DNA from: an uncultured cyanobacterium
GTDB lineage: Bacteria; Cyanobacteriota; Cyanobacteriia; Cyanobacteriales; Geitlerinemataceae
Reading direction: 5' to 3'
Assembly: GCA_937899645.1 (NCBI GenBank)
Contig: CALCCD010000013.1
Span: forward strand, 1 to 64,000
DNA length: 64,000 nucleotides
In this document: positions 1 to 64,000 of the stretch, one piece after another
Numbering within the stretch: position 1 is the first letter of the stretch
Layout: each line of letters opens with the position of its first letter
Notes under the pieces: model-generated
What the model saw: the letters and a program-made list of their open reading frames with translations, nothing else
Database searches by the model: none
Told to the model about the DNA's origin: nothing
Position numbers and translations under genes: made by a program

Positions 1-204
1 AACTGGCTGGAACGCCTGCTACGTCAAGGTTTCATTTTTGTCAGTCAATCAGCCGTAAAGACATATTTAGAAGTGTGTTTACACGTAACTGCTTCTTTCA
101 AGCTGGTTTCAGATTTTCGCGCCATTGGAGGGCGACTGAGATCGGGAGTTAGATCGCTTTTCGCGTGCTTTTCGTCTGCCTTCGATCGGGAGAGCAGCGG
201 CAAA

Positions 205-441
205 CTAAGGCTTGTTGTTAAGCGTCGAGGGCGGCAGCTCTGCGCCGGGAGGATAGTACAGCTCCTCATGTAACTGCCAGCCCGTCTGCTCTTGAACGTA
301 GGCGTGGGTGCTGCACCCGAGTTCTCGCGCGGTTCTCGCAACATCGCGATAGTTCATGCCTAGCGACTCGCACAGTTCTCGCTGGCGCAACCCTTTGGAG
401 GGTTTCGGCACGGCGCTTTCGTTGAGTTTGGGGTCGCTCAT
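205..441 (-). CDS. Small hypothetical protein with helix-turn-helix-like core
   Basis: A 78-residue protein, not assigned to a named family. Residues about 17-55 (from GLRQREL through HAYVQEQTGW) read like a helix-turn-helix segment in which short helices are separated by LGMN and LGCS turns, so DNA binding is possible. The C-terminal tail is rich in Pro and Asn and looks disordered. The stop is a TAG read on the minus strand at 205-207. It points away from the antenna locus and no gene neighbour suggests a role. The codon and GC pattern match the host, which supports a real gene, but the short length keeps confidence moderate. Confidence 0.5.
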   Translation of the reverse strand: MSDPKLNESAVPKPSKGLRQRELCESLGMNYRDVARTARELGCSTHAYVQEQTGWQLHEELYYPPGAELPPSTLNNKP

Positions 442-628
442 CGGCAGAAATCTCGTGTGGGTCTGGGGCTGTGGGGTCTGGTGCTGCGGGAGCTGAGGGC
501 TGAAAGCGGCCCGTGCTTCAGTTTGCGGCCAAGCCCGCCTGCCTAGTTCACGATTGGGCCTCTGCTCTGAAATTCTAGACCCGGTCGCGCGGATCCCGGC
601 CCGGAAGTTATTGCGATTAAATTTCAGG

Positions 629-634
629 TATGAT
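629..634 (+). promoter_or_regulatory. Candidate -10 element of the sRNA
   Basis: TATGAT followed 6-7 bases later by an A-rich possible start site. No good -35 box lies at 16-18 bp; TTGCGA is only 12 bp away. A short GTTAT/ATAAC inverted pair surrounds the element, which could be an operator, but this is weak. Confidence 0.35.
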
Positions 635-640
635 AACTAG

Positions 641-711
641 ACCTTGATGACATCTGAAGTCAACAAGAGAATCTTCAGTCCGCTCGCGCGGCTTTGAGGG
701 TTCTTTTTTTT
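641..711 (+). ncRNA. Candidate small RNA with intrinsic terminator
   Basis: A stretch of about 70 nt that folds as two stem-loops. Stem 1 pairs CTTG-GAC (643-651) with GTC-CAAG (659-667). Stem 2 pairs GAATCTTCA (669-677) with its partner at 693-703, plus an inner CCGC/GCGG stem, and runs straight into eight T residues (704-711), a textbook Rho-independent terminator. CTGAAG (654-659) can also pair with CTTCAG (673-678), giving an alternative fold. It lies about 340 bp upstream of the IsiA-like genes on the same strand. It could be a free-standing regulatory RNA or a terminated leader. A link to the iron-stress sRNA IsaR1 is a guess from length and location only; I could not compare sequences. 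Confidence 0.5.
669..711 (+). terminator. Rho-independent terminator of the sRNA candidate
   Basis: A stem of nine base pairs (three G-U) with an inner four-pair GC stem, loop TCGC, followed by an eight-T tract. Confidence 0.65.
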
Positions 712-930
712 GGGGACGATTGCCCCCAGTGGCCGAAGACTGGGCAAGAGCAACAGTTTTTGTGAGATCGGAGGCAAAATCGGCGGCCAAATTTGCAGCA
801 GGGGGCAAGCCGCAAAACCGCGACTTTTCAAGCCTTTCGGCATCGGCGCACCGACCGAGTCAGCCCCTTCACATTCCGCAACGATTTTATTGCCAGATTT
901 TTTTAAATGTGGTCACATCAGTTAATGAGA

Positions 931-960
931 CAAGCATTCAATAATGTTTGCTGATGCTTG
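931..960. promoter_or_regulatory. Inverted repeat upstream of first antenna gene
   Basis: CAAGCAT (931-937) and ATGCTTG (954-960) form a perfect 7-bp inverted repeat with a 16-base spacer in an AT-rich stretch about 95 bp before the chosen start codon. It could be an operator or a leader hairpin. It does not clearly match the Fur-box consensus. Confidence 0.3.
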
Positions 961-1052
961 AGATTAGGGATTCGGCGGAGTTTCGCCAATCTTCGATTTC
1001 GCATTTGCCAACAGCTACTAATTCACTAAAACAGAGCGAGGAATCGCGAGGT

Positions 1053-2114
1053 ATGGACGGACTCTTTTGGACTCCACTCATGCGATCGCTGGGCTGGTCT
1101 TTTGAGGCTACGCCGGAAGCGGGCGCACCCTTGCTGGCGGGGAATATCCGCTTCAAGGATCTCTCGGGGCGCTTGCTGGGCGCACACGTGGCTCACGCCG
1201 GACTGATCGTGCTGTGGGCGGGAGCAATGACCCTGTTCGAGCTCGGGCGGTTCGACGCCAGCCTGCCGATGTACGAGCAGAATTTGATCTTGCTGCCGCA
1301 CCTGGCGACGCTGGGCATTGGGGTAGATGCGAGCGGCGCGGTGGTAGATACCTACCCCTACTACGCGATCGCAATGGTTCACCTGATTAGCTCGGCGGTG
1401 TTGGGCGCAGGTGGGATGTATCACGCAGTACTCGGCCCCGAGAAGCTCGACCTGAAAGGCTTCGGCTACGACTGGAAAGACGGCGGCAAGATGACCACCA
1501 TCCTTGGCTCGCACCTGGTGATGCTGGGGCTGGGCGCGCTGTTGTTGGTACTGAAGGCCACCCAGTACGGCGGTGTTTACGACCCAGTGGCCGAGCAGGT
1601 GCGACTAATCGATCCCAACCTCGATCCCGGTCGCATTTTCGGCTATTTGTTTGGCATCGGCCCGAACGGCTGGACGATTACCGGCATGGCCAGCGTGGAC
1701 AACATGGAGGACATCATCGGCGGTCACGTTTGGGTCGGCGCACTCTGCATTATTGGGGGCATTTTCCATATCGTCACCAAGCCGATGGGCTGGGCCAAGC
1801 AACGCCTGGTGTGGTCGGGCGAAGCGTACCTGTCCTACAGCCTTGGCGCGCTGGCGATCGCGGGATTCAGCGTGGCGGTATTCGTCTCGGTAAACACCGT
1901 GGCTTACCCGACGGCTTTTTACGGTCCGCTGGCGGGTACGGAAGAGTCGATTCGCACGGCGCTGTCGTCGGTTCACGCCACCCTTGGATTCCTGGCGCTA
2001 CTCGGGCACCTCTGGCACGCTTACCGGGCGATAAACGCTTCGGTCGGCAGCACCAAAGATACGCTGTTTGACTTCGTATTTTTCGACGAGTCCGAACAGC
2101 AGCGCGCGCTTTAA
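1053..2114 (+). CDS. IsiA/Pcb-family chlorophyll-binding antenna protein (copy 1)
   Basis: A six-helix thylakoid membrane protein of the CP43-like IsiA/Pcb family, which binds chlorophyll a and forms antenna rings or arcs around photosystem I. It has the family hallmarks in order: [15 protein letters not shown] (helix I), [57 protein letters not shown] and GHLWHAYRA in the last helix, with the conserved His ligands. The length, 353 residues, fits IsiA/Pcb and lacks the large lumenal loop of true CP43. I chose ATG 1053 because GAGGAA lies about nine bases upstream and because the extra residues of the longer frame (from 948) are not membrane-protein-like. Residues 1-20 ([15 protein letters not shown]) are an unusual N-terminus for the family. 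It is first of a four-gene antenna cluster. Confidence 0.9.
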
Positions 2115-2120
2115 AAGCTC

Positions 2121-2159
2121 CTGCATTTCGTGCAGATTCGTAACGTACGGTGCTTTTTT
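2121..2159 (+). terminator. Possible terminator after antenna copy 1
   Basis: CTGCA-TTTCG-TGCAG hairpin (2121-2135) soon after the stop codon, with a T-run (2154-2159) about 18 bases downstream. The gap makes it imperfect. If active, the downstream antenna genes need their own promoter in the 250-bp gap. Confidence 0.3.
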
Positions 2160-2363
2160 CTCAACGCTTTTGTCGCGTTTTCGTAACTTTTCTGTAAGTT
2201 TTTTCTCGCATTCGGGGTCTGCGCGTCATATTGACCAAAGCGGTGAGATCTCGCTGGCGCACGCTATCTGCGGGCGCTCCGACCTTCTGGCAATACGTCG
2301 CGTCGGTTCCGAATTTTGCAAGAACCCCTCTGCAAAACCCCTTGTAACAGGACTCTCTTTGCT

Positions 2364-3392
2364 ATGGCGATCGCCACAGAACCTCTTTCTTCAATTCCTT
2401 GGCGAGCGGGTAATGCCCGTCTCGTCGATCTTTCCGGTAAGCTGCTCGGGGCGCACGTCGCCCATGCCGGCCTGATCGTGCTCTGGGCGGGGGCTTTCAC
2501 CCTGTTCGAGCTGAGCAACTTCGATCCGTCTCTACCGATGTACGAGCAAGGCCTGATCCTGCTGCCGAACCTGGCGCGACTGGGTATCGGCATCGGCCCA
2601 GACGGCGCGATCGACACCTATCCGTACTTCGCGATCGGTGTCGTTCACTTGATTAGCTCCGCCGTTCTCGGCGCGGGCGGCATCTTCCACTCCATCAAAG
2701 GCCCCAACAAGCTCGAGGAGAAATTCCCGGCTTACGGCTACAGCTGGAAAGACACCAACAAGATGACCAATATTCTGGGCATCCACCTGGTGCTGCTGGG
2801 CATCGGCGCGCTGATGCTGGTAGCGAAGGCGATGTTCTTCGGTGGTGTCTACGATCCGGCGATCCACGCCACGCGCGTTATCGAAAGTCCCACCGCCAAT
2901 CCCGCCACGATCTTTGGCTACTTCTTCGCACCGAAGAACCCGTTCTGGTTGGCTGGTGTCGATAGCCTCGAGGATGTGGTCGGCGGGCACCTCTGGATCG
3001 GCGTCACGCTGATTCTCGGTGGGCTCTGGCACATTTCCACTAAACCGCTGGGCTGGACGAAAAACCTGTTCGTCTGGTCGGGTGAAGCGTATCTGTCCTA
3101 CAGCATCGGCGCGGTTAGCCTGATGGCCTTTGTGGCGACGCTATTCGTGTCGGTGAACTCGCTGGTGTTTCCTACCGAGTTTTTCGGCCCGACGCTGTAT
3201 CTGTCCTTCGATCGCTTCCCGGTGTTCCTAAGTCCGGATGGCGTCAACACCAGTCGCGTTTGGCTGGCAAACGCCCACTTCTGGCTCGGCTTCTTCTTCC
3301 TGCAAGGCCACATTTTCCACGCGCTGCGGGCTGCGGGCTACAGCTTTAAGGAAGGTCGCGTACTCGAATCGACTCGTGGGGTTCTGGACTAA
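2364..3392 (+). CDS. IsiA/Pcb-family chlorophyll-binding antenna protein (copy 2)
   Basis: A second CP43-like six-helix antenna protein, 342 residues. The classic IsiA-like order is present: [78 protein letters not shown] and [14 protein letters not shown] near the C-terminus. I chose ATG 2364 ([10 protein letters not shown]) because the longer frame from 2316 adds only Cys-rich residues unlike the family. The stop codon overlaps the next start by one base (TAATG), so translation of the IsiA-PsaL fusion is probably coupled to this gene. By family knowledge it collects light for photosystem I, often under iron limitation. Of the three it looks closest to ordinary IsiA, but that needs a phylogeny. 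Confidence 0.92.
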
Positions 3393-4966
3393 TGACTGTT
3401 GCAAAATCTAATCCACTTAAGCCGCTTGGCTTTACGTCCGATACTGCCGATCCGAACGCCTTTGTGGCGAACTCGGTCGATCCCTACTCCTGGTGGGCGG
3501 GCAATTTTCGCTTCGTGGATCTGTCGGGCAAGCTGCTCGGCGCGCATATCGCCCACGCGGCGTTGATCGTCCTCTGGGCGGGCGCGATGACGTTCTTCGA
3601 GCTGTCTCGCCTCGATCCCAACCTGCCGATGTACGACCAGAACCTGATCCTGTTGCCGCACCTGGCGGCGCTGGGTATCGGGGTCGGTGAAGGCGGCGCG
3701 ATCGTCAACACCTATCCGTTCTTCGCGATCGGTGCGGCGCACCTGGTCGCCTCCGCATTTTTGGGCGCGGGCGGGATTTACCACGCCGTTCTCGGCCCCG
3801 AGAAGCTGGACGTTAAAGGTTTCGGCTACGACTGGGAAGACGGTCGCAAGATGACCACGATTCTCGGTTCGCACCTGGTGCTGCTCGGTGCGGGCGCGCT
3901 GCTGCTGGTTATCAAGGCAACGAACGTTGGCGGTTTGTTCGATCCGGCGATCGGCGACGTTCGCCTCGTGACCGAACCGACTCTCAATCCCCTGCGCATC
4001 TTCGGCTATATCGTCGGCATTACGCCCGATGGCTGGACGCTGAAGGGCATGGCGGCGGTCAGCAACCTCGAGGACGTCGTCGGCGGCCACATTTGGATCG
4101 GCGCGATCTGCATCCTCGGTGGCGTTTGGCACATCGCGTCGGAGCCGACGCGCTGGGCGAAGGGTCTGTTCGTCTGGTCGGGCGAAGCGTACCTGGCCTA
4201 TTCCCAAGCGGCGCTGGGCTACATGGGTATCTTTGCCGCCTACTTCGTGTGGGTGAACGGCACGGTGTACCCGGAAGCGTTCTACGGTCCGACGGAGCAG
4301 TACTTCTCCGAGGCGGGAACGATTACGCCACGTACTTGGTTGATGCTCTTCCAGCTGATCTTTGCCGGTCTGCTGCTGGCGGGCCACATCTGGCACGGTC
4401 TGCGATCGCGGGCGGTCGCGCTGGGCTTCAGCTTCAGCCAAATGCAGTTCAACATGGGCGCAGTTTACGGAGATCGCCAGTTCAACAGCCAGCCGCTGAT
4501 GAGTGGCCTGGTGCAGCCGCCGATGGACGATCCGCAAATCGGAACGTTCGACACCGCCATTAGCGGCAGTCAACTGACCAAAACTTGGGTCAAAAATCTG
4601 CCGATCTACCGCGAAGGTCTCGCGCCGATCGCGCGTGGCTTAGAGATCGGCATGGCCCACGGCTACCTGCTGCTCGGCCCCTTCCTGAAGCTCGGCCCTC
4701 TGCGCGATACCGATGACGCGCTGCTGGCAGGCTTCGGTGGCGCGTCCGGACTGGTGGTCATCCTCAGCTTCTGCATGTTTATCTACGGTTTGGCGGTATT
4801 CCGCGGCCGTACGCAGCCGGTGGGCATCCTGCCGGACAACATGCAAACCCTCAAGGGCTGGAGCCTGTTTAACTCCGGCTTTATCGTCGGTGGTCTCGGT
4901 GGTGTTATCTTCGCCAGCTTTATTCTGCTGGAGATCGCACGCGCTGGAATCACGTCGATCGGCTAG
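3392..4966 (+). CDS. IsiA-PsaL fusion antenna protein
   Basis: A 524-residue fusion. Residues about 30-350 form a complete CP43-like antenna ([85 protein letters not shown]). Residues about 385-524 match photosystem I subunit Psa[48 protein letters not shown], then [19 protein letters not shown]. PsaL holds photosystem I trimers or tetramers together, so the fusion would plug chlorophyll antenna into the PsaL position or replace PsaL in a modified photosystem I. Such fusions are known in some cyanobacteria. Start and stop are clear, and the start overlaps the previous stop. Whether a free psaL exists elsewhere cannot be seen here. Confidence 0.93.
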
Positions 4967-5020
4967 ACCAAATCGCACCAAATCGCACGACTGTTCTTCG
5001 CAGCCATGCGCGACGTATTG

Positions 5021-5088
5021 AAACCTTCGGGGTCCGAACCACTGCGACCGGCTAACGCCGCAAGCTTTCGATCGGGCCCCTGAGGTTT
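5021..5088. repeat. Imperfect hairpin between IsiA-PsaL and cpcL
   Basis: Arms AAACCTTCGGGG (5021-5032) and CCCCTGAGGTTT (5077-5088) pair at 10 of 12 positions around a 44-base loop. No T-run follows. It may partly separate expression of cpcL from the antenna genes or act as a stabilising 3' structure. Confidence 0.35.
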
Positions 5089-5127
5089 GCGTCAATCCCG
5101 ATTCATTCGCAATTTAAGAAACTAACG

Positions 5128-5835
5128 ATGGCACTTCCTCTTCTCAACTACCCCCCCAGCAGCCAAAACCAGCGAGTGAAAGGGTTTGAAGTCCCTGGTG
5201 ACGAACAGCCCCGTCAGTATGCGCTCGAAGCTCCGTTCTCCGACTCGCAGGTGTCGGATGCGATCGCAGCGGCGTATCGCCAAATCTTTAACGAGCAGCA
5301 GTCGATCTCCTTCAACCGCCAGCCCGCCCTCGAATCGCAGCTACGCCAAGGCCGCATCACCGTGCGCGGCTTTATTCGCGGTCTGCTGCTGTCCGAGTCG
5401 TTCCAGCGGATGAACTTCGACACGAACAGCAACTACCGCTTCGCGGAGCTGTGCGTCCAGCGGGTGTTGGGCCGCGCGGTTTACAACGAGAAAGAGAAGC
5501 TCGCCTGGTCGATCGTCATTGCGACCAAGGGCGTTGTTGGCTTTGTGGACGAGCTACTGGCCACCGACGAGTATCTCGAAGCGTTCCGCGATGACACCGT
5601 GCCTTACCAGCGCCGCCGCATCTTGCCCCAGCGCGGCCAGGGCGAGCTGCCGTTTGCTCGGATGGCGCGCTACGACCGCAACCACCTCGAGCGGCTCTAC
5701 AGCTCGGGGCAGCTGCGCAAGTTCGACAATGGCGTCGTCGATCGCTCTGCCACGGTGTACCGTCGTGCGGTGGTACTCACGTCGATTTCGGCGATCGTCT
5801 TCCTGCTAGCCACCCTCGCGGCAGCGATCGGCTAG
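5128..5835 (+). CDS. cpcL: CpcL-type (CpcG2) phycobilisome rod linker with membrane anchor
   Basis: A 235-residue linker polypeptide. Residues about 15-175 are the phycobilisome linker domain of the CpcG type (opening MALPLLNYPPSSQNQRV; internal QPALESQLRQGRITVRGFIR; conserved YNEKEKLAWSIVIATKGVVG). Residues about 212-234 are a hydrophobic stretch (VVLTSISAIVFLLATLAAAI), the membrane anchor that separates CpcL from ordinary core-bound CpcG. By family knowledge CpcL holds core-less phycocyanin rods on photosystem I. Its place directly after two IsiA-like genes and an IsiA-PsaL fusion fits a shared job in feeding photosystem I. It starts at ATG 5128, 161 bp after the fusion gene. A weak RBS is likely in the AAGAAACTAACG leader. 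Confidence 0.92.
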   Translation: MALPLLNYPPSSQNQRVKGFEVPGDEQPRQYALEAPFSDSQVSDAIAAAYRQIFNEQQSISFNRQPALESQLRQGRITVRGFIRGLLLSESFQRMNFDTNSNYRFAELCVQRVLGRAVYNEKEKLAWSIVIATKGVVGFVDELLATDEYLEAFRDDTVPYQRRRILPQRGQGELPFARMARYDRNHLERLYSSGQLRKFDNGVVDRSATVYRRAVVLTSISAIVFLLATLAAAIG

Positions 5836-5893
5836 AAGCCCTGCGCGGGTTTTGCGATCGCTTGTTGCTAGCCGACTCTGGCGGCGCGATTGT

Positions 5894-5915
5894 TGCCGAT
5901 TTACGCAAATCGGCA
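5894..5915 (+). terminator. Perfect 9-bp hairpin after cpcL
   Basis: TGCCGATTT-ACGC-AAATCGGCA, 60 bp after the cpcL stop. There is no T-run, so it is either a Rho-independent-like end without a U-tract or an RNA-stability hairpin. Confidence 0.4.
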
Positions 5916-6091
5916 GCGGTCGAGATCGTCAGGCGATCGCCCCGCTCCTCCCAGAACGTAAACACTTTCTGTAAAGACGCGATCGACAGACCGTGGGCTG
6001 GCCCGGTTCTAGAGAGTCAATGCTAAAGTAGTAGCGTTTTGCGGCGAGTTTATCGTCCGCTTTAAGTTCGACACAGTTTGACGCTTCTCCT

Positions 6092-6634
6092 ATGACCCAC
6101 TCAACCATTCAACGTGCTGGGCTCGGCCTGCTCTCGATCGCGGCCGTTTCACTCGCTGCTTGCGGACAAACCGCAGAGGGCGGCTACCCGCAGAATGCCG
6201 TTGATAACTTTACCGAGGGCTGTTTGGGTAGCGGCTTTGACTTCGCGGATGAAATTTGTTCCTGCACGATCGACAAGATTCAGGCGAACTACAGCTTCGA
6301 TGAGTTCAAAGAGATGAACGAAGCGGTCAACGAGGGGGGCGAGCTGCCGATCGAGATGCTCCAGCTGACGGGTTCCTGCTACAGCGAAATTGCGGCCGAG
6401 AAGGGCGCGCCGCCGTATCCGGCCCAAGTGACCGACAATATCCTCGACGGCTGCATGGCAGGCAGCGACGGTAACGAGCAGGTTGCAGCGGCTTGCGCGT
6501 GCGGCGTCGAGCAAGTCCAGGAAACGTATACATTCTCGGAGTTTATGGCGATCGACCGGGCAGCGACCAGCGGCGAAGAGCCTCCGGCAGAGTTCCAAGA
6601 AATTTGGCAGACCTGTTTCGAGCAGGCAGGCTAG
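6092..6634 (+). CDS. Lipoprotein with a duplicated four-Cys module
   Basis: A 180-residue exported lipoprotein of unknown function. The N-terminus (IQRAGLGLLSIAAVSLAAC) is a signal peptide ending in the lipobox LAAC, so Cys24 should carry the lipid. The mature part is an internal duplication. Residues about 36-100 (DNFTEGC, then ICSCTIDKIQANYSFDEF, then GSC) and about 110-177 (DNILDGC, then ACACGVEQVQETYTFSEF, then QTC) share the pattern C-x(n)-CxC-x(n)-C with the same YxFxEF block. The Cys could form disulfides or bind metal. It has its own promoter region with a TAAAGT-like -10 near 6022. No named family recognised. Confidence 0.75.
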   Translation: MTHSTIQRAGLGLLSIAAVSLAACGQTAEGGYPQNAVDNFTEGCLGSGFDFADEICSCTIDKIQANYSFDEFKEMNEAVNEGGELPIEMLQLTGSCYSEIAAEKGAPPYPAQVTDNILDGCMAGSDGNEQVAAACACGVEQVQETYTFSEFMAIDRAATSGEEPPAEFQEIWQTCFEQAG

Positions 6635-6858
6635 CTGACCGGCCTCGCTCGACCGATCGGATACCGAACTCGCGTTTGGAAACTTTGCCTCGCTCATCGT
6701 ACGTCGGTGGGCGAGGTTGTCGATCGGGGCAGAGCAGCGCGAGTGGCGGTTTTCATTCCGTTCTGGCGTTGCAGAACACCGCGCTGAGTCTCGATAATAT
6801 GTAGCAGGTCTCGTTTTAAATCTTTTGTTTCAGCTCTTTTAGCATTTCTCGATCGATT

Positions 6859-7227
6859 ATGACCCGCACTCATAACGTCCGCATTCACCACCGCCAAACG
6901 GACACCTATTACACCGTTCAGGCGAACGAAGACCGCTATATCCTCCACACTGCGGAGAACCAGGGAGCAGAGCTGCCTTTCCTCTGTCGGAACGGAGCTT
7001 GCACGAGCTGTGCGGTGCGGGTGCTGTCGGGCGAGCTAGACCAGGACGAAGCGATGGGCCTGTCGCCGGAGCTGCAAGAGAAGGGCTACGCGCTGCTCTG
7101 CGTCAGTCACGCGAAGTCGGATTTGGTGGTGGAAACCCAGGATGAGGATGAGGTGTACGAGCAGCAGTTCGGCAAGCACTTTGCGAAAGGTCGTGTCTTT
7201 TTTGGGATTCCCATTGAAGACGAGTAG
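6859..7227 (+). CDS. [2Fe-2S] ferredoxin with C-terminal extension
   Basis: A 122-residue plant-type ferredoxin. The cluster ligands are in CRNGACTSC (C-x4-C-x2-C) and the later LLCVSH Cys. Unlike the main photosynthetic ferredoxin it has a basic N-terminus and about 25 extra C-terminal residues (VYEQQFGKHFAKGRVFFGIP), which marks a low-abundance specialist ferredoxin type seen widely in cyanobacteria. Its redox partner is unknown. ATG 6859 is the natural start, with no strong RBS. A convergent terminator hairpin at 7282-7312 separates it from the helicase. The photosynthetic ferredoxin itself is at 51271-51570, so the two are distinct paralogues in one window. Confidence 0.9.
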   Translation: MTRTHNVRIHHRQTDTYYTVQANEDRYILHTAENQGAELPFLCRNGACTSCAVRVLSGELDQDEAMGLSPELQEKGYALLCVSHAKSDLVVETQDEDEVYEQQFGKHFAKGRVFFGIPIEDE

Positions 7228-7281
7228 GCCCGTTGGCGTGAAAGTTGGAGCCGAACCGTCAACATCTTTCGCGGTGGCCGA

Positions 7282-7312
7282 GAAGTCCGACTTTTCCAAA
7301 AAGCCGGACTTC
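7282..7312. terminator. Bidirectional terminator hairpin
   Basis: GAAGTCCG (7282-7289) pairs with CGGACTTC (7305-7312), and the inner CTTTT pairs with AAAAG after one mismatch, loop CCA. It lies between two convergent genes. It has no long T-run on either strand, but the stem is strong. Confidence 0.55.
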
Positions 7313-7331
7313 TGGAGTGGTCGCTGTTTCG

Positions 7332-9989
7332 CTAGGCGTCTTCTTTGACGGGGAAGCGGTTGACGGCATAGGCGGCGTCGCGGGCGAGGCTCTTCATGCG
7401 ATCGCTCAGGTGTGGCACGTGGGGGATTTGCGAGAGCACGTCGAGGGTGCGGCGCAGCACGCGGACGATGTCTCCATCGTCGAGACTGGTGTTACCGCAG
7501 AGGTCTTCCCACTCCGCGCCTTCTGCCCACTGCTCCACCAGGCCGACAAATTCGCGATCGAACCACACCGGCAGTGCCACGTCGTAGCGACGCTGCACCT
7601 GAAAAACTCGACGCCGCAGGCTTTTGACCGAGTCCAGTGCGCCGAGGACTTCTCGCGAGGGGTCGATCGCCGTCCAGGCATCCGGACGCGTCACTTCCAC
7701 CGTTACCGCCGCGCAAGCCGCTGTAAATTGAGGCATCTCGAGATCCTCAAACTCGTGGCTCATCAGCGCCAGACCGAGCCAGAGTTCGTTATCGCCGCGC
7801 AGCGCTGCGATCGCCTCGCCCAGCTCTGTCGGCTGCATCGACTCTTCCAGGCAGCTAAACTCCAGCAGGATATCGATCAGATCGAGGAAATCCTGCCAGT
7901 GGCGTCCCAGGTTGCGCTCGATCGCCTCCTGGCGTTGCTGGAGCTGCTCCTCGAGGCGTTCGACGCGGCGGAGCTGCTTGAGCAAGGCTTTCGGGTTGCC
8001 GACCTGCTGGACGGGGTGCGCCTCGAGTTCGACTTCGAGTTCGGCGACACGGTCTTGCCATTCGGCCACTTCCGGCGGGATTTCCGGTGGTGGAACCTGG
8101 GGGATGCGCTCGGCGATCGCCAGCGTATCGGCCATCCCGGCGATCGGGCGATCGCTCGAGACTAGATCTTGCGGCCAGCTGATTTCGTCCACTTCCGAGA
8201 GGCGCGGGATGTTGCCGAACAGGTGGACGACATCTTGGGGCATGGCGGCATACCAGGTGTTGTTGGCGCTCAGGCAGACGAGCTGGAGCGGGCGATCGCC
8301 ACCACCGGCCTTACCCACCAACACCGCCGAGATCGGCTCGGCCACCGTCACGTTCGGCCCTTTCAGATTCAAGACCGTGCCCGCCACTGCGAAGCGTAGC
8401 GCCAGCACCAGCGACTCCTGCCCGACGTCCTCGGCCTGGTCGCGCAGGGTCTTGAGGATGCGGCGCTCTTCCTGGAGACGTTCTTGCAGCTTGCGGTAGT
8501 TTTCGAGCGATTCGAGGTCGAGGTCGGCGATTTGCGCCTGAGCTTGGCCGAGGCGCGCTTCGACGTTGGCGACCTCGTCCTGCTGGGGCTTGAGGCTGAG
8601 ATTGGCGAGGTACTGCCCGAAGCTTCGCTCCACCAGGTCTTTGGCGCGATCGAGCGAGTGGATTTGCAGCAGGTTCAGCACCATACCGTAGGTAGGCGTG
8701 AACTGGCTGACGAGAGGATCCGCGCCGATGGTCGCTAGGTGCGCCGCTTCCTTCGCGCCCTCGAACGGCGACTCGAGCGCCACCACGTAACCGCGATCGT
8801 CCATGCCCCGCCGACCGGCACGCCCCGCCATTTGCAAAAACTCCGACGCGGTCAGCAAGCGGTGGCCGCTGTCGGTGCGTTTCGATAGACCCGCAATCAC
8901 GGTGGCGCGGGCGGGCATGTTGATTCCTGCCGCCAGTGTTTCGGTGGCGAACACCACTTTAATCAGGCCCTGCTGGAATAGCGACTCCACCAGTGACTTC
9001 CAGGCGGGCAAAACACCGGCATGGTGGGCGGCGATGCCGCGATAGAGCGGTTCGAGCTGGCTTTCGCGAACGGCTCCGGGGTTTTCTTCTACGAAGGCGT
9101 CGATAATTTTTGCGATGCGATCGGTTTGTTCGGCGTCGAGCAAGCTGAACGTGCCCATCTCCGCCACCGCCTTGTCACAGCCGCGCCGACTGAAGATGAA
9201 GTAAATCGCCGGGAGCATGTCGCGCTCGGCCAGCTTGGAGACGACGAAGCTGGGGGCGAGAGGTCGCGGGCGCGGTGGCTTTTTCGATCGCTTGGTGAAC
9301 TTGCCTTTTTTGAGCTTCTGCGGGCGGATTTTCGGGTTGATGGCCTTGCCCGCGCGATCGAGCAGGGGGAACATGCCGCGACCGCTGCAATAGTTGAACT
9401 CCAGCGGCACGGGGCGGTAGTCGGAGTACACCAGCTCGGTGGGGCCGTGAACTTCGGCGATCCAGTCGGCGAGCTGGCCGCTATTAGCGACGGTGGCGGA
9501 GAGGCCGACGAGCTGCATCCCCGGCGGGGCATAGACGATCGCCTCCTCCCAGACCGTGCCGCGCTGGCGATCGTTCATGTAGTGGCATTCGTCGAGGACT
9601 ACGGTTTCCACGTCGCGAACGGACGTGCCGACTTCGCCGATCGGCGTACCGTAGAGCATATTGCGGAAGATCTCGGTGGTCATCACCAGGATTGGGGCTT
9701 CGCGCTCGATCGCGATATCGCCCGTCAGCAGCCCGACTTTGTCGTTGCCGAATTTCTCGCGGAAGTCACGTAGTTTTTGGTTGCTCAGCGCCTTGAGCGG
9801 GGTGGTGTAAAAGACACGCTTGCCGCGCGTCAGGGCGCGGTGGATGGCGTATTCGCCGATCAGGGTTTTGCCGGAGCCGGTGGGGGCGCAGACGATCGCG
9901 GATTTGCCGTCGTTGAGCGCTTCGATCGCCTGGAGTTGGAAGCGATCGAGGTCGAAGGGGAAAAGCTGGCGCAAGTCGAGTTCTGACAT
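7332..9989 (-). CDS. Ski2/Mtr4-like DEAD/DEAH-box RNA helicase
   Basis: An 885-residue superfamily 2 helicase. Motif I is APTGSGKT (residues about 35-42), motif II DECHY (about 133-137), motif III SATVAN, and motif VI AGRAGRRGMD at about 390-400. The C-terminal half has a long charged coiled-coil region and a DSHCT-like helical domain (ending near SRIPHVPHLSDRMKSLARDA-type sequence), as in Ski2/Mtr4 helicases that feed RNA to exonucleases. This type is standard in cyanobacteria. It would act in the cytoplasm on structured RNA. Start ATG 9989 gives MSELDLRQLFPF, a usual N-terminus. It is transcribed alone, convergent with the ferredoxin. Confidence 0.9.
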   Translation of the reverse strand: MSELDLRQLFPFDLDRFQLQAIEALNDGKSAIVCAPTGSGKTLIGEYAIHRALTRGKRVFYTTPLKALSNQKLRDFREKFGNDKVGLLTGDIAIEREAPILVMTTEIFRNMLYGTPIGEVGTSVRDVETVVLDECHYMNDRQRGTVWEEAIVYAPPGMQLVGLSATVANSGQLADWIAEVHGPTELVYSDYRPVPLEFNYCSGRGMFPLLDRAGKAINPKIRPQKLKKGKFTKRSKKPPRPRPLAPSFVVSKLAERDMLPAIYFIFSRRGCDKAVAEMGTFSLLDAEQTDRIAKIIDAFVEENPGAVRESQLEPLYRGIAAHHAGVLPAWKSLVESLFQQGLIKVVFATETLAAGINMPARATVIAGLSKRTDSGHRLLTASEFLQMAGRAGRRGMDDRGYVVALESPFEGAKEAAHLATIGADPLVSQFTPTYGMVLNLLQIHSLDRAKDLVERSFGQYLANLSLKPQQDEVANVEARLGQAQAQIADLDLESLENYRKLQERLQEERRILKTLRDQAEDVGQESLVLALRFAVAGTVLNLKGPNVTVAEPISAVLVGKAGGGDRPLQLVCLSANNTWYAAMPQDVVHLFGNIPRLSEVDEISWPQDLVSSDRPIAGMADTLAIAERIPQVPPPEIPPEVAEWQDRVAELEVELEAHPVQQVGNPKALLKQLRRVERLEEQLQQRQEAIERNLGRHWQDFLDLIDILLEFSCLEESMQPTELGEAIAALRGDNELWLGLALMSHEFEDLEMPQFTAACAAVTVEVTRPDAWTAIDPSREVLGALDSVKSLRRRVFQVQRRYDVALPVWFDREFVGLVEQWAEGAEWEDLCGNTSLDDGDIVRVLRRTLDVLSQIPHVPHLSDRMKSLARDAAYAVNRFPVKEDA

Positions 9990-10082
9990 GGCCTCTATTT
10001 TACGTCGGGAGCGGTCGCGTTATGCGTACAGTTATCTCGGATAGGCCGACTGATGAGTAGTACCGTAAGGGAGAGAATGCAG

Positions 10083-10397
10083 ATGAAGAGTCTGGAGCGA
10101 ATCGGACTCGATCTGACGCAGGGAAACTTTGACTTCACTCGTCATGCCTTCAAACGTGCCGTCGAGCGAAATATCAGCGATCGCGAGCTTATCGAGTGCG
10201 ACAGCAAGATTCGGCTTGTGGAGGACTACCCGGACGATAAGTACACGCCGAGTTGCCTGATTCTGGGATTCACCGAGCGGCAGAGGCCATTACACCTACA
10301 GGTCTCGCGAGCGGAGACAGCCAACGTCAAAATCATCACGCTCTACGAGCCCGATCCGAGCTGCTGGGAGAATAATTCAATTCGGAGAGACGCATGA
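10083..10397 (+). CDS. DUF4258 family protein, putative toxin
   Basis: A 104-residue protein matching the DUF4258 pattern: FDFTRHAFKRAVERNISDRE near the start, then LVEDYPDDKYTPSCLILGF and the repeated strand LHLQVSR...IITLYEPD. DUF4258 proteins often pair with an antitoxin and are thought to be RNase-like toxins. I chose ATG 10083 because AAGGGAG at 10067-10073 sits about nine bases away; ATG 10077 is too close to that site and 10053 lacks one. The stop overlaps the next gene's ATG by four bases, so the two are co-translated. The toxin role is inferred from family and pairing, not shown. Confidence 0.75.
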   Translation: MKSLERIGLDLTQGNFDFTRHAFKRAVERNISDRELIECDSKIRLVEDYPDDKYTPSCLILGFTERQRPLHLQVSRAETANVKIITLYEPDPSCWENNSIRRDA

Positions 10398-10621
10398 ATC
10401 ACTGTCACGTTTGCAATGGCGATCGCTTCCATTCGGAGACGACGAGCGAAATTTTTGAGATTGACGGTCGTTTTTTGCTGGTGGAGGGGATTCCGGTTCG
10501 CGTGTGCGATCGGTGTGGGGAGGAGACTTTCGATCGTGCGACGACGGAGCGTATTCGGGGGTTGTTGCACGGTGAGTCACAGCCGGTAAGGACGATCGAG
10601 GTGGGTGTTTTTTCGCTGTAG
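10394..10621 (+). CDS. YgiT-type zinc-finger protein, putative antitoxin
   Basis: A 75-residue protein with the paired CxxC motifs of the YgiT/MqsA N-terminal zinc finger: CHVC at residues 4-7 and CDRC at 40-43, separated by strands SEIFEIDGRFLLVEGIPV. Residues 44-60 (GEETFDRATTERIRGLL) continue the fold. It lacks the MqsA helix-turn-helix domain, so it is the short form that usually sits beside DUF4258 or MqsR-like toxins. Its start overlaps the end of the DUF4258 gene, which supports one operon. Known antitoxins of this type bind their toxin directly. Confidence 0.78.
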   Translation: MNHCHVCNGDRFHSETTSEIFEIDGRFLLVEGIPVRVCDRCGEETFDRATTERIRGLLHGESQPVRTIEVGVFSL

Positions 10622-10999
10622 CGCGATCGCAGAGCTGGGCGATCGCGGTAACAAGACTTGGGAAGCTTGCGAGTGTGAGCCGATCGATTCAACACGCCCA
10701 GTTTAATCTCGATTTCCGCGCGCCAGCTTTTAGCTCCGATAATTACACTTACCAGATTTAAAAGCATTTCTCTAAAATCACCTTTTGGTAAAGCTTTCAG
10801 CGATTTTAGATCCTTGTTGCGAATGACACGATCGGCCTTATTGCAAACGTTGCGCCCCGCCAGTTGCAATAGCGCATCGCGCTCGCAACAGCCGTTCCCA
10901 ACATCCATCGCACCTGAAAACCGCGCCCCCTAAGTCCAGCCGCACGAGTCGGGGTAATATTCGAGGCAACTGCCCGCAACGCCGCCTCGTCCCCATCGG
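10622..10999. other. 378-bp gap with HIP1 hairpin and possible gene fragment
   Basis: It opens with two HIP1 octamers (10622-10629 and 10640-10647) that can pair as an 8-bp stem after the antitoxin gene. From about 10690 to 10870 the base composition turns AT-rich and one minus-strand frame reads like a protein piece (IRNKDLKSLKALPKGDFREM, then LLNLVSVIIGAKSWRAEI). No start, stop or family supports a complete gene. I read it as a possible decayed fragment. Confidence 0.4.
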
Positions 11000-12064
11000 A
11001 TGCCACAGTACTTTTTTCATCTACTCGCGTTTTTTGTCGCCTGCGCGATCGTCCTCATCACGACACCGATCGTCCGCAAATTCGGCCTCGAAAGCGGCCT
11101 CGTCGATAACCCCAACGCCCGCAAGGTTCACGATCGGCCGATGGTACGGCTGGGCGGCGTCTCGATCTTCATCGGAAGCACCGTGGCGCTGCTGACCGTC
11201 TGGCGACTCGGCGGCTTTATCGACGCCCAGGGCAACGTTCTCAACCCCCAGGCCGAATACGAAATCTGGGGCGTGATCGTCGGTGGGCTGCTCTTCTTTT
11301 GTATTGGCCTCGCCGACGATCTGTTTAACCTTTCGGCGATCGTCAGGCTGCTGCTGCAAGTCACCGTCGCCAGCGCAGTTTGGTCGATCGGCAACGTGCA
11401 GGTCAACGTGCTTAGCGTGCCCTTTGGCGACATGCTCGAACTCAGCGAGCCGGTGAGTTGGCTCGTGACGATCCTCTGGCTGGTGGGGATGACGAATGCG
11501 ATCAACTGGATCGACGGGCTCGACGGGCTAGCGGCTGGCGTCTCGGGCATCGCCGCGACGATCATGTTGTTTGTGAGCCTGTTCGCCGATCGCCCTGCGG
11601 CGGCGCTGATCGCTGCGGCACTGGCGGGCGGAACCCTTGGATTTTTGCGCTACAACTTCAACCCCGCGCAGATCTTTATGGGCGACGGCGGCTCGTACTA
11701 TCTCGGGTTTACGCTGGCGGCGGTGGGCATCGTCGGGCTGATCAAGAGCAGTACGGTGACGGCGGTGCTGCTGCCCTACGTGATCCTGGCCGTGCCGCTG
11801 GTGGATATGTCGGCGGTAATTTTCGATCGGCTTCGCAGCGGCAAATCCCCATTTACCGCCGATAAGCGCCACCTCCACCACCGGCTGCTCGACGCGGGTT
11901 TTTCCCATCGATCGACCGTACTGTTTATTTACGTGCTGACGCTCTGGGCGGGCAGCTTGGCACTAGTGTTCGCACGGGTTCCCAGCGGCGTCTTCTATGC
12001 CGGAGCCGCGACGGTGCTGCTGGGTTACACGGGCTTCCTGTGCTGGCGACGCCGCGAAGGATAG
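11000..12064 (+). CDS. Undecaprenyl-phosphate GlcNAc/hexosamine-1-phosphate transferase (WecA/TagO/MraY family)
   Basis: A 354-residue polytopic membrane enzyme of the polyprenyl-phosphate sugar-1-phosphate transferase family. It carries the conserved cytoplasmic motifs: VHDRPMVRLGG (residues about 44-54), the Asp pair in LADDLFNLSA, NWIDGLDGLAAG (about 168-179), FMGDGGSYYLGF, and the His cluster DKRHLHHRLLDAGFS. It should transfer a sugar phosphate from a UDP-sugar to undecaprenyl phosphate at the inner face of the plasma membrane, starting a cell-surface glycan. The His-rich loop and lack of MraY-specific sequence favour WecA/TagO over MraY. The sugar cannot be told from sequence. ATG 11000 gives a sensible first helix. 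Confidence 0.88.
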   Translation: MPQYFFHLLAFFVACAIVLITTPIVRKFGLESGLVDNPNARKVHDRPMVRLGGVSIFIGSTVALLTVWRLGGFIDAQGNVLNPQAEYEIWGVIVGGLLFFCIGLADDLFNLSAIVRLLLQVTVASAVWSIGNVQVNVLSVPFGDMLELSEPVSWLVTILWLVGMTNAINWIDGLDGLAAGVSGIAATIMLFVSLFADRPAAALIAAALAGGTLGFLRYNFNPAQIFMGDGGSYYLGFTLAAVGIVGLIKSSTVTAVLLPYVILAVPLVDMSAVIFDRLRSGKSPFTADKRHLHHRLLDAGFSHRSTVLFIYVLTLWAGSLALVFARVPSGVFYAGAATVLLGYTGFLCWRRREG

Positions 12065-12222
12065 CCGCAGCGCAGTTGCCATCGCAACACCGACATGACA
12101 ATTCACCCAAACTTGCTCTGCATCATTGCGATCGTGAGGCAAATTGCAGCAGGGATCTCCCAGGGCGCTGAATTCACCTCACATTGGGTTGGGAAAAGAC
12201 AGACAGATCTGCACCCAGTCCA

Positions 12223-12468
12223 TCATTGAGCCCTGAGTTGAAGATGCTGCCGAATCGCCACTCCAGAAGCAATCGAGCCTAAATCTTGCTCTTGGTACTG
12301 TCGTTGAAGCTCTTTTTCAAGCAAAGGAGACATTGTCCGAACAAAGGCCATCTTTACCTGGAATTCGTACAGCTCGATTCGAGCCTTACGATTCTTACAA
12401 CATCCCTGCTTCCAGCGTCCGCTTGCATGCAATTCGCAAGTTTCTTCAGCGTGGTTATTGATTGCCAT
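12223..12468 (-). CDS. Small hypothetical protein
   Basis: An 80-residue protein, not recognised. The first part is His/Cys-bearing (NNHAEETCELHASGRWKQGC), then a basic stretch, then a charged helical C-terminus (SPLLEKELQRQYQEQDLG). I chose ATG 12468 (MAINNHAEE) because GGTAAAGAA lies just upstream; an alternative ATG at 12510 adds 14 residues. It lies at the left edge of an AT-richer island that includes the NACHT gene, on the same strand, and may belong to that acquisition. Confidence 0.4.
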   Translation of the reverse strand: MAINNHAEETCELHASGRWKQGCCKNRKARIELYEFQVKMAFVRTMSPLLEKELQRQYQEQDLGSIASGVAIRQHLQLRAQ

Positions 12469-12584
12469 TTCTTTACCACCATTACTATGGGAGCCAACCT
12501 CATGGCTCACGATCGATGCTCCGAGAAGTGACTTATGGAGTATTGATACTCGAGCTAATCAGCCGATACAAAAACAAATAGCAT

Positions 12585-12640
12585 GGAAATTAGCGGAAAT
12601 TAGCGGAAGAGAGAAACGGAAATAGACGGAAATAATTAGA
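12585..12640 (+). repeat. Array of about five GGAAATTAGC-like 10-bp units
   Basis: Units start at 12585, 12595, 12605, 12618 and 12628. The first two are identical GGAAATTAGC; the others begin GGAAGAGAGA, GGAAATAGAC and GGAAATAATT. The roughly 10-bp spacing puts each unit on the same face of the helix, as in operators or iterons. Related motifs in the opposite orientation lie beyond the other end of the NACHT gene (15391-15423). Confidence 0.55.
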
Positions 12641-12691
12641 AACAAAGAAAAGCACCAAGGCTCACTCTCGGAGAGGTTGACCTCAGTGCTT
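12640..12691 (-). terminator. Terminator of the NACHT gene
   Basis: Read on the minus strand, AAGCAC (12691-12686) pairs with GTGCTT (12655-12650), with further GG/CC and CTC/GAG pairs inside, followed by TTCTTTGTTTC. It lies about 75 bp after the NACHT stop codon. Confidence 0.55.
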
Positions 12692-12764
12692 AGCGTGGTG
12701 GAGGCGAGACAGAATTCCGACTGTCCCATCAAACAAAGCCAGGAGCTAAAACAGCCTGCATCCC

Positions 12765-15311
12765 CTATGCAGCCGTCAGTTCTTCCGGTAGCGAGTCATA
12801 GGGGAGAAACAGGTAATTGAAGATCAACTCGCGATCGGCACGGCTACAGTAGATGTCGTTTTGTAAACATTCTGCGAGTAGAAGATTGAGCTGATTGTAT
12901 TCGGCAAGGGCTTTCTGCGCGTCAGCTGAAAGCTTCTCGCCACCTCCCGTCCCATAGTTCTTCTGCATATGGCTTGAGAGGCGGTTCGCCCAACCTAACC
13001 AGTTGGCCGCATCCTTGAGAGAGCTCGGTCGCGATTGCCGCAGCCGTACCAACTCTGCTAGCGACTCTTGAACTTCTGGATTATCGATCAATGCTGTTCG
13101 TGCAATCTCGATAATTTTATCGAAAGTTTCATCAAAGCCTTCTATTCCCTCATTTTGCAGACTGTCATCAAACTCGCTGATATATCCAATATTCTCAGAC
13201 TTGCCTTTCGAAAAGTTCCGCGCTCTGGTCAGGAGGAACGCAAGACTAAGCTGAAACTCACACAAAGGAGTTCGGGCTTTCGTATCGTACAGGCTTAGGT
13301 TTGTCTCGCGCAGTTTGTACGCAATTGGAACCGCATTTTCCTTAACGGTATTGGGTACGGAATCGGGATCGCTATTTAGATCTGTATTGTAGTCATAGGC
13401 GGCAATACAAGAGCGCCAAGACGGAGTACCAACGTCGGCTTTCTTTGTCATTGAGTCGAGCCAGTGTAGCCATTTTTGAAGTTCCGGGACTTGACGTATG
13501 GATTCTTGCGTATGAAAAAATATACGCTTTAATGCCATTGCCGTATCTTGAGGCTTGCGTAGAGCGGCAATCAAATTTTGTATTACAGAATACCACTTTG
13601 GATCTTTGATATTAGCGTCTATTTTATCTAGGATATCCATAATTTCTACTTCTTCTTTAAGGGCTTCAGCCGCTAGATATTCTTGAAAGGATAGGTGTGA
13701 AAACGTATACGCAGTAGAGCCGAGGGAGATGAGCAAACCATTTTGAGCCTCGATCGCACGTAAGACTGCCCGACTATCCAAATCCTTTTTCTCAGGTTTA
13801 TACCCCTGGACATTGATAATAAAGTCTCGCACGATCTCCTCTAGCTCTTCTCGCTCCCATGCGTGTTGAACTCTCGCACCAGAAAATCCTGCACACGCAA
13901 TACGTGCAAGTAGCGCTTTACGGTTTCGCAGCGAAATATCTGTGCGAGACCGAAGATTATGGGGAACAGGCTCTCGTGTTAATGAAATTGGATCTCGCGT
14001 CACGCGTTTTTCAGAGTCCCATTTACGGATAAATAATTCAATGGCATCTGCAAATAGCGCCCTTTGATCTTTAGGGAACTCATAGCCATTTTGATACAGT
14101 TGGCACATCACAGCGAGAAGGAGTGGCGTTCTTGCGAGCTCTCGCATTCGATCGTTGGACTCCAGCGCCTGAAGGAATAAGCGAGCACTTTCCTTTTTGC
14201 TTCGCTCTTCAACCTCCCGATCGCTATCAAAGAACTTTCTCACATACTGCTCAATACGATCCCCATCCAGATCGACCATTTCGATCTCTCTGAAGTCTGG
14301 AGCAGGAACGCTTCGCGGTGCACCAAAGCGACAACAGAGAACAAACGAGTTTTCGGGAAAATCTCTCACCAAAAAGCTAATCAAAGAATCAAGACGACTG
14401 ATATCTTGACTCGGGACTTCATCTAACCCATCAATCAAGAAGATGCATCGCCCCTGCTTCCATAGATTTTGAATAAGATATTGAGCTTCTTGAATTCCCT
14501 CAGCATCTTCCTCGTCAATCTTGAGATGGCGGCAGAAGCTTCGAATGATATATGCGCGGAGGTCTTCTCCCTCCTGCCGATATTTTTCTTCCTTACAGAA
14601 GGTATTAAGGTCTATAAATAATGGCAGCAAAGAATTCTCATCTGTTAGATCGAATTCTTTGACCAAGTCAAGGCCGACTAGCTTGAGCCCCGTGGTCTTC
14701 CCGGAACCTGCACTCCCCCAAACTTGAAGATGCTTGAATTTACGGACAGCCGTGGCGAAAGAAATCTTGTTCCCTTGATTGATTTGGCTCCAGAAGCTCA
14801 GCCGATCTAAAGATATTCCGGACACCTCAGCTGCCAACTCACCAACATTTATCTTCATTCGCTTGACGACGGTATCGAAGACTAATGGGTCTGTTGAGAC
14901 CGATAGGAGATCTTTCCCATAGGACATTCCAGGAATTCGGGCTGTCCCATTCGCTTTTAAGAACTCCTCCTTGTAAGACGCGATCCAACTTGACTTGTTG
15001 TCGATGCTTGTAGATTCCTCGATCTCCTCTATTGCTTCTGGTGCATCTTCAGCGATCTCTGAAAGCAACTCAATATAGCTTTTTTCACACAACTCCTCAC
15101 ACAAAATATTGAGTGTTGTATCTCGTGCGGAATCAAATAAATCTTGCTTTTTGAGCACGTTACGAAGCGTACGCTCAGATACTAGTTGATTTCCTTCTTG
15201 ATCAAATCCGATCTTTTCATGCAGCCGTTTGGCAGAGCTACCAAATTTATGGCTAAAAGCGACTTGTAGCTTTTCTCGAACTTTTTCTCGAACCCTCTGT
15301 TCATTAGTCAT
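12765..15311 (-). CDS. NACHT-domain STAND NTPase, candidate anti-phage defence gene
   Basis: An 848-residue STAND NTPase. Residues 1-100 are a charged helical N-terminal domain (opening MTNEQRVREKVREKLQVAFS). The NACHT core has Walker A GSAGSGKTTG (199-208), Walker B FLIDGLDE (291-298), sensor-like LCCRFGAPR and the winged-helix block FSHLSFQEYLAAEAL (about 537-550). The C-terminal 300 residues are helical with no leucine-rich or WD repeats that I can see. Bacterial NACHT proteins of this kind are known or suspected to sense phage and trigger defence; the effector part here is not recognised. The gene is clearly AT-richer than its neighbours and looks horizontally acquired. A TATAAA-like -10 precedes it on the minus strand near 15350. 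Confidence 0.85.
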   Translation of the reverse strand: MTNEQRVREKVREKLQVAFSHKFGSSAKRLHEKIGFDQEGNQLVSERTLRNVLKKQDLFDSARDTTLNILCEELCEKSYIELLSEIAEDAPEAIEEIEESTSIDNKSSWIASYKEEFLKANGTARIPGMSYGKDLLSVSTDPLVFDTVVKRMKINVGELAAEVSGISLDRLSFWSQINQGNKISFATAVRKFKHLQVWGSAGSGKTTGLKLVGLDLVKEFDLTDENSLLPLFIDLNTFCKEEKYRQEGEDLRAYIIRSFCRHLKIDEEDAEGIQEAQYLIQNLWKQGRCIFLIDGLDEVPSQDISRLDSLISFLVRDFPENSFVLCCRFGAPRSVPAPDFREIEMVDLDGDRIEQYVRKFFDSDREVEERSKKESARLFLQALESNDRMRELARTPLLLAVMCQLYQNGYEFPKDQRALFADAIELFIRKWDSEKRVTRDPISLTREPVPHNLRSRTDISLRNRKALLARIACAGFSGARVQHAWEREELEEIVRDFIINVQGYKPEKKDLDSRAVLRAIEAQNGLLISLGSTAYTFSHLSFQEYLAAEALKEEVEIMDILDKIDANIKDPKWYSVIQNLIAALRKPQDTAMALKRIFFHTQESIRQVPELQKWLHWLDSMTKKADVGTPSWRSCIAAYDYNTDLNSDPDSVPNTVKENAVPIAYKLRETNLSLYDTKARTPLCEFQLSLAFLLTRARNFSKGKSENIGYISEFDDSLQNEGIEGFDETFDKIIEIARTALIDNPEVQESLAELVRLRQSRPSSLKDAANWLGWANRLSSHMQKNYGTGGGEKLSADAQKALAEYNQLNLLLAECLQNDIYCSRADRELIFNYLFLPYDSLPEELTAA

Positions 15312-15555
15312 GGAAAGAACCTGTGGATGTAAACAGGACTCACAGCTGTTTTTATACTAGACCGATTTCCGTGGCTAGGAAGCTATTTTACTAATTTCCT
15401 TGAATTTCTCGGAACTTCCATGCGGGGAATGTTGACAGTTGGAAACACAGAAATTCCGGGCAGTTCACCGAGGTTTTCTATTTTCCTCTTATTTCATTGC
15501 AACCCATAAATTCTCTTTATAGGCTGGAGCCACTTCACTAAATAGGAAGATCCAA
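15312..15555. promoter_or_regulatory. Divergent promoter region of the NACHT island
   Basis: An AT-rich 244-bp region. On the minus strand a TATAAA-like -10 lies about 35-40 bp before the NACHT start. On the plus strand TTGCAA (about 15497) and TTTATA (about 15518) form a plausible -35/-10 pair before the small membrane protein, whose RBS AGGAAGA is at 15543-15549. GGAAATT-like motifs (15391-15423) sit in the middle. Confidence 0.45.
15391..15423 (-). repeat. GGAAATTAG / GCATGGAA motifs, inverted copy
   Basis: The minus strand reads GCATGGAA (15423-15416) and GGAAATTAG (15399-15391). The same words occur on the plus strand at 12581-12603 beyond the NACHT 3' end, so the gene is bracketed by inverted copies of the motif. 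The intervening sequence is not identical, so this is a motif match rather than a long repeat. Confidence 0.45.
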
Positions 15556-15852
15556 ATGCAAACGCACAATACGAATAAAAAACGTTCTCTTCTGATTCGT
15601 TGGTTTGAGGAGGTTTGGTCTAAACCTTCGCATAAATACATGCTTGCAATCTTGATCTTTGCCTTCTATTATCCGCCGCCAATCGTCAATCAGTCAGTAG
15701 ATGCTTTGGTGGAGGCTGTGGAACAGCTTCCGATCGAGGATATCAAACATCTGGAGCTTGATATCCCACCTGGAAAATTCCGTGCAGAGTTTAACTCAGA
15801 TTCCGAGGATCTCGATCCTGACTCGGACTCGAATTCTGATTCCGAAAAGTAA
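15556..15852 (+). CDS. Small one-helix membrane protein with acidic tail
   Basis: A 98-residue protein, not recognised. Residues 1-28 are basic, residues about 29-45 (MLAILIFAFYYPPPIV) form one short membrane segment, and residues 70-98 are a very acidic Asp/Ser tail (DLDPDSDSNSDSEK). It has a good RBS (AGGAAGA, seven bases before ATG). It is divergent from the NACHT gene and shares its promoter region and AT-rich composition, so it may be part of the same acquired unit. The role is unknown; partner or accessory to the NACHT protein is a guess. Confidence 0.6.
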   Translation: MQTHNTNKKRSLLIRWFEEVWSKPSHKYMLAILIFAFYYPPPIVNQSVDALVEAVEQLPIEDIKHLELDIPPGKFRAEFNSDSEDLDPDSDSNSDSEK

Positions 15853-15942
15853 AAATCTCACTCCAGGGATTTGTCACAAGTCCGTTTAGTTGACGCGGGT
15901 GCACGACTCCCACACAACACTTGCCCACAGGAGAACAACAAT

Positions 15943-16137
15943 ATGCGATACGACAATTCCAAGCGCCATCACACGCGTAAGCAGCACGATCGCCATGCTC
16001 GCTCGCCCAATCCTTTCGGGTGCGGTGTCTGCGCTCCCTGGCTCTCGGTTGCCGTCTTCCTGCTCAATTCCGAGCCGTCCGAGTATAAGACTCCAGAAGC
16101 GTCACCGGCGACTTCCCCGACGGCAGCTCTCTACTAA
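15943..16137 (+). CDS. Possible 64-residue small protein
   Basis: A short basic protein starting MRYDNSKRHHTRKQHDRHA, with a short central hydrophobic run (CAPWLSVAVFLLN). ATG 15943 is preceded by AGGAG about nine bases upstream, a strong RBS, which is the main support. A good terminator (16199-16235) follows. No family is recognised and coding evidence is limited by length. Confidence 0.35.
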   Translation: MRYDNSKRHHTRKQHDRHARSPNPFGCGVCAPWLSVAVFLLNSEPSEYKTPEASPATSPTAALY

Positions 16138-16198
16138 CACGCGATCGCTTACAGCAGGGCTATTCGACCGAATCTTTATACCTTGAAAACCATACTCC

Positions 16199-16235
16199 AA
16201 AGCGCTTCTGCACCCGAGATGCAGAGGCGCTTTTT
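16199..16235 (+). terminator. Strong Rho-independent terminator
   Basis: AAAGCGC-T-TCTGCA pairs with TGCAGA-G-GCGCTTT around a CCCGAGA loop, and T residues follow the stem. It ends the island transcript. Confidence 0.75.
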
Positions 16236-16344
16236 GATGATGAAATGCTCGTATCTCGGTTCGCGGTTCCCTCGCTGGAAGTAATACGTCAAACGGGTCG
16301 GTCGATTCTACAGCAGGCGTGCTGCTCGCCATACCGACAGCTTT

Positions 16345-16806
16345 TTAAAGCTCGCCGCGAATCTCGCGGACGATACCGTCTTCTAGAAGCACTTCCACCT
16401 GAAGCTTTTTAACCAGATTGTCGCCGATGCCGATCGGGAAGACGCTGTCGATTTGCCCCTGATTGACTTCATTCCCGAGCTGAACGGTCTGCACCTGCTG
16501 GAGCTGTTGGAGGATTTGGTTTTTCTGTTCTAGGAGCTGGCTTTTTTGTTGGTTGACCTGGATCTGGACGTTGTCGATCTGCTGGCGCACCTGGGGTGGC
16601 AACTCAGTAACGGCAATGCCGGAATGCTGCTGCTGGATATCGCGGACGGTGCGGTGGCCTTGGACTTCGAGCTGCTGGAGCTGGCCGTCGAGCCGATCGA
16701 TTTGCTTCTGGAGCTGCGCCTGGGCTTCCTCTTTCCAGCGATCGGTGACGACCGCTTTCACCGTAATCGTGCGCTTGAGTAGGAGCTGAGAGGGGTCGAG
16801 TTCCAT
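16345..16806 (-). CDS. YlqD-family coiled-coil protein
   Basis: A 153-residue protein of the YlqD family, whose function is unknown. The opening MELDPSQLLLKRTITVKAVV and closing VKKLQVEVLLEDGIVREIRG are typical. Between them residues about 25-110 are a Gln-rich coiled coil (for example QAQLQKQIDRLDGQLQQLEV). Homologues are common in cyanobacteria. It is transcribed alone, opposite to the island and in the same direction as the acyl synthetase upstream. Confidence 0.8.
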   Translation of the reverse strand: MELDPSQLLLKRTITVKAVVTDRWKEEAQAQLQKQIDRLDGQLQQLEVQGHRTVRDIQQQHSGIAVTELPPQVRQQIDNVQIQVNQQKSQLLEQKNQILQQLQQVQTVQLGNEVNQGQIDSVFPIGIGDNLVKKLQVEVLLEDGIVREIRGEL

Positions 16807-17017
16807 TAGGAGAGCCTATCGGGGACGGGGACGTTGCCAGAGACCTGGGGAAGCACGAAGGGAAACCCGACCGGAGCCTGCCATCTGTTCGGCGAACGAT
16901 ATGGTTCAGTTTTTACCCTAAGGCGCGACCCCAGGCAAACTCCGGCGAAGTTCCGGTGAAGCCCCAGAGGAGCCCTAGAGAAGCTCCGGCTCGGCTCCGG
17001 TCAAAATCCCAATCGCC

Positions 17018-18976
17018 TTAACGGAACAGCCCGTCGATCGTCTCCTGATAGGCGGCAGTGACGACCGGGCGCTTGATTTTCATCGTCTGGGTCATCTGGC
17101 CGTTGGCGATCGAGAAAGCCTCGGCGATTGCGGCGATCGGACCGATGCGATCGTCGGGGCGGTAGCCGGGGCGATCGCGCACTTGGCTATCCAGCTCGCG
17201 GCGCAGCAGTTTAAGCAGCTTCGGTTCGTCCAGAGCGATCGGCAGCGTCGCTTCGGCATCGAACGTCACGCTATTCTCCTTCGCCCAGGCTCCCAGCGCG
17301 TCGAAGTTGGGCACGATTAGCGCGCCGAGCTGCTTTTGGTCTTGGCCGACGAGCATGATTTGGTCGATGTAGGAGCTACGGAGGCAGGCGTCTTCGATCG
17401 GCTGTGGTTCGATATTTTCGCCGTTACTCAGGACGATCGTGTCCTTGGCGCGCCCGGTTAGAATGACGTGGTTTTCGTGGTTGAGGCAGCCCAGATCGCC
17501 AGTGTCGAACCAGCCGTCGGCGTCGATCGCCTTGGCCGTCGCTTCCGGGTTGCGGAAGTAGCCGCGCATTACCTGGGGGCCGCGCGCCAGCACCAGACCG
17601 CGCTCGCCACGGGACAGCGTCTCGCGCGTTTCGGGATCGACGATCTTGACTTCAGTGTCACGAATCGGCAAGCCGGACGCGCCGGGGATATTCGCCTCAA
17701 CCCGACGCACGCTCAACACCGGCGAAGTTTCCGTTAGGCCGTAGCCGACGAGCAGATCGATGCCGAGAATCCCGAAGAAGTTGTCGATATGTCGCGCCAG
17801 CGAGCCACCGCCGCTGACGAAGTATTTCACCTGGCCGCCGGTCGCCGCGCGGACTTTGCTATAAACGAGCTTGTTGCCGATCGCGTAGAGTGGCGCGAGT
17901 GCCGCAGCTTTGACCTTCGCCTTAAGCTTCGCGCCCGCGCTCGGTGGCGTCGCGTCGAGCATCAAGCCTCGAGCCCGATTGCGCGCGTCGAGGTAGCGCT
18001 GGCCGACTTTAACAAAGAAATTAATGAGCTTCTGCTGTTTTTCAGATTTGGCGCGGAAGCTTTTCTGGACGCCTTCGTAAATCGACTCCCACAGACGCGG
18101 TACGCCGATCGTGGCTTGGGGTTTATAGGTCGTCAGGTCGTTTTTAAAGTAGCGAATGCTGGTGTAAATCAACGTCGCCCCCTGGGAGAGCAGGTAGTAC
18201 TCGCTCGTGCGCTCGTAGGCGTGCCAGGTGGGCAGGATAGCCAGCGCCCGATCGCCCACCTCGATCGGGATAATCGCGCCGAAACAGCAAATCTGCTGCA
18301 TCAGGTTGCCGTGGGTGAGCATTGCGCCCTTGGGTTTGCCCGTCGTGCCGGAAGTGTAAATCAGCGTCGCGAGGGTCGAGCGATCGTGCTGGTGCGGCGT
18401 CGGGATGCGGCCTTGCCCCAGCGCCATCACCTGCTTGAAGTTCAAGACCTTGCGCGAGCTGTCGGCGGGTGGCTCTTCGTCGGAGAGCAGCACGATCCAG
18501 AGGCCGGTGGCGAATTCAAACTCGCTCTCGGCGTCGTCTTCGAGCTTTTGCAGGGTCGCCAGGTCGGCCACGATCGCGCCGACGCTGCCGCTGTTGTCGA
18601 GCATATAGAGCAGCTCGCTCGGATCGGCCTGGCTCGATCGCACCACGTTCGCCGCGCCCGCCGTCATCGTCCCCTGGTCGGCCACGATCCAGCGCGGGCT
18701 GTTGTCGGCGAAGATCGCCACGCGCGTCGGGTCGCCATCGTCATCGCGCCCCGGCGTCACGCCCAGCGCTTGAATCCCGGCGGCGAACTGCTGGATCTGC
18801 TGGTGCAGCTCGCGGAAAGTGACTTTCACTTCCGGTGTGGCGTGGGGGTCGTGAAGCGCTAAGGAATTACCGAACTTCGCGATCGCCAGCGGCCAGATAT
18901 CGGGGACGGCGGCGACGCGATCGTAGTCGATCAGATAGTCGGGGCGGGTCGGCCAGGGGGCAGTCGCAATCGTCAT
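17018..18976 (-). CDS. Long-chain acyl-ACP/acyl-CoA synthetase (AMP-forming)
   Basis: A 652-residue adenylate-forming enzyme. The ATP/AMP loop is IYTSGTTGKPKGAMLTHGN (residues about 206-224), followed by GYGLTETSPV (about 420), DGWFDTGDLG (about 485) and GRAKDTIVLSNGENIEPQP (about 502-520). It activates free fatty acids to acyl-AMP and then thioesters. Cyanobacteria usually have one such enzyme, the acyl-ACP synthetase Aas, which recycles membrane lipid fatty acids, so this is probably that enzyme. Its length is close to the family. ATG 18976 gives MTIATAPWPT. It is transcribed alone and divergent from the kinase gene. Confidence 0.9.
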   Translation of the reverse strand: MTIATAPWPTRPDYLIDYDRVAAVPDIWPLAIAKFGNSLALHDPHATPEVKVTFRELHQQIQQFAAGIQALGVTPGRDDDGDPTRVAIFADNSPRWIVADQGTMTAGAANVVRSSQADPSELLYMLDNSGSVGAIVADLATLQKLEDDAESEFEFATGLWIVLLSDEEPPADSSRKVLNFKQVMALGQGRIPTPHQHDRSTLATLIYTSGTTGKPKGAMLTHGNLMQQICCFGAIIPIEVGDRALAILPTWHAYERTSEYYLLSQGATLIYTSIRYFKNDLTTYKPQATIGVPRLWESIYEGVQKSFRAKSEKQQKLINFFVKVGQRYLDARNRARGLMLDATPPSAGAKLKAKVKAAALAPLYAIGNKLVYSKVRAATGGQVKYFVSGGGSLARHIDNFFGILGIDLLVGYGLTETSPVLSVRRVEANIPGASGLPIRDTEVKIVDPETRETLSRGERGLVLARGPQVMRGYFRNPEATAKAIDADGWFDTGDLGCLNHENHVILTGRAKDTIVLSNGENIEPQPIEDACLRSSYIDQIMLVGQDQKQLGALIVPNFDALGAWAKENSVTFDAEATLPIALDEPKLLKLLRRELDSQVRDRPGYRPDDRIGPIAAIAEAFSIANGQMTQTMKIKRPVVTAAYQETIDGLFR

Positions 18977-19277
18977 GGTGATAAAGAGAGATGATTATGG
19001 CAGTGGAAACGAGCGATCGAGCGGCGCGAACTCGACCCGCGAACTCGACCGACTTTCTATCGATATCTACGATGGTGCGCGACGAGCCGGGCGACTCAGC
19101 GGCAGTTTATGACGCTTCTTGCAATGGTTCCCCGGGCCGGTCAGTGTCAAAATTGTCCTAAGGAACGGGCGCGATCGCAGGCCAGTGCGCAACGGAGGCG
19201 TCTTTCCCGTAAGCGTTTTGCCACGCCCTTCAGAATACTCGATCGCTTTTCGAGCGATCTTCTCTCACCGCAGGCAC
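18977..19277. other. Divergent intergenic region, synthetase/kinase
   Basis: 301 bp with no gene supported. It should hold both promoters. The clearest structure is GATCGCT (19241-19247) paired with AGCGATC (19253-19259), a small hairpin about 20 bp before the kinase ATG, which could affect its translation. Confidence 0.45.
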
Positions 19278-19922
19278 ATGACCCCATCCCTCGACCGACA
19301 GTACGACACGATCGAACGCGGGCTGCTGCCCGAGCTGGTGGTCGAGCGGGTTACGCCGAACGATCCGGTGGTCGTGAAGCATTTGCCGGAGCCTTGGGAA
19401 ATCGTCGGGACGGGGAACTACGCGGCGGTGTTCGCCCATCCAGAATTCTCCGATCGCGTCGTTAAGGTCTACGCGCCGGGCTGTCCGGGCATCGAAGAAG
19501 AAATCGAGGTGTACCAGCGCCTGGGCGAGCATCCGGCTTATTCACGCTGCTACGGTTCCGGCGAGAATTTCCTAATCTTGCGGCGCATTTACGGCGTCAC
19601 GTTCTACGACTGCTTGCCGCGCGGCATCAAGATTCCGCCGATCGCGATCGAGGATATCGATCGCGCCTTGGCCTACGCCCGCGATCGCGGCCTAACGCCC
19701 CACGACGTTCACGGGCGCAACGTCATGCTCTGCGACGGTCGCGGCGTGATGGTAGATGTCTCGGACTTTCTAGTGGACGAAGATCGAGACAAAGCCTGGC
19801 AAGATCTGCGCTGGGCCTACCGCTGGATTTACCGCCCGTTTCTAGCCTGGCGTCCGGTGCGCGTATCCTACTCGCTGCTGGATTTAATCCGGAAGGTTCA
19901 CCTGTGGATGCGGCGATCGTAG
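19278..19922 (+). CDS. Small protein-kinase-like (Ser/Thr or APH-type) protein
   Basis: A 214-residue protein-kinase-like protein. The N-lobe is short, with GTGNYAAVF as a glycine-rich loop and VVKVY holding the ATP Lys. The catalytic loop is HDVHGRNVM (residues about 147-155), in which Asp aligns with the HRD/HxD catalytic Asp and Asn with the metal Asn, and MVDVSDF stands in for the DFG segment. The C-lobe is short and ends in a basic patch. ATG 19278 was chosen since the longer frame from 19119 reads through noncoding sequence. The substrate is unknown. Homologues of this compact type occur in cyanobacteria. Confidence 0.75.
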   Translation: MTPSLDRQYDTIERGLLPELVVERVTPNDPVVVKHLPEPWEIVGTGNYAAVFAHPEFSDRVVKVYAPGCPGIEEEIEVYQRLGEHPAYSRCYGSGENFLILRRIYGVTFYDCLPRGIKIPPIAIEDIDRALAYARDRGLTPHDVHGRNVMLCDGRGVMVDVSDFLVDEDRDKAWQDLRWAYRWIYRPFLAWRPVRVSYSLLDLIRKVHLWMRRS

Positions 19923-19988
19923 CAGCCCCCTCCCCCACGCGACTCCCAGCGCCGCGCAAATATTTCTCTCCACAGCAGCCCCCCTCCC

Positions 19989-21278
19989 ATGCATATCGGC
20001 CTCTACTGTCCGGCGGAAACCGGACACCTCAACACCATGCTCCCCCTCGGTGAAGCGCTCCAGGCGCGGGGTCATCGCGTCACCTTCGTCGGCATCGAAG
20101 ACGCCCGCGACAAAGTCGAAGCCGCACGCCTCGACTTCTTCGCGATCGCCACCAACGTCTTGCCCGAGGGCAGCATGGACGAAATCCTCGAAACCCTCGG
20201 CGAACTGAAGGGACTGCCCGCGCTGCTCTACACCGTCAAAGCCTTCCGCGACACGTCCGAAAAAGTCCTCAAACACGGCGCGATCGCCTGCAAAGACCTC
20301 CAGCTCGACGGCATGGTTATCGATCAAGCGACCGCCGAAGCCAGCGCGATCGCCCGCTTTCTAGACGTTCCCTACGTGACGGTTTGCAGCGCCTTGCCGT
20401 TCGACCCCGAGCCCGGAGTCCCACCGCTGTTTAGCACCTGGACTTACAAAGACGCATGGCTTCCCAAGCTGCGAAACGCCCTAATCCACGGTTTTTTCTC
20501 GTCTACGCTGGGCGCGATCGTCAAAGCCCCGATCCGAGCTTTCTTCAAGGCACAAAACCTCGCCCTCCCCGAGAATTTAAACTCGCCCGTCGCGATGATT
20601 TCCCACCAGCCAAAATCCTTTGAATTCCCCCGAGAAAAGCTGCCCGTACACTTCCACTTCACCGGGCCGTACCACACCACAACCAGCCGCAAGCCCGTCG
20701 ATTTCTCCTGGGAGCGCCTGACCGGCGAGCCGTTGATTTATGCCTCGATGGGAACGCTGCAAAACCGCCTTAGCGACGTGTTTCAAACCATTGCCACCGC
20801 CTGCGAAAATCTCAGCGCCCAGCTCGTAATTTCCCTCGGCGGCTCGGGCGATCCCGCCGATCTGCCGCCCCTGCCAGGCAACCCGATCGTCGTCCGCTAC
20901 GCGCCGCAAATCGAGCTACTGAAAAAAGCCACCCTGACGATTACCCACGCCGGGATGAACACCACCCTGGAGTCGCTGACCCACGGCGTGCCGATGGTCG
21001 CCATCCCCGTCACCAACGACCAGCCCGGTATCGCCGCCCGCATCAAGTGGACGGGCGCGGGCGAGTTTGTCCCGCTCGATCGGCTCGATGCCGAGACACT
21101 GCGAAAGCTGGTGTCGCAAGTGCTGGAAACGCCGAGCTATCGCGATCGGGCGCAGTCGTTCGCAGAGGAAATCGCGACGTCCGGCGGCACGAAGCTGGCC
21201 GTTTCTATCATCGAAACGGCGCTGGCTGACAAGCAGCCTGTTGTTTCAGTGCAGGCCAACGCATCAGAACGTTCGTAA
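19989..21278 (+). CDS. Glycosyltransferase family 1 (UGT/MGT type)
   Basis: A 429-residue GT-B glycosyltransferase. The N-terminus (MHIGLYCPAETGHLNTMLPL) has the acceptor-side Gly-His segment. The C-terminal donor-binding block runs from VVRYAPQIELLKKATLTITH through HAGMNTTLESLTHGVPMVAI to the PVTNDQPG end of the nucleotide-sugar site (residues about 300-345). Such enzymes move a sugar from a UDP- or dTDP-sugar to lipids, carotenoids, sterols or polyketides. A carotenoid glycosyltransferase is possible, but the acceptor cannot be read from the sequence. It starts 66 bp after the kinase gene on the same strand and may share its transcript. Confidence 0.85.
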   Translation: MHIGLYCPAETGHLNTMLPLGEALQARGHRVTFVGIEDARDKVEAARLDFFAIATNVLPEGSMDEILETLGELKGLPALLYTVKAFRDTSEKVLKHGAIACKDLQLDGMVIDQATAEASAIARFLDVPYVTVCSALPFDPEPGVPPLFSTWTYKDAWLPKLRNALIHGFFSSTLGAIVKAPIRAFFKAQNLALPENLNSPVAMISHQPKSFEFPREKLPVHFHFTGPYHTTTSRKPVDFSWERLTGEPLIYASMGTLQNRLSDVFQTIATACENLSAQLVISLGGSGDPADLPPLPGNPIVVRYAPQIELLKKATLTITHAGMNTTLESLTHGVPMVAIPVTNDQPGIAARIKWTGAGEFVPLDRLDAETLRKLVSQVLETPSYRDRAQSFAEEIATSGGTKLAVSIIETALADKQPVVSVQANASERS

Positions 21279-21511
21279 GGTCGTCACAGCAGTGCGCCCG
21301 CGATATTGGGTGCATCTCATCAAGTCAAGTCGCAGTAAGGGATCGCTTATTGCGGTTGCAGATCGCCTGAAATACATCGACTTCGAGAATTTGATTATCA
21401 ATTTAATATCAGAACAAAGTGCCGCTCTGCACTAATAAGATGCACTCAGAGAGGTTAGACTTTCAGAGTCAGTGCTTTCCAAAGCTGCTCGCTATTCATC
21501 GAGGTGTGAAA

Positions 21512-23152
21512 ATGTTGTCAATGGATGAAGCGTTGAAGCTCTTAAAAGATGGCGAACAGCGTCAATGGTTGATTGCTGATTGGGGATGGCATGAGAAAGG
21601 CCGTGGAAATGGGGGAGTTTACCTTGGCCTCCTTCGACCTGATGCAGAAGATCGATGTTTGCGAGATGCTTCATGGGATGTGAACCAAGGTGACGGACTG
21701 ACAGGTTTTAGAACATGGTGGGATGAAGGTAGCGAGCATGTTCAATATAGATATGCACCCATCAGCAATGATTGTTGGCCTCTAGTAGTTCGTCGAGAAT
21801 TTCATGGGCTAGCGGAAAACCAGTGTGACTTATTAGAAGAATTTCGCCTCTATCACAATTTGTGGCATGACAGAACCTCTGACAATTACTACAAAATCAA
21901 AAACGATGGAGATAAGCAGAAAATTGTACATAGAGACAAGAAAGGCGCAATGCTTGTCGATACTGCTTCGTTGCGACAATTTTGTGCAGCGAGAGAATTG
22001 CTTATGGTGTTGCAGGTAGATGCAGTTCAGTATTTTGAAGAGGTGCAGGAGGAGATTTCTGAGGAGATACGGCAAGATAACTTGTGCATGTTTCTCCATA
22101 AAACAAACGATCCAGATTTTATTGATAAACCGTCATTTGGCCGTCTTCTGGGAAAAAGAGTAATTCGCCCTCTGTCAATTGAGAAGTGCGGAGGCTGGCC
22201 TTTCAAAAAAGAGAAGACTTACGAATCCTTCATTATTGGCGTTGATGAAGAAGGAGAAGATGTTCTGTTCACAAGTAATCCTGACGAGTTGGGCAACTAC
22301 TTTGGAGCAAATCCAGACAGCCCTCAATACCTAACGCCTATATCCTTCAGAAAAGATGTTCTCAAGAAATATTTGGAACGTCCTAGCCTCTGTTCGGTAG
22401 ATGATGGTCATCTAAGCTGTGGTAGTGCTTGGGGAGTCCGAATAGACAACGATCATGAGGATGTAGTTGTAGTCTTTCTTGGGGATTTAGGTCGAGATCT
22501 TCCTGAAAGCGAACAGCGGTATTGGCGTGCATTTAATGTTCGACCAGAGAGAGGTCTTAGCGATACATGCCTCAAGCGATCTTTCTTTTGCCAGCCTGCA
22601 TCTGCGGAGAACTTCGATCATGCAATCAAAGCTGAAAGACGCAAGATGCGAGGAAAATGGCAGGAAGCATTTGAGTTCAGTCTTTATGCAGAACTACATG
22701 AGGACGACATTGGAATTCTTTCCGATCTCAGGGTTCCCATTTCCGAAGAGTGGGTAGAGTTCGATCGATGCACTATCGCAGCATCTAAGGTTTTTATTGA
22801 TTACTTGAATGAATCACCGTTGGGGAAGATGGCGAAAGATGAGATACGTAGAATGAAAGCAGCCAATCCGGATAGGCCAATACGTGGGATTGATAAACTA
22901 CAGGCATGGTTCGTCCAGAATGGCGGAGAGAATGCACCTTTAGAAAGCGTCAATGCTCTTCGAACTCTCCAATCACTTCGCTCTAAATCGTCTGCCCACA
23001 GAAAGAACAGTGAATTAAGAAAACTGCTTTCAAAACACAATCTGGATCAAAGCTCACCGCGAGATGTTTACAAAGAGATGGTTGCCAAGCCACTTCTAGA
23101 ATATTGCAGAAGCCTGCAGCGTTTCGCCGAATCCAAAATTGAGGAATCGTAG
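21512..23152 (+). CDS. Unrecognised 546-residue protein in an AT-rich islet
   Basis: A 546-residue soluble protein with no family that I recognise. The first 200 residues are aromatic-rich (WLIADWGWHEKGRGNGGVYL; later YHNLWHDRTSDNYYKI). The middle has acidic turns (VDEEGEDVLF; DNDHEDVVVVFLGDLG). The last 150 residues look helical and basic. ATG 21512 has a GAGG seven bases upstream; ATG 21521 is an alternative. The gene is AT-richer than both neighbours, like the NACHT gene. The leader can form a GCACT (21442-21446)/AGTGC (21471-21475) hairpin. I take it as horizontally acquired cargo; defence is one option but no motif shows it. Confidence 0.7.
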   Translation: MLSMDEALKLLKDGEQRQWLIADWGWHEKGRGNGGVYLGLLRPDAEDRCLRDASWDVNQGDGLTGFRTWWDEGSEHVQYRYAPISNDCWPLVVRREFHGLAENQCDLLEEFRLYHNLWHDRTSDNYYKIKNDGDKQKIVHRDKKGAMLVDTASLRQFCAARELLMVLQVDAVQYFEEVQEEISEEIRQDNLCMFLHKTNDPDFIDKPSFGRLLGKRVIRPLSIEKCGGWPFKKEKTYESFIIGVDEEGEDVLFTSNPDELGNYFGANPDSPQYLTPISFRKDVLKKYLERPSLCSVDDGHLSCGSAWGVRIDNDHEDVVVVFLGDLGRDLPESEQRYWRAFNVRPERGLSDTCLKRSFFCQPASAENFDHAIKAERRKMRGKWQEAFEFSLYAELHEDDIGILSDLRVPISEEWVEFDRCTIAASKVFIDYLNESPLGKMAKDEIRRMKAANPDRPIRGIDKLQAWFVQNGGENAPLESVNALRTLQSLRSKSSAHRKNSELRKLLSKHNLDQSSPRDVYKEMVAKPLLEYCRSLQRFAESKIEES

Positions 23153-23313
23153 ATTGTTCTCTAGTTCTGGGTGGCCAGTGTCAAACCATCGTCTGATTAA
23201 CGGACAAAACTCACTCGAGCCCTAATCAACTCAAGTAACAGCGCGATATCTCCCCGTTCACACCACATTCGGGCGCATTGCCATGCGCCCCTACACGCAA
23301 TCTTTCCTCCGTC

Positions 23314-24171
23314 ATGAAACCTCCAGCCACAAAACCTCCAGCAGTCAAACAGTTCGTCCAGCTCGACAAATATCGCGCCGCCTACACCGTCCGGGGCTCC
23401 GGCAGGCCGGTGATTTTGCTGCACGGTTTCTTCGGCGACTCCGAGACGCTGGGCGGGCTGGCCGACGAACTCAAGTCGGATTTTCAGTGCTTTAGCCTAG
23501 AGCTGCTGGGCTTTGGCGACTCCGAAAAGCCGGATATCAAATACCTCGTTGAAGATCAGGTCGAATTCCTCCGGCAGTTTATTGAAAAGCTCAACCTCAA
23601 GGACGTTTACCTGCTCGGCTATTCCTACGGGGCCTGGGTGTCGGCGGCCTACGCGATCGCGCATCCGTCCGACCTCGGCTACCTGGGCCTGCTCGCGCCC
23701 GCCGGGATTCGCGACGATAGCTTTGTTGGCAAATACGACGCCATGAAGCCACTGCTGTGGCCGACGCCGCTGATCGACTGGGCGATCGCGATTTACAAAT
23801 ACATCGCGCCGCTACGTAACGATCGCGCGGGCTACGAAAAAATCCTGCTGTTCCGCACCACCTTTAAAACCCAGCCCGCCGCCACGGCCATCTTGAAGAG
23901 TCGCCTCCGCCCCGAAGACGCGGTCGATACCGTCGAGCATGAGATCCACCGCATCACGACGCCGACGATCGTCGTCGCCGCCGAGCAAGACGAGACCATT
24001 CCCTACTGGCACAGTGAAACCTACGCCAAAACGGTTCCCAACGCCGAAATCGAAGTCGTCCCCGACGGCGACCACGGCTTTATTCGCACCCACAGCACCG
24101 AGATCGCGCAGATCCTCAAGCCGCGCTTTCAGGCCCGCAATCGCGCCACGCCCGGGGCGATCGAAGGCTGA
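23314..24171 (+). CDS. Alpha/beta-hydrolase
   Basis: A 285-residue alpha/beta-hydrolase. The oxyanion segment is LLHGFFGDS (residues about 34-42), the nucleophile elbow is GYSYGAW (Ser about 106), the acid is in AEQDETIP and the base His in DGDHGFI near residue 250. The lid region holds a Pro/Trp-rich loop (LLWPTPLIDWAIAIYKYI). The substrate is unknown; many cyanobacteria carry similar esterase-like genes. ATG 23314 (MKPPATKPPA) is chosen over 23278 because the additional residues are unlike the family, but both are in frame. Confidence 0.85.
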   Translation: MKPPATKPPAVKQFVQLDKYRAAYTVRGSGRPVILLHGFFGDSETLGGLADELKSDFQCFSLELLGFGDSEKPDIKYLVEDQVEFLRQFIEKLNLKDVYLLGYSYGAWVSAAYAIAHPSDLGYLGLLAPAGIRDDSFVGKYDAMKPLLWPTPLIDWAIAIYKYIAPLRNDRAGYEKILLFRTTFKTQPAATAILKSRLRPEDAVDTVEHEIHRITTPTIVVAAEQDETIPYWHSETYAKTVPNAEIEVVPDGDHGFIRTHSTEIAQILKPRFQARNRATPGAIEG

Positions 24172-24371
24172 AAATCGAAGGCCAGCCCGCCGTCTCGTCG
24201 AGATTTCGGCTCGATTTTGGCCCGATACGATCGATCCACAACACATCGCGCCCGATCGCGCTGCAAACCCAGAGGACGGACGATAAAATCCTCTCATCAT
24301 ACAAATCCGCCCGCAGCCCCAGACGCCCGCAGGCGAATCCCGCAACACCGCAAATCGTTCGAGGAACTTCC

Positions 24372-25625
24372 GTGAGCCCAGAAACCATCGCCGCAGCCCC
24401 CACCAAAACCGCCTTTAACGTCGAGCGCTTCGATCGCTACGTCATGACCACCTACGGTCGCTTTCCGATCGCCCTGGAAAAAGGCCGAGGCTGCCGCGTA
24501 TGGGATACCGAAGGCCGCGAGTACCTGGACTTCGTTGCGGGCATCGCCACCTGCACCCTCGGTCACGCGCACCCCGTGGCGATCGAGGCCGTCACGCAGC
24601 AAATGCAGACGCTGCACCACGTCTCGAACCTCTATTACAACGTGCCCCAGGGCGAGCTGGCCGAGTGGCTGGTGAAAAATTCTTGCGCCGATCGCGCCTT
24701 TTTCTGTAACTCCGGCGCGGAAGCCAACGAGGGCGCGATCAAGCTGGTGCGCAAGTACGCCAACACCGTCCGCAACATCGAAGACTCGGTCATCCTGACC
24801 GCCAAGGCCAGCTTTCACGGTCGCACCGTCGCAACGATCACCGCCACCGGCCAGCCCAAGTACCAGAAGAACTTTACGCCGCTGGTTCCCGGCTTTGACT
24901 ACGTGCCCTATAACGACATCGCGGCGCTCGAGGCGGCGCTCGCCAAGCACGGCGAAAAAGTCGCAGGCATCATGCTCGAAGCTATCCAAGGTGAAGGCGG
25001 CGTCCGCCCCGGCGACAAAGCCTACTTCCAGCGCGTCCGCGAACTCTGCGACGAACGCGACATCCTGCTGGTCATCGACGAAGTGCAGGCCGGGATGGGC
25101 CGCACCGGCAAAACCTGGGGTTACGAGAATCTGGGCATCGAGCCGGACGTATTTACCAGCGCCAAAGGTCTCGGTGGCGGCATCCCGATCGGCGCGCTGA
25201 TGACCAAAGAGCACTGCAACGTCCTCAAACCGGGCGACCACGCCAGCACCTACGGTGGCAACCCGTTCGTGTGCGCGGTGGCGCTGTCGGTGTGCAAAAC
25301 CCTGGACAGCGACGACCTACGCACCAACGCCTACGAGCGCGGCGAGCAGCTTCGCGCCGGTCTCCAGGCGATCGCAGCGGACTACAGCAACGATATCGAG
25401 CAGGTGCGCGGCTGGGGTCTGATCGACGGTCTGGTGATTCGCGAAGAATCGAGCGTCACGGCGATCGAGGTCGTCAAAGCTGCGATGGCCAAAGGTCTGC
25501 TGCTGGTTCCTGCTGGCCCGAAAGTCGTGCGCTTCGTGCCGCCGCTGATCGTCACCGCCGAAGAAATCGACCTGGCATTGCAAGCCACCCGCGAAGCTCT
25601 GGCGGAGACTTTGGGCCGAGCGTAG
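24372..25625 (+). CDS. argD: Acetylornithine aminotransferase
   Basis: A 417-residue class III PLP aminotransferase. The domain order is typical: GRGCRVWDTEGREYLDFVAG, FCNSGAEANEGAIKL (cofactor phosphate site), FHGRTVATITATGQPKY, IDEVQAGMGRTG and SAKGLGGGIPIGAL with the Schiff-base Lys (about residue 267). It makes N-acetylornithine in arginine synthesis and can also act on succinyl-diaminopimelate. It starts with GTG 24372. It is a single gene between the hydrolase and the channel. Confidence 0.94.
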   Translation: MSPETIAAAPTKTAFNVERFDRYVMTTYGRFPIALEKGRGCRVWDTEGREYLDFVAGIATCTLGHAHPVAIEAVTQQMQTLHHVSNLYYNVPQGELAEWLVKNSCADRAFFCNSGAEANEGAIKLVRKYANTVRNIEDSVILTAKASFHGRTVATITATGQPKYQKNFTPLVPGFDYVPYNDIAALEAALAKHGEKVAGIMLEAIQGEGGVRPGDKAYFQRVRELCDERDILLVIDEVQAGMGRTGKTWGYENLGIEPDVFTSAKGLGGGIPIGALMTKEHCNVLKPGDHASTYGGNPFVCAVALSVCKTLDSDDLRTNAYERGEQLRAGLQAIAADYSNDIEQVRGWGLIDGLVIREESSVTAIEVVKAAMAKGLLLVPAGPKVVRFVPPLIVTAEEIDLALQATREALAETLGRA

Positions 25626-25729
25626 TCAAAGCCCTGGGCTAGGTGAATCGTAGGGGCGCATTGACGGTCTTTCTGCCGAGCTAGAATCGAGAAACGACCC
25701 GATCGCGCTCTTCGTTCTCGGTTTTTACG

Positions 25730-26548
25730 ATGGCTTCTTCTCCTTCCGCTCTTCAGCTCGTGCCATCCGAGCCGACCGCACCCCAGTTCTCTGTTTCGGT
25801 GCGCGCGGCCAGCCTGTTTATCAGCGCCACGATCGTCTTGTCGGTCGTCACGTTCGTCGCGGCGACCCTGCCGCTCGATCCCGCTTGGCTGGCGCGACTG
25901 CGGCTGCTGGACTGCGGCATCGCGATCGTATTCGCCGTCGAGTATGTCGTGCGGGTTTGGGCGGCCGAGCACAAGGCAGCTTTCCTATTGAACTGGATGT
26001 CGGCGCTCGATGCGATCGTGATTTTCGATCTGTTGGCCGGACTGGTCGGACTGCCGTTCGTGCCGGGACTGCGCGGACTGCGACTGCTGCGGCTGCTGCG
26101 CTTTTTCGATATCGACCTGGCGCTGCTGCACCTCGACTCGCGCGATCGCATCATCTGCGCGCGCATCCTGTTCACGCTGGCAGCGATCGTCACGATTTTT
26201 GCGGGGCCGATCTACGAAGTCGAACACCGCGCCAACCCCGAGAATTTCGCGACCGTACTCGACGCGATTTATTTCTCGATCGTCACGATGACGACGGTGG
26301 GCTTCGGCGATATGACACCGGTGTCGAGTGCCGGTCGCCTGCTGACCGTGCTGATGATTTTGACCGGCGTGGCGCTGATTCCCTGGCAGATCGGCCAGCT
26401 GATCGAGCAGCTCGTGAAAAGCGCGCGGCGGGTGTCGGTGGTGTGTCCGGGCTGCGGGCACGATCGCCACGATCGCGAGGCGCAGTTTTGCGCGCGCTGC
26501 GGCACGCAGCTCGACACCTGCGCCATTGAAACTGAAACGCACCATTGA
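25730..26548 (+). CDS. Voltage-gated-type potassium channel with C-terminal zinc ribbon
   Basis: A 272-residue ion channel. It has six probable membrane helices: S1 near residues 24-45, an S4-like Arg-rich helix (LRGLRLLRLLRFF, about 108-120), and the pore helix and filter TMTTVGFGDMTP (about 184-195), the K+ selectivity signature. After S6, residues about 235-265 form a zinc ribbon (CPGCGHDRHDREAQFCARC), an unusual cytoplasmic end. The S4 charges are fewer than in animal Kv channels. It probably sits in the plasma membrane and handles K+ flux. Three CCATTGA words overlap the stop region. Confidence 0.9.
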   Translation: MASSPSALQLVPSEPTAPQFSVSVRAASLFISATIVLSVVTFVAATLPLDPAWLARLRLLDCGIAIVFAVEYVVRVWAAEHKAAFLLNWMSALDAIVIFDLLAGLVGLPFVPGLRGLRLLRLLRFFDIDLALLHLDSRDRIICARILFTLAAIVTIFAGPIYEVEHRANPENFATVLDAIYFSIVTMTTVGFGDMTPVSSAGRLLTVLMILTGVALIPWQIGQLIEQLVKSARRVSVVCPGCGHDRHDREAQFCARCGTQLDTCAIETETHH

Positions 26549-26632
26549 GACACGCCATTGAGAAGCAGGCTTGACTGCTACCAGCTCAGAAGCACCTCAG
26601 AAGTCCGACTGCTCACATTCGGCACTCAACTC

Positions 26633-26953
26633 CTAGCGGCCGCTGCGACGCCAGACTCGCCAGCGACCCCAGATTTTTCGCGCGATCGCGATCGCCTTTT
26701 GCGCCATCTCCAGCCGCGCGATCGCGAGCTGATGGCGATTGTTGAGATCCCGCAACTGCGCGCCGCCCTCGGTTAATTGCTCTGGCAGTGGCGGCAGCGT
26801 CGCCCGCAGCTCCAGTTCCAGCGCGTCGATGTCGCGCGCGAACCGGCGCAGCGGCAGCCGCGATCGCCACACCAACACCGCCGCCGCCAGCAGCCCCGCC
26901 GCTAGCATCAGATTTACCACCACCACGAACACCGTCGCGATCGTCACGAGCAT
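26633..26953 (-). CDS. Small one-helix membrane protein
   Basis: A 106-residue protein. Residues about 2-26 (LVTIATVFVVVVNLMLAAGL) form one membrane helix; the rest is a charged helical tail with many Arg (LPLRRFARDIDALELELRAT, then a basic end WGRWRVWRRSGR). It starts at ATG 26953, 19 bp after the M16 peptidase stop on the same strand, so the two are probably one transcript. No named family recognised. An accessory role for the peptidase is a guess from position only. Confidence 0.65.
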   Translation of the reverse strand: MLVTIATVFVVVVNLMLAAGLLAAAVLVWRSRLPLRRFARDIDALELELRATLPPLPEQLTEGGAQLRDLNNRHQLAIARLEMAQKAIAIARKIWGRWRVWRRSGR

Positions 26954-26972
26954 CGCCGAATTCACGACGAAC

Positions 26973-28271
26973 TCACGCCGACTCCGGGCGCACCGCCACG
27001 ACCCCGTAGGCATCGTCGCGCAGATACCGCTGCGCCATCTCGCGTAGGTCTTCCGCCGAAATTGCCTGGAGCGCTTCCGTATAGCCGAACGCCGCCTCCA
27101 GCCCACCCGTCAGCGTCTGGGAATAGCCGTAGAGGTTAGCGCGATCGCTGGGACGCTCGTTGCCGAAGATATAGCGATTTGCCACCTTCTTCCGCACGCG
27201 ATCGATGTGCTCGCGATCGATTGGCGTCTCGCGCACCTCCGCGATCGCCCGGACGATTTCGGCCTCCACTTCCTCGATGTTTTCCGCAGGGAGCTGAGCG
27301 TTAACCTGGAACAGCCCCTGCATCCGGTAGCTGAGGTTGCCCGCGCCGATGCCCGACACCAGGCCGCGCTCCTCGCGCAGGCGGCGCACCAGCCGCCCCG
27401 TCCGCCCCTGGCCGAGAACGCTCGCCAACACGTCCAGCGCGTAGATCTGCTCGATCGCGTTAAGACCGGGGACGCGCCACACCAGTGACAGACGCGCCTG
27501 CTGCAAGCCCGGATCGGCGGCCTCGAAGCGCTCGATACGCTCGAAAGGTCGCTCGCCACCCAGCTCGCGGCGCTGACCCCGCGCCACCGCCGGGCGACCG
27601 GCCAGGGCACGCTCGCAGCTTTCGGTGGCGATCGCCAGCAGCTCTTCGACCGGCAGGTTACCCACGACCGCCACGGTCAGCGCTTCGGGGTGATACCAGG
27701 TGCGGTGAAACTCGCGCATCGCCTCCACGGGAAGCTGGGCGATCGTGCTGGCGCGACCGAGCACCGGGCGGCGGTAGGGCAGCGTCTCAAAAGCCAGCTC
27801 GCTGACGCGCCGGAAGTTGCGGCGGCGCGGGTTGTCCGCCGAGCGGCGAATTTCCTCCAAGACGACATGGCGCTCGCGATCGAAGGCGTCAGCATCCAGG
27901 CTGGGGTTTAAGACCACATCGAATTGCAGCGGCGCGAGCGACGCAAAATCTTGGGGCGCGCAGGTGAAGTAATAGTGGGTGTAGTCCTGACTCGTGGCGG
28001 CATTGGTGACCGCGCCGCGCGCCTCGATGCGCTGCTCGAACTCGCCCATCGCCAGACGCGGCGTCCCCTTAAAGACCATATGCTCCAGGAAGTGCGCCAT
28101 ACCGTCGATCTCGTCGGGCTCGACCGCCGCCCCCACGTCTAGCCACAAATTGAGATTGACCGCCTCGACGGGAATCTGCTCGGCGATCGCGATCGCGCCG
28201 CACTCGAGCTGTCGAACCACGGGCGCGTTGAGCGGAGCTTCGGTAGGGCGTGGGAGAAGGACGGAGGTCAT
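26973..28271 (-). CDS. M16-family zinc peptidase (processing-peptidase-like)
   Basis: A 432-residue M16 protease. The inverted zinc motif HFLEHMVFKGT (HxxEH) is near residues 48-58, with the distal Glu in the ERHVVLEEIRRS stretch (about 130). The second half has the usual inactive-domain pattern (VWRVPGLN..., GQGRTGRLVRRLREERGL). Cyanobacteria carry a pair of such genes; this one has the complete HxxEH, so it should be the catalytic one. ATG 28271 gives MTSVLLPRPT; the longer frame from 28415 is noncoding-like. It should act on short peptides or leaders. Confidence 0.9.
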   Translation of the reverse strand: MTSVLLPRPTEAPLNAPVVRQLECGAIAIAEQIPVEAVNLNLWLDVGAAVEPDEIDGMAHFLEHMVFKGTPRLAMGEFEQRIEARGAVTNAATSQDYTHYYFTCAPQDFASLAPLQFDVVLNPSLDADAFDRERHVVLEEIRRSADNPRRRNFRRVSELAFETLPYRRPVLGRASTIAQLPVEAMREFHRTWYHPEALTVAVVGNLPVEELLAIATESCERALAGRPAVARGQRRELGGERPFERIERFEAADPGLQQARLSLVWRVPGLNAIEQIYALDVLASVLGQGRTGRLVRRLREERGLVSGIGAGNLSYRMQGLFQVNAQLPAENIEEVEAEIVRAIAEVRETPIDREHIDRVRKKVANRYIFGNERPSDRANLYGYSQTLTGGLEAAFGYTEALQAISAEDLREMAQRYLRDDAYGVVAVRPESA

Positions 28272-28528
28272 AGGGGTATGGGCGATAAGGCGCGTATCGA
28301 TAGCCGGGAGTGACGGGCCACACGATCGCAGGAGACTCGATCGTGCCAATATTTCATCAAGACTGCAACCGTAAAGCGATCGCGTGTTGAGGATCGCTCG
28401 CCCGCGTCTCCCCACTCAACACCGCCAGTCCACCGCCCACCACCGCCAGCCCACCGCCCTCAGTTCACCACCGCCAGTCCACCACCGCCAGTCCACAGCT
28501 CTCAATCTACCCCCAACCGCGATCGACC

Positions 28529-29287
28529 GTGACTCCGCCACCGGCTTCCCCCAACCCCGCCTCAACCGACGCTCGCCCAGTGGAGCGCGTCAAAATCTGC
28601 GGCATCACCGACCCGTACCAGGGCCGCGAGATCGTCCGTACCGGAGCCACCGCCCTCGGATTTATCTGCGTCCCTGCATCCCCGCGCTTCGTAACGCCCG
28701 ATCGCATCGCCGAGATCGTCACCGCCGTCCGCACCCTCGAGCCCGAGCGCCACACCGACCATATCGGCGTCTTCGCCAACACCGACCTCGAAACGATCGC
28801 GGCCACGGCAAAAAACGGACACCTATCCGGCATCCAGCTCCACGGCGACGAAACACCCGGATTTTGCCGCAGCCTGCGCGCCGCCCTGCCCGACATCGAA
28901 ATTATCAAAGCCCTGCGCGTCCGCGATCGCACCGACCTCGCCCCCAGCCGCCTCGAGCCTTACATTAACGCGATCGACGCCCTGCTGCTCGACGCCTACC
29001 ACCCCGATCGGCTGGGCGGCACGGGCCTGGCCCTCGACTGGAACACCCTCGAAACCTTCGCCCCCGCGCGACCTTGGTTCCTGGCGGGCGGGCTCAACCC
29101 GGACAACGTCGGCGACGCCCTAGCCCGACTGCACCCGAACGGCATCGACCTCTCGAGCGGCGTCGAGCGCGCACCGGGCGACAAAGACCTAGCCGCAGTC
29201 GAGCGACTGTTTTCGGCCCTCGCGGCGATCGGCTTCCGTCCCACGCTCCATCAACAGCATCACCGACCGAGCGTCAATCCCAGCTAG
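28529..29287 (+). CDS. trpF: Phosphoribosylanthranilate isomerase
   Basis: A 252-residue (beta/alpha)8 barrel enzyme. The diagnostic first strand is VKICGITDP (residues about 21-29), with the catalytic Cys. Later blocks are IGVFANTD, IQLHGDET, ALLLDAYHPDRLGGTG and WFLAGGLNPDNV, and the phosphate-binding end is GIDLSSGVERAPGDKD. It makes CdRP in tryptophan synthesis. It stands alone rather than in a trp operon, as is usual in cyanobacteria. The N-terminus has about 18 extra Pro-rich residues. The stop TAG shares CTAG with the stop of the convergent gene. Confidence 0.93.
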   Translation: MTPPPASPNPASTDARPVERVKICGITDPYQGREIVRTGATALGFICVPASPRFVTPDRIAEIVTAVRTLEPERHTDHIGVFANTDLETIAATAKNGHLSGIQLHGDETPGFCRSLRAALPDIEIIKALRVRDRTDLAPSRLEPYINAIDALLLDAYHPDRLGGTGLALDWNTLETFAPARPWFLAGGLNPDNVGDALARLHPNGIDLSSGVERAPGDKDLAAVERLFSALAAIGFRPTLHQQHHRPSVNPS

Positions 29288-29709
29288 CGCCGAGCGAAGT
29301 CGAGCGCGCGGGATGCCCGCAGCCGCGAGCAGAGGGCCTGCAACTGCGCCTGGGTGTCGGCAGGGACACGGGGCCTGGGCAAACTGTCGTTCGGCCAAAC
29401 CGCCTTCATATCGCTACAGGGACAATACGAACAAGCCTGCCGCGATGTCGGGACGGGCATCTCGCAGCGCGCGCAGCTCTCGATATCCCACGCCCCCGTC
29501 AGCAGGTCAGCCAAACTTTCCTCCGTTCCCTCCAGGTAGACCTCGTCAGCCACCGTCAGCATTTGCCGCCAGTCGGCCTCGAACTCAGCGCTGTAGGACT
29601 CTCCAAAGAAAACGCGCCGGGGACAGTACGTGCTGTTGCGGGAAACCGCCTTCTTGCCGAGCTGGAACCACTGGGCGAGATAGGCTTTCACTTGGCAGAG
29701 TAAAGCCAT
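29284..29709 (-). CDS. Zinc-ribbon-like conserved hypothetical protein
   Basis: A 141-residue protein, function unknown. The N-terminus (MALLCQVKAYLAQWFQLGKK) is amphipathic. The middle (FGESYSAEFEADWRQMLTVA) is acidic. Residues about 79-98 contain CARC and CSYC pairs 14 residues apart, a likely zinc ribbon. ATG 29709 is preferred over 29721. It converges on trpF, and the two stop codons overlap in the palindrome CTAG (29284-29287). Its composition matches the host. Confidence 0.65.
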   Translation of the reverse strand: MALLCQVKAYLAQWFQLGKKAVSRNSTYCPRRVFFGESYSAEFEADWRQMLTVADEVYLEGTEESLADLLTGAWDIESCARCEMPVPTSRQACSYCPCSDMKAVWPNDSLPRPRVPADTQAQLQALCSRLRASRALDFARR

Positions 29710-30542
29710 CGATTGTCTCACCTCTCTGTTGTGAATCTAATTTTTATGATAGAGGCAAAAATCGAGTACAATCGTAAACTTTCACGTCACACTCTCAAGA
29801 AGTTTCTTGTCGGCTAATCTTTGGGTTTTCTTAGGCTTTCAGGACGATCTGTCGATCGCGCGAAGGAATATCAAGCAAAGCCAATTGTCCGTTTCAAAAG
29901 CGACCCTAAAGTCCAGACAGGACAAAGCTTTAGGACTCCTCTATATCCCCTCTTCCCGCCAAAAAAACGGGAATTCCCAACCTTTAATACCTCGCTCATT
30001 GCGACCGTTCTCAAGCTAAAAGATATTTGAATTTCACAGTCAATCCCCAAGCTGGGGACGTCTGCTCGGCGAGCTTCAATCCGCCCCTTCTATCGACGAA
30101 ATTACAATTAATCTATCGCGCTAGTAAGCCCCACTCTCTAGCAGCACCCCAGCGCCAATTCTTCACCTCAAAATTGCGCGTCCCACCCCACGCTCGCCCG
30201 TTTTCTATTCGCAATAACGCGCCCCAGTCCCATTCTGTCCTCAGTGCAGCAGCACCCTGAAAAAATCGCCAGAACCACCTACTGCGGCGATTCCCCCATC
30301 GCCTCGCTGTCGTCTCGCCCACGCCGCGATTTGCGTAATCACGACTTAAAACTCGATTCGAGGCCCACTTCTAAACCGTTCTGGGCCACACAAAAGCTGG
30401 CACTAAGCCCACACGCCATCGCCGCGATCGCAGCACCGATGTCATCCCGTCGCTCGCAAAATTTCGAGACAAAATCAATTCGCGATCGGCTAAAATTGTA
30501 TATCTGTCAGATAGTGCCAGCTCGACTCTCGATATCGAAGAC
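29710..30542. other. 833-bp intergenic region before the HstK-type kinase
   Basis: No protein gene is supported. A structured segment lies at 29905-29973. A TCCCC/GGGGA hairpin lies at 30044-30058. The first 130 bases are AT-rich and could hold the promoter of the zinc-ribbon gene on the minus strand. The last 120 bases before 30543 should hold the kinase promoter. Confidence 0.45.
29905..29973 (+). ncRNA. Candidate structured RNA segment (weak)
   Basis: CCTAAAG (29905-29911) pairs with CTTTAGG (29928-29934) with an inner GTCC/GGAC stem. An unpaired pyrimidine stretch that begins ACTCCTC follows. TTCCCG (29953-29958) then pairs with CGGGAA (29968-29973). The two-stem layout recalls the cyanobacterial sRNA Yfr1, but only ACTCCTC of its conserved core is present and no T-run follows, so I do not call it Yfr1. 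Confidence 0.25.
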
Positions 30543-33500
30543 ATGACGTCCGAATTTTTGCCTCCGGCTCTGGCTGCACTCTCTGGCTATAAGGTTGAAG
30601 AACCTCTGTACATCGGCGCGCGGACGCTAGTGTATCGCGCTATTCAGCTCGATCGTCAGCGCCCCGTCGCGATCAAGATACCGCGCCGCGAGCAGCCCAG
30701 CTTCGAGGAACTGATGCAGTTCCGCAATCAGTACGCGATCGTCAAGTCGCTCTCGGTTCCCGGCATCGTGCCGCCACTAGATCTTATCGAAGTCGCCCGC
30801 AGTTGCGTCTTGGTCGTGGACTATCGGGGCGAGTTATCGCTGCGGCAGCATCTGGAGGATCTGGGCGGCGCGGCGCTGCCGCTGGCGGACGTACTGGCGA
30901 TTGCCCAGCAGCTCGCCGATATCCTCCACGGCCTGCACCAGCACCGGGTCATCCACAAGGACATCAAGCCCGACAATATATTGATCGACCCGGGCACGAA
31001 ATCCATTCGGCTTATCGACTTCAGCATCGCCTCCCGGCTTCCGACAGAAACCCAAGGGCTGCAAAGCCCGAACGCGCTCGAAGGCACGCTGGCCTACCTG
31101 TCGCCGGAGCAAACGGGTCGAATGAACCGGGGCATCGACTACCGGACGGACTTTTACGCGCTGGGCGTGACGCTGTACCAGCTCGCGAGCGGGCAGTTAC
31201 CGTTTGAGACTGACGATCCGATCGAGGCAATCCACTGCCACATTGCCGCAACTCCGGCGGCGCTCGATCGCGTCGAGCCCACAGTCCCCGCCGCTGTCGC
31301 GGCGATCGTTACCAGGCTGATGGCCAAAAACGCTGAAGATCGCTACCAGAGCGCCCAGGGACTCCGCTTCGACCTCGATCGCTGTGCCGACGAACTCCGG
31401 ACGGCGGGCAACATCTCGGACTTTGCCCTGGGCGAGCGAGACCTGAGCGAGCAGTTCTCGATTCCGGAGAAGCTCTACGGTCGCGAAGCCGAAGTCGAGA
31501 AGCTGATGGCGGCGTTCGGGCGCGTAGCGCGAGGTCGGGCGGAGCTAGTGCTGGTGGCGGGCGCGTCCGGCATCGGCAAAACGGCAGTTGTCAAAGAGGT
31601 CAACCGACCGATCGCCCGCCAAAACGGCTACTTCATCAAGGGCAAATTCGACCAGTTCAACCGCAGCACGCCGCTGTCGGCATTCGTGACGGCGTTCCGC
31701 GACGTGGTGGCGCGCCTGCTCTCCGAGTCGGACGCCCACATCGATCGCTGGCGGCAGAACATCCTCGCTGCCGTGGAAGATCGCGGCCAAGTGCTGATCG
31801 AGGCGATTCCCGAGCTAGAAAACATTATCGGCGCGCAGCCCGAAGTTCCCCAGCTGAGCGGCAGTGCCGCGCAGAACCGTTTCAATCGTCTGTTCCGCGC
31901 CCTCATCGGCGTATTTGCCCGCGCAGATCGCCCGCTCGTGGTGTTTCTCGATGACCTGCAGTGGGCGGACTCGGCATCGCTGGAGCTGATGCAGCACCTC
32001 AGCCAGGAAGCGCACTACCTGCTGACGATCGGGGCGTATCGCGACAACGAGGTCTCGCCCACTCACCCGACGCTGCTGGCGATCGAGGCCCTGCGGGATG
32101 CGGAGGCCACCGTTGATACGATCGTCCTACAGCCATTAGCCCTCGAGCATACGACCCGGCTCATCGCCGAGACGCTGCACTGTTCGCAGCCGCTCGCGCA
32201 GCCCCTGGCAGAGCTCGTCGCGCGCAAGACCGGCGGCAACCCGTTCTTTACGACGCAGTTCCTCAAAGCGCTGCACGACGACGGCCAGATTACCTTCGAT
32301 CGCGAGCGGCGCTACTGGGAGTGCGACATTGCCGCGATCGAGCGCCTGTCCCAGGCCGATGACGTCGTCGATTTCATCGCTTCGCAACTGCAAAAGCTGC
32401 CCGAAGCAACCCAGCGCGTCATCACCCTCGCCGCCTGTATCGGCAACCAGTTTGACCTGGCGACTCTGTCGATGGTCTTCGAGCAACCGGCCCTGGAGAC
32501 AGCCAACGCGCTCTGGGCGGCGATGCAGGCCGGGTCGATCTTACCGATCGGGCCGACCTATAAGTTCGTTCGCGAGGTCGAACCGGTGGCGGCGACGGGC
32601 GCGGGCCTCAATCCGACTTACCGCTTCCTGCACGATCGCATCCAACAGGCAGCCTACACCGCCCTCTCAGACGACGAGAAGCGGCGAACTCACCTGGCGA
32701 TCGGTCGGCGGCTCCAGGCAAACCTCTCGCCGGAAGAGCGCCAGGAGCGGCTGTTCGATATCGTCGGCCACCTCAACCTGGGGCGCGACGCGATCGTCGA
32801 TCGAGCCGAGCGCAAAGCCCTGGCGCAAGACAACCTAGCCGCCGCGCGCAAAGCCAAGCAGACCACGTCCTACGCCGCCGCCCGAAGCTTCGTAAGCGTC
32901 GGCCTGGAGTTACTGGCTGAAGACCGCTGGGAGACCCAGTACGCGCTGAGTCTGGCGCTGCAAACCCTGGCGACCGAGGCAAACTACCTGAGCGGGCGTT
33001 TTGACGAGATGGCAGACTGTGCCGCCGTGGTGCTGGCGCGCGCCAAGACGACAATCGACAAGGTGGCCGTCTACGTCACGCAGATCGACGCCCTAACGGC
33101 GCAGGATCGCATGGCCGACGCGATCGCGCTAGGTACGAGCGCCCTAGCAGAATTGGGCGTGCAGTTCTCGACGGAGGCAAATGCCGTTGATAGCGATACA
33201 ACGTTTGCGGAACTGGACGCGAAGTTCAAAGGCCACTCGATCGAGAGCTTGGTCGCTCTGCCCCGACTCACCGATCCGCAGGTTTCGGCAGCGATGACCC
33301 TCCTCGGTGTCCTCTTCACACCCGTTTTCGTTGTCAGCTCCGCGAGCTTCCCGCTGCTGTGCGCGAAAATCACCGCGCTATCGCTGGAATTTGGCAACAG
33401 CGCCGTCTCCACGATCGGCTACATCGGCCACGGCATAGTCTTGTCGAACTTTCACGGTGCGCCGGAGCGGGGCTACAACTTCGGGAAGGCGGCGCTTCAG

Positions 33501-35990
33501 CTCCTCGATCGTCTGGAAGCGTCGGCCTATCACACGCTGGTGACGCTGTATTTCTGTGCGTTTATCCAACATCGCAAAGACCCGATCCCAGCGATGCAAC
33601 CACTGCTCCTCGACGGGTATCGAGTCGGTATCGAAACGGGCGAATTCCTCCATGCGGGCTACTGCATCTGTGAATACTCGTACAGCAGCTTTTTTGCCGG
33701 GCGCAGCCTGGACGAGTGGGACGACGAGATCGGCAAGTACTGCCAGATCTTCCGCCAGCTCAAACAGGATTCGCCAGTGATGTATTTGCAAAGAGTCCGG
33801 CAAGTTAACCACAACCTGAAGGAAAAGACCCGAGAACCCGATGTCCTCGTCGGTGAGTTCTACGACGAAGTTGCGATGCTGGCCGATCGCCAGAGCCGTC
33901 ACGAGCTGCTGGCGATCGGCTTCACGTACATCTCTAAGTTGATACTTGCGTACCTATTCGATCGTCACGATCGGGCACTGGACTACATCGAACGAGCCGA
34001 ACCTTGCCTTCCAGCTGTAGCAGGCTTTTTGCACCAACTCGCCTTTCATTTCTTTGCAGGGTTGACCTACATGAGGACGGCAAATCGCCAGCACGAAGCA
34101 GCGCGGGCGCTCGAGCTGGCGGCCCCACACCAGGAAATTGTCGCGCAGTGGGCGCAAGAAGCCCCCACGAACTACCAGCACAAATGGGAACTGCTCGAAG
34201 CCGAGCGGCTGCGGGTGCTCGGTCGGCGCTACGAGGCCGGAGATTTCTACGATCGCGCCATCGCCAGAGCCCTGGAGAACGGCTTCACGCAGGATGCCGC
34301 GATCGCCAACGAAAGCGCGGCCCAGTTCTACCGCGACTGGGGCAGAGCGCACCTGGCGGTGGGCTACCTGCGAGACGCCCGCGACGCCTATACCCGCTGG
34401 GGCGCACGCGCGAAAGTCGAAGCACTCGATCGCGCTTACCCCCAGCTCCTCGGCGCACTGTCCCAGTCCGCCCCCACTGGCACACTCGAGCCGATCCATT
34501 CCGGCAGGGCTGCCCACCGCTGGGACAGCACGAACACCTACAGCACCGATCGCTACCGCTTCGATGTTCCCGTCGTGATGCGGGCGGTGCAAGCCATCTC
34601 CCAAGAAATCGAGCCCGACAAGCTCGCGGAGCTGCTCGTCCGCCTGGCGCTGGCAAATGCGGGTGCGACGCGAGTCTGCTCGATCGTCGCGCGCGAGTCC
34701 AGCTGGGTCGTCGCGGCTTGCGCTAGCGCTCTCTCCGGCGAAGCGACCCCGTCGATCTCGACCTGCCAGCTCTCCCTCGATGCCACCGAAACCCTGCCCC
34801 ACGGACTGATTTACGCCACGATTCGCAGCGGCGACATCAAAGTCTTCGACGACCTCAGCCGCGATTCGCGCTTCACCAGCGACCCCTACGTCGCCCGTCA
34901 CCAGCCAAAATCAGTGCTGTGCCTACCGATCCGCCAGCAGGGCAAAACGCTCGGCCTACTTTACCTGGAGAACAACTTGGCGACTGGCGCATTCGTGCGC
35001 GATCGCGTCGATACGGTGCAAGTGCTCGCCAGCCACGCTGCGATCTCTCTCGAAAACGCCCGCCTCTATCAAGAAGTCGCCAACTATTCCTACACCCTCG
35101 AGGCCGAAGTCGAAAAGCAAACCCAGGTACTCAGCCAGAAAACCCGCGACCTGGAGCGCGCTCTCGTCAACCTCCAGCAAGCCCAATCCCAGCTCGTCCA
35201 GAGCGAAAAAATGTCCGCCCTCGGCCAGCTCGTCGGCGGCGTCGCTCACGAGATCAACAACCCCGTCACCTTTATCCGGGGCAACCTCGATCCGGCCAAA
35301 GACTACATCGACTCGCTGCTCGACTTGTTGGCCCTCTACCAACGCCGCTACCCCAATCCGACGCCAGATATCGTAGCGGCGATCGACGAGATCGACCTGG
35401 CTTTCGTGCGCGAAGACCTGCGCAAAATCCTGCTGTCGATGGAAGTCGGTAGCCTGCGCATCAGCCAGATCGTCAACAACCTCAAGAGCTTCTCGCGCCT
35501 CGACGAGTCGGCCATGAAAAAAGTCGATCTCCACGAAGGCATCGACAGCACGCTGCTGGTTCTCCACAGCCGCTTCGAGCGCTGTGCCAGCCGCAGCGCC
35601 ATCGTCGTCCTCAAGCAGTACGGCGACCTGCCGAAAGTCACCTGCTACGCCAGCGAGCTAAACCAGGTCTTTCTCTGCCTGCTCGGCAACGCGATCGACG
35701 CTCTCAACGAAGCCGGACACAGCCTCACCCCTCCACAAATCCAAATCGAAACCCGGCGGCAGGGCCATTGGGCCGAAATCTCGATCGCCGACAACGGCTG
35801 CGGCATCCCCGAACATCGCCAGCAGCGCATATTCGAGCCCTTCTTCACCACCAAACTCGTGGGAAAAGGCGCGGGCCTCGGCCTCTCGGTCAGCTACGCG
35901 ATCGTTAAAAAACATGACGGTGAGCTGGCCTGCACTTCGTCTCCCGGCAACGGCGCGACCTTCACGATCCGCATTCCCCTGAGCCTGTAG
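30543..35990 (+). CDS. HstK-type Ser/Thr kinase-AAA-GAF-histidine kinase
   Basis: An 1815-residue multi-domain signalling protein. Residues 1-285 are a Ser/Thr kinase (VIHKDIKPDNILID near 136-149; the DFG motif is DFS). Residues about 310-600 are an AAA-type ATPase (GASGIGKTAVV; LVVFLDDLQWAD). Residues 650-1330 are a helical, TPR-like region. Residues 1345-1510 are a GAF domain (SVLCLPIRQQGKTLGLLYLE). The C-terminus is a histidine kinase with GGVAHEINNPV (His about 1567) and ATPase motifs DNGCGIP and GAGLGLSVSYAIV. This is the HstK architecture known in filamentous cyanobacteria and some others, joining Ser/Thr and His kinase signalling. The input is unknown. It lies after an 833-bp noncoding gap. 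Confidence 0.92.
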   Translation: MTSEFLPPALAALSGYKVEEPLYIGARTLVYRAIQLDRQRPVAIKIPRREQPSFEELMQFRNQYAIVKSLSVPGIVPPLDLIEVARSCVLVVDYRGELSLRQHLEDLGGAALPLADVLAIAQQLADILHGLHQHRVIHKDIKPDNILIDPGTKSIRLIDFSIASRLPTETQGLQSPNALEGTLAYLSPEQTGRMNRGIDYRTDFYALGVTLYQLASGQLPFETDDPIEAIHCHIAATPAALDRVEPTVPAAVAAIVTRLMAKNAEDRYQSAQGLRFDLDRCADELRTAGNISDFALGERDLSEQFSIPEKLYGREAEVEKLMAAFGRVARGRAELVLVAGASGIGKTAVVKEVNRPIARQNGYFIKGKFDQFNRSTPLSAFVTAFRDVVARLLSESDAHIDRWRQNILAAVEDRGQVLIEAIPELENIIGAQPEVPQLSGSAAQNRFNRLFRALIGVFARADRPLVVFLDDLQWADSASLELMQHLSQEAHYLLTIGAYRDNEVSPTHPTLLAIEALRDAEATVDTIVLQPLALEHTTRLIAETLHCSQPLAQPLAELVARKTGGNPFFTTQFLKALHDDGQITFDRERRYWECDIAAIERLSQADDVVDFIASQLQKLPEATQRVITLAACIGNQFDLATLSMVFEQPALETANALWAAMQAGSILPIGPTYKFVREVEPVAATGAGLNPTYRFLHDRIQQAAYTALSDDEKRRTHLAIGRRLQANLSPEERQERLFDIVGHLNLGRDAIVDRAERKALAQDNLAAARKAKQTTSYAAARSFVSVGLELLAEDRWETQYALSLALQTLATEANYLSGRFDEMADCAAVVLARAKTTIDKVAVYVTQIDALTAQDRMADAIALGTSALAELGVQFSTEANAVDSDTTFAELDAKFKGHSIESLVALPRLTDPQVSAAMTLLGVLFTPVFVVSSASFPLLCAKITALSLEFGNSAVSTIGYIGHGIVLSNFHGAPERGYNFGKAALQLLDRLEASAYHTLVTLYFCAFIQHRKDPIPAMQPLLLDGYRVGIETGEFLHAGYCICEYSYSSFFAGRSLDEWDDEIGKYCQIFRQLKQDSPVMYLQRVRQVNHNLKEKTREPDVLVGEFYDEVAMLADRQSRHELLAIGFTYISKLILAYLFDRHDRALDYIERAEPCLPAVAGFLHQLAFHFFAGLTYMRTANRQHEAARALELAAPHQEIVAQWAQEAPTNYQHKWELLEAERLRVLGRRYEAGDFYDRAIARALENGFTQDAAIANESAAQFYRDWGRAHLAVGYLRDARDAYTRWGARAKVEALDRAYPQLLGALSQSAPTGTLEPIHSGRAAHRWDSTNTYSTDRYRFDVPVVMRAVQAISQEIEPDKLAELLVRLALANAGATRVCSIVARESSWVVAACASALSGEATPSISTCQLSLDATETLPHGLIYATIRSGDIKVFDDLSRDSRFTSDPYVARHQPKSVLCLPIRQQGKTLGLLYLENNLATGAFVRDRVDTVQVLASHAAISLENARLYQEVANYSYTLEAEVEKQTQVLSQKTRDLERALVNLQQAQSQLVQSEKMSALGQLVGGVAHEINNPVTFIRGNLDPAKDYIDSLLDLLALYQRRYPNPTPDIVAAIDEIDLAFVREDLRKILLSMEVGSLRISQIVNNLKSFSRLDESAMKKVDLHEGIDSTLLVLHSRFERCASRSAIVVLKQYGDLPKVTCYASELNQVFLCLLGNAIDALNEAGHSLTPPQIQIETRRQGHWAEISIADNGCGIPEHRQQRIFEPFFTTKLVGKGAGLGLSVSYAIVKKHDGELACTSSPGNGATFTIRIPLSL

Positions 35991-36159
35991 AAGTTCCGCT
36001 CTGAAATCGTGCCGCCGTCCCTTCATCCCCCACTCCAACCCTCGCGATCGCGCCGAACGTCTCGCCCCAAGTCGGCTCAGTATAGAAGCGATCGCGCCGC
36101 ACGACGCTCGAACGAAGCGCTAGGATCGGGGCACGAAAAATCCGCCACCCGGAAACCCA

Positions 36160-36354
36160 ATGGCTCCCGTCGCATTCATCACCGGCGCACCCCAGAGCAG
36201 CAGCCTCGCGATCGCCCGCCGCTTCGCCCGCGAAGGCGACGACCTCGTCCTGGCAGCGCGACAGCCCGATCGCCTCAAAGCCACCGCTACCGGCTGGGTG
36301 TGCCGGGCGCGGCTCCAGCCAGCCCCAGCTGCGATGCTTTCTCGCCCCCAGTAA
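36160..36354 (+). pseudogene. Remnant of a short-chain dehydrogenase/reductase
   Basis: The first about 45 residues (VAFITGAPQSSSLAIARRFA, then EGDDLVLAARQPDRL) match the N-terminal Rossmann part of SDR enzymes, with the TGxxxxxxxA cofactor loop. The rest is unrelated Pro/Arg-rich sequence and the frame stops at 36354, four bases before the dnaG ATG. The catalytic YxxxK region is missing. I read it as a truncated, dead gene rather than a functional small protein. Confidence 0.55.
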
Positions 36355-36358
36355 CGCA

Positions 36359-38521
36359 ATGCGCCTTCACGAAGACACGATCGAAGCCGTCAAAGAACGC
36401 GCCGACATCCACGACATCGTTTCCGAACACGTCGTCTTGAAGAAGCAAGGCCGCGATTTCGTTGGTCTCTGCCCGTTCCACGAGGAAAAGTCGCCCAGCT
36501 TTTCGGTCAGCCCCAGCAAGCAGATGTACTACTGCTTCGGCTGCGGCAAGGGCGGCAACGCGATCACGTTCATGAAGGAGATCGGCCAGCAGTCGTTTGC
36601 CGAGGTGGTGCTAGACCTAGCGAAGCGCTACAACGTGCCGGTCAAAACCCTGGAGCCCGAGAAGCAGCAGGAGTTCCAGCGCCAGCAGTCCCGTCGCGAA
36701 CAGCTCCACGAAATCATGGCCGTGGCAGTGAACTTTTACGAGTACGCACTGCGCCAGAGCCAGGGCAAAGCGGCGCTGAATTATCTGCTCGAATCGCGCC
36801 AGTTCGACGACGCCACGCTCAAGCGCTTTCAGATCGGCTACGCGCCCGCCAGTTGGGATGCGCTTTACGGTTATTTAGTCGATCGCAAGCATTTCCCGGT
36901 AGAGATGGTGGAAGCAGCGGGACTGATTTTGCCGCGTAAGAGTGGCGACGGTTATTACGATCGATTCCGCGATCGGGTGATGATTCCGATTTACGACGAT
37001 CGCGGTCGGGCGATCGCGTTTGGCGGTCGGGCATTGGGTGACGAAAAGCCGAAGTATCTCAATTCTCCCGAGACTGAACTATTCGATAAAGGCAAAAATC
37101 TTTTCTGTTTAGATAAAGCAAAAAGCGCCATTTCCAAAGACGATCGCGCTGTGGTCGTCGAGGGCTATTTCGACGCGATCGCGCTGCACACCGCCGGGAT
37201 CGAAACCGCCGTCGCGTCTCTCGGCACGGCGCTGAGCGAACGCCAGGTGCGCCAGCTCTTGCGCTACACCGAATCGAAGCAGGTGGTGTTCAACTTCGAC
37301 GCCGACGCGGCGGGCATTAAGGCGACAAATCGGGCGATCGGGGAGGTGGCCGACCTGGCCTATCGCGGTGGCGTCCAGCTTCGCATTCTCAATATCCCCG
37401 AGGGCAAAGACGCCGACGACTTTCTCAAGTCCGCCTCGCCGGAAGCGTATGTCGCGCTGCTTGACAATGCGCCGCTGTGGATCGACTGGCAGATCGATCG
37501 CACTACTGAGGAGTGTGACATCACCCAAGCTGATGGCTACCAGTACGCCACTACTGCCTTTGTCGATTTGCTACGCCGTATTGAGAATCTGGCGACGCGC
37601 AGCTACTACATCAACCGTTGCGCCGAAGTTTTAGCCAGGGGCGACGCCCGTCGCGTACCGACGATCGCAGAAGTATTGATGACACAAACCCGAAGAGCAC
37701 GTTTGATCGAGGTTTCTCCTTCAGGCAAGCTGACGGCACAGAAAGAACGTGTAGCAGAACAACCTCAGACAAGTAGCAATACAGCTCGAACTTTGGCAGA
37801 AGAGATATTATTAAAGTTCTACATACACTGTCGAGAACTTCGAGACGTCACAATTAATATCGTTCAGTATCTAGATTCTCTATCGCTGGAAGGAGAGAGC
37901 AGCATCGTACAGAACCTGGCGCTGCTAGAAGCTAGTCATAGAGATTTATGGCGGCACATGATGCAAGCGACAAAAGACTGTAGAGACAGAAATTTAATAG
38001 CTTGGATACAGGAAGAGTTCTCGGACGAGCAAGAAATCCTATCGAAATGGAATCATCTCATATATCTGAGTGAATTAGCTGCGCAAGATATTCAAGTAGA
38101 GCGCGGAACTCTTGTCCTCAGAGCCGCCACTGCTGTTATTGAAGAATCAATTCGGCAGACCAGATATCAGAACTTCTTAAAAGTCTTTCAAGAAATAGAT
38201 TTCATCAAAGATAGAGAAGATGCATACATAAGACAATACTCTCTCATGCTTGAGAAAAGTCAGATATCTAGTTTGGAAGCGCTCCGACGCGAAGTTTATC
38301 TCCCGCCTAGTAAGTTGTTAACAGACAGCCAACGTATGGGACAGTCAGCGATTGGCCGAGCGTACAAGATGCAGGCAGAAATATACCAGGAGAATGTAAG
38401 ACTCAATGCCATGCATCAACAGCGTCTAACAACTGTCACAGACCTTGTCAGCAGTACATGGATTGGAATAAGAGAGAGTCTTGAGAAGAATATGCTAGAA
38501 GCTAATTCAAGTGTCGCATGA
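36359..38521 (+). CDS. dnaG: DNA primase
   Basis: A 720-residue replication primase. The CHC2 zinc domain has GLCPFHEEKSPSF and YYCFGCGKGG (residues about 37-65). The TOPRIM core has VVEGYFDAIALH (about 262-273) and FNFDADAAG (about 313-321). The C-terminal part (AEEILLKFYIHCRELRDVTI onward) is the helicase-binding region and is longer than in many primases. It makes RNA primers for DnaB-led replication. Odd point: from about 37700 the gene becomes clearly AT-richer and loses HIP1 sites, as if the C-terminal third had another history. The SDR remnant directly upstream may be part of the same rearrangement. Confidence 0.93.
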   Translation: MRLHEDTIEAVKERADIHDIVSEHVVLKKQGRDFVGLCPFHEEKSPSFSVSPSKQMYYCFGCGKGGNAITFMKEIGQQSFAEVVLDLAKRYNVPVKTLEPEKQQEFQRQQSRREQLHEIMAVAVNFYEYALRQSQGKAALNYLLESRQFDDATLKRFQIGYAPASWDALYGYLVDRKHFPVEMVEAAGLILPRKSGDGYYDRFRDRVMIPIYDDRGRAIAFGGRALGDEKPKYLNSPETELFDKGKNLFCLDKAKSAISKDDRAVVVEGYFDAIALHTAGIETAVASLGTALSERQVRQLLRYTESKQVVFNFDADAAGIKATNRAIGEVADLAYRGGVQLRILNIPEGKDADDFLKSASPEAYVALLDNAPLWIDWQIDRTTEECDITQADGYQYATTAFVDLLRRIENLATRSYYINRCAEVLARGDARRVPTIAEVLMTQTRRARLIEVSPSGKLTAQKERVAEQPQTSSNTARTLAEEILLKFYIHCRELRDVTINIVQYLDSLSLEGESSIVQNLALLEASHRDLWRHMMQATKDCRDRNLIAWIQEEFSDEQEILSKWNHLIYLSELAAQDIQVERGTLVLRAATAVIEESIRQTRYQNFLKVFQEIDFIKDREDAYIRQYSLMLEKSQISSLEALRREVYLPPSKLLTDSQRMGQSAIGRAYKMQAEIYQENVRLNAMHQQRLTTVTDLVSSTWIGIRESLEKNMLEANSSVA

Positions 38522-38573
38522 ATATTTTCAGGGTTTGGAGAAGCACCAGTCCCTAGTTCACACGCTACCGTGT

Positions 38574-41500
38574 CTAATCACGCCACTCGCCCTGCACGCC
38601 AAACGCCGCCCAGTAATACGGATGGTTGCCTGCTTCCCACATCGCCAACTGCGCCTGCCGCAGCGCCGCCACCGGTGTCATGCCGCCCTCCCAAATATTT
38701 GCGTAGAACGCCACCATCAGCTCCGCCGTCTTCTCATCGCTTACGTTCCACAGCGATAACACCGTCCGCTCGGCTCCGGCGTACATCAGCCCCCGCGTCA
38801 GACCGACCACGCCCTCACCACCGACATTCTCGCCCAGACCCGTCTGGCAGGCGCTTAATACCACCATCTCTGCGGGCATATTGAGATTAAAGATATCGGC
38901 CAGTCGCAGAAAGCCATTTTGAGAGTTGCCGTTTTCGTCCAACAGCGAAAGAACGAGGCCGGACAGCTCGGGATTCTCGGAATTCGCGAAGCCGTGGGTG
39001 GCGAAGTGGACGTATTGGTAGCTGCTGGCAGCATTGTTCGTGACCCAGTCGCGATCGGCGCTGAAGTCAAAGGCCGCAGTTTTGCCGCCACCGGCCAGAG
39101 CGAGTAGCTGTTCGGCTTCGATTTTGGTGTGGGGCAAACGAGCGATCGCGTTCAGGTCGAAGTCCCGCAAAGCGCGCTCGATGTCGCGATTTTCGCTGGG
39201 GGCGGCGGCGGGTTGGCCGGTGACGCGCGGATCGCTGGCGGTAAACACCGGGTCGGCAAGGACGGCGAGGCGTCTCGGGGCCGGGGCGCGATCGCCCATC
39301 GTCTCGCGGTTGGTGGCGATAACCGTTGAAGACGGCGCGCTAACGATTTCGTGTTCCACCAGAAGCGGCTGATAGCCATCGGTGTTTGGCGTTGCCAGGG
39401 CGCTAAACGGGATCTGGTGGAGCTGGCCGTCGGGGACGATTAGCAGCCGCTCGGTGGTGAGTTTGTGGGCGATCGGCGCGAGAATCAGCTCGCTGAGGGC
39501 GGTAGCTTTGCGGGCGGTAGCGATCGGGTTTCCGGCGCGATCGACGCTGGCGTAGAATTCACGCGCCGCCGTCTCGATCTCGTCGCGACCGGCGAGCGTA
39601 AAGCTCTCAAAGCCGTCGCGCGTCACGACCCAAACGTAGCTGCGCTCGTCGCCGAGGGCGTACTGCACCAGGGTGGTGTCGGCGTCGAGGACGCGATCGC
39701 GTACCTGCGCCAACTCCAGCGGCTCGGGGTATTGCAGCGCTGCGTAGGCCGGATCGGTTTGGCGGAGCTGGCTGGCGAGGGCGTCGAGTTCGCGCAGCAC
39801 GGCGGTGGTCTGCCGATCGAACTCGTCGACGATCGCGGCGATCTCATCGCGATCGGCGGTGGCCTGGAGCCGATCGACGCGCTGAGCGTCGAGAGTCTGG
39901 AGCTGTTGGCGCAGGTCGCGCTCGCGGTCGCGCAGCGCGGGGTCGATGTTCTCGCTAATGTCCAGGTTGGCTTCGGCTAGCAGTTCGATCAGCGTACGGG
40001 CGCGGGTGCGCTCGCTGACGTTAAAGGCGCGCACGTCGTAGCCTTCACCGGGATTTTGCCCGTGGAGCTGCATCAGGATATCGATCTGGAGCCGGTAATA
40101 CTCCTGAACCGTGGCGAAATAGCTGGTGCGAAGATCGGCGCTACCGATCTCGCTACGGAGCTGCTCGACGATCGCGATCGTCGCTTCGACGGCCTCGAGG
40201 GCGGCGGGCAGCTCGCCGCGCGTGCGCCGCACTTGGCCGATCAGGTGCAAGACGGCGGCCTCGTTGGCGCGATCGCCCACCTCCCGCATCATCGGCAGCG
40301 CCCGATTCAGGTACGTCAGTGCCTCGTCGGTGTTGCCCAGCTTGCCGTACGTCCCGCCGATGTTATTCAGCGTCGCGGCTTCTCCAGCGCGATCGCCCAC
40401 CTCTCGATACAGCGCCAGCGATCGATCGAGGTAATTCAGCGTCTCGCCATAGTTGCCCAGCCCGTCGTACACGCCAGCGATATTGTTCAGCGTCGTCGCC
40501 TCGAATGCGCGACTGCCCACCGACTGCAAAATCGGCAGCACCTGTAGGTAGTAACTCAAAGCCGTATCGTAGTCGCCCTGCGCCTGTAAGAGCAGCCCGA
40601 TATTGTTGAGCGTGATGGCTTCCCCGCTGCGCTCGCCCGTCTCCCGGTGAATCGTGAGGGCGCGCTCGTAGTAGTCCAGAGCCTGCGCCCGATCGCCCAA
40701 ATTGTCGTACACCGCCCCGATATTGCCGAGCGTCGTGCCGACCCCCGAGCGATCGCCGATTTCTCGATACAGCGACAGCGCCCGATCGTAGCGGCTCAGC
40801 GATTCGTCATAGCTGCCCAAGCTGTCGTACACCCGACCCATATTGTTGAGCGTCGTGGCGACTCCGCCGTGATGGCCCAGCGCTCGAGCGATCTCGAGGG
40901 CGCGCTCGTAGTATTCCAGCGCCCGCAGACGATCGCCCAGCCCATCGTAGGCCAGGCCGATATTGCTCAAGGTGACAGCCTCTCCCAGCGGATCGTCCAC
41001 CTCTTCGAGGAGCGCCAGGGCGCGCTCGTAGTAGCGCAGCGACTCCGTGAGATTGCCCAAGCTGCCATACACCACGCCCAGACCGCCAAGCGTTACCGCC
41101 TCCCCTCCTCGATCGCCGATCTCCTGCTGGATTGCGAGCGCGCGTTCGTAATAGCCCGCCGCCTCTCGGTAGCGGCTGACGGCGTACAGCGCCCCGCCCG
41201 TATTGCTGAAGGTCAGCGCCTCCCAAGCGCGATCGCCCGACGCCAAAAACCCATCCAGCGCCGTGTCGTAGTGCGCTAGTGCCGCTTCCGTTCGGCTCGC
41301 GCGTGCGTCGATCAGCCCCAGGAAAACCGACGCGCGACCGATATCAAATCCCGCGCTCGCCGCTTGCGCGATCGCCAACGCCGCCTCGAACTGAACGTCC
41401 GCCTCGCGATTGCTTTCCGGTATCCCGCGCTCGAACAACTGCTTCCCGCGCAGGAACGGCTCCTGAAAGGCGATCGCAGCGCGATCGCTCGCCTCCCAGC

Positions 41501-41924
41501 GCACCGTATAGCGTCCGAACGCCGCAGGCTGGTGGGAGTTAGCGACGATCGTATAGGTTCCCGACTGCGGCAACTCCACGACCAGACGCGAGTCCGTACG
41601 ACCCGAGCCATCGTCGTCCTGGGCGATAAGTTGCTCGTTGGGGTCGAGCAGGATCAGGTACGTGTCGAAATCTTGGCTCGTCAGGTCGATCGCCACGATT
41701 TCGCCCGCCTCGCCCTCAAAGCGGTGCATCTCAAAGTAAGTGCCATCGCGTTCGATAAACTCGCTCTCTGCGGTCAGCGCGCCCGAGACTTGCCCCGATG
41801 CTTGCGCGATCTGCCGTTGCGCCGCTGGGCGGTGAACTGTTTCCGGCAAGGCACGAGCACTCTCGCCCCATGCAGCCAAGCCCAACAGCGCCGCGATCGC
41901 CACTTTTACGAACGAACTCTTCAT
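38574..41924 (-). CDS. TPR-CHAT protein with signal peptide
   Basis: A 1116-residue exported or periplasmic protein. Residues 1-25 (VKVAIAALLGLAAWGESARA) form a signal peptide. Residues about 40-135 are a PPC-like beta domain (DGTYFEMHRFEGEAGE; TYLILLDPNEQLIAQDDDGS). Next come about ten 40-residue TPRs of the NNIGxxYxxLGxxxxALxYYERALxI type (about 190-610). The C-terminal CHAT protease-like domain has the putative His in HFATHG and Cys in LSACQTGLGEN, then GLTRGLMYAGAERTVLSLWN. CHAT proteins are caspase-like peptidases in some systems, but many cyanobacterial TPR-CHAT proteins are uncharacterised. ATG 41924 gives the signal peptide; 41954 is the longer alternative. Confidence 0.9.
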   Translation of the reverse strand: MKSSFVKVAIAALLGLAAWGESARALPETVHRPAAQRQIAQASGQVSGALTAESEFIERDGTYFEMHRFEGEAGEIVAIDLTSQDFDTYLILLDPNEQLIAQDDDGSGRTDSRLVVELPQSGTYTIVANSHQPAAFGRYTVRWEASDRAAIAFQEPFLRGKQLFERGIPESNREADVQFEAALAIAQAASAGFDIGRASVFLGLIDARASRTEAALAHYDTALDGFLASGDRAWEALTFSNTGGALYAVSRYREAAGYYERALAIQQEIGDRGGEAVTLGGLGVVYGSLGNLTESLRYYERALALLEEVDDPLGEAVTLSNIGLAYDGLGDRLRALEYYERALEIARALGHHGGVATTLNNMGRVYDSLGSYDESLSRYDRALSLYREIGDRSGVGTTLGNIGAVYDNLGDRAQALDYYERALTIHRETGERSGEAITLNNIGLLLQAQGDYDTALSYYLQVLPILQSVGSRAFEATTLNNIAGVYDGLGNYGETLNYLDRSLALYREVGDRAGEAATLNNIGGTYGKLGNTDEALTYLNRALPMMREVGDRANEAAVLHLIGQVRRTRGELPAALEAVEATIAIVEQLRSEIGSADLRTSYFATVQEYYRLQIDILMQLHGQNPGEGYDVRAFNVSERTRARTLIELLAEANLDISENIDPALRDRERDLRQQLQTLDAQRVDRLQATADRDEIAAIVDEFDRQTTAVLRELDALASQLRQTDPAYAALQYPEPLELAQVRDRVLDADTTLVQYALGDERSYVWVVTRDGFESFTLAGRDEIETAAREFYASVDRAGNPIATARKATALSELILAPIAHKLTTERLLIVPDGQLHQIPFSALATPNTDGYQPLLVEHEIVSAPSSTVIATNRETMGDRAPAPRRLAVLADPVFTASDPRVTGQPAAAPSENRDIERALRDFDLNAIARLPHTKIEAEQLLALAGGGKTAAFDFSADRDWVTNNAASSYQYVHFATHGFANSENPELSGLVLSLLDENGNSQNGFLRLADIFNLNMPAEMVVLSACQTGLGENVGGEGVVGLTRGLMYAGAERTVLSLWNVSDEKTAELMVAFYANIWEGGMTPVAALRQAQLAMWEAGNHPYYWAAFGVQGEWRD

Positions 41925-42175
41925 CGCCCCACGCCTCACGAGCTGCCCTCGCAAACTCCATTACCCAATACGACACTAGCGAACTCCAGCCAAGACGGCG
42001 CGAAAATCGACCGATAACAGATTCGAGACGCCGCGATCGCCGCCACCCAGGAGCAGTACGCTATCGTAAAACCTAATTAAATCTAAAAAATAGGCGCTTT
42101 CGTGGTTTCGCGGCCCCCGTCGCCCCTCGGTTTCGTCCATATCGACCCTGTAACATCCGCTCGGCGCAATTTTTT

Positions 42176-44479
42176 ATGGCAACTCCGACCCTAGCGACGA
42201 TCGACAACACCCAAGTCGATCTCATCGTTCGCAACCACCACGACAACCCCCACTACGCTCTCGGTTGCCACAAGCTCGACGGTCAGGATGCCTGGGCGGT
42301 TCGGGTCTACCTGCCCGATACGGATGCCGTGACGGTGGTGATGCCGGACGGGCGCGAAGTGCTGATGAAAACGCCGCAAAACGTCGATTTCTACGAGTGC
42401 GAAGTCAGCCACGCGGGCGAGACCTTCCCGAAGAACTACAAGCTGCGAATTAAGCAAGACGACAGCGAGCGCCTCGAATACGACCCCTACGCCTTCAGCG
42501 AACCAAAGCTCAGCGAGCTGGACACGCACCTGTTCGCCGAAGGCAACCACCAGCGCCTCTACGACAAGCTGGGCGCGCACCTGACCGAGTTCGACGGCAT
42601 CAAGGGCGTCTTCTTTGCCGTTTGGGCTCCGAATGCCCGCAACGTCTCGATTATCGGCAACTTCAACAACTGGGACGGACGCCGCTACCAGATGTCGCGG
42701 CGCGGCAACGGCGTTTGGGAGCTGTTCGTGCCGGAGCTCGGTGTCGGCGAAGTCTATAAGTACGAAGTTAAAAATCAGGGCGGCGACATTTACAAAAAGG
42801 CCGATCCCTACGGCTATCAGCAGGAAGTGCGCCCCGATACGGCCTCGATCGTCGCCAATATCGACAACTACACCTGGGATGATGCCGCCTGGCTGGAACA
42901 GCGCGCCAAAAGCGACCCGATGCGATCGCCCGTTTCGGTCTACGAAGTCCACCTCGGCTCCTGGATGCACGCCAACTTCGACGAGCCGGGAACGGACTAT
43001 CTGGGCAACCCGATTCCGTCCGTAGAAGTGGCCGACCTCAAACCCGGCGCGCGCTTCTTGACCTACAAAGAGCTGGCCGATCGCCTGATTCCCTACGTCA
43101 AAGATCTCGGCTTCACGCATATCGAAGTCATGCCGATCGCCGAGCACCCGTTCGACGGTTCCTGGGGCTATCAGGTCGCGGGCTACTATGCCGGAACCTC
43201 GCGCTACGGCACGCCGCAGGATCTGATGTACTTCATCGATAAGTGCCACCAAGCGGGCATCGGCATCTTGGTGGACTGGGTTCCCGGCCACTTCCCGAAA
43301 GACGCCCACGGTCTGGCCTACTTCGACGGTACGCACCTCTACGAACACGCCGACCCGCGCCGGGGAGAGCACACCGAATGGGGCACGTTGATCTTCAACT
43401 ACGGGCGCAATGAAGTCCGTAACTTCCTGGTCTCGAACGCGCTGTTTTGGTTCGACAAATACCATATCGACGGTATTCGCGTAGACGCCGTCGCCTCGAT
43501 GCTCTATCTCGACTACGCGCGCGAACCGGGCGAGTGGCTGCCCAACGAGTACGGCGGACGCGAAAACCTGGAGGCCGCCGATTTCCTGCGCCAAACCAAC
43601 CACGTGATTTTCGAGAATTTCCCCGGCATCCTGTCGATCGCCGAGGAATCGACGGCCTGGCCGATGGTCTCCTGGCCGACCTACGTGGGCGGTCTCGGCT
43701 TCAACCAGAAATGGAACATGGGCTGGATGCACGACATGCTCGACTACTTCAGCATGGATCCCTGGTTCCGCCAGTTCCACCAAAACAACGTCACGTTCAG
43801 CATGTGGTATCACCACAGCGAGAACTACATGCTGGCGCTCTCCCACGACGAAATCGTCCACGGCAAGAGCAACATCATCGGCAAGATTCCCGGCGACGAA
43901 TGGCAAAAATTCGCCACGGCGCGGACGCTGTTCGGCTACATGTTCTGCCACCCCGGCAAGAAAACCATGTTTATGAGCATGGAGTTCGGGCAGTGGAGCG
44001 AGTGGAACGTCTGGGATGACCTGGACTGGGATCTGCTGCAGTACGCGCCGCACCAGGGTCTGAAGAAGTGCATCGCCCAGCTCAACCAGCTCTACCGCAG
44101 CGAACCGGCACTCTACAGCCAGGACTACGAAGAACCCGGATTCGAGTGGGTTGACTGTAACGACAACCAAAACAGCGTCGTCTCGTTCGTTCGCCGCGCG
44201 AAGGACTCGGATGAGTTCGTGGTGGTGGTCTGCAACTTCACGCCACAGCCCCACGGCAACTACCGCATCGGCGTTCCGGAAGCGGGCTTCTACACGGAGC
44301 TATTCAACAGCGACGCCAGCGATTTTGGCGGCAGCAATATGGGCAATATGGGCGGCAAGTGGACTGACGAGTGGGGCTACCACAACCGTTCGCATTCGCT
44401 CGATCTCTGCCTGCCGCCCCTGGCCGTGTCAGTGTTCAAGCTCGATCGCGCCAAAACCGCCGCCGCGCTCGAAGCCTAG
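42176..44479 (+). CDS. glgB: 1,4-alpha-glucan branching enzyme
   Basis: A 767-residue GH13 enzyme that adds alpha-1,6 branches to glycogen. Order: N-terminal region with the CBM48-like block (FFAVWAPNARNVSIIGNFNN, residues about 145-165), then the catalytic barrel with EVMPIAEHPFDGSWGYQ, VDWVPGHFPKD, GIRVDAVASM (nucleophile Asp about 436), LSIAEESTAWP (acid/base Glu about 490) and LSHDEIVHGK, then the C-terminal beta domain. Start ATG 42176 and the length fit the family. It is a single gene with a hairpin terminator at 44504-44545. A TAATC-rich leader precedes it. Confidence 0.95.
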   Translation: MATPTLATIDNTQVDLIVRNHHDNPHYALGCHKLDGQDAWAVRVYLPDTDAVTVVMPDGREVLMKTPQNVDFYECEVSHAGETFPKNYKLRIKQDDSERLEYDPYAFSEPKLSELDTHLFAEGNHQRLYDKLGAHLTEFDGIKGVFFAVWAPNARNVSIIGNFNNWDGRRYQMSRRGNGVWELFVPELGVGEVYKYEVKNQGGDIYKKADPYGYQQEVRPDTASIVANIDNYTWDDAAWLEQRAKSDPMRSPVSVYEVHLGSWMHANFDEPGTDYLGNPIPSVEVADLKPGARFLTYKELADRLIPYVKDLGFTHIEVMPIAEHPFDGSWGYQVAGYYAGTSRYGTPQDLMYFIDKCHQAGIGILVDWVPGHFPKDAHGLAYFDGTHLYEHADPRRGEHTEWGTLIFNYGRNEVRNFLVSNALFWFDKYHIDGIRVDAVASMLYLDYAREPGEWLPNEYGGRENLEAADFLRQTNHVIFENFPGILSIAEESTAWPMVSWPTYVGGLGFNQKWNMGWMHDMLDYFSMDPWFRQFHQNNVTFSMWYHHSENYMLALSHDEIVHGKSNIIGKIPGDEWQKFATARTLFGYMFCHPGKKTMFMSMEFGQWSEWNVWDDLDWDLLQYAPHQGLKKCIAQLNQLYRSEPALYSQDYEEPGFEWVDCNDNQNSVVSFVRRAKDSDEFVVVVCNFTPQPHGNYRIGVPEAGFYTELFNSDASDFGGSNMGNMGGKWTDEWGYHNRSHSLDLCLPPLAVSVFKLDRAKTAAALEA

Positions 44480-44503
44480 GCGAGATCCGATCGACGAGAT
44501 TCG

Positions 44504-44545
44504 GCAGCAGGCGCGCCCGTCTTTTACTCGGCGCTCGCCTGCTGC
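44504..44545 (+). terminator. Inverted repeat after glgB
   Basis: GCAGCAGGCG (44504-44513) pairs with CGCCTGCTGC (44536-44545), ten perfect base pairs, loop with TTTT. It lies 25 bp after the stop. No T-run follows, so it is a stable 3' hairpin rather than a classic intrinsic terminator. Confidence 0.5.
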
Positions 44546-44757
44546 AAACATCCTCCAAACCCACGAAATCTTCAGCGGGAAGTAGAATCCGCGCCCTCAT
44601 TATCTACGGCAAAAAATGGGGAACGAAACGGAAGCGCATCCCACCGTGACGGCAAGCACAGGCGCGCGAACGGGCCGCGATCGCAGCGGAACCGATCGCC
44701 GTTGACTACGATAGAGCAGGGCGTCCGCCCCGCTTCCGTCACTCTCCAACCGTAGCC

Positions 44758-45918
44758 GTGCGCCGTAACTTCCGTTTTGCCATCGTCAGCGATCCCCACG
44801 TGGCCTTGCCCCACACGATCTGGGATCACCCGAAGCGCTTCCACCTGGTAGAGGTCTCGATCCCCGCCCTCGATCGCATCTTCGCGCACCTGGCAACTCT
44901 CGAGCTGGACTTTCTGCTGGTTCCCGGCGACTTGGTTCAGCACGGCGAGCGCGACAACCACACCTGGCTCGGCCAGCGGCTCGCGCAGTTGCCGTATCCC
45001 AGCTTCGTAATTCCCGGCAATCACGATGTGCCTTACCCCGAGGCGACCGACACGGCGATCGGCTTCGATGAATTTCCCCGCTTCTATCGCGCCAGCGGCT
45101 ATCGCGACACCGATCGGCACTACTACACCGCCGAGCCCGTCCCCGGCCTGCACCTGATCGCGCTGAACTCGAATATTTTCGACGCGGAGGGCGTACAGCA
45201 AGGCGCGCTCGACGACGACCAACTGGCCTGGCTCGAGGCCGAGCTGGCCGCTCGCCGAGGCGATCGCGTGTTCGTAACAATTCACCACAACGTTATCGAG
45301 CACGTGCCGCAGCAGTCCCGTACCAAGATGGGGCGGCGCTATATGCTCGACAACGCGCCGGTTTTGCGGAAACTCCTGGAGGATTCCGGCGTACCCGTGG
45401 TGTTTACCGGCCACCTCCACGTACAAGATATCGCCGCCACCGATCGCCTCTACGACATCACCACCGGCTCGCTCGTCAGCTACCCGCACCCCTACCGCAT
45501 TCTGGAGTACGACACCGACTGCCACGGCGGCGCGTGGCTGAAAATCGAGTCGTACCGCATCGACAGCGCCCATATTTGGGACGACCTCGGGCACTTTTCC
45601 CGCGAGTGGATGGGCGATCGCAGTCGCCCGTTTATGCTGCGGCTACTGACCGAAGCGCCGCTGAATATGTCTCTAGAGCAGGCCGAGCCGCTGTTGCCCG
45701 ACCTGCGCTACTTCTGGGCAGACATTGCCGACGGCGACTCGCAGTTCGACTTCGGGCACTTTCCGCCGAAGGCGCGGCGCTTTTTCGAGGCGTTTAGCGC
45801 CCGGACGTTCGATCGCGCCCCGAGCTTTATCGACAACTTCGCGACGCTGCGGCTGTGTGAGCCGACGAGTTTGCCGCCCGCCCGCAGGCCGCGCCGCATC
45901 GAAGTGAGTCAGAGCTGA
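44758..45918 (+). CDS. Calcineurin-like metallophosphoesterase
   Basis: A 386-residue phosphoesterase. Five metal-site blocks occur in order: SDPHVA (residues about 11-16), PGDLVQHGE (about 60), PGNHDVPY (about 90), THHN in the IHHNVIEH stretch (about 178) and GHLHVQD (about 220). Such enzymes hydrolyse phosphomono- or diesters; the substrate is unknown. The start is GTG 44758. The C-terminal 130 residues are specific to cyanobacterial relatives. It ends convergently with queE, with the two coding regions overlapping by ten bases. Confidence 0.88.
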   Translation: MRRNFRFAIVSDPHVALPHTIWDHPKRFHLVEVSIPALDRIFAHLATLELDFLLVPGDLVQHGERDNHTWLGQRLAQLPYPSFVIPGNHDVPYPEATDTAIGFDEFPRFYRASGYRDTDRHYYTAEPVPGLHLIALNSNIFDAEGVQQGALDDDQLAWLEAELAARRGDRVFVTIHHNVIEHVPQQSRTKMGRRYMLDNAPVLRKLLEDSGVPVVFTGHLHVQDIAATDRLYDITTGSLVSYPHPYRILEYDTDCHGGAWLKIESYRIDSAHIWDDLGHFSREWMGDRSRPFMLRLLTEAPLNMSLEQAEPLLPDLRYFWADIADGDSQFDFGHFPPKARRFFEAFSARTFDRAPSFIDNFATLRLCEPTSLPPARRPRRIEVSQS

Positions 45919-46709
45919 CCCAGCATCTTGTGAGTTTGGGGAATCACGCGCACGTCGTCGAGGCTCCGCTTGAGCGAGTACTGCCAATCGAGAACCTGCT
46001 GCGGGCTCGGCGCTAGCTGCTCGGTATAGGCGTCGCTGCGTAGGGACTGGTTGCGATCGTGCAGTTCTGCATCGAGGGGCGTCACCGGCTGAAGGAACAG
46101 CGCCAGACGCGGATCGACTTCACAGACGAGCTGCCGCAGACAATCGAGGTCTTCCTGGGTGGTGTTCGCCGACACGATCGCTTTGAGAAATAGCGGCACG
46201 CCAGCTTCGACGCAGCGCTGCAAAAATTCTCCGTGAGCCGACCAGCGCTCCTCGCCGCTGACGCTAGGCAGTTTGATATCCATGCCGATCTCATCGCAGT
46301 ATTCGAGGACGCCATCGAGGCGATCGGGGCGATGTCCAGCAGTTTCGAGGTAGACGGGCAGGCCCGTGCGCCGCTTGACGCGCGGCAGAAATTCTCGCAA
46401 AAAGTGAGCGTGCAGAAGCGGCTCGCCGCCGGTGATGCTCACGCTGTCGTGAAGGCGCGGAACGTTCTGGCGATCGACCCAGTCCAGCATCAAATCGAGC
46501 GGAATCGGATTGGGGTAGGTTTCAAAATTGCGCCGACCGGGCGTCGCTTCGACAGCGCAGTTGTCCGAAGCCGTCCAGGTGTTGGCACTGTCGCAAAAGT
46601 AGCAGCGCAGATCGCAGAGGGCAAAGCGGACGAAAATCTGCCGCGTGCCGCAGTTCGCGCCCTCTCCCTGGATCGCAGAGAAGATCTCGACCGCACGCGC
46701 GGCGGGCAT
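45909..46709 (-). CDS. queE: 7-carboxy-7-deazaguanine synthase
   Basis: A 266-residue radical-SAM enzyme that makes 7-carboxy-7-deazaguanine, a step to queuosine and other 7-deazapurines. The cluster motif is CDLRCYFC (C-x3-C-x2-C, residues about 31-38), preceded by EIFSAIQGEGANCGTRQIF. Later come TGGEPLLHAHF and the C-terminal DVRVIPQTHKMLGQL, all family-typical. I chose ATG 46709 (MPAARAVEIF) on family fit; an in-frame GTG at 46784 and TTG at 46832 would lengthen it. There is no clear RBS for any of these. It lies 240 bp downstream of DAHP synthase across a nested palindrome. Confidence 0.9.
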   Translation of the reverse strand: MPAARAVEIFSAIQGEGANCGTRQIFVRFALCDLRCYFCDSANTWTASDNCAVEATPGRRNFETYPNPIPLDLMLDWVDRQNVPRLHDSVSITGGEPLLHAHFLREFLPRVKRRTGLPVYLETAGHRPDRLDGVLEYCDEIGMDIKLPSVSGEERWSAHGEFLQRCVEAGVPLFLKAIVSANTTQEDLDCLRQLVCEVDPRLALFLQPVTPLDAELHDRNQSLRSDAYTEQLAPSPQQVLDWQYSLKRSLDDVRVIPQTHKMLGQL

Positions 46710-46942
46710 TGCATCGGGGAGCGGATTTTCGGGATCGTGGCCCCCTTCGATCGCGTTCGGATCGGATATTTCAGTGGTTAGCACGTTTGAAGATAGCGAA
46801 ATTAGATCTGAAGCCAGAGTTATAGACGGCAAACGGCGATCGCATTTGGCCCAAAAATTGGCCAGCGGCGATCGCCGCGCGAAGCGTTGGCATCTCGACA
46901 GCTAACGTAGCACCGCGCTCCCCGGCCTGGGAGAGAGTGCTT

Positions 46943-47076
46943 AGAGTACTCCACGGAAATAAACACCCAACGGCCAGGATTCGAGCACTGAGCTTGTCGA
47001 AGTGCGTCACACCCAGGCTTCGACAAGCTCAGCCTTCATTGGTGACTTCTGGACAAATATATTTGTGGAGTACTCT
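46943..47076. repeat. Nested inverted-repeat element between aroF and queE
   Basis: An outer 12-bp perfect inverted repeat, AGAGTACTCCAC (46943-46954) and GTGGAGTACTCT (47065-47076), encloses a 15-bp perfect one, CTGAGCTTGTCGAAG (46988-47002) and CTTCGACAAGCTCAG (47018-47032). The inner word resembles a short palindromic repeat found in many bacterial genomes. It resembles a small mobile or REP-like element and could also end the DAHP synthase transcript. Confidence 0.7.
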
Positions 47077-47084
47077 TAACGAAG

Positions 47085-48143
47085 CTACAGCTTCGCGTGG
47101 GCGTCGATCAGTAGCGCTTCAGTTTCTGCCCAGTCGATACATTTATCCGTGACCGAAACGCCATACTCGAGCTTATCTAGATCGGCGGTCAGGCTCTGGT
47201 TGCCCTCGAACAGGTTCGACTCGAGCATCAGGCCGACGATCGAGGTGTTGCCCGCGCGGATCTGGTCGATCGCATCGCACATCACCGCACCCTGGCGAGT
47301 GTGATCTTTGTTGGAGTTGCCGTGGCTACAGTCGATCGCCAGACGCGGCGTCAGACCGGCTTCGGCAATCTTGCCTTCAACTTCGCGGATCGTTTCGGCC
47401 TCGTAGTTGGGCTTGCCGCCGCCACCGCGCAGAATGATGTGGCCGTAGTGGTTGCCGCGCGTGTTGAAGACGCTAACCTGACCGTCGGCGTTGATGCCCA
47501 GAAAGCTGTGGCTGCCGCGCGCGGCCTTCAGGGCGTTGAGCGCCACGCCGATGCTGCCGTTCGTGCCGTTTTTGAGACCGACGGGCATTGACAGGCCGCT
47601 GGCCATTTCGCGGTGGGTTTGGGACTCGATCGTCCGCGCGCCGATCGCCGACCAGGCAATCAGGTCGCTGATGTACTGAGGCACGATTGGATCGAGGGCT
47701 TCGGTTGCGGCGGGCAGGCCGATAGCAGCGATATCGAGGAGCAGCTTGCGCGCCAGACGGATGCCTTTTTCGACGTTGAACGAATCGTCCATATCCGGAT
47801 CGTTGATCAATCCCTTCCAGCCGACGGTGGTGCGGGGCTTCTCGAAATAGACGCGCATGACGATCGCCAGCTTGTCGCCGACGCGATCGGCCAGGGGCTT
47901 GAGGCGGCGAGCGTAGTCGAGGGCGGCTTCGGGGTCGTGGATCGAGCAGGGGCCGACGACGACGAACTTGCGATCGTCTTCACCGTCGAGGATGCGCTCG
48001 AGCTGGCGGCGCGCGCCGAGGACAGTGGCCTCGGCAGCGCCGGTCAGCGGCAGTTCTTCCTTAATCTCATTCGGCGTCGGGAGGACGGTGTGAGCGGCGA
48101 TATGCGTGTTGTTGACGATGCCGTGCTGCTGCGCCAGAACCAT
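47085..48143 (-). CDS. aroF: 3-deoxy-7-phosphoheptulonate (DAHP) synthase, class I
   Basis: A 352-residue class I DAHP synthase, first enzyme of the shikimate pathway, joining phosphoenolpyruvate and erythrose 4-phosphate. Family blocks: VVGPCSIHDPEAAL (residues about 50-63), VYFEKPRTTVGWKGLINDP (about 89-107), the metal and substrate Lys/Arg region GARTIESQTHREMASGLSMP, and IDCSHGNSNKDH (about 260). ATG 48143 gives MVLAQQHGIV; the longer start at 48167 is less likely. The symbol is generic: which of the AroF/G/H regulatory classes it belongs to cannot be told. Confidence 0.93.
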   Translation of the reverse strand: MVLAQQHGIVNNTHIAAHTVLPTPNEIKEELPLTGAAEATVLGARRQLERILDGEDDRKFVVVGPCSIHDPEAALDYARRLKPLADRVGDKLAIVMRVYFEKPRTTVGWKGLINDPDMDDSFNVEKGIRLARKLLLDIAAIGLPAATEALDPIVPQYISDLIAWSAIGARTIESQTHREMASGLSMPVGLKNGTNGSIGVALNALKAARGSHSFLGINADGQVSVFNTRGNHYGHIILRGGGGKPNYEAETIREVEGKIAEAGLTPRLAIDCSHGNSNKDHTRQGAVMCDAIDQIRAGNTSIVGLMLESNLFEGNQSLTADLDKLEYGVSVTDKCIDWAETEALLIDAHAKL

Positions 48144-48482
48144 AGTGTTACGAAGCTTTGGAAGCAAAGAATGTAAAAACTAGCGTACTCCAGCCTTGGA
48201 AAAGGTCAGAAGCACAAGTAGACGAGAAGCGATCGCTTGCTTCAAAGTCGGCCCGATGCCTCGAGTCGCGATCGCGCTGGAGTTGCACTATTTTAAACGC
48301 TTTGTCCGATCGCTTCCGTCGCTCGCTTATTGGCAATCACAGCGCGGGTGGCGATTGCGATCGATTGCGGTTCGATCGCACCCAATCGGTTCGCACGGAA
48401 ACCGTTCCGCGCCGCTCAATACTAGATAGTGGTATCATCCGCCCGCACTCACGATTCGCTCCCTTTCCCCGCCCGCCGCGCC
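48144..48482. other. Divergent intergenic region, DAHP synthase/rlmN
   Basis: 339 bp with no gene supported. It is rich in GATCGC/HIP1-like words. TAGATAGTGGTATCAT near 48424-48439 could be a -10 region for rlmN; the same place has an in-frame GTG at 48429 that would extend RlmN by 18 residues. Confidence 0.4.
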
Positions 48483-49544
48483 ATGCCGAACTCCACCGCC
48501 GCGCCCCTCCTCGGTCAGTCCCTCTCCGAACTCTCGGACTGGGTCGAGGCGCAGGGGCAACCCGCCTATCGCGGCAAGCAGCTCCACAACTGGATCTACG
48601 ACAAAGGCGCGCGATCGCTCGGCGATATTACGGTCTTTCCGAAGAAGTGGCGCGAACAGGTGTGCGAGGCCGCGGCGGGCGGAGTGGGTTTCATTGGGCG
48701 ATCGCAAATTGCCAAGCGCGCCGTCGCCAACGACGACACCGTCAAGTACCTGCTAAAAATGGCCGACGGGCAGATCGTCGAGACCGTCGGCATTCCCACC
48801 GAAAAGCGCCTGACCGTTTGCGTTTCGTCTCAAGTGGGCTGCCCGATGGCCTGCGACTTTTGCGCCACCGGCAAGGGCGGCTTTACGCGCAACCTGGCGA
48901 CCCATGAAATTATCGATCAGGTGCTGACGGTACAAGAAGACTTCGATCGGCGCGTGTCCCATATCGTCTTTATGGGCATGGGCGAGCCGCTGCTGAATTC
49001 AAAAAACGTCGTTGCGGCGGTGCGATCGCTCAACGAAGACGTGGGCATCGGCCAGCGCAACATCACCATCTCCACCGTCGGTCTTCCGGGATATATTCGC
49101 CGCCTGGGCGAGCTGAAGCTGCAAGCCACCCTTGCCGTCAGCCTCCACGCCTCCAACCAGCCCCTGCGCGAGCGCCTGATTCCCAGCGCCGCCCAGTACC
49201 CGATCGCCGAGCTATTCGACGAGTGCCGCAACTACGTCAAGCAAACCGGGCGGCGCATTAGCTTCGAGTACCTGCTGCTGGCCGAACTCAACGACTGGCC
49301 CGAACATGCCGACGAACTGGCCGAACACTTACGTGGATTCCAAAGTCACGTCAATCTCATTCCGTATAACCCGATCGTCGAGGTGGACTACAAACGTCCC
49401 GACAGCAGCCGCGTCAGCGGCTTTAAGCGCGCCCTGGAAGACCGCCATATCGCCGTCAGCGTCCGCTATTCGCGCGGCCTGGACGTGGACGCCGCCTGCG
49501 GGCAGTTGCGCGCCTCGGAGCTGCAAAAGCTGGCGGAGGCATGA
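48483..49544 (+). CDS. rlmN: Dual-specificity RNA methyltransferase RlmN
   Basis: A 353-residue radical-SAM enzyme that methylates C2 of A2503 in 23S rRNA and A37 in some tRNAs. The N-terminal helical domain contains [14 protein letters not shown]. The cluster motif is CPMACDFC (C-x3-C-x2-C) at residues about 115-122. The catalytic Cys lies late, in the [10 protein letters not shown] stretch near residue 340, as expected for RlmN. ATG 48483 ([10 protein letters not shown]) is chosen; GTG 48429 is in frame. It is a single gene followed by a strong hairpin at 49716-49749. Confidence 0.93.
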
Positions 49545-49715
49545 GGGCCGCACCGATCGAGAATTGACCCTAAAATGAAAACTGAACAATAGTTAGAAAT
49601 TGTCAGTAACTTTACGGAAACTTCAATTTCCAGACTGAAACATGAGGACTCATTAAAGAATCGCAACCTCGGCCACGCTTTTGGCGTCTATTTCGTTAAT
49701 TTATCTCCATCGGAT

Positions 49716-49749
49716 AAACCCAACCGCAAGGGCCTTTGCGGCTGGGTTT
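49716..49749 (+). terminator. Strong hairpin after rlmN
   Basis: AAACCCA-A-CCGCAA pairs with TTGCGG-C-TGGGTTT. It lies about 170 bp after the rlmN stop; there is no T-run after it beyond TTTC. Confidence 0.5.
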
Positions 49750-49837
49750 CGGCGGAATTGGAGTTCGTGCGTCGCCGCGTTGTTCGATCGTTACCTTGCA
49801 CGTCTCGCGAACGACCTGCTGATTCGCGTGTTCTCAT

Positions 49838-49853
49838 CCCGGTCTCGACCGGG
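49838..49853 (+). repeat. Small hairpin CCCGGT-CTCG-ACCGGG
   Basis: A six-pair GC stem with a CTCG tetraloop between the rlmN hairpin and the terminator-like one before bioF. Confidence 0.5.
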
Positions 49854-49872
49854 AAAACTTGGATAGTCACCG

Positions 49873-49903
49873 AGCGCCGTCTTACACTGATGGCGCTTTT
49901 TTT
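49873..49903 (+). terminator. Intrinsic terminator just upstream of bioF
   Basis: AGCGCC (49873-49878) pairs with GGCGCT (49892-49897) and a seven-T tract follows (49897-49903). It precedes the bioF ATG by about 30 bp, so it either ends an upstream transcript or attenuates bioF. Confidence 0.6.
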
Positions 49904-49932
49904 GGCTTCGCGGCGCACGCCGCTGACGCTCC

Positions 49933-51120
49933 ATGACCACAGCCAATGCCTACGACTGGCTCGATCGCGGCCTGTCTGCCATCCACAAAGCTCAATGGCA
50001 CCGCCAGGAGACCACCTTCGACGGCGCGCCCGGTGCGACGATCGCCCAGGACGGACGGCAGTTCCTCAACTTTGCCAGCAACGACTACCTGGGTTTGGCG
50101 GCAGACCCGCGCGTGCGACAAGCCGCGATCGAAGCGATCGATCGCTACGGTGCGGGCAGCACGGGCTCAAGGCTGCTGAGCGGCCACCGCCCGATCCACC
50201 GCCAGCTCGAAGAAGCCCTGGCCGGGCTGAAGCAAACCGAAGATGCGATCGTCTTTAGCTCCGGCTATCTGGCCAATATCGGCGTCCTCTCGGCGATCGT
50301 CGGTAGTCGCGACCTGGTGCTAGGCGATCGCGACAACCACTCCTGTTTGCGGCTCGGCGTTGCGGCGTCGGGCGCACATCTGATGAGCTACGACCGCAGC
50401 GATCCGATCGAGCTGGCCTGCCTGCTGGACGCGCACCGCAACTCCTATCGCCGCGTCACGATCGCCACTGACAGCGTCTTCAGCATGGACGGCGACTTGT
50501 GCCCGCTGCCGCAAATTCTCGATCTGGCCGATCGATACGGGTGCATGGTGTTGATCGATGAAGCTCACGCGACGGGCGTCCTGGGCGATCGCGGGGCGGG
50601 TTGCGTCGAGCACTTCGGCTGCGGCGATCGCGAGCTAATCCAGATGGGCACGCTCAGCAAGGCGCTAGGCAGCCTGGGCGGCTACGTAGCCGGGTCAGCG
50701 AAACTTGTCGACTTTCTGCGGAACCGCGCGCCGAGCTGGATTTACACCACGGCCCTCTCGCCTGCCGACGCGGGGGCGGCGCTGGCGGCGGTGGAAATCG
50801 TGAGATCGGAGCCCGAACGCCGCCAGCAGCTCCGCGACAACGTAACGTACCTCCAGGCGAGGCTAACCGAAATCGCCGACGACGCCCCCGACACCTTCAG
50901 CCTGCTGCCGTCGAACTCGCCAATCTTTTGTTTGGAAGTCAAGGATACGGCCACGGTACTGCGCTACGGCGAAGCGCTGTTCGATCGCGGCATTTTTGCC
51001 TCCGCCGTCCGTCCGCCCACCGTACCCACCAGTCGCCTGCGCCTGACCGTGATGGCGACCCACACGCGATCGCAGCTCGATCGGCTCGCAACGGCCTTAA
51101 CCGAGCGAGTCGCGTTGTAG
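49933..51120 (+). CDS. bioF: 8-amino-7-oxononanoate synthase
   Basis: A 395-residue PLP enzyme of biotin synthesis, condensing pimeloyl-thioester with alanine. Family blocks: FASNDYLGLAADPRV (residues about 48-62), GSTGSRLLSGHRPIHRQLEE, FSSGYLANIGVLS, TDSVFSMDGDLCPL, LIDEAHATGVLGDRG (about 203-217) and MGTLSKALGSLGGYVAG with the Schiff-base Lys at about 243. No other bio gene lies nearby. An intrinsic terminator-like hairpin sits in the leader 30 bp before the ATG. Length and start fit. Confidence 0.93.
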   Translation: MTTANAYDWLDRGLSAIHKAQWHRQETTFDGAPGATIAQDGRQFLNFASNDYLGLAADPRVRQAAIEAIDRYGAGSTGSRLLSGHRPIHRQLEEALAGLKQTEDAIVFSSGYLANIGVLSAIVGSRDLVLGDRDNHSCLRLGVAASGAHLMSYDRSDPIELACLLDAHRNSYRRVTIATDSVFSMDGDLCPLPQILDLADRYGCMVLIDEAHATGVLGDRGAGCVEHFGCGDRELIQMGTLSKALGSLGGYVAGSAKLVDFLRNRAPSWIYTTALSPADAGAALAAVEIVRSEPERRQQLRDNVTYLQARLTEIADDAPDTFSLLPSNSPIFCLEVKDTATVLRYGEALFDRGIFASAVRPPTVPTSRLRLTVMATHTRSQLDRLATALTERVAL

Positions 51121-51148
51121 CTATCAACAGTCGCCACCAGCACGCCAC

Positions 51149-51181
51149 AAAAAAATGCCCTCCGCAGCGGTGCGAAAGGGC
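51149..51181 (-). terminator. Terminator of the petF-type ferredoxin
   Basis: On the minus strand GCCCT (51181-51177) pairs with AGGGC (51161-51157), with additional CGCA/TGCG pairs inside, followed by ATTTTTTT. It lies about 90 bp beyond the ferredoxin stop. Confidence 0.75.
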
Positions 51182-51270
51182 GTCTAGATTAGCGCTGGGG
51201 CCACTCGGGTGAGCGACCGCAACGCGCTGAAACTCAAAGAGCTGTCTGGGCTCGCGCGAAATATCGCAGC

Positions 51271-51974
<704 letters not shown>

Positions 51975-53003
51975 GTGACACACGTGGGATGGGCGACGAT
52001 CGGGACGGGTTTTGCGGCAACGCGGCGGGCGAAAGCCATCGTCGAAGACCCGCGCGCGCAGCTGGTGGCGGTGGCCGGACGCGATCGCGATCGGACAGCC
52101 AAATTTTGCGCGGAATTGTTATCTGCTGACGCAGCGGAGCCGAACGTCAGTCCGCACGAAATAGACCTCGAGACGGGCTGGCGCGACCTGCTGGCGCGCG
52201 ACGATATCGATGCGATCGCCGTCTGTACGATTTCGCGCGACCATGCCGATCGAACGCGGGCGATCCTGGAGGCGGGCAAGCACGCGATCGTCGAATATCC
52301 GCTGGCGTTTGACCCAGCCGAAGCTCGGGCTCTGCTCGATTTGGCGCGATCGCGCGATTTGCTCCTGCACGTAGAACATATCGAACTCCTCGGCGGGCTG
52401 CACCGCGCCGCTCGGGAGAATATCGCCGACATCGGCGCTCCCTACTACGCCCGCTACGTGACGCTCGCGCCGAAGCGCCCCGCACCGCAGCGCTGGAGCT
52501 ATCGCGCAGCGGACTTCGGGTTTCCGTTCGTCGGGGCGCTGTCGCGGGTGATGCGGGCGATCGATCTATTCGGCGCGGTCGATCGCGTCTCGGCGTCGGT
52601 GCGCTACTGGCCGCGCGAAGGTGGCGACTACTACACGAGCTGCCTTTGTCGGGGCGAACTGCGGTTTACGAGTGGCGCGATCGTCGAGCTAGTCTACAGC
52701 AAGGGCGATCGAGTCTGGGAGCGACAGAACCAGTTCGAGATCTTCGCAGAAGCGGGCGTGCTGACGCTGACGACGAAGTCCGGGCAGCTAGTGCGAGGCG
52801 AGGAGACGCGCAAGATTGCGATCGGCGGGCGGCGCGGACTGTTTGCGCGCGACACGCAGATGGCGACAGCGGCGATCCTCGACGGTGCGGCGATGTACGT
52901 GCAGCCAGAGCGCAGCATTTACGCGCTGGCGGTTGCAGACGGGCTGCGGCGGGCGGCGGAGTCTGGCGTGGAAGTCGCGATCGAAATTGCCTACGAGCAC
53001 TGA
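51975..53003 (+). CDS. bvdR: Biliverdin reductase BvdR
   Basis: A 342-residue Gfo/Idh/MocA-type NAD(P)H oxidoreductase. The nucleotide loop is IGTGFAATRRA near the N-terminus. It carries the blocks that mark cyanobacterial biliverdin reductase: VEYPLAF, LLHVEHIELLGGLH, APQRWSYRAADFGFPFVGAL, GSRRGLF-like GGRRGLFARD and the end SIYALAVAD. It reduces biliverdin to bilirubin and is linked to phycobilisome pigment balance. GTG 51975 follows GGGGGAA by about ten bases; ATG 51933 is an alternative. The stop codon lies in the tip of a long inverted repeat. I judge the assignment from remembered motifs of the Synechocystis enzyme. Confidence 0.85.
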   Translation: MTHVGWATIGTGFAATRRAKAIVEDPRAQLVAVAGRDRDRTAKFCAELLSADAAEPNVSPHEIDLETGWRDLLARDDIDAIAVCTISRDHADRTRAILEAGKHAIVEYPLAFDPAEARALLDLARSRDLLLHVEHIELLGGLHRAARENIADIGAPYYARYVTLAPKRPAPQRWSYRAADFGFPFVGALSRVMRAIDLFGAVDRVSASVRYWPREGGDYYTSCLCRGELRFTSGAIVELVYSKGDRVWERQNQFEIFAEAGVLTLTTKSGQLVRGEETRKIAIGGRRGLFARDTQMATAAILDGAAMYVQPERSIYALAVADGLRRAAESGVEVAIEIAYEH

Positions 53004-53169
53004 GCGTAGTCGTTGGCGTAGCCTTCGCTTTGCGAATAGTGCGGGCTGGGCTAGAAGCGATAATTTTTGGACTTCAGCAAAGTGCAAGCTTTGGATAGTG
53101 ACCACTGACTTGCACAAGCTGAAACCCGCGCTATTCGCAAAGCGAAGGCTACGCCAACGACTCCGCTCA
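53001..53169. repeat. Long inverted repeat with 45-bp arms
   Basis: Left arm 53001-53045 and right arm 53125-53169 pair over 45 positions with two mismatches; the common core includes GGCGTAGCCTTCGCTTTGCG. The 79-base spacer contains a smaller AGCTT/AAGCT stem. The left arm supplies the bvdR stop codon and the repeat continues to the ureG stop codon, so it also separates two convergent genes. It resembles a non-autonomous palindromic repeat element. Confidence 0.8.
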
Positions 53170-53180
53170 GCGCTCATTGA
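53159..53180 (+). repeat. 22-bp repeat, copy at the ureG 3' end
   Basis: GACTCCGCTCAGCGCTCA plus TTGA. Its perfect reverse complement is at 53805-53826, before the ureG start, so ureG is bracketed. It overlaps the last two ureG codons and the stop. Confidence 0.8.
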
Positions 53181-53779
53181 GCAGGCGGACGATGATATTC
53201 GATGAACTCGATAATGCGATCGAGCCCCGTCCCTTTCTTCAGGTTCGTAAACACGAACGGCTTCTCGCCGCGCATCTTCAGCGTGTCGCGCTCCATGACT
53301 TCCAGGCTCGCGCCGACCATTGGAGCCAGGTCGATTTTGTTGATGACTAGCAGGTCAGATTTTGTGATGCCGGGGCCGCCCTTACGCGGAATTTTGTCGC
53401 CAGCCGCCACGTCGATCGTATAAATCGTCAGATCCACCAACTCCGGGCTGAAGGTCGCGGCCAGGTTGTCGCCGCCACTCTCGACGAAGACCAGCTCTAG
53501 CGGCGCGAGGCGCTCTTCGAGTTCGCGGATGGCAACGAGGTTGATCGAAGCATCTTCGCGGATGGCGGTGTGGGGACAGCCGCCGGTTTCGACACCGACG
53601 ATGCGATCGCGATCGAGAGCCTCGGCGCGAACGAGAAATTGGGCGTCTTCCTGTGTATAGATATCGTTGGTGACGACGCCGATACGGTAGCGATCGCGCA
53701 GGGCTTTGCAGAGGGCTTCGAGCAGCGCGGTTTTGCCCGACCCGACGGGGCCTGCGACTCCGACTCGAAATGCGTTCAT
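53174..53779 (-). CDS. ureG: Urease accessory GTPase UreG
   Basis: A 201-residue SIMIBI-type GTPase needed to load nickel into urease. Motifs: P-loop [14 protein letters not shown] (residues 9-22), [35 protein letters not shown] with the Cys-Pro-His nickel motif (about residues 66-68), [15 protein letters not shown] and [13 protein letters not shown] 53779 is the usual UreG start; the longer frame is not. No other urease gene is nearby, as is common in cyanobacteria. It is 54 bp downstream of hflX on the same strand. The two 22-bp repeats lie just outside its coding region, one overlapping its stop. Confidence 0.94.
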
Positions 53780-53804
53780 CGTTTTTCCTCCCGATCCTAA
53801 AAGT

Positions 53805-53826
53805 TCAATGAGCGCTGAGCGGAGTC
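53805..53826 (-). repeat. 22-bp repeat, copy before ureG
   Basis: The perfect reverse complement of 53159-53180. It lies between the hflX stop (53833) and the ureG start (53779), so it is transcribed in the leader of ureG. It matches only the outer tip of the long repeat at 53001-53169. Confidence 0.8.
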
Positions 53827-53832
53827 TGTTTA

Positions 53833-55524
53833 TCACCGCTGCATGGCGTAGTCCACCAGCTTCAACAACCGCTGGCGCAGCGTCTCTAAACCGAAACCCT
53901 CCACCGCTGAAATATACGCTGCCTGGGGATACTCCTCCTTCGCCCGTTCCAGCGCCTTGCTGCTGACCCGATCGACCTTGTTAAACACCAGCAGCATCGG
54001 CCCCGGCATCGTCGGCATCTCCGCCAGGATGCCCGTCACTGACTGGATTTGCGCCATCCAGGCCGGATGCGATAGATCGACCACGTGCAGCAGCGCGTCG
54101 GCCTCGGTGACTTCCTCTAGAGTGGCGCGGAAGGCATCGACCAGGGCGGGCGGCAGGTCGCGGATGAACCCCACCGTGTCGGTGAGCAGGAGCTGGCGCG
54201 GCTCGATCGCGTCGTCGTCAACAATACCGATGCGGCGCGTCGTCGGGTCGAGCGTGGCGAAGAGCTGGTCGGCGGCGTAGATTTCCGAGTTGGAGAGGGT
54301 ATTGAGCAGCGTGGACTTTCCGGCGTTGGTGTAGCCCACCAGCGCGATCGTCGGCACGTCGTTGTTTTGGCGCTTTTGACGCAGGCGCGATCGGTGGGCT
54401 TGCAGTCGATTCACGTCCTGCTGGAGTCGGGAGATGCGGCGCTGAATCGTCCGGCGATCGGTCTCCAGCTTTGTTTCACCCGGCCCCCGAGTCCCGATGC
54501 CGCCACCCTGCCGAGACAGTGCCTGCCCGCTGCCGATCAGGCGCGGCAGCATGTATTCGAGCTGGGCGAGTTCGACTTGTAGCTTCCCGGCTCCGGACTG
54601 GGCGCGCTGGGCGAAGATGTCGAGGATGACTTCGGTGCGATCGAGCACCCGCACGCCGCACGCCGTTTCCAGGCTGCGTTCCTGCGCGGGCGAAAGGTCG
54701 CGCGCCACGACGATTCGGTTCGCGCCGATGTTCTGCGTCAACATTGCCAGCTCGTCGACCTTCCCCGCGCCGAAGACGGTTTGCGGGTGGGGCCGCGATC
54801 GCGACTGGCGCACGGTTTTGAGGACGATGCCACCAGCGGTATCCACCAGGCGACCGGCTTCGGCGAGGTCGTCTTCAAACTGTTGCTTGTTGACTTCATC
54901 GGTCTTGAGGCCGACGAGCAAGACGCGATCGCGATCGTCATCGACCCGCTGCGCCACGAACTCGCGCTCGAATTCGGCCTCTAGCGATTCCACCATCTCG
55001 ATAAAATCGTCGTTCTCGAACTCGTCGAGATCGGCGATCGGCTCCACCGCCCAGTCAGCAGCTTCAGTATTGGGAACCAGATGCGCCAGATAGACGTTCT
55101 TGACATAACCGGTATCGCCACCGCCACGCCGCCGGAAGCCCGCCCCCGTCAGCGTCATCACTACCATCGCATCGAGCCGCTGCATCGCCATCGAGGTCAG
55201 CGCCGACGTACCCGGTTCGCCGTCCTTAAGCTGGGTCGCGAGGCAGCGGATGCCGCTCAGGCGCGCCGCACCGTAGCGGGGCAACTCGTTGAGGGGGATT
55301 TGCGTCTGGCGGATCGTGCCGACTCCGACGCGAATCACGCGGCCGCGCCGATCGAGGTAGACACAGACGGACTGACCGATATCAGTGGAAACCGCTGCGA
55401 CGCGCTGGGCGAACTCCGGCGTGGTCAGCCGATCGCCGGGAAGGCGCTGTTGGTAGAGCCGCTGGAGCTGCTTGATCTGGCTGGGTTTCAGACCTTTGAG
55501 GTTGCCGTAGATGGGGTTAGACAC
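53833..55524 (-). CDS. hflX: GTPase HflX
   Basis: A 563-residue ribosome-associated GTPase. The HflX N-terminal domain (residues about 205-370, with [20 protein letters not shown], then [20 protein letters not shown]) and a glycine-rich loop [20 protein letters not shown] precede the G domain: G1 [10 protein letters not shown] (about 394), G3 DTVGF (about 450), G4 NKVD (about 520). The first 200 residues are an extra N-terminal domain present in cyanobacterial HflX. It splits stalled 70S ribosomes under heat or other stress. The start is GTG 55524. It is followed by ureG. Confidence 0.92.
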
Positions 55525-55739
55525 GTAGGGCTGGAGAGAACGCGAAACGGTTAGGCTTCTTAGCCTAGCGCCGTTCGCAGGGCACAGCGGGGCGCGGCGG
55601 GGCGATCGCAGTAAATCTCAGCAATTTTTAACGCCCGGAAAGCGATGGAGTCCACCCGTGGATAGCATGGAGCAATATCGGTAGAAGTCTTCCCCCCACC
55701 GATGCGCCGCACGGAAACCAAAAACCTTTAAGGTGCCTG

Positions 55740-58532
55740 ATGACCCGCAGGATTGGCCGAACGTTTTTATGGCAGTGGACTCGATCGCCGCACCCATTGG
55801 CGACAGGCTCGACGTTGTTTGTGGCCGCAAACTGGCTGGCGATGACGGCAGTAGGGTATGCGCAGATCTCACCAGACAGCAGTTTCGGCACGACGATCGC
55901 GATCGATGGCGACATCATTTCAATTGGCGCAGGAACTCAACAGGGCGCAAATCTGTTCCACAGCTTTCAAGAGTTTTCCGTCCCGGCGGGCACGATCGCG
56001 CAATTTGCCGCCGATGCGGGCATCGAGAATATTTTTAGCCGCGTTACGGGCGCGGAGATCTCGGAGATCGACGGCACGCTGCGATCGCCCGTCAGCCTGT
56101 TTTTGATTAACCCCAACGGCATCAGCTTCGGCAACAGTGCGGCACTGGAAGTGGGCGGTGCGTTTTATGCCACCACCGCCGATCGCGTTGAATTCGCCGA
56201 TGGGCTTAGCTTCGATATCAACCCCGACACTGCCCCACTGCTGCTGAGCAGCAGCGTCCCCATCGGTCTTGGCTTCGGCACGGCGGGCGGCAGCGACGCG
56301 TTCAACACCGGCGAGATCGTCAACCGCTCTCAGACGATCGGCGTTGGCCTCGACGGCGAACCCGCACCCGTCGGCCTGACTGTCGCACCCACCCAAGCGC
56401 TGGGGCTGATCGGTGCGGACGTGACGATCGCGGGCGGACTGGTGACTTCGATCGACGGCTCGATCGAAGTCGCGGCGGTGGCGGATGGCGTCTGGTCGTT
56501 CGGATCGACCAGCTCGGCGATATTGCCAGGGTCGGCGTCCGATGGCGCGATCGGCGGGACGGTGGCGATCGATAGCGGCTTCTTGAATTCGTCTGGGCTT
56601 AGCGGCGGGCGCGTACGGCTCTCGGGCGCGGATATCGCGCTGACTGACGGGGCGGGCGTCCTGGCCGATACGTTCGGGGAGTTTCCCGGCGGCGGTGTTG
56701 TTGCCACTGGCGATCGCTATACCTCAGTGGGCGAGTCGTTCGTTAGCGCCAGCAACTTCGGCAGCGGCACGAACATCGGGATCTCGCTGGCGTTTTCCGA
56801 GTCGATCGCGATCGACGGCATCGGCCCCTACGTGACAGTGGGTCGGCTGCTGGGCGGTACGTTCGGCCTCGCGGAGCGGCTGGGCGGGCTCTACGCGCTG
56901 GTCGGCGGCACGGGCGACGGCGGCGATATCGCGCTGACGGCTCCGGCAATCGCGCTCACAAACGGCACGTCGCTCTATACCACCGTCGTTGGTTTTGGGC
57001 AGGGCGGCGATATCATCCTCAACGCCACCGATCGGCTACTCGCCGCCGGTGGTTCGTTCGTGCTGACCTCCACTGTCGCGCCGGGAGATGCGGGGGATAT
57101 GTCCATCAATGCGGGGGAGCTGCTCAGCATCGGTGGTGGCATCTTCAACACCTCGCCCAGCGGTGAATTCAGTGGCGACGGGGGCGACTTTTTCGTGGTA
57201 ACCGATCGCCTCGAAATTCGCGATACGCCCGCCAGCGCACCGATTCCCGGAAGCTTGCTGGCCACCACTCTCGGCACGGGCAGTGCTGGCGCGCTAAACA
57301 TCGAGACGGGCGAGCTAATCCTGGCGAATGGCGGTCAGCTTTCGGTGTCGTCGTCCGGTGGGGGCACGGGCGGTAGGCTAAATCTGGTGGCGGATACGAT
57401 CGAGATTAGTGGCCTTTCGGAAGACGGTCAGTTTCCGTCGGGGATCTTCGCATCGTCGAATCTGTTTAGCGTGCAGGGGGTGCAAGGCGATGCGGCTGCG
57501 GGCTCGATCGACATCACCGCCCGTCAGCTAACGTTACGCGAGGGCGGCCAGATTTCCGCTGCGGTGGGCAATGGCGGCAATGCCGGGGACATCACGCTCG
57601 ATATCTCCGAGTCGATCGAGATTGCGGGTTTCGCAACCAACGCCACGCCGAGCCTGGAGTCGCTGTCGTTTGGCGTCTTCGGCGACGGCATCCTGGAGAC
57701 CAGCATCGAAGCAAACACCGTCGCGGCGGGCAATGCGGGGAATATCGCGATCTCAACCGATCGCCTGACGATTCGCGATGGAGCGGAGATTGGCGTACGA
57801 AGCACGAGTACGGGCGATGCGGGCAACCTGTCGATCGAGGCGGGGCGGATCGAGCTGCGCGACGGGGGCGACATCACGGTGGCGACGGAGTCGGGACAGG
57901 GCGGCAACGTAGCGCTCGATGGCGATTTGCTGATTTTGCGCGAGGGGGCTGTGGTGTCGGCAACGGCGGCGGGTGCGGGCGACGGCGGCAATCTGCAGCT
58001 GAGTTTCTCCGAGGCGATCGTCGGGCTGGAGGGCAGCACGATCTTGGCGGAGGCGGATTTAGGCGATGGCGGCCAGATCGCGATTCGCGCGCCCGGTTTG
58101 TTTCTGTCGTCGGATAGCAGCCTGTCGGCCAGCTCGAATTTCGGGCAGGAGGGGACGATCGCAATTCGCAGCCCCAACACGACCCCGAGCGCGCCGACGA
58201 GCGACCTGAGTACGGAGACGGCGGAAGAGGACGCGATCGCGATCGATCGCTGTCGGGCGCGATCGCGCTTCGTGCTGTCCGGGCGCGGCGGGCTGGAACA
58301 GACGCCGCTCAACACGATGTCGCTGGCGTATCCGAGCGCGGGGCGGACGGTTCCAGCAGAGCCGTCGGAGTCGGCGAGGTCGGCGGGGTCGGCGGGCGGT
58401 GAGGTGGCGATTCGTGAGGCGGGAGCGTTGCGGCGGGCAGCGGGCGGCGCGATCGAGCTGGTGTGGGCGGAGCCGACTCCGGATCTCGATCCGCGTGGGG
58501 CGGTGTGTCGAGCGGACGATCGACAGGGGTAG
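55740..58532 (+). CDS. Filamentous-hemagglutinin-like exoprotein (TpsA type)
   Basis: A 930-residue secreted beta-helix protein of two-partner secretion. Residues 1-42 look like a signal peptide ending VGYAQISP. The TPS domain (about 43-180) has the [11 protein letters not shown] motif that marks TpsA proteins. Residues 180-830 are degenerate 20-25-residue beta-helix repeats, rich in Gly, Ser and Thr (units such as [20 protein letters not shown]). The C-terminus carries the cyanobacterial [14 protein letters not shown] motif. Such proteins are adhesins or toxins. No TpsB transporter gene is in the window. The start is ATG 55740. Confidence 0.88.
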
Positions 58533-58608
58533 CGTCGCGGACGGATGCTCCCTAGCTACGGTAAGATTGCCGCGACCGTTTCATGCCACAAACTCCCTCT
58601 CGCCCGCC

Positions 58609-59886
58609 GTGCTAGACATCAAACTCATTCGCGAAAACTCCGACGCCGTCCGCGATCGACTCAGCCAGCGCGGCAGCAGCTACGACATCAGCCCGCTCCT
58701 CGATCTGGATGCGAAACGTCGGGAACTAGAAGTCCAGCGAACGGAACTGCAAACCCGCAGCAACGAAATCGGCAAGACGATCGGCCAAAGCATTAAAAAT
58801 GGAGCCGATCCAAAAGGAGAAGAAGTCGCAGCCCTGCGCCAAGAGGGCAACGACTTGAAGAAGCAGATCGGCGAGTTGGAGCCGACGGAGAAAGAGATTA
58901 AAGAGCAGCTCGAAGCGCTGCTGCTGGGTTTACCGAACCTGCCGAGCGAGACGACGCCAGTGGGCAAAGACGAAACCGAGAACGTCGAAGTCGATCGCTG
59001 GGGCGACGATCGCAAGATTTCCCACGAGGTGCTGCCCCACTGGGAAATCGCCGAGAAGATGGGCATCCTAATGACCGATCGCGCGGTGAAAGTGGCGCAA
59101 AGCCGCTTTATCGCGCTGGTCGGTGCGGGCGCGGCGCTGGAGCGAGCGCTGATTTCGTTCATGCTCGATCGCCAGACTGCAGCGGGCTACACCGAAGTGC
59201 TGCCGCCAATTCTGGTCAACAGCGCCTCGCTCCAGGGCACGGGGCAACTGCCGAAGTTCGCGGAAGAGAGCTTCAAGTGCGCCGACGACGACCTTTGGCT
59301 GACGCCGACCGCCGAAGTGCCGCTAACGAACCTCTATCGCGATGAAGTCCTCGACGGCGAGTCGCTGCCGATTTACCACTGTGCGTTCACGCCCTGTTTC
59401 CGGCGCGAGGCGGGCAGCTACGGCAAGGACACGCGCGGCCTGATTCGCCTGCACCAATTTAATAAGGTCGAGCTGGTCAAAATCGTGCGCCCGGATGAGT
59501 CGGAAGCCGAGCATCAGTCGCTGCTAAAAGACGCGCAGGCGATTCTCGAAGCGCTGGAGCTGCCGTATCGCACGATCGAGCTGTGCAGCGGCGACCTCGG
59601 TTTCGGCGCGCAGAAGTGCTACGACCTCGAAGTCTGGCTGCCGTCAGCGGGGACGTATCGCGAGATTTCGAGCTGCTCGAACTTCGGTGAGTTCCAGGCG
59701 CGGCGGGCGAGCATCCGCTTCCGCGAGAAGGGCAAGAAGGGCACGCAGTTTGCGCATACGCTCAACGGGTCGGGTCTGGCGATCGGTCGGACGATGGCGG
59801 CAATCCTGGAGAACTACCAGCTCGCTGACGGTACGATTCGCGTCCCCGAAGTGCTCGAGCCCTACCTCAACCGCGACGTGCTGTAG
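58609..59886 (+). CDS. serS: Seryl-tRNA synthetase
   Basis: A 425-residue class II aminoacyl-tRNA synthetase that charges tRNA-Ser and tRNA-Sec. The N-terminal coiled-coil arm ([20 protein letters not shown]) is at residues about 35-100. Class II motif 2 is [19 protein letters not shown] (about 260-278), with [11 protein letters not shown] next; motif 3 is [19 protein letters not shown] (about 385-403). GTG 58609 gives [10 protein letters not shown], the usual start. The longer frame from 58399 overlaps the exoprotein gene and is not used. Confidence 0.95.
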
Positions 59887-59897
59887 CACCAAAGAGC

Positions 59898-60030
59898 GCG
59901 GAGCCTGCCGAAGTGCGGTATCGAGTCGAAGCCAGTTAGCTCCAGCATGTGAGCGTGTTTGGCATTCCAGCAGGTGGCGCAGCCCAATACTTCTCACTGT
60001 CTCGAGTCCACACATTCGACAAGCTCAGCG
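59898..60030. repeat. Diverged inverted-repeat element between serS and ileS
   Basis: GGAGCCTGCCGAAGTGCGG (from about 59900) and TTCGACAAGCTCAG (60015-60028) are related to the inner palindrome words of the element at 46943-47076 (CTGAGCTTGTCGAAG, CTTCGACAAGCTCAG). It looks like an old, partly decayed copy of the same repeat family. Confidence 0.45.
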
Positions 60031-60172
60031 ATCGTTTGCTCCATGCGTGTGACCTCGACAAAAATCGAAAATAGGCTTGCATAGTAAGATGATGTACGCT
60101 CGATCTTCGCTTGGCGCTTGCCTGACGGAGCATCGATGCCAAAGATCGAGAGGGAGCTAGCGAGAGCGCACC

Positions 60173-63100
60173 GTGGCCGAAGAAAAACGCTATAAAGACA
60201 CCATCAATCTGCCCGAAACCGGGTTCTCGATGCGCGCCAATGCGGTCGTGCGCGAGCCCGAGCTGCAACAGTTTTGGGCGGACAAAGCCATCTACGAAGC
60301 CCAAGCCAGCGGCGACGGCGAACCATTCGTACTGCACGATGGCCCGCCCTACGCCAACGGCTCGCTACACATCGGCCACGCCCTCAACAAAATCCTCAAG
60401 GACGTTATCAACCGCTACCAGATCCTTCAGGGTCGCAAGGTGCGCTACGTTCCCGGCTGGGACTGCCACGGCCTGCCGATCGAGCTGAAAGTGCTGCAAA
60501 GCATGAAGTCCAGCGAGCGCCAGCAGCTCACCCCCCTGACCCTGCGCGCCAAAGCCGCCGAGTTCGCCCAAAAGACCGTCGAAGACCAGCGCGATAGCTT
60601 CAAGCGCTACGGCGTCTGGGGCGACTGGGATGACCCCTACCTGACGCTAAAGCCCGAGTACGAAGCGGCGCAGATCGGCGTCTTCGGCGACATGGTGCTC
60701 AAAGGCCACATCTATCGCGGTCGCAAACCCGTCCACTGGAGTCCCAGTTCGCGCACGGCGTTGGCCGAGGCGGAGCTGGAATATCCCGAAGGTCACGTCT
60801 CGCCCAGCCTCTACGCGGCGTTCCAAGTCACCGGTCTGTCGGATAAAGCGAAAAATATCCTCTCGGACTACGTGCCCGACCTTTGGGTGGCGATCTGGAC
60901 GACGACGCCTTGGACGATTCCGGCGAACTTGGCGGTGAGCATCAACCCCGAGCTGACCTACGCCGTTGTAGAGAGCGATCTAGAGTTCGACGCGGCGGCG
61001 GGCAAGTTTCTGCTGGTGGCGGCGGATGCGATCGCCCGTCTGGAGCAAACCTTCGGTACGAAACTGACGGTTCTCGACACGATCAAGGGCGAGCGCCTGG
61101 AACACTGCACCTACAAACACCCGCTGTTCGATCGCCAGAGCGAAGTCGTCATCGGCGGCGACTACGTAACGACCGACTCCGGTACCGGCCTGGTTCACAC
61201 GGCTCCCGGCCACGGCCAGGACGACTACATCGTCGGTCAGCGCTACGGTTTGCCCGTCCTCTCGCCCGTGGATGCCGCCGGTCGCTTCACGGAAGAGGCG
61301 GGCGAGAAGTTCGCGGGTTTGAATGTCCTGAAAGATGCCAACGACGCGATCGTAACGGCGCTCGAAGAGACGCACTCGCTGCTGAAACGCGAACCCTACG
61401 AACATAAATACCCCTACGACTGGCGCACCAAAAAGCCGACGATTTTCCGCGCGACCGATCAGTGGTTCGCATCGGTGGAAGGCTTCCGCGATGCGGCGTT
61501 GAAGGAAATCGAGGGCGTCGAGTGGATTCCGGCAAAGGGCGAGACGCGCATCTCGTCGATGGTCGGCGATCGCTCGGACTGGTGTATCTCGCGCCAGCGC
61601 TCCTGGGGTGTGCCGATTCCGGTGTTCTACGACAAGGAGTCCGGCGAGCCGCTGATGAATGCCGAGACGATCGAACACGTGCGCGGCATCGTCGCCGAGC
61701 GCGGTTCGGACGCCTGGTGGGAGCTGCCGATCGCGGAGCTGCTGCCGGAAGACCTGCGCGGCGAGGCCGATCGTTACGAAAAGGGCCAGGACACGATGGA
61801 TGTCTGGTTCGACTCGGGCTCGTCCTGGGCGGCAGTGGCACGCGAGCGCGGCCTCGGCGATGTGGATGTCTACCTCGAAGGCTCCGACCAACACCGGGGC
61901 TGGTTCCAGTCGAGCCTGCTCACCAGCGTCGCGACCACGGGCAAATCGCCCTACAAAACCGTCCTCACCCACGGCTTCGTTCTCGATGAGAATGGCCGCA
62001 AGATGAGCAAGTCGATCGGCAATGTGGTCGATCCGAAGGTCGTCATCGAAGGCGGCAACAACAAAAAGCAAGAGCCGCCCTACGGTGCGGACGTGCTGCG
62101 CCTTTGGGTGTCGTCGGTCGATTACTCCTCCGATGTGCCGCTGGGTCGCAATATCCTCAAGCAGATGTCGGACGTGTATCGCAAGATTCGCAACACGTCG
62201 CGCTTCCTGCTGGGCAACATCCACGACTTCGATCCGGCGACCGATGCGGTTCCCTATGCCGAGCTGCCGGAACTCGATCGCTACATGCTGCACCGTACCT
62301 GCGAGGTGATGGACGAGATCGCCGAAGCGTTCGAGAGCTACCAGTTCTTCCGCTTTTTCCAGACGGTGCAGAATTTCTGCGTGGTTGACCTATCGAACTT
62401 TTATCTCGATATCGCTAAAGACCGGCTCTATATCAGCTCGCTCGACGCGAAGCGCCGTCGCAGTTGCCAGACGGTCATCGCCGCGATCGTCGAGAATCTG
62501 GCACGGGCGATCGCGCCGGTGCTGTGCCATATGGCTGAAGATATCTGGCAAAATCTGCCCTACGAAACGCAGTTCGAGTCTGTGTTTCAGGCGGGCTGGG
62601 TGTCGCGTCCGGCGGTTTGGCGCGATGAAGCGCTGGCCGCGTCCTGGACGCAGAAGCGCGAGTACCGCCTTGCCGTGAATAAGGTGATGGAGAAAGCGCG
62701 ATCGGACAAGGCGATCGGCTCGTCGCTGGATGCAAAGGTGCTGCTTTACGTGCCGGACGAAGCCGATCGCGCCGAACTCGAAGCGATGAACCCGCAGTGG
62801 GAAGAAGTTGAGGTCGCGACGCCGGAGCCGGGAGCCGAGCTTGCAGTGGAACCGGCAGAAGCGCCCGTCGCGGTTGTCGTGGAACCGGAGCCGGAACCCG
62901 TCGCGGTCGAACCGGAGCCCGTGGCCGAAGTCGCGATCGTGCCGTCTCCCGAGACGAGCCCGACCGTCAAGGTTCCCGCTGCCAAACCCGAACTTCCCGA
63001 TTTTGAGAACCTGACGCCCCAAGCGATCGCCGACTTCATCACTGAAGCGCCGAGCTACGTCGTCTGGATCTGGTCGAATTACCGCAAAGTTATCGTGAAC

Positions 63101-63727
63101 CTGGCGATCGTCTTTGCGATTCTCTCCGTTCTGCACGTCGCCAGCGACTTTATCGGTGCGGTGAACGGCCTGTTTTTGCTTCCGGCCTTTTTCTCCGCGA
63201 TCGGCGTGACCTACAGTGGCTGGTTCCTGTATCGCAACTGGCTGTTTGCCCGCGATCGTCGCCAGACGATCGAGCGCTTCAACGAGTACAAAGCCCGCTT
63301 GTTCGCCGACGTGAAGCCGACCCTGGCGGCCTCCAGCGAGCCCGTCGCCTCCCTCTTGGCGCAAACCGAGTCGCCCGCCGTAATGACGGAGCCAGTTGAC
63401 GAGGTCGTCGAGCCGGAGCCGGAACCCGCCGTGGAAGCCAGCGGGCCCGAATCGAACGAGCCCGCGCCGACCTTCGCTCCCACCGGCAACGGCGTGGACG
63501 AGCTGCGCTACTTGTTCCTCTGCTCGCAGGTCGAGTTCGTCGATTCTGCCGAGGCGATCGCGAACGCGCAGTACGGCGAGCTGAGCGAAACCGGCGGCGT
63601 GGCGATCGTCACCGCCGACGGTCACAAGTGCGAGCGCTGCTGGAACTACTCTGGCAAAGTCGGCACCAGCGACGAACATCCGACGCTTTGCGAGCGCTGC
63701 GTCCCCGCTCTCAAAGGCGAGTTTTAG
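60173..63727 (+). CDS. ileS: Isoleucyl-tRNA synthetase with inserted CAAD membrane domain
   Basis: An 1184-residue class I synthetase, about 230 longer than usual. HIGH is at residues 66-69 and KMSKS at about 609-613, with editing-domain blocks between. After residue about 880 come an acidic Pro/Glu linker ([17 protein letters not shown]) and a CAAD domain (about 955-1050) with two hydrophobic helices ([29 protein letters not shown]) flanked by Trp and Tyr. Another acidic linker leads to the standard C-terminal zinc motifs CERCW and CERC. CAAD is known to anchor some cyanobacterial synthetases in thylakoids. So the insert splits the C-terminal zinc domain from the anticodon region. The start is GTG 60173. 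Confidence 0.95.
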
Positions 63728-63737
63728 TCGGTCTCGA

Positions 63738-63778
63738 GCGGGCGATCGCAGGCGCTTTTCTCGCGCGCGATCGCCCGC
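63738..63778 (+). terminator. HIP1-containing inverted repeat after ileS
   Basis: GCGGGCGATCGC (63738-63749) and GCGATCGCCCGC (63767-63778) form 12 perfect base pairs with a loop that contains TTTT. Each arm includes a HIP1 octamer. It lies 10 bp after the ileS stop and probably acts as a 3' end structure. Confidence 0.6.
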
Positions 63779-63901
63779 GTCCGATCCCGCAAGTTTTAAC
63801 ATCAGCTTTAGACGTTAAGATTTGAAAGGCCCGGAGCGCGTTAGGCCGTTTCCGTGGTTCTCGTTTATCCGCTCACCGACCCCGATCGACCCGAACTACC
63901 T

Positions 63902-64000
63902 ATGGATGTTGCAAATCTCGCCTCCCAGCTAAATGCCGGGACGATCTGGCCGGAGGGGATCGTCATTCTGACCCTGCTGGCCGTCCTCGTAACCGACCTA
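63902..64000 (+). CDS. ndhB: NAD(P)H-quinone oxidoreductase subunit 2 (NdhB), 5' partial
   Basis: The first 33 codons of a membrane protein. The opening MDVANLASQLNAGTIWPEGI and the following hydrophobic run VILTLLAVLVTDL match NdhB of the thylakoid NDH-1 complex, which drives cyclic electron flow and respiration. The reading frame is open to the window edge. It lies 123 bp after the end of the terminator-like repeat that follows ileS. Confidence 0.75.
   Translation, partial: MDVANLASQLNAGTIWPEGIVILTLLAVLVTDL

Follow-up and report, generated by a model that had tools for sequence, protein, structure and literature searches.

The 64,000-nucleotide window (the whole stretch of cyanobacterial DNA analysed here) carries near its start what is very probably an iron-starvation photosystem I (PSI) antenna cluster of the isiA2-isiA3-isiA4-cpcG2 kind. 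Four consecutive genes on the + strand encode, in this order, two IsiA-type proteins, an IsiA-PsaL fusion and the membrane-anchored rod linker CpcL. An earlier note on this DNA had proposed just this composition, which is borne out by Pfam and TIGR03041 profiles as well as by the same gene order in about 30 other genomes from several families, the latter excluding a chance arrangement. The kind of cluster is already known, and the note had rightly pointed to a similar one in an iron-stressed Leptolyngbya: strain JSC-1 is reported to possess isiA2-isiA3-isiA4-cpcG2-isiA5 (PMC12090762). New here is that the cluster CpcL and the IsiA-PsaL fusion are, judging from their sequences, special versions of their families which co-occur in many species.

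The isiA2-type gene 1 (1053..2114, 353 aa) and the isiA3-type gene 2 (2364..3392, 342 aa) are separated by 249 bases. Gene 2 overlaps by one base with the isiA4-type fusion, gene 3 (3392..4966, 524 aa), whose start lies on the stop of gene 2 (TAATG), and after a further 161 bases follows gene 4, cpcL (5128..5835, 235 aa; cpcG2 in the literature). Both gaps leave room for separate promoters. Types 2, 3 and 4 were assigned from gene order and by comparison with a locus of Trichodesmium erythraeum whose genes belong to the same clades. Genes 1 to 3 all match the PSII family PF00421 (E 1e-67 to 1e-74, Pfam), and genes 1 and 2 together with the N-terminal part of gene 3 exceed the cut-off of the IsiA/Pcb subfamily TIGR03041, while scoring far below that for CP43 (psbC). 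Their IsiA parts comprise 353, 342 and about 350 aa, compared with the 468-codon frame of the organism's own PsbC, and in the CP43 profile the C-terminal part is matched onward with the loop columns absent; these are, in other words, six-helix CP43-like proteins of the IsiA/Pcb family devoid of the large lumenal E loop. Among the matches listed, the nearest solved relative of gene 2 is chain 2 of PDB 9ZJT, a structure with four kinds of IsiA chain that also contains PsaB. Elsewhere in the genome, psbB and psbC are present, and a classical isiA1 is followed by a flavodoxin gene (isiB), thus forming a separate isiA-isiB operon.

The fusion is a single open frame with no internal stop, in which an IsiA domain (residues ~30-352) is followed by a PsaL domain (~374-513). 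The latter is complete (PF02605 at residues 374-513, E 1.2e-50, Pfam), in line with the earlier note, which had seen a whole PsaL in it. Such fusions are named IsiA4 in Leptolyngbya JSC-1, IsiA2 in Anabaena and CBPV in Nodularia. The best solved match is chain 1 of PDB 7Y3F (E 9.8e-167), the PSI-monomer-IsiA complex of Anabaena sp. PCC 7120, in which the PsaL-like domain of the fusion replaces PsaL and blocks oligomers, the IsiAs being located on the PsaA side (PMC9938196). This argues against the fusion being an antenna added beside PsaL, as had been assumed, and the idea of rods attached at the PsaL side of PSI is not directly supported here. A search of the genome for a separate psaL, which the note had suggested, found one on another contig, directly downstream of psaB. 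A separate psaL is in fact kept in all 22 genomes checked, 20 of which contain a fusion, as would be expected if PsaL is a replaceable subunit.

Gene 4 contains a rod linker domain at residues 38-162 (PF00427, PBS_linker_poly, E 1.1e-42, Pfam) and has a hydrophobic C-terminus (Kyte-Doolittle 2.42 across 19 residues), which is predicted as a single helix at 207-234 (block pLDDT 83-94). Since it ends in this hydrophobic helix, it is CpcL, as previously supposed, and not a rod-core CpcG; the organism's own CpcG1, encoded on another contig, is without such a C-terminal helix. Besides this one rod-core linker, the genome encodes a rod linker and ApcE, and the cluster CpcL is the sole CpcL found in it. 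The combination of PF00427 with a C-terminal membrane helix is shared with the CpcL phycobilisomes of Synechocystis (CpcG2, PDB 8HFQ) and Anabaena (CpcL, PDB 9WD5, 9W4J and 9W7K). CpcLs of other systems bind phycocyanin rods to PSI, and by analogy that of the window may serve as such a connector.

For the survey, genome contigs were searched for matches to the C-terminal portion of the fusion, and the best 80 of 374 loci were kept, 30 of them 59-73% and 50 at most 51% identical to the fusion of the window. Together with loci from further genomes, and with neighbourhoods annotated, this yielded a table of 95 fusion loci, among which a few genomes are possibly counted twice. They fall into two clades, A (n = 32, the window included) and B (n = 63). 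In clade A, CpcL lies downstream in 31 of 32 loci (the exception being locus L087), an isiA2-type gene is equally frequent (the exception, L096, is cut by a contig end), and so is a long linker within the fusion (all except L052). Clade B has no isiA2-type gene in any of its 63 loci and a flavodoxin gene nearby in 52, although these counts are not natural frequencies, as keeping only the best 80 of 374 loci undersampled this clade. Of 194 genomes drawn evenly from across the phylum, about 18 contained the fusion and two (that of the window and G123) the four-gene form. The Anabaena and Nostoc loci belong to clade B: like the window, Anabaena PCC 7120 has IsiA-type genes and a nine-helix IsiA-PsaL fusion protein, but the linker is short, the IsiA2-type gene is missing, and instead of CpcL there is usually isiB (flavodoxin) at the locus.

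A phylogeny of the three IsiA-like proteins, another suggestion of the earlier note, reveals how the gene types are related. In the IsiA-domain tree, whose picture matches that of a quick tree made before, separate groups are formed by clade-A fusions (100/99), isiA2-type genes (100/100) and clade-B fusions (98/95), and isiA1 and psbC likewise form one group each. Clade-A fusions and isiA2-type genes group together (98/88), and a single group (100/99) unites every fusion with isiA2, whereas the fusions without isiA2 do not form one. Because IsiA2 thus falls inside the fusions, it is probably a fusion duplicate that lost PsaL. The simplest reading of the tree would be a single fusion event, after which a duplicate shed its PsaL domain and became IsiA2; the alternative is two separate fusions. 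At two further loci (L067, 7066-8139; L070, 5843-6949), genes of the fusion type yielded no PsaL domain, which may represent more independent losses.

Closest in kind among the described systems are those of Trichodesmium and Leptolyngbya. In Trichodesmium erythraeum, isiA2-isiA3-isiA4-cpcG2 corresponds to Tery_2483-2486, and upon addition of iron the three isiA transcripts fall more than 300-fold and cpcG2 30-fold (PMC12090762). One T. erythraeum locus (L073) contains relatives of all four window genes in the same clades, with identities of 75% for gene 1, 76% for gene 2, 61% for CpcL and 70% for the PsaL domain, but with a gap of about 1.5 kb before cpcL where the window has 161 bases. The Trichodesmium cluster is reported to be syntenic with that of Leptolyngbya JSC-1, which was described by Shen, Gan and Bryant (2016) and, according to PMC12090762, rises about 500-fold when iron is limiting. 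JSC-1 has the same gene kinds and order as the window, and its IsiA4 includes a PsaL domain (PMC12090762 and PMC9938196); compared by description and not by sequence, it differs in the isiA5 after cpcG2, a gene type that is absent behind cpcL in the window.

From these systems, a working model can be proposed. Scarce iron would cause the four genes to be expressed together, and the PsaL domain of the IsiA4-type fusion would, by analogy with Anabaena, occupy the PsaL site of a PSI monomer. A fusion in this site would prevent trimers or tetramers and hold in place the IsiA with which an antenna belt starts, and IsiA2 and IsiA3, with their chlorophyll, would lengthen this belt. The cluster CpcL, in turn, would anchor a phycocyanin rod on the membrane, supplying further energy to the same PSI pool, and the outcome would be fewer iron-costly PSI cores with a larger antenna per core. 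That rod and chlorophyll belt share one core, and that such a complex assembles in this organism, we infer. The single PSI form with both antennas which the earlier note had envisaged is plausible given the co-induction of the genes in Trichodesmium on iron loss and the association of Anabaena CpcL with monomeric and dimeric PSI upon iron starvation (attributed to Shimizu 2023). The note had also held that the joint structure is not known, and this still appears to hold: no complex with both IsiA and CpcL was found, and PDB 9WD5, which contains CpcL together with Anabaena PsaB, is absent among the IsiA-like PDB chains listed (the 60 best matches and up to seven additional codes).

It is quite possible, if short of probable, that the two antennas are co-regulated but serve separate PSI pools, with IsiA-fusion monomers on the one hand and CpcL rods on PsaL-containing oligomers (or linked to NDH-dependent cyclic flow) on the other. 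The retained psaL would suit such a division, as would the persistence of PSI tetramers in Anabaena during iron deficiency (PMC9938196), the binding of CpcL to PSI tetramers and dimers in Anabaena heterocysts, and the CpcL-PsaB structure 9WD5 mentioned above. Conversely, under iron starvation the CpcL of Anabaena accompanies monomers and dimers of PSI but not tetramers (attributed to Shimizu 2023).

A further point against separate pools is the identity of the cluster CpcL itself. The 30 cluster CpcLs in the linker tree form one clade (99/97), with one change compared with 23.3 in shuffles, and outside it are other membrane-anchored CpcLs, several of them from the same genomes, and rod-core linkers, many likewise of these genomes; the tree leaves out the Synechocystis CpcG2 sequence. 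Their anchor is distinct too, with a motif of approximately DxSAxVYRK followed by a short helix and often an APK or SPK end, while other CpcLs end differently. That this clade accompanies clade-A fusions at 31 of 32 loci suggests a dedicated partner. CpcL-like genes also occur upstream of the isiA3-type gene at three clade-B loci, namely in Adonisia turfae (L123, 7003-7728), Cyanothece SIO2G6 (L135, 1045-1782) and Leptolyngbya PCC 7375 (L124, 3-497). The two complete ones have a different membrane anchor and are placed outside the cluster-CpcL clade, so that the linkage of CpcL and fusion may have arisen more than once.

On the side of the fusion, the long linker of clade A is due to an insertion of about 22 residues (4442..4510, + strand) located within residues 351-373, after helix VI of the IsiA domain and before the PsaL domain, its exact edges varying with the alignment. 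All but one of the 32 clade-A fusions have it and none of the 63 in clade B, and the distance between two fixed motifs amounts to 66-67 residues in 31 clade-A fusions compared with 41-54 in clade B. The consensus is approximately FSxMKFNPxALxGDTQFNxxPLxxGIVQP, with several positions invariant in clade A. In CP43 and PsaL, the ends that are joined here face the cytosol. By this homology, the insertion is predicted to lie on the rod-bearing side of the membrane and is, on circumstantial grounds, a candidate site of contact with the cluster CpcL. Hence we suggest, tentatively and with more doubt than confidence, that the clade-A fusion and the CpcL of the cluster belong together as dedicated partners, that the insertion docks CpcL or the rod, and that one PSI monomer would carry a chlorophyll belt together with a phycocyanin rod in a fixed place. 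Being almost constant inside one clade, insertion and CpcL count as roughly one event each, and their two exceptions differ: L087 has the clade-A insertion and no CpcL, and L052 has CpcL and no insertion. An AlphaFold prediction of the fusion (with 22 clade-A sequences) had a mean pLDDT of 47.8, too poor for judging the fold or the position of the insertion.

Ocean photosynthesis is widely iron-limited, and how cyanobacteria stretch few iron-rich PSI cores is an active question. Structures of PSI with chlorophyll antenna (7Y3F, 9ZJT) and with rod antenna (9WD5) have apparently been solved apart. The co-travelling special CpcL and fusion point to species in which a joint complex might exist, namely Leptolyngbya PCC 6406, Trichodesmium, Okeania and Nodosilinea, and the insertion names a possible contact for CpcL.

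Concerning regulation, we consider it unlikely that the cluster of this organism responds to low light or light colour instead of iron stress, with CpcL and Pcb-like antennas raised by other signals. In the upstream region of the cluster (703..1052, + strand), the best Fur-box-like site before gene 1 scores 8/14, no better than shuffles, while the isiA1 of the same genome, which already has its own isiA-isiB operon, has an 11/14 site; in Chroococcidiopsis, moreover, white light raises a related fusion (Chro_2988) and its neighbour to about 80-fold of their abundance under far-red light. However, the clusters of the same order studied so far, in Trichodesmium and Leptolyngbya JSC-1, respond strongly to iron. 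Furthermore, a Fur-box-like palindrome, TGAGAATNATTCTCA, scored over 14 positions, is matched at 11 or more of them in the region before isiA2 at 20 of the 30 loci searched, versus 1.65 expected from dinucleotide shuffles, a contrast that overstates the evidence, as the loci are related and the form of the motif was chosen after matches to related forms had been seen. With no Fur-like site at the window cluster itself, we infer its iron control from relatives.

Finally, the cluster might be decaying, or a horizontally acquired leftover, and have no function in the strain. This would fit the patchy distribution (no fusion was found in two incomplete genomes of the same genus, and the only other fusions found in the family are of the shorter-linker kind seen in clade B and 55% identical to that of the window), but is very improbable, as all four frames are intact and the residues invariant in relatives are retained. 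This patchiness within the family could reflect horizontal gain or loss.

Several features flank the cluster. Downstream, a gene at 6092-6634 encodes a protein of 180 aa whose N-terminus is lipoprotein-like and whose two halves resemble each other, a CxC pair occurring in both; it has no Pfam or NCBIfam match and, having no relatives among the other fusion loci, was rejected as a cluster member. The same applies to a gene resembling plant-type 2Fe-2S ferredoxins (6859-7227, 122 aa, TIGR02008 barely over the cut-off), which lies 1 kb beyond the end of the cluster and has no relative at that place in other clusters. The window begins at the contig end, and about 1 kb of sequence precedes gene 1. 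This contains a possible small gene of about 70 codons on the minus strand (236-441), divergent from the cluster, and, some 90-120 bases upstream of gene 1, an inverted repeat (931-960, CAAGCAT...ATGCTTG, with 16 bases between the arms) that is a possible regulatory hairpin or operator.
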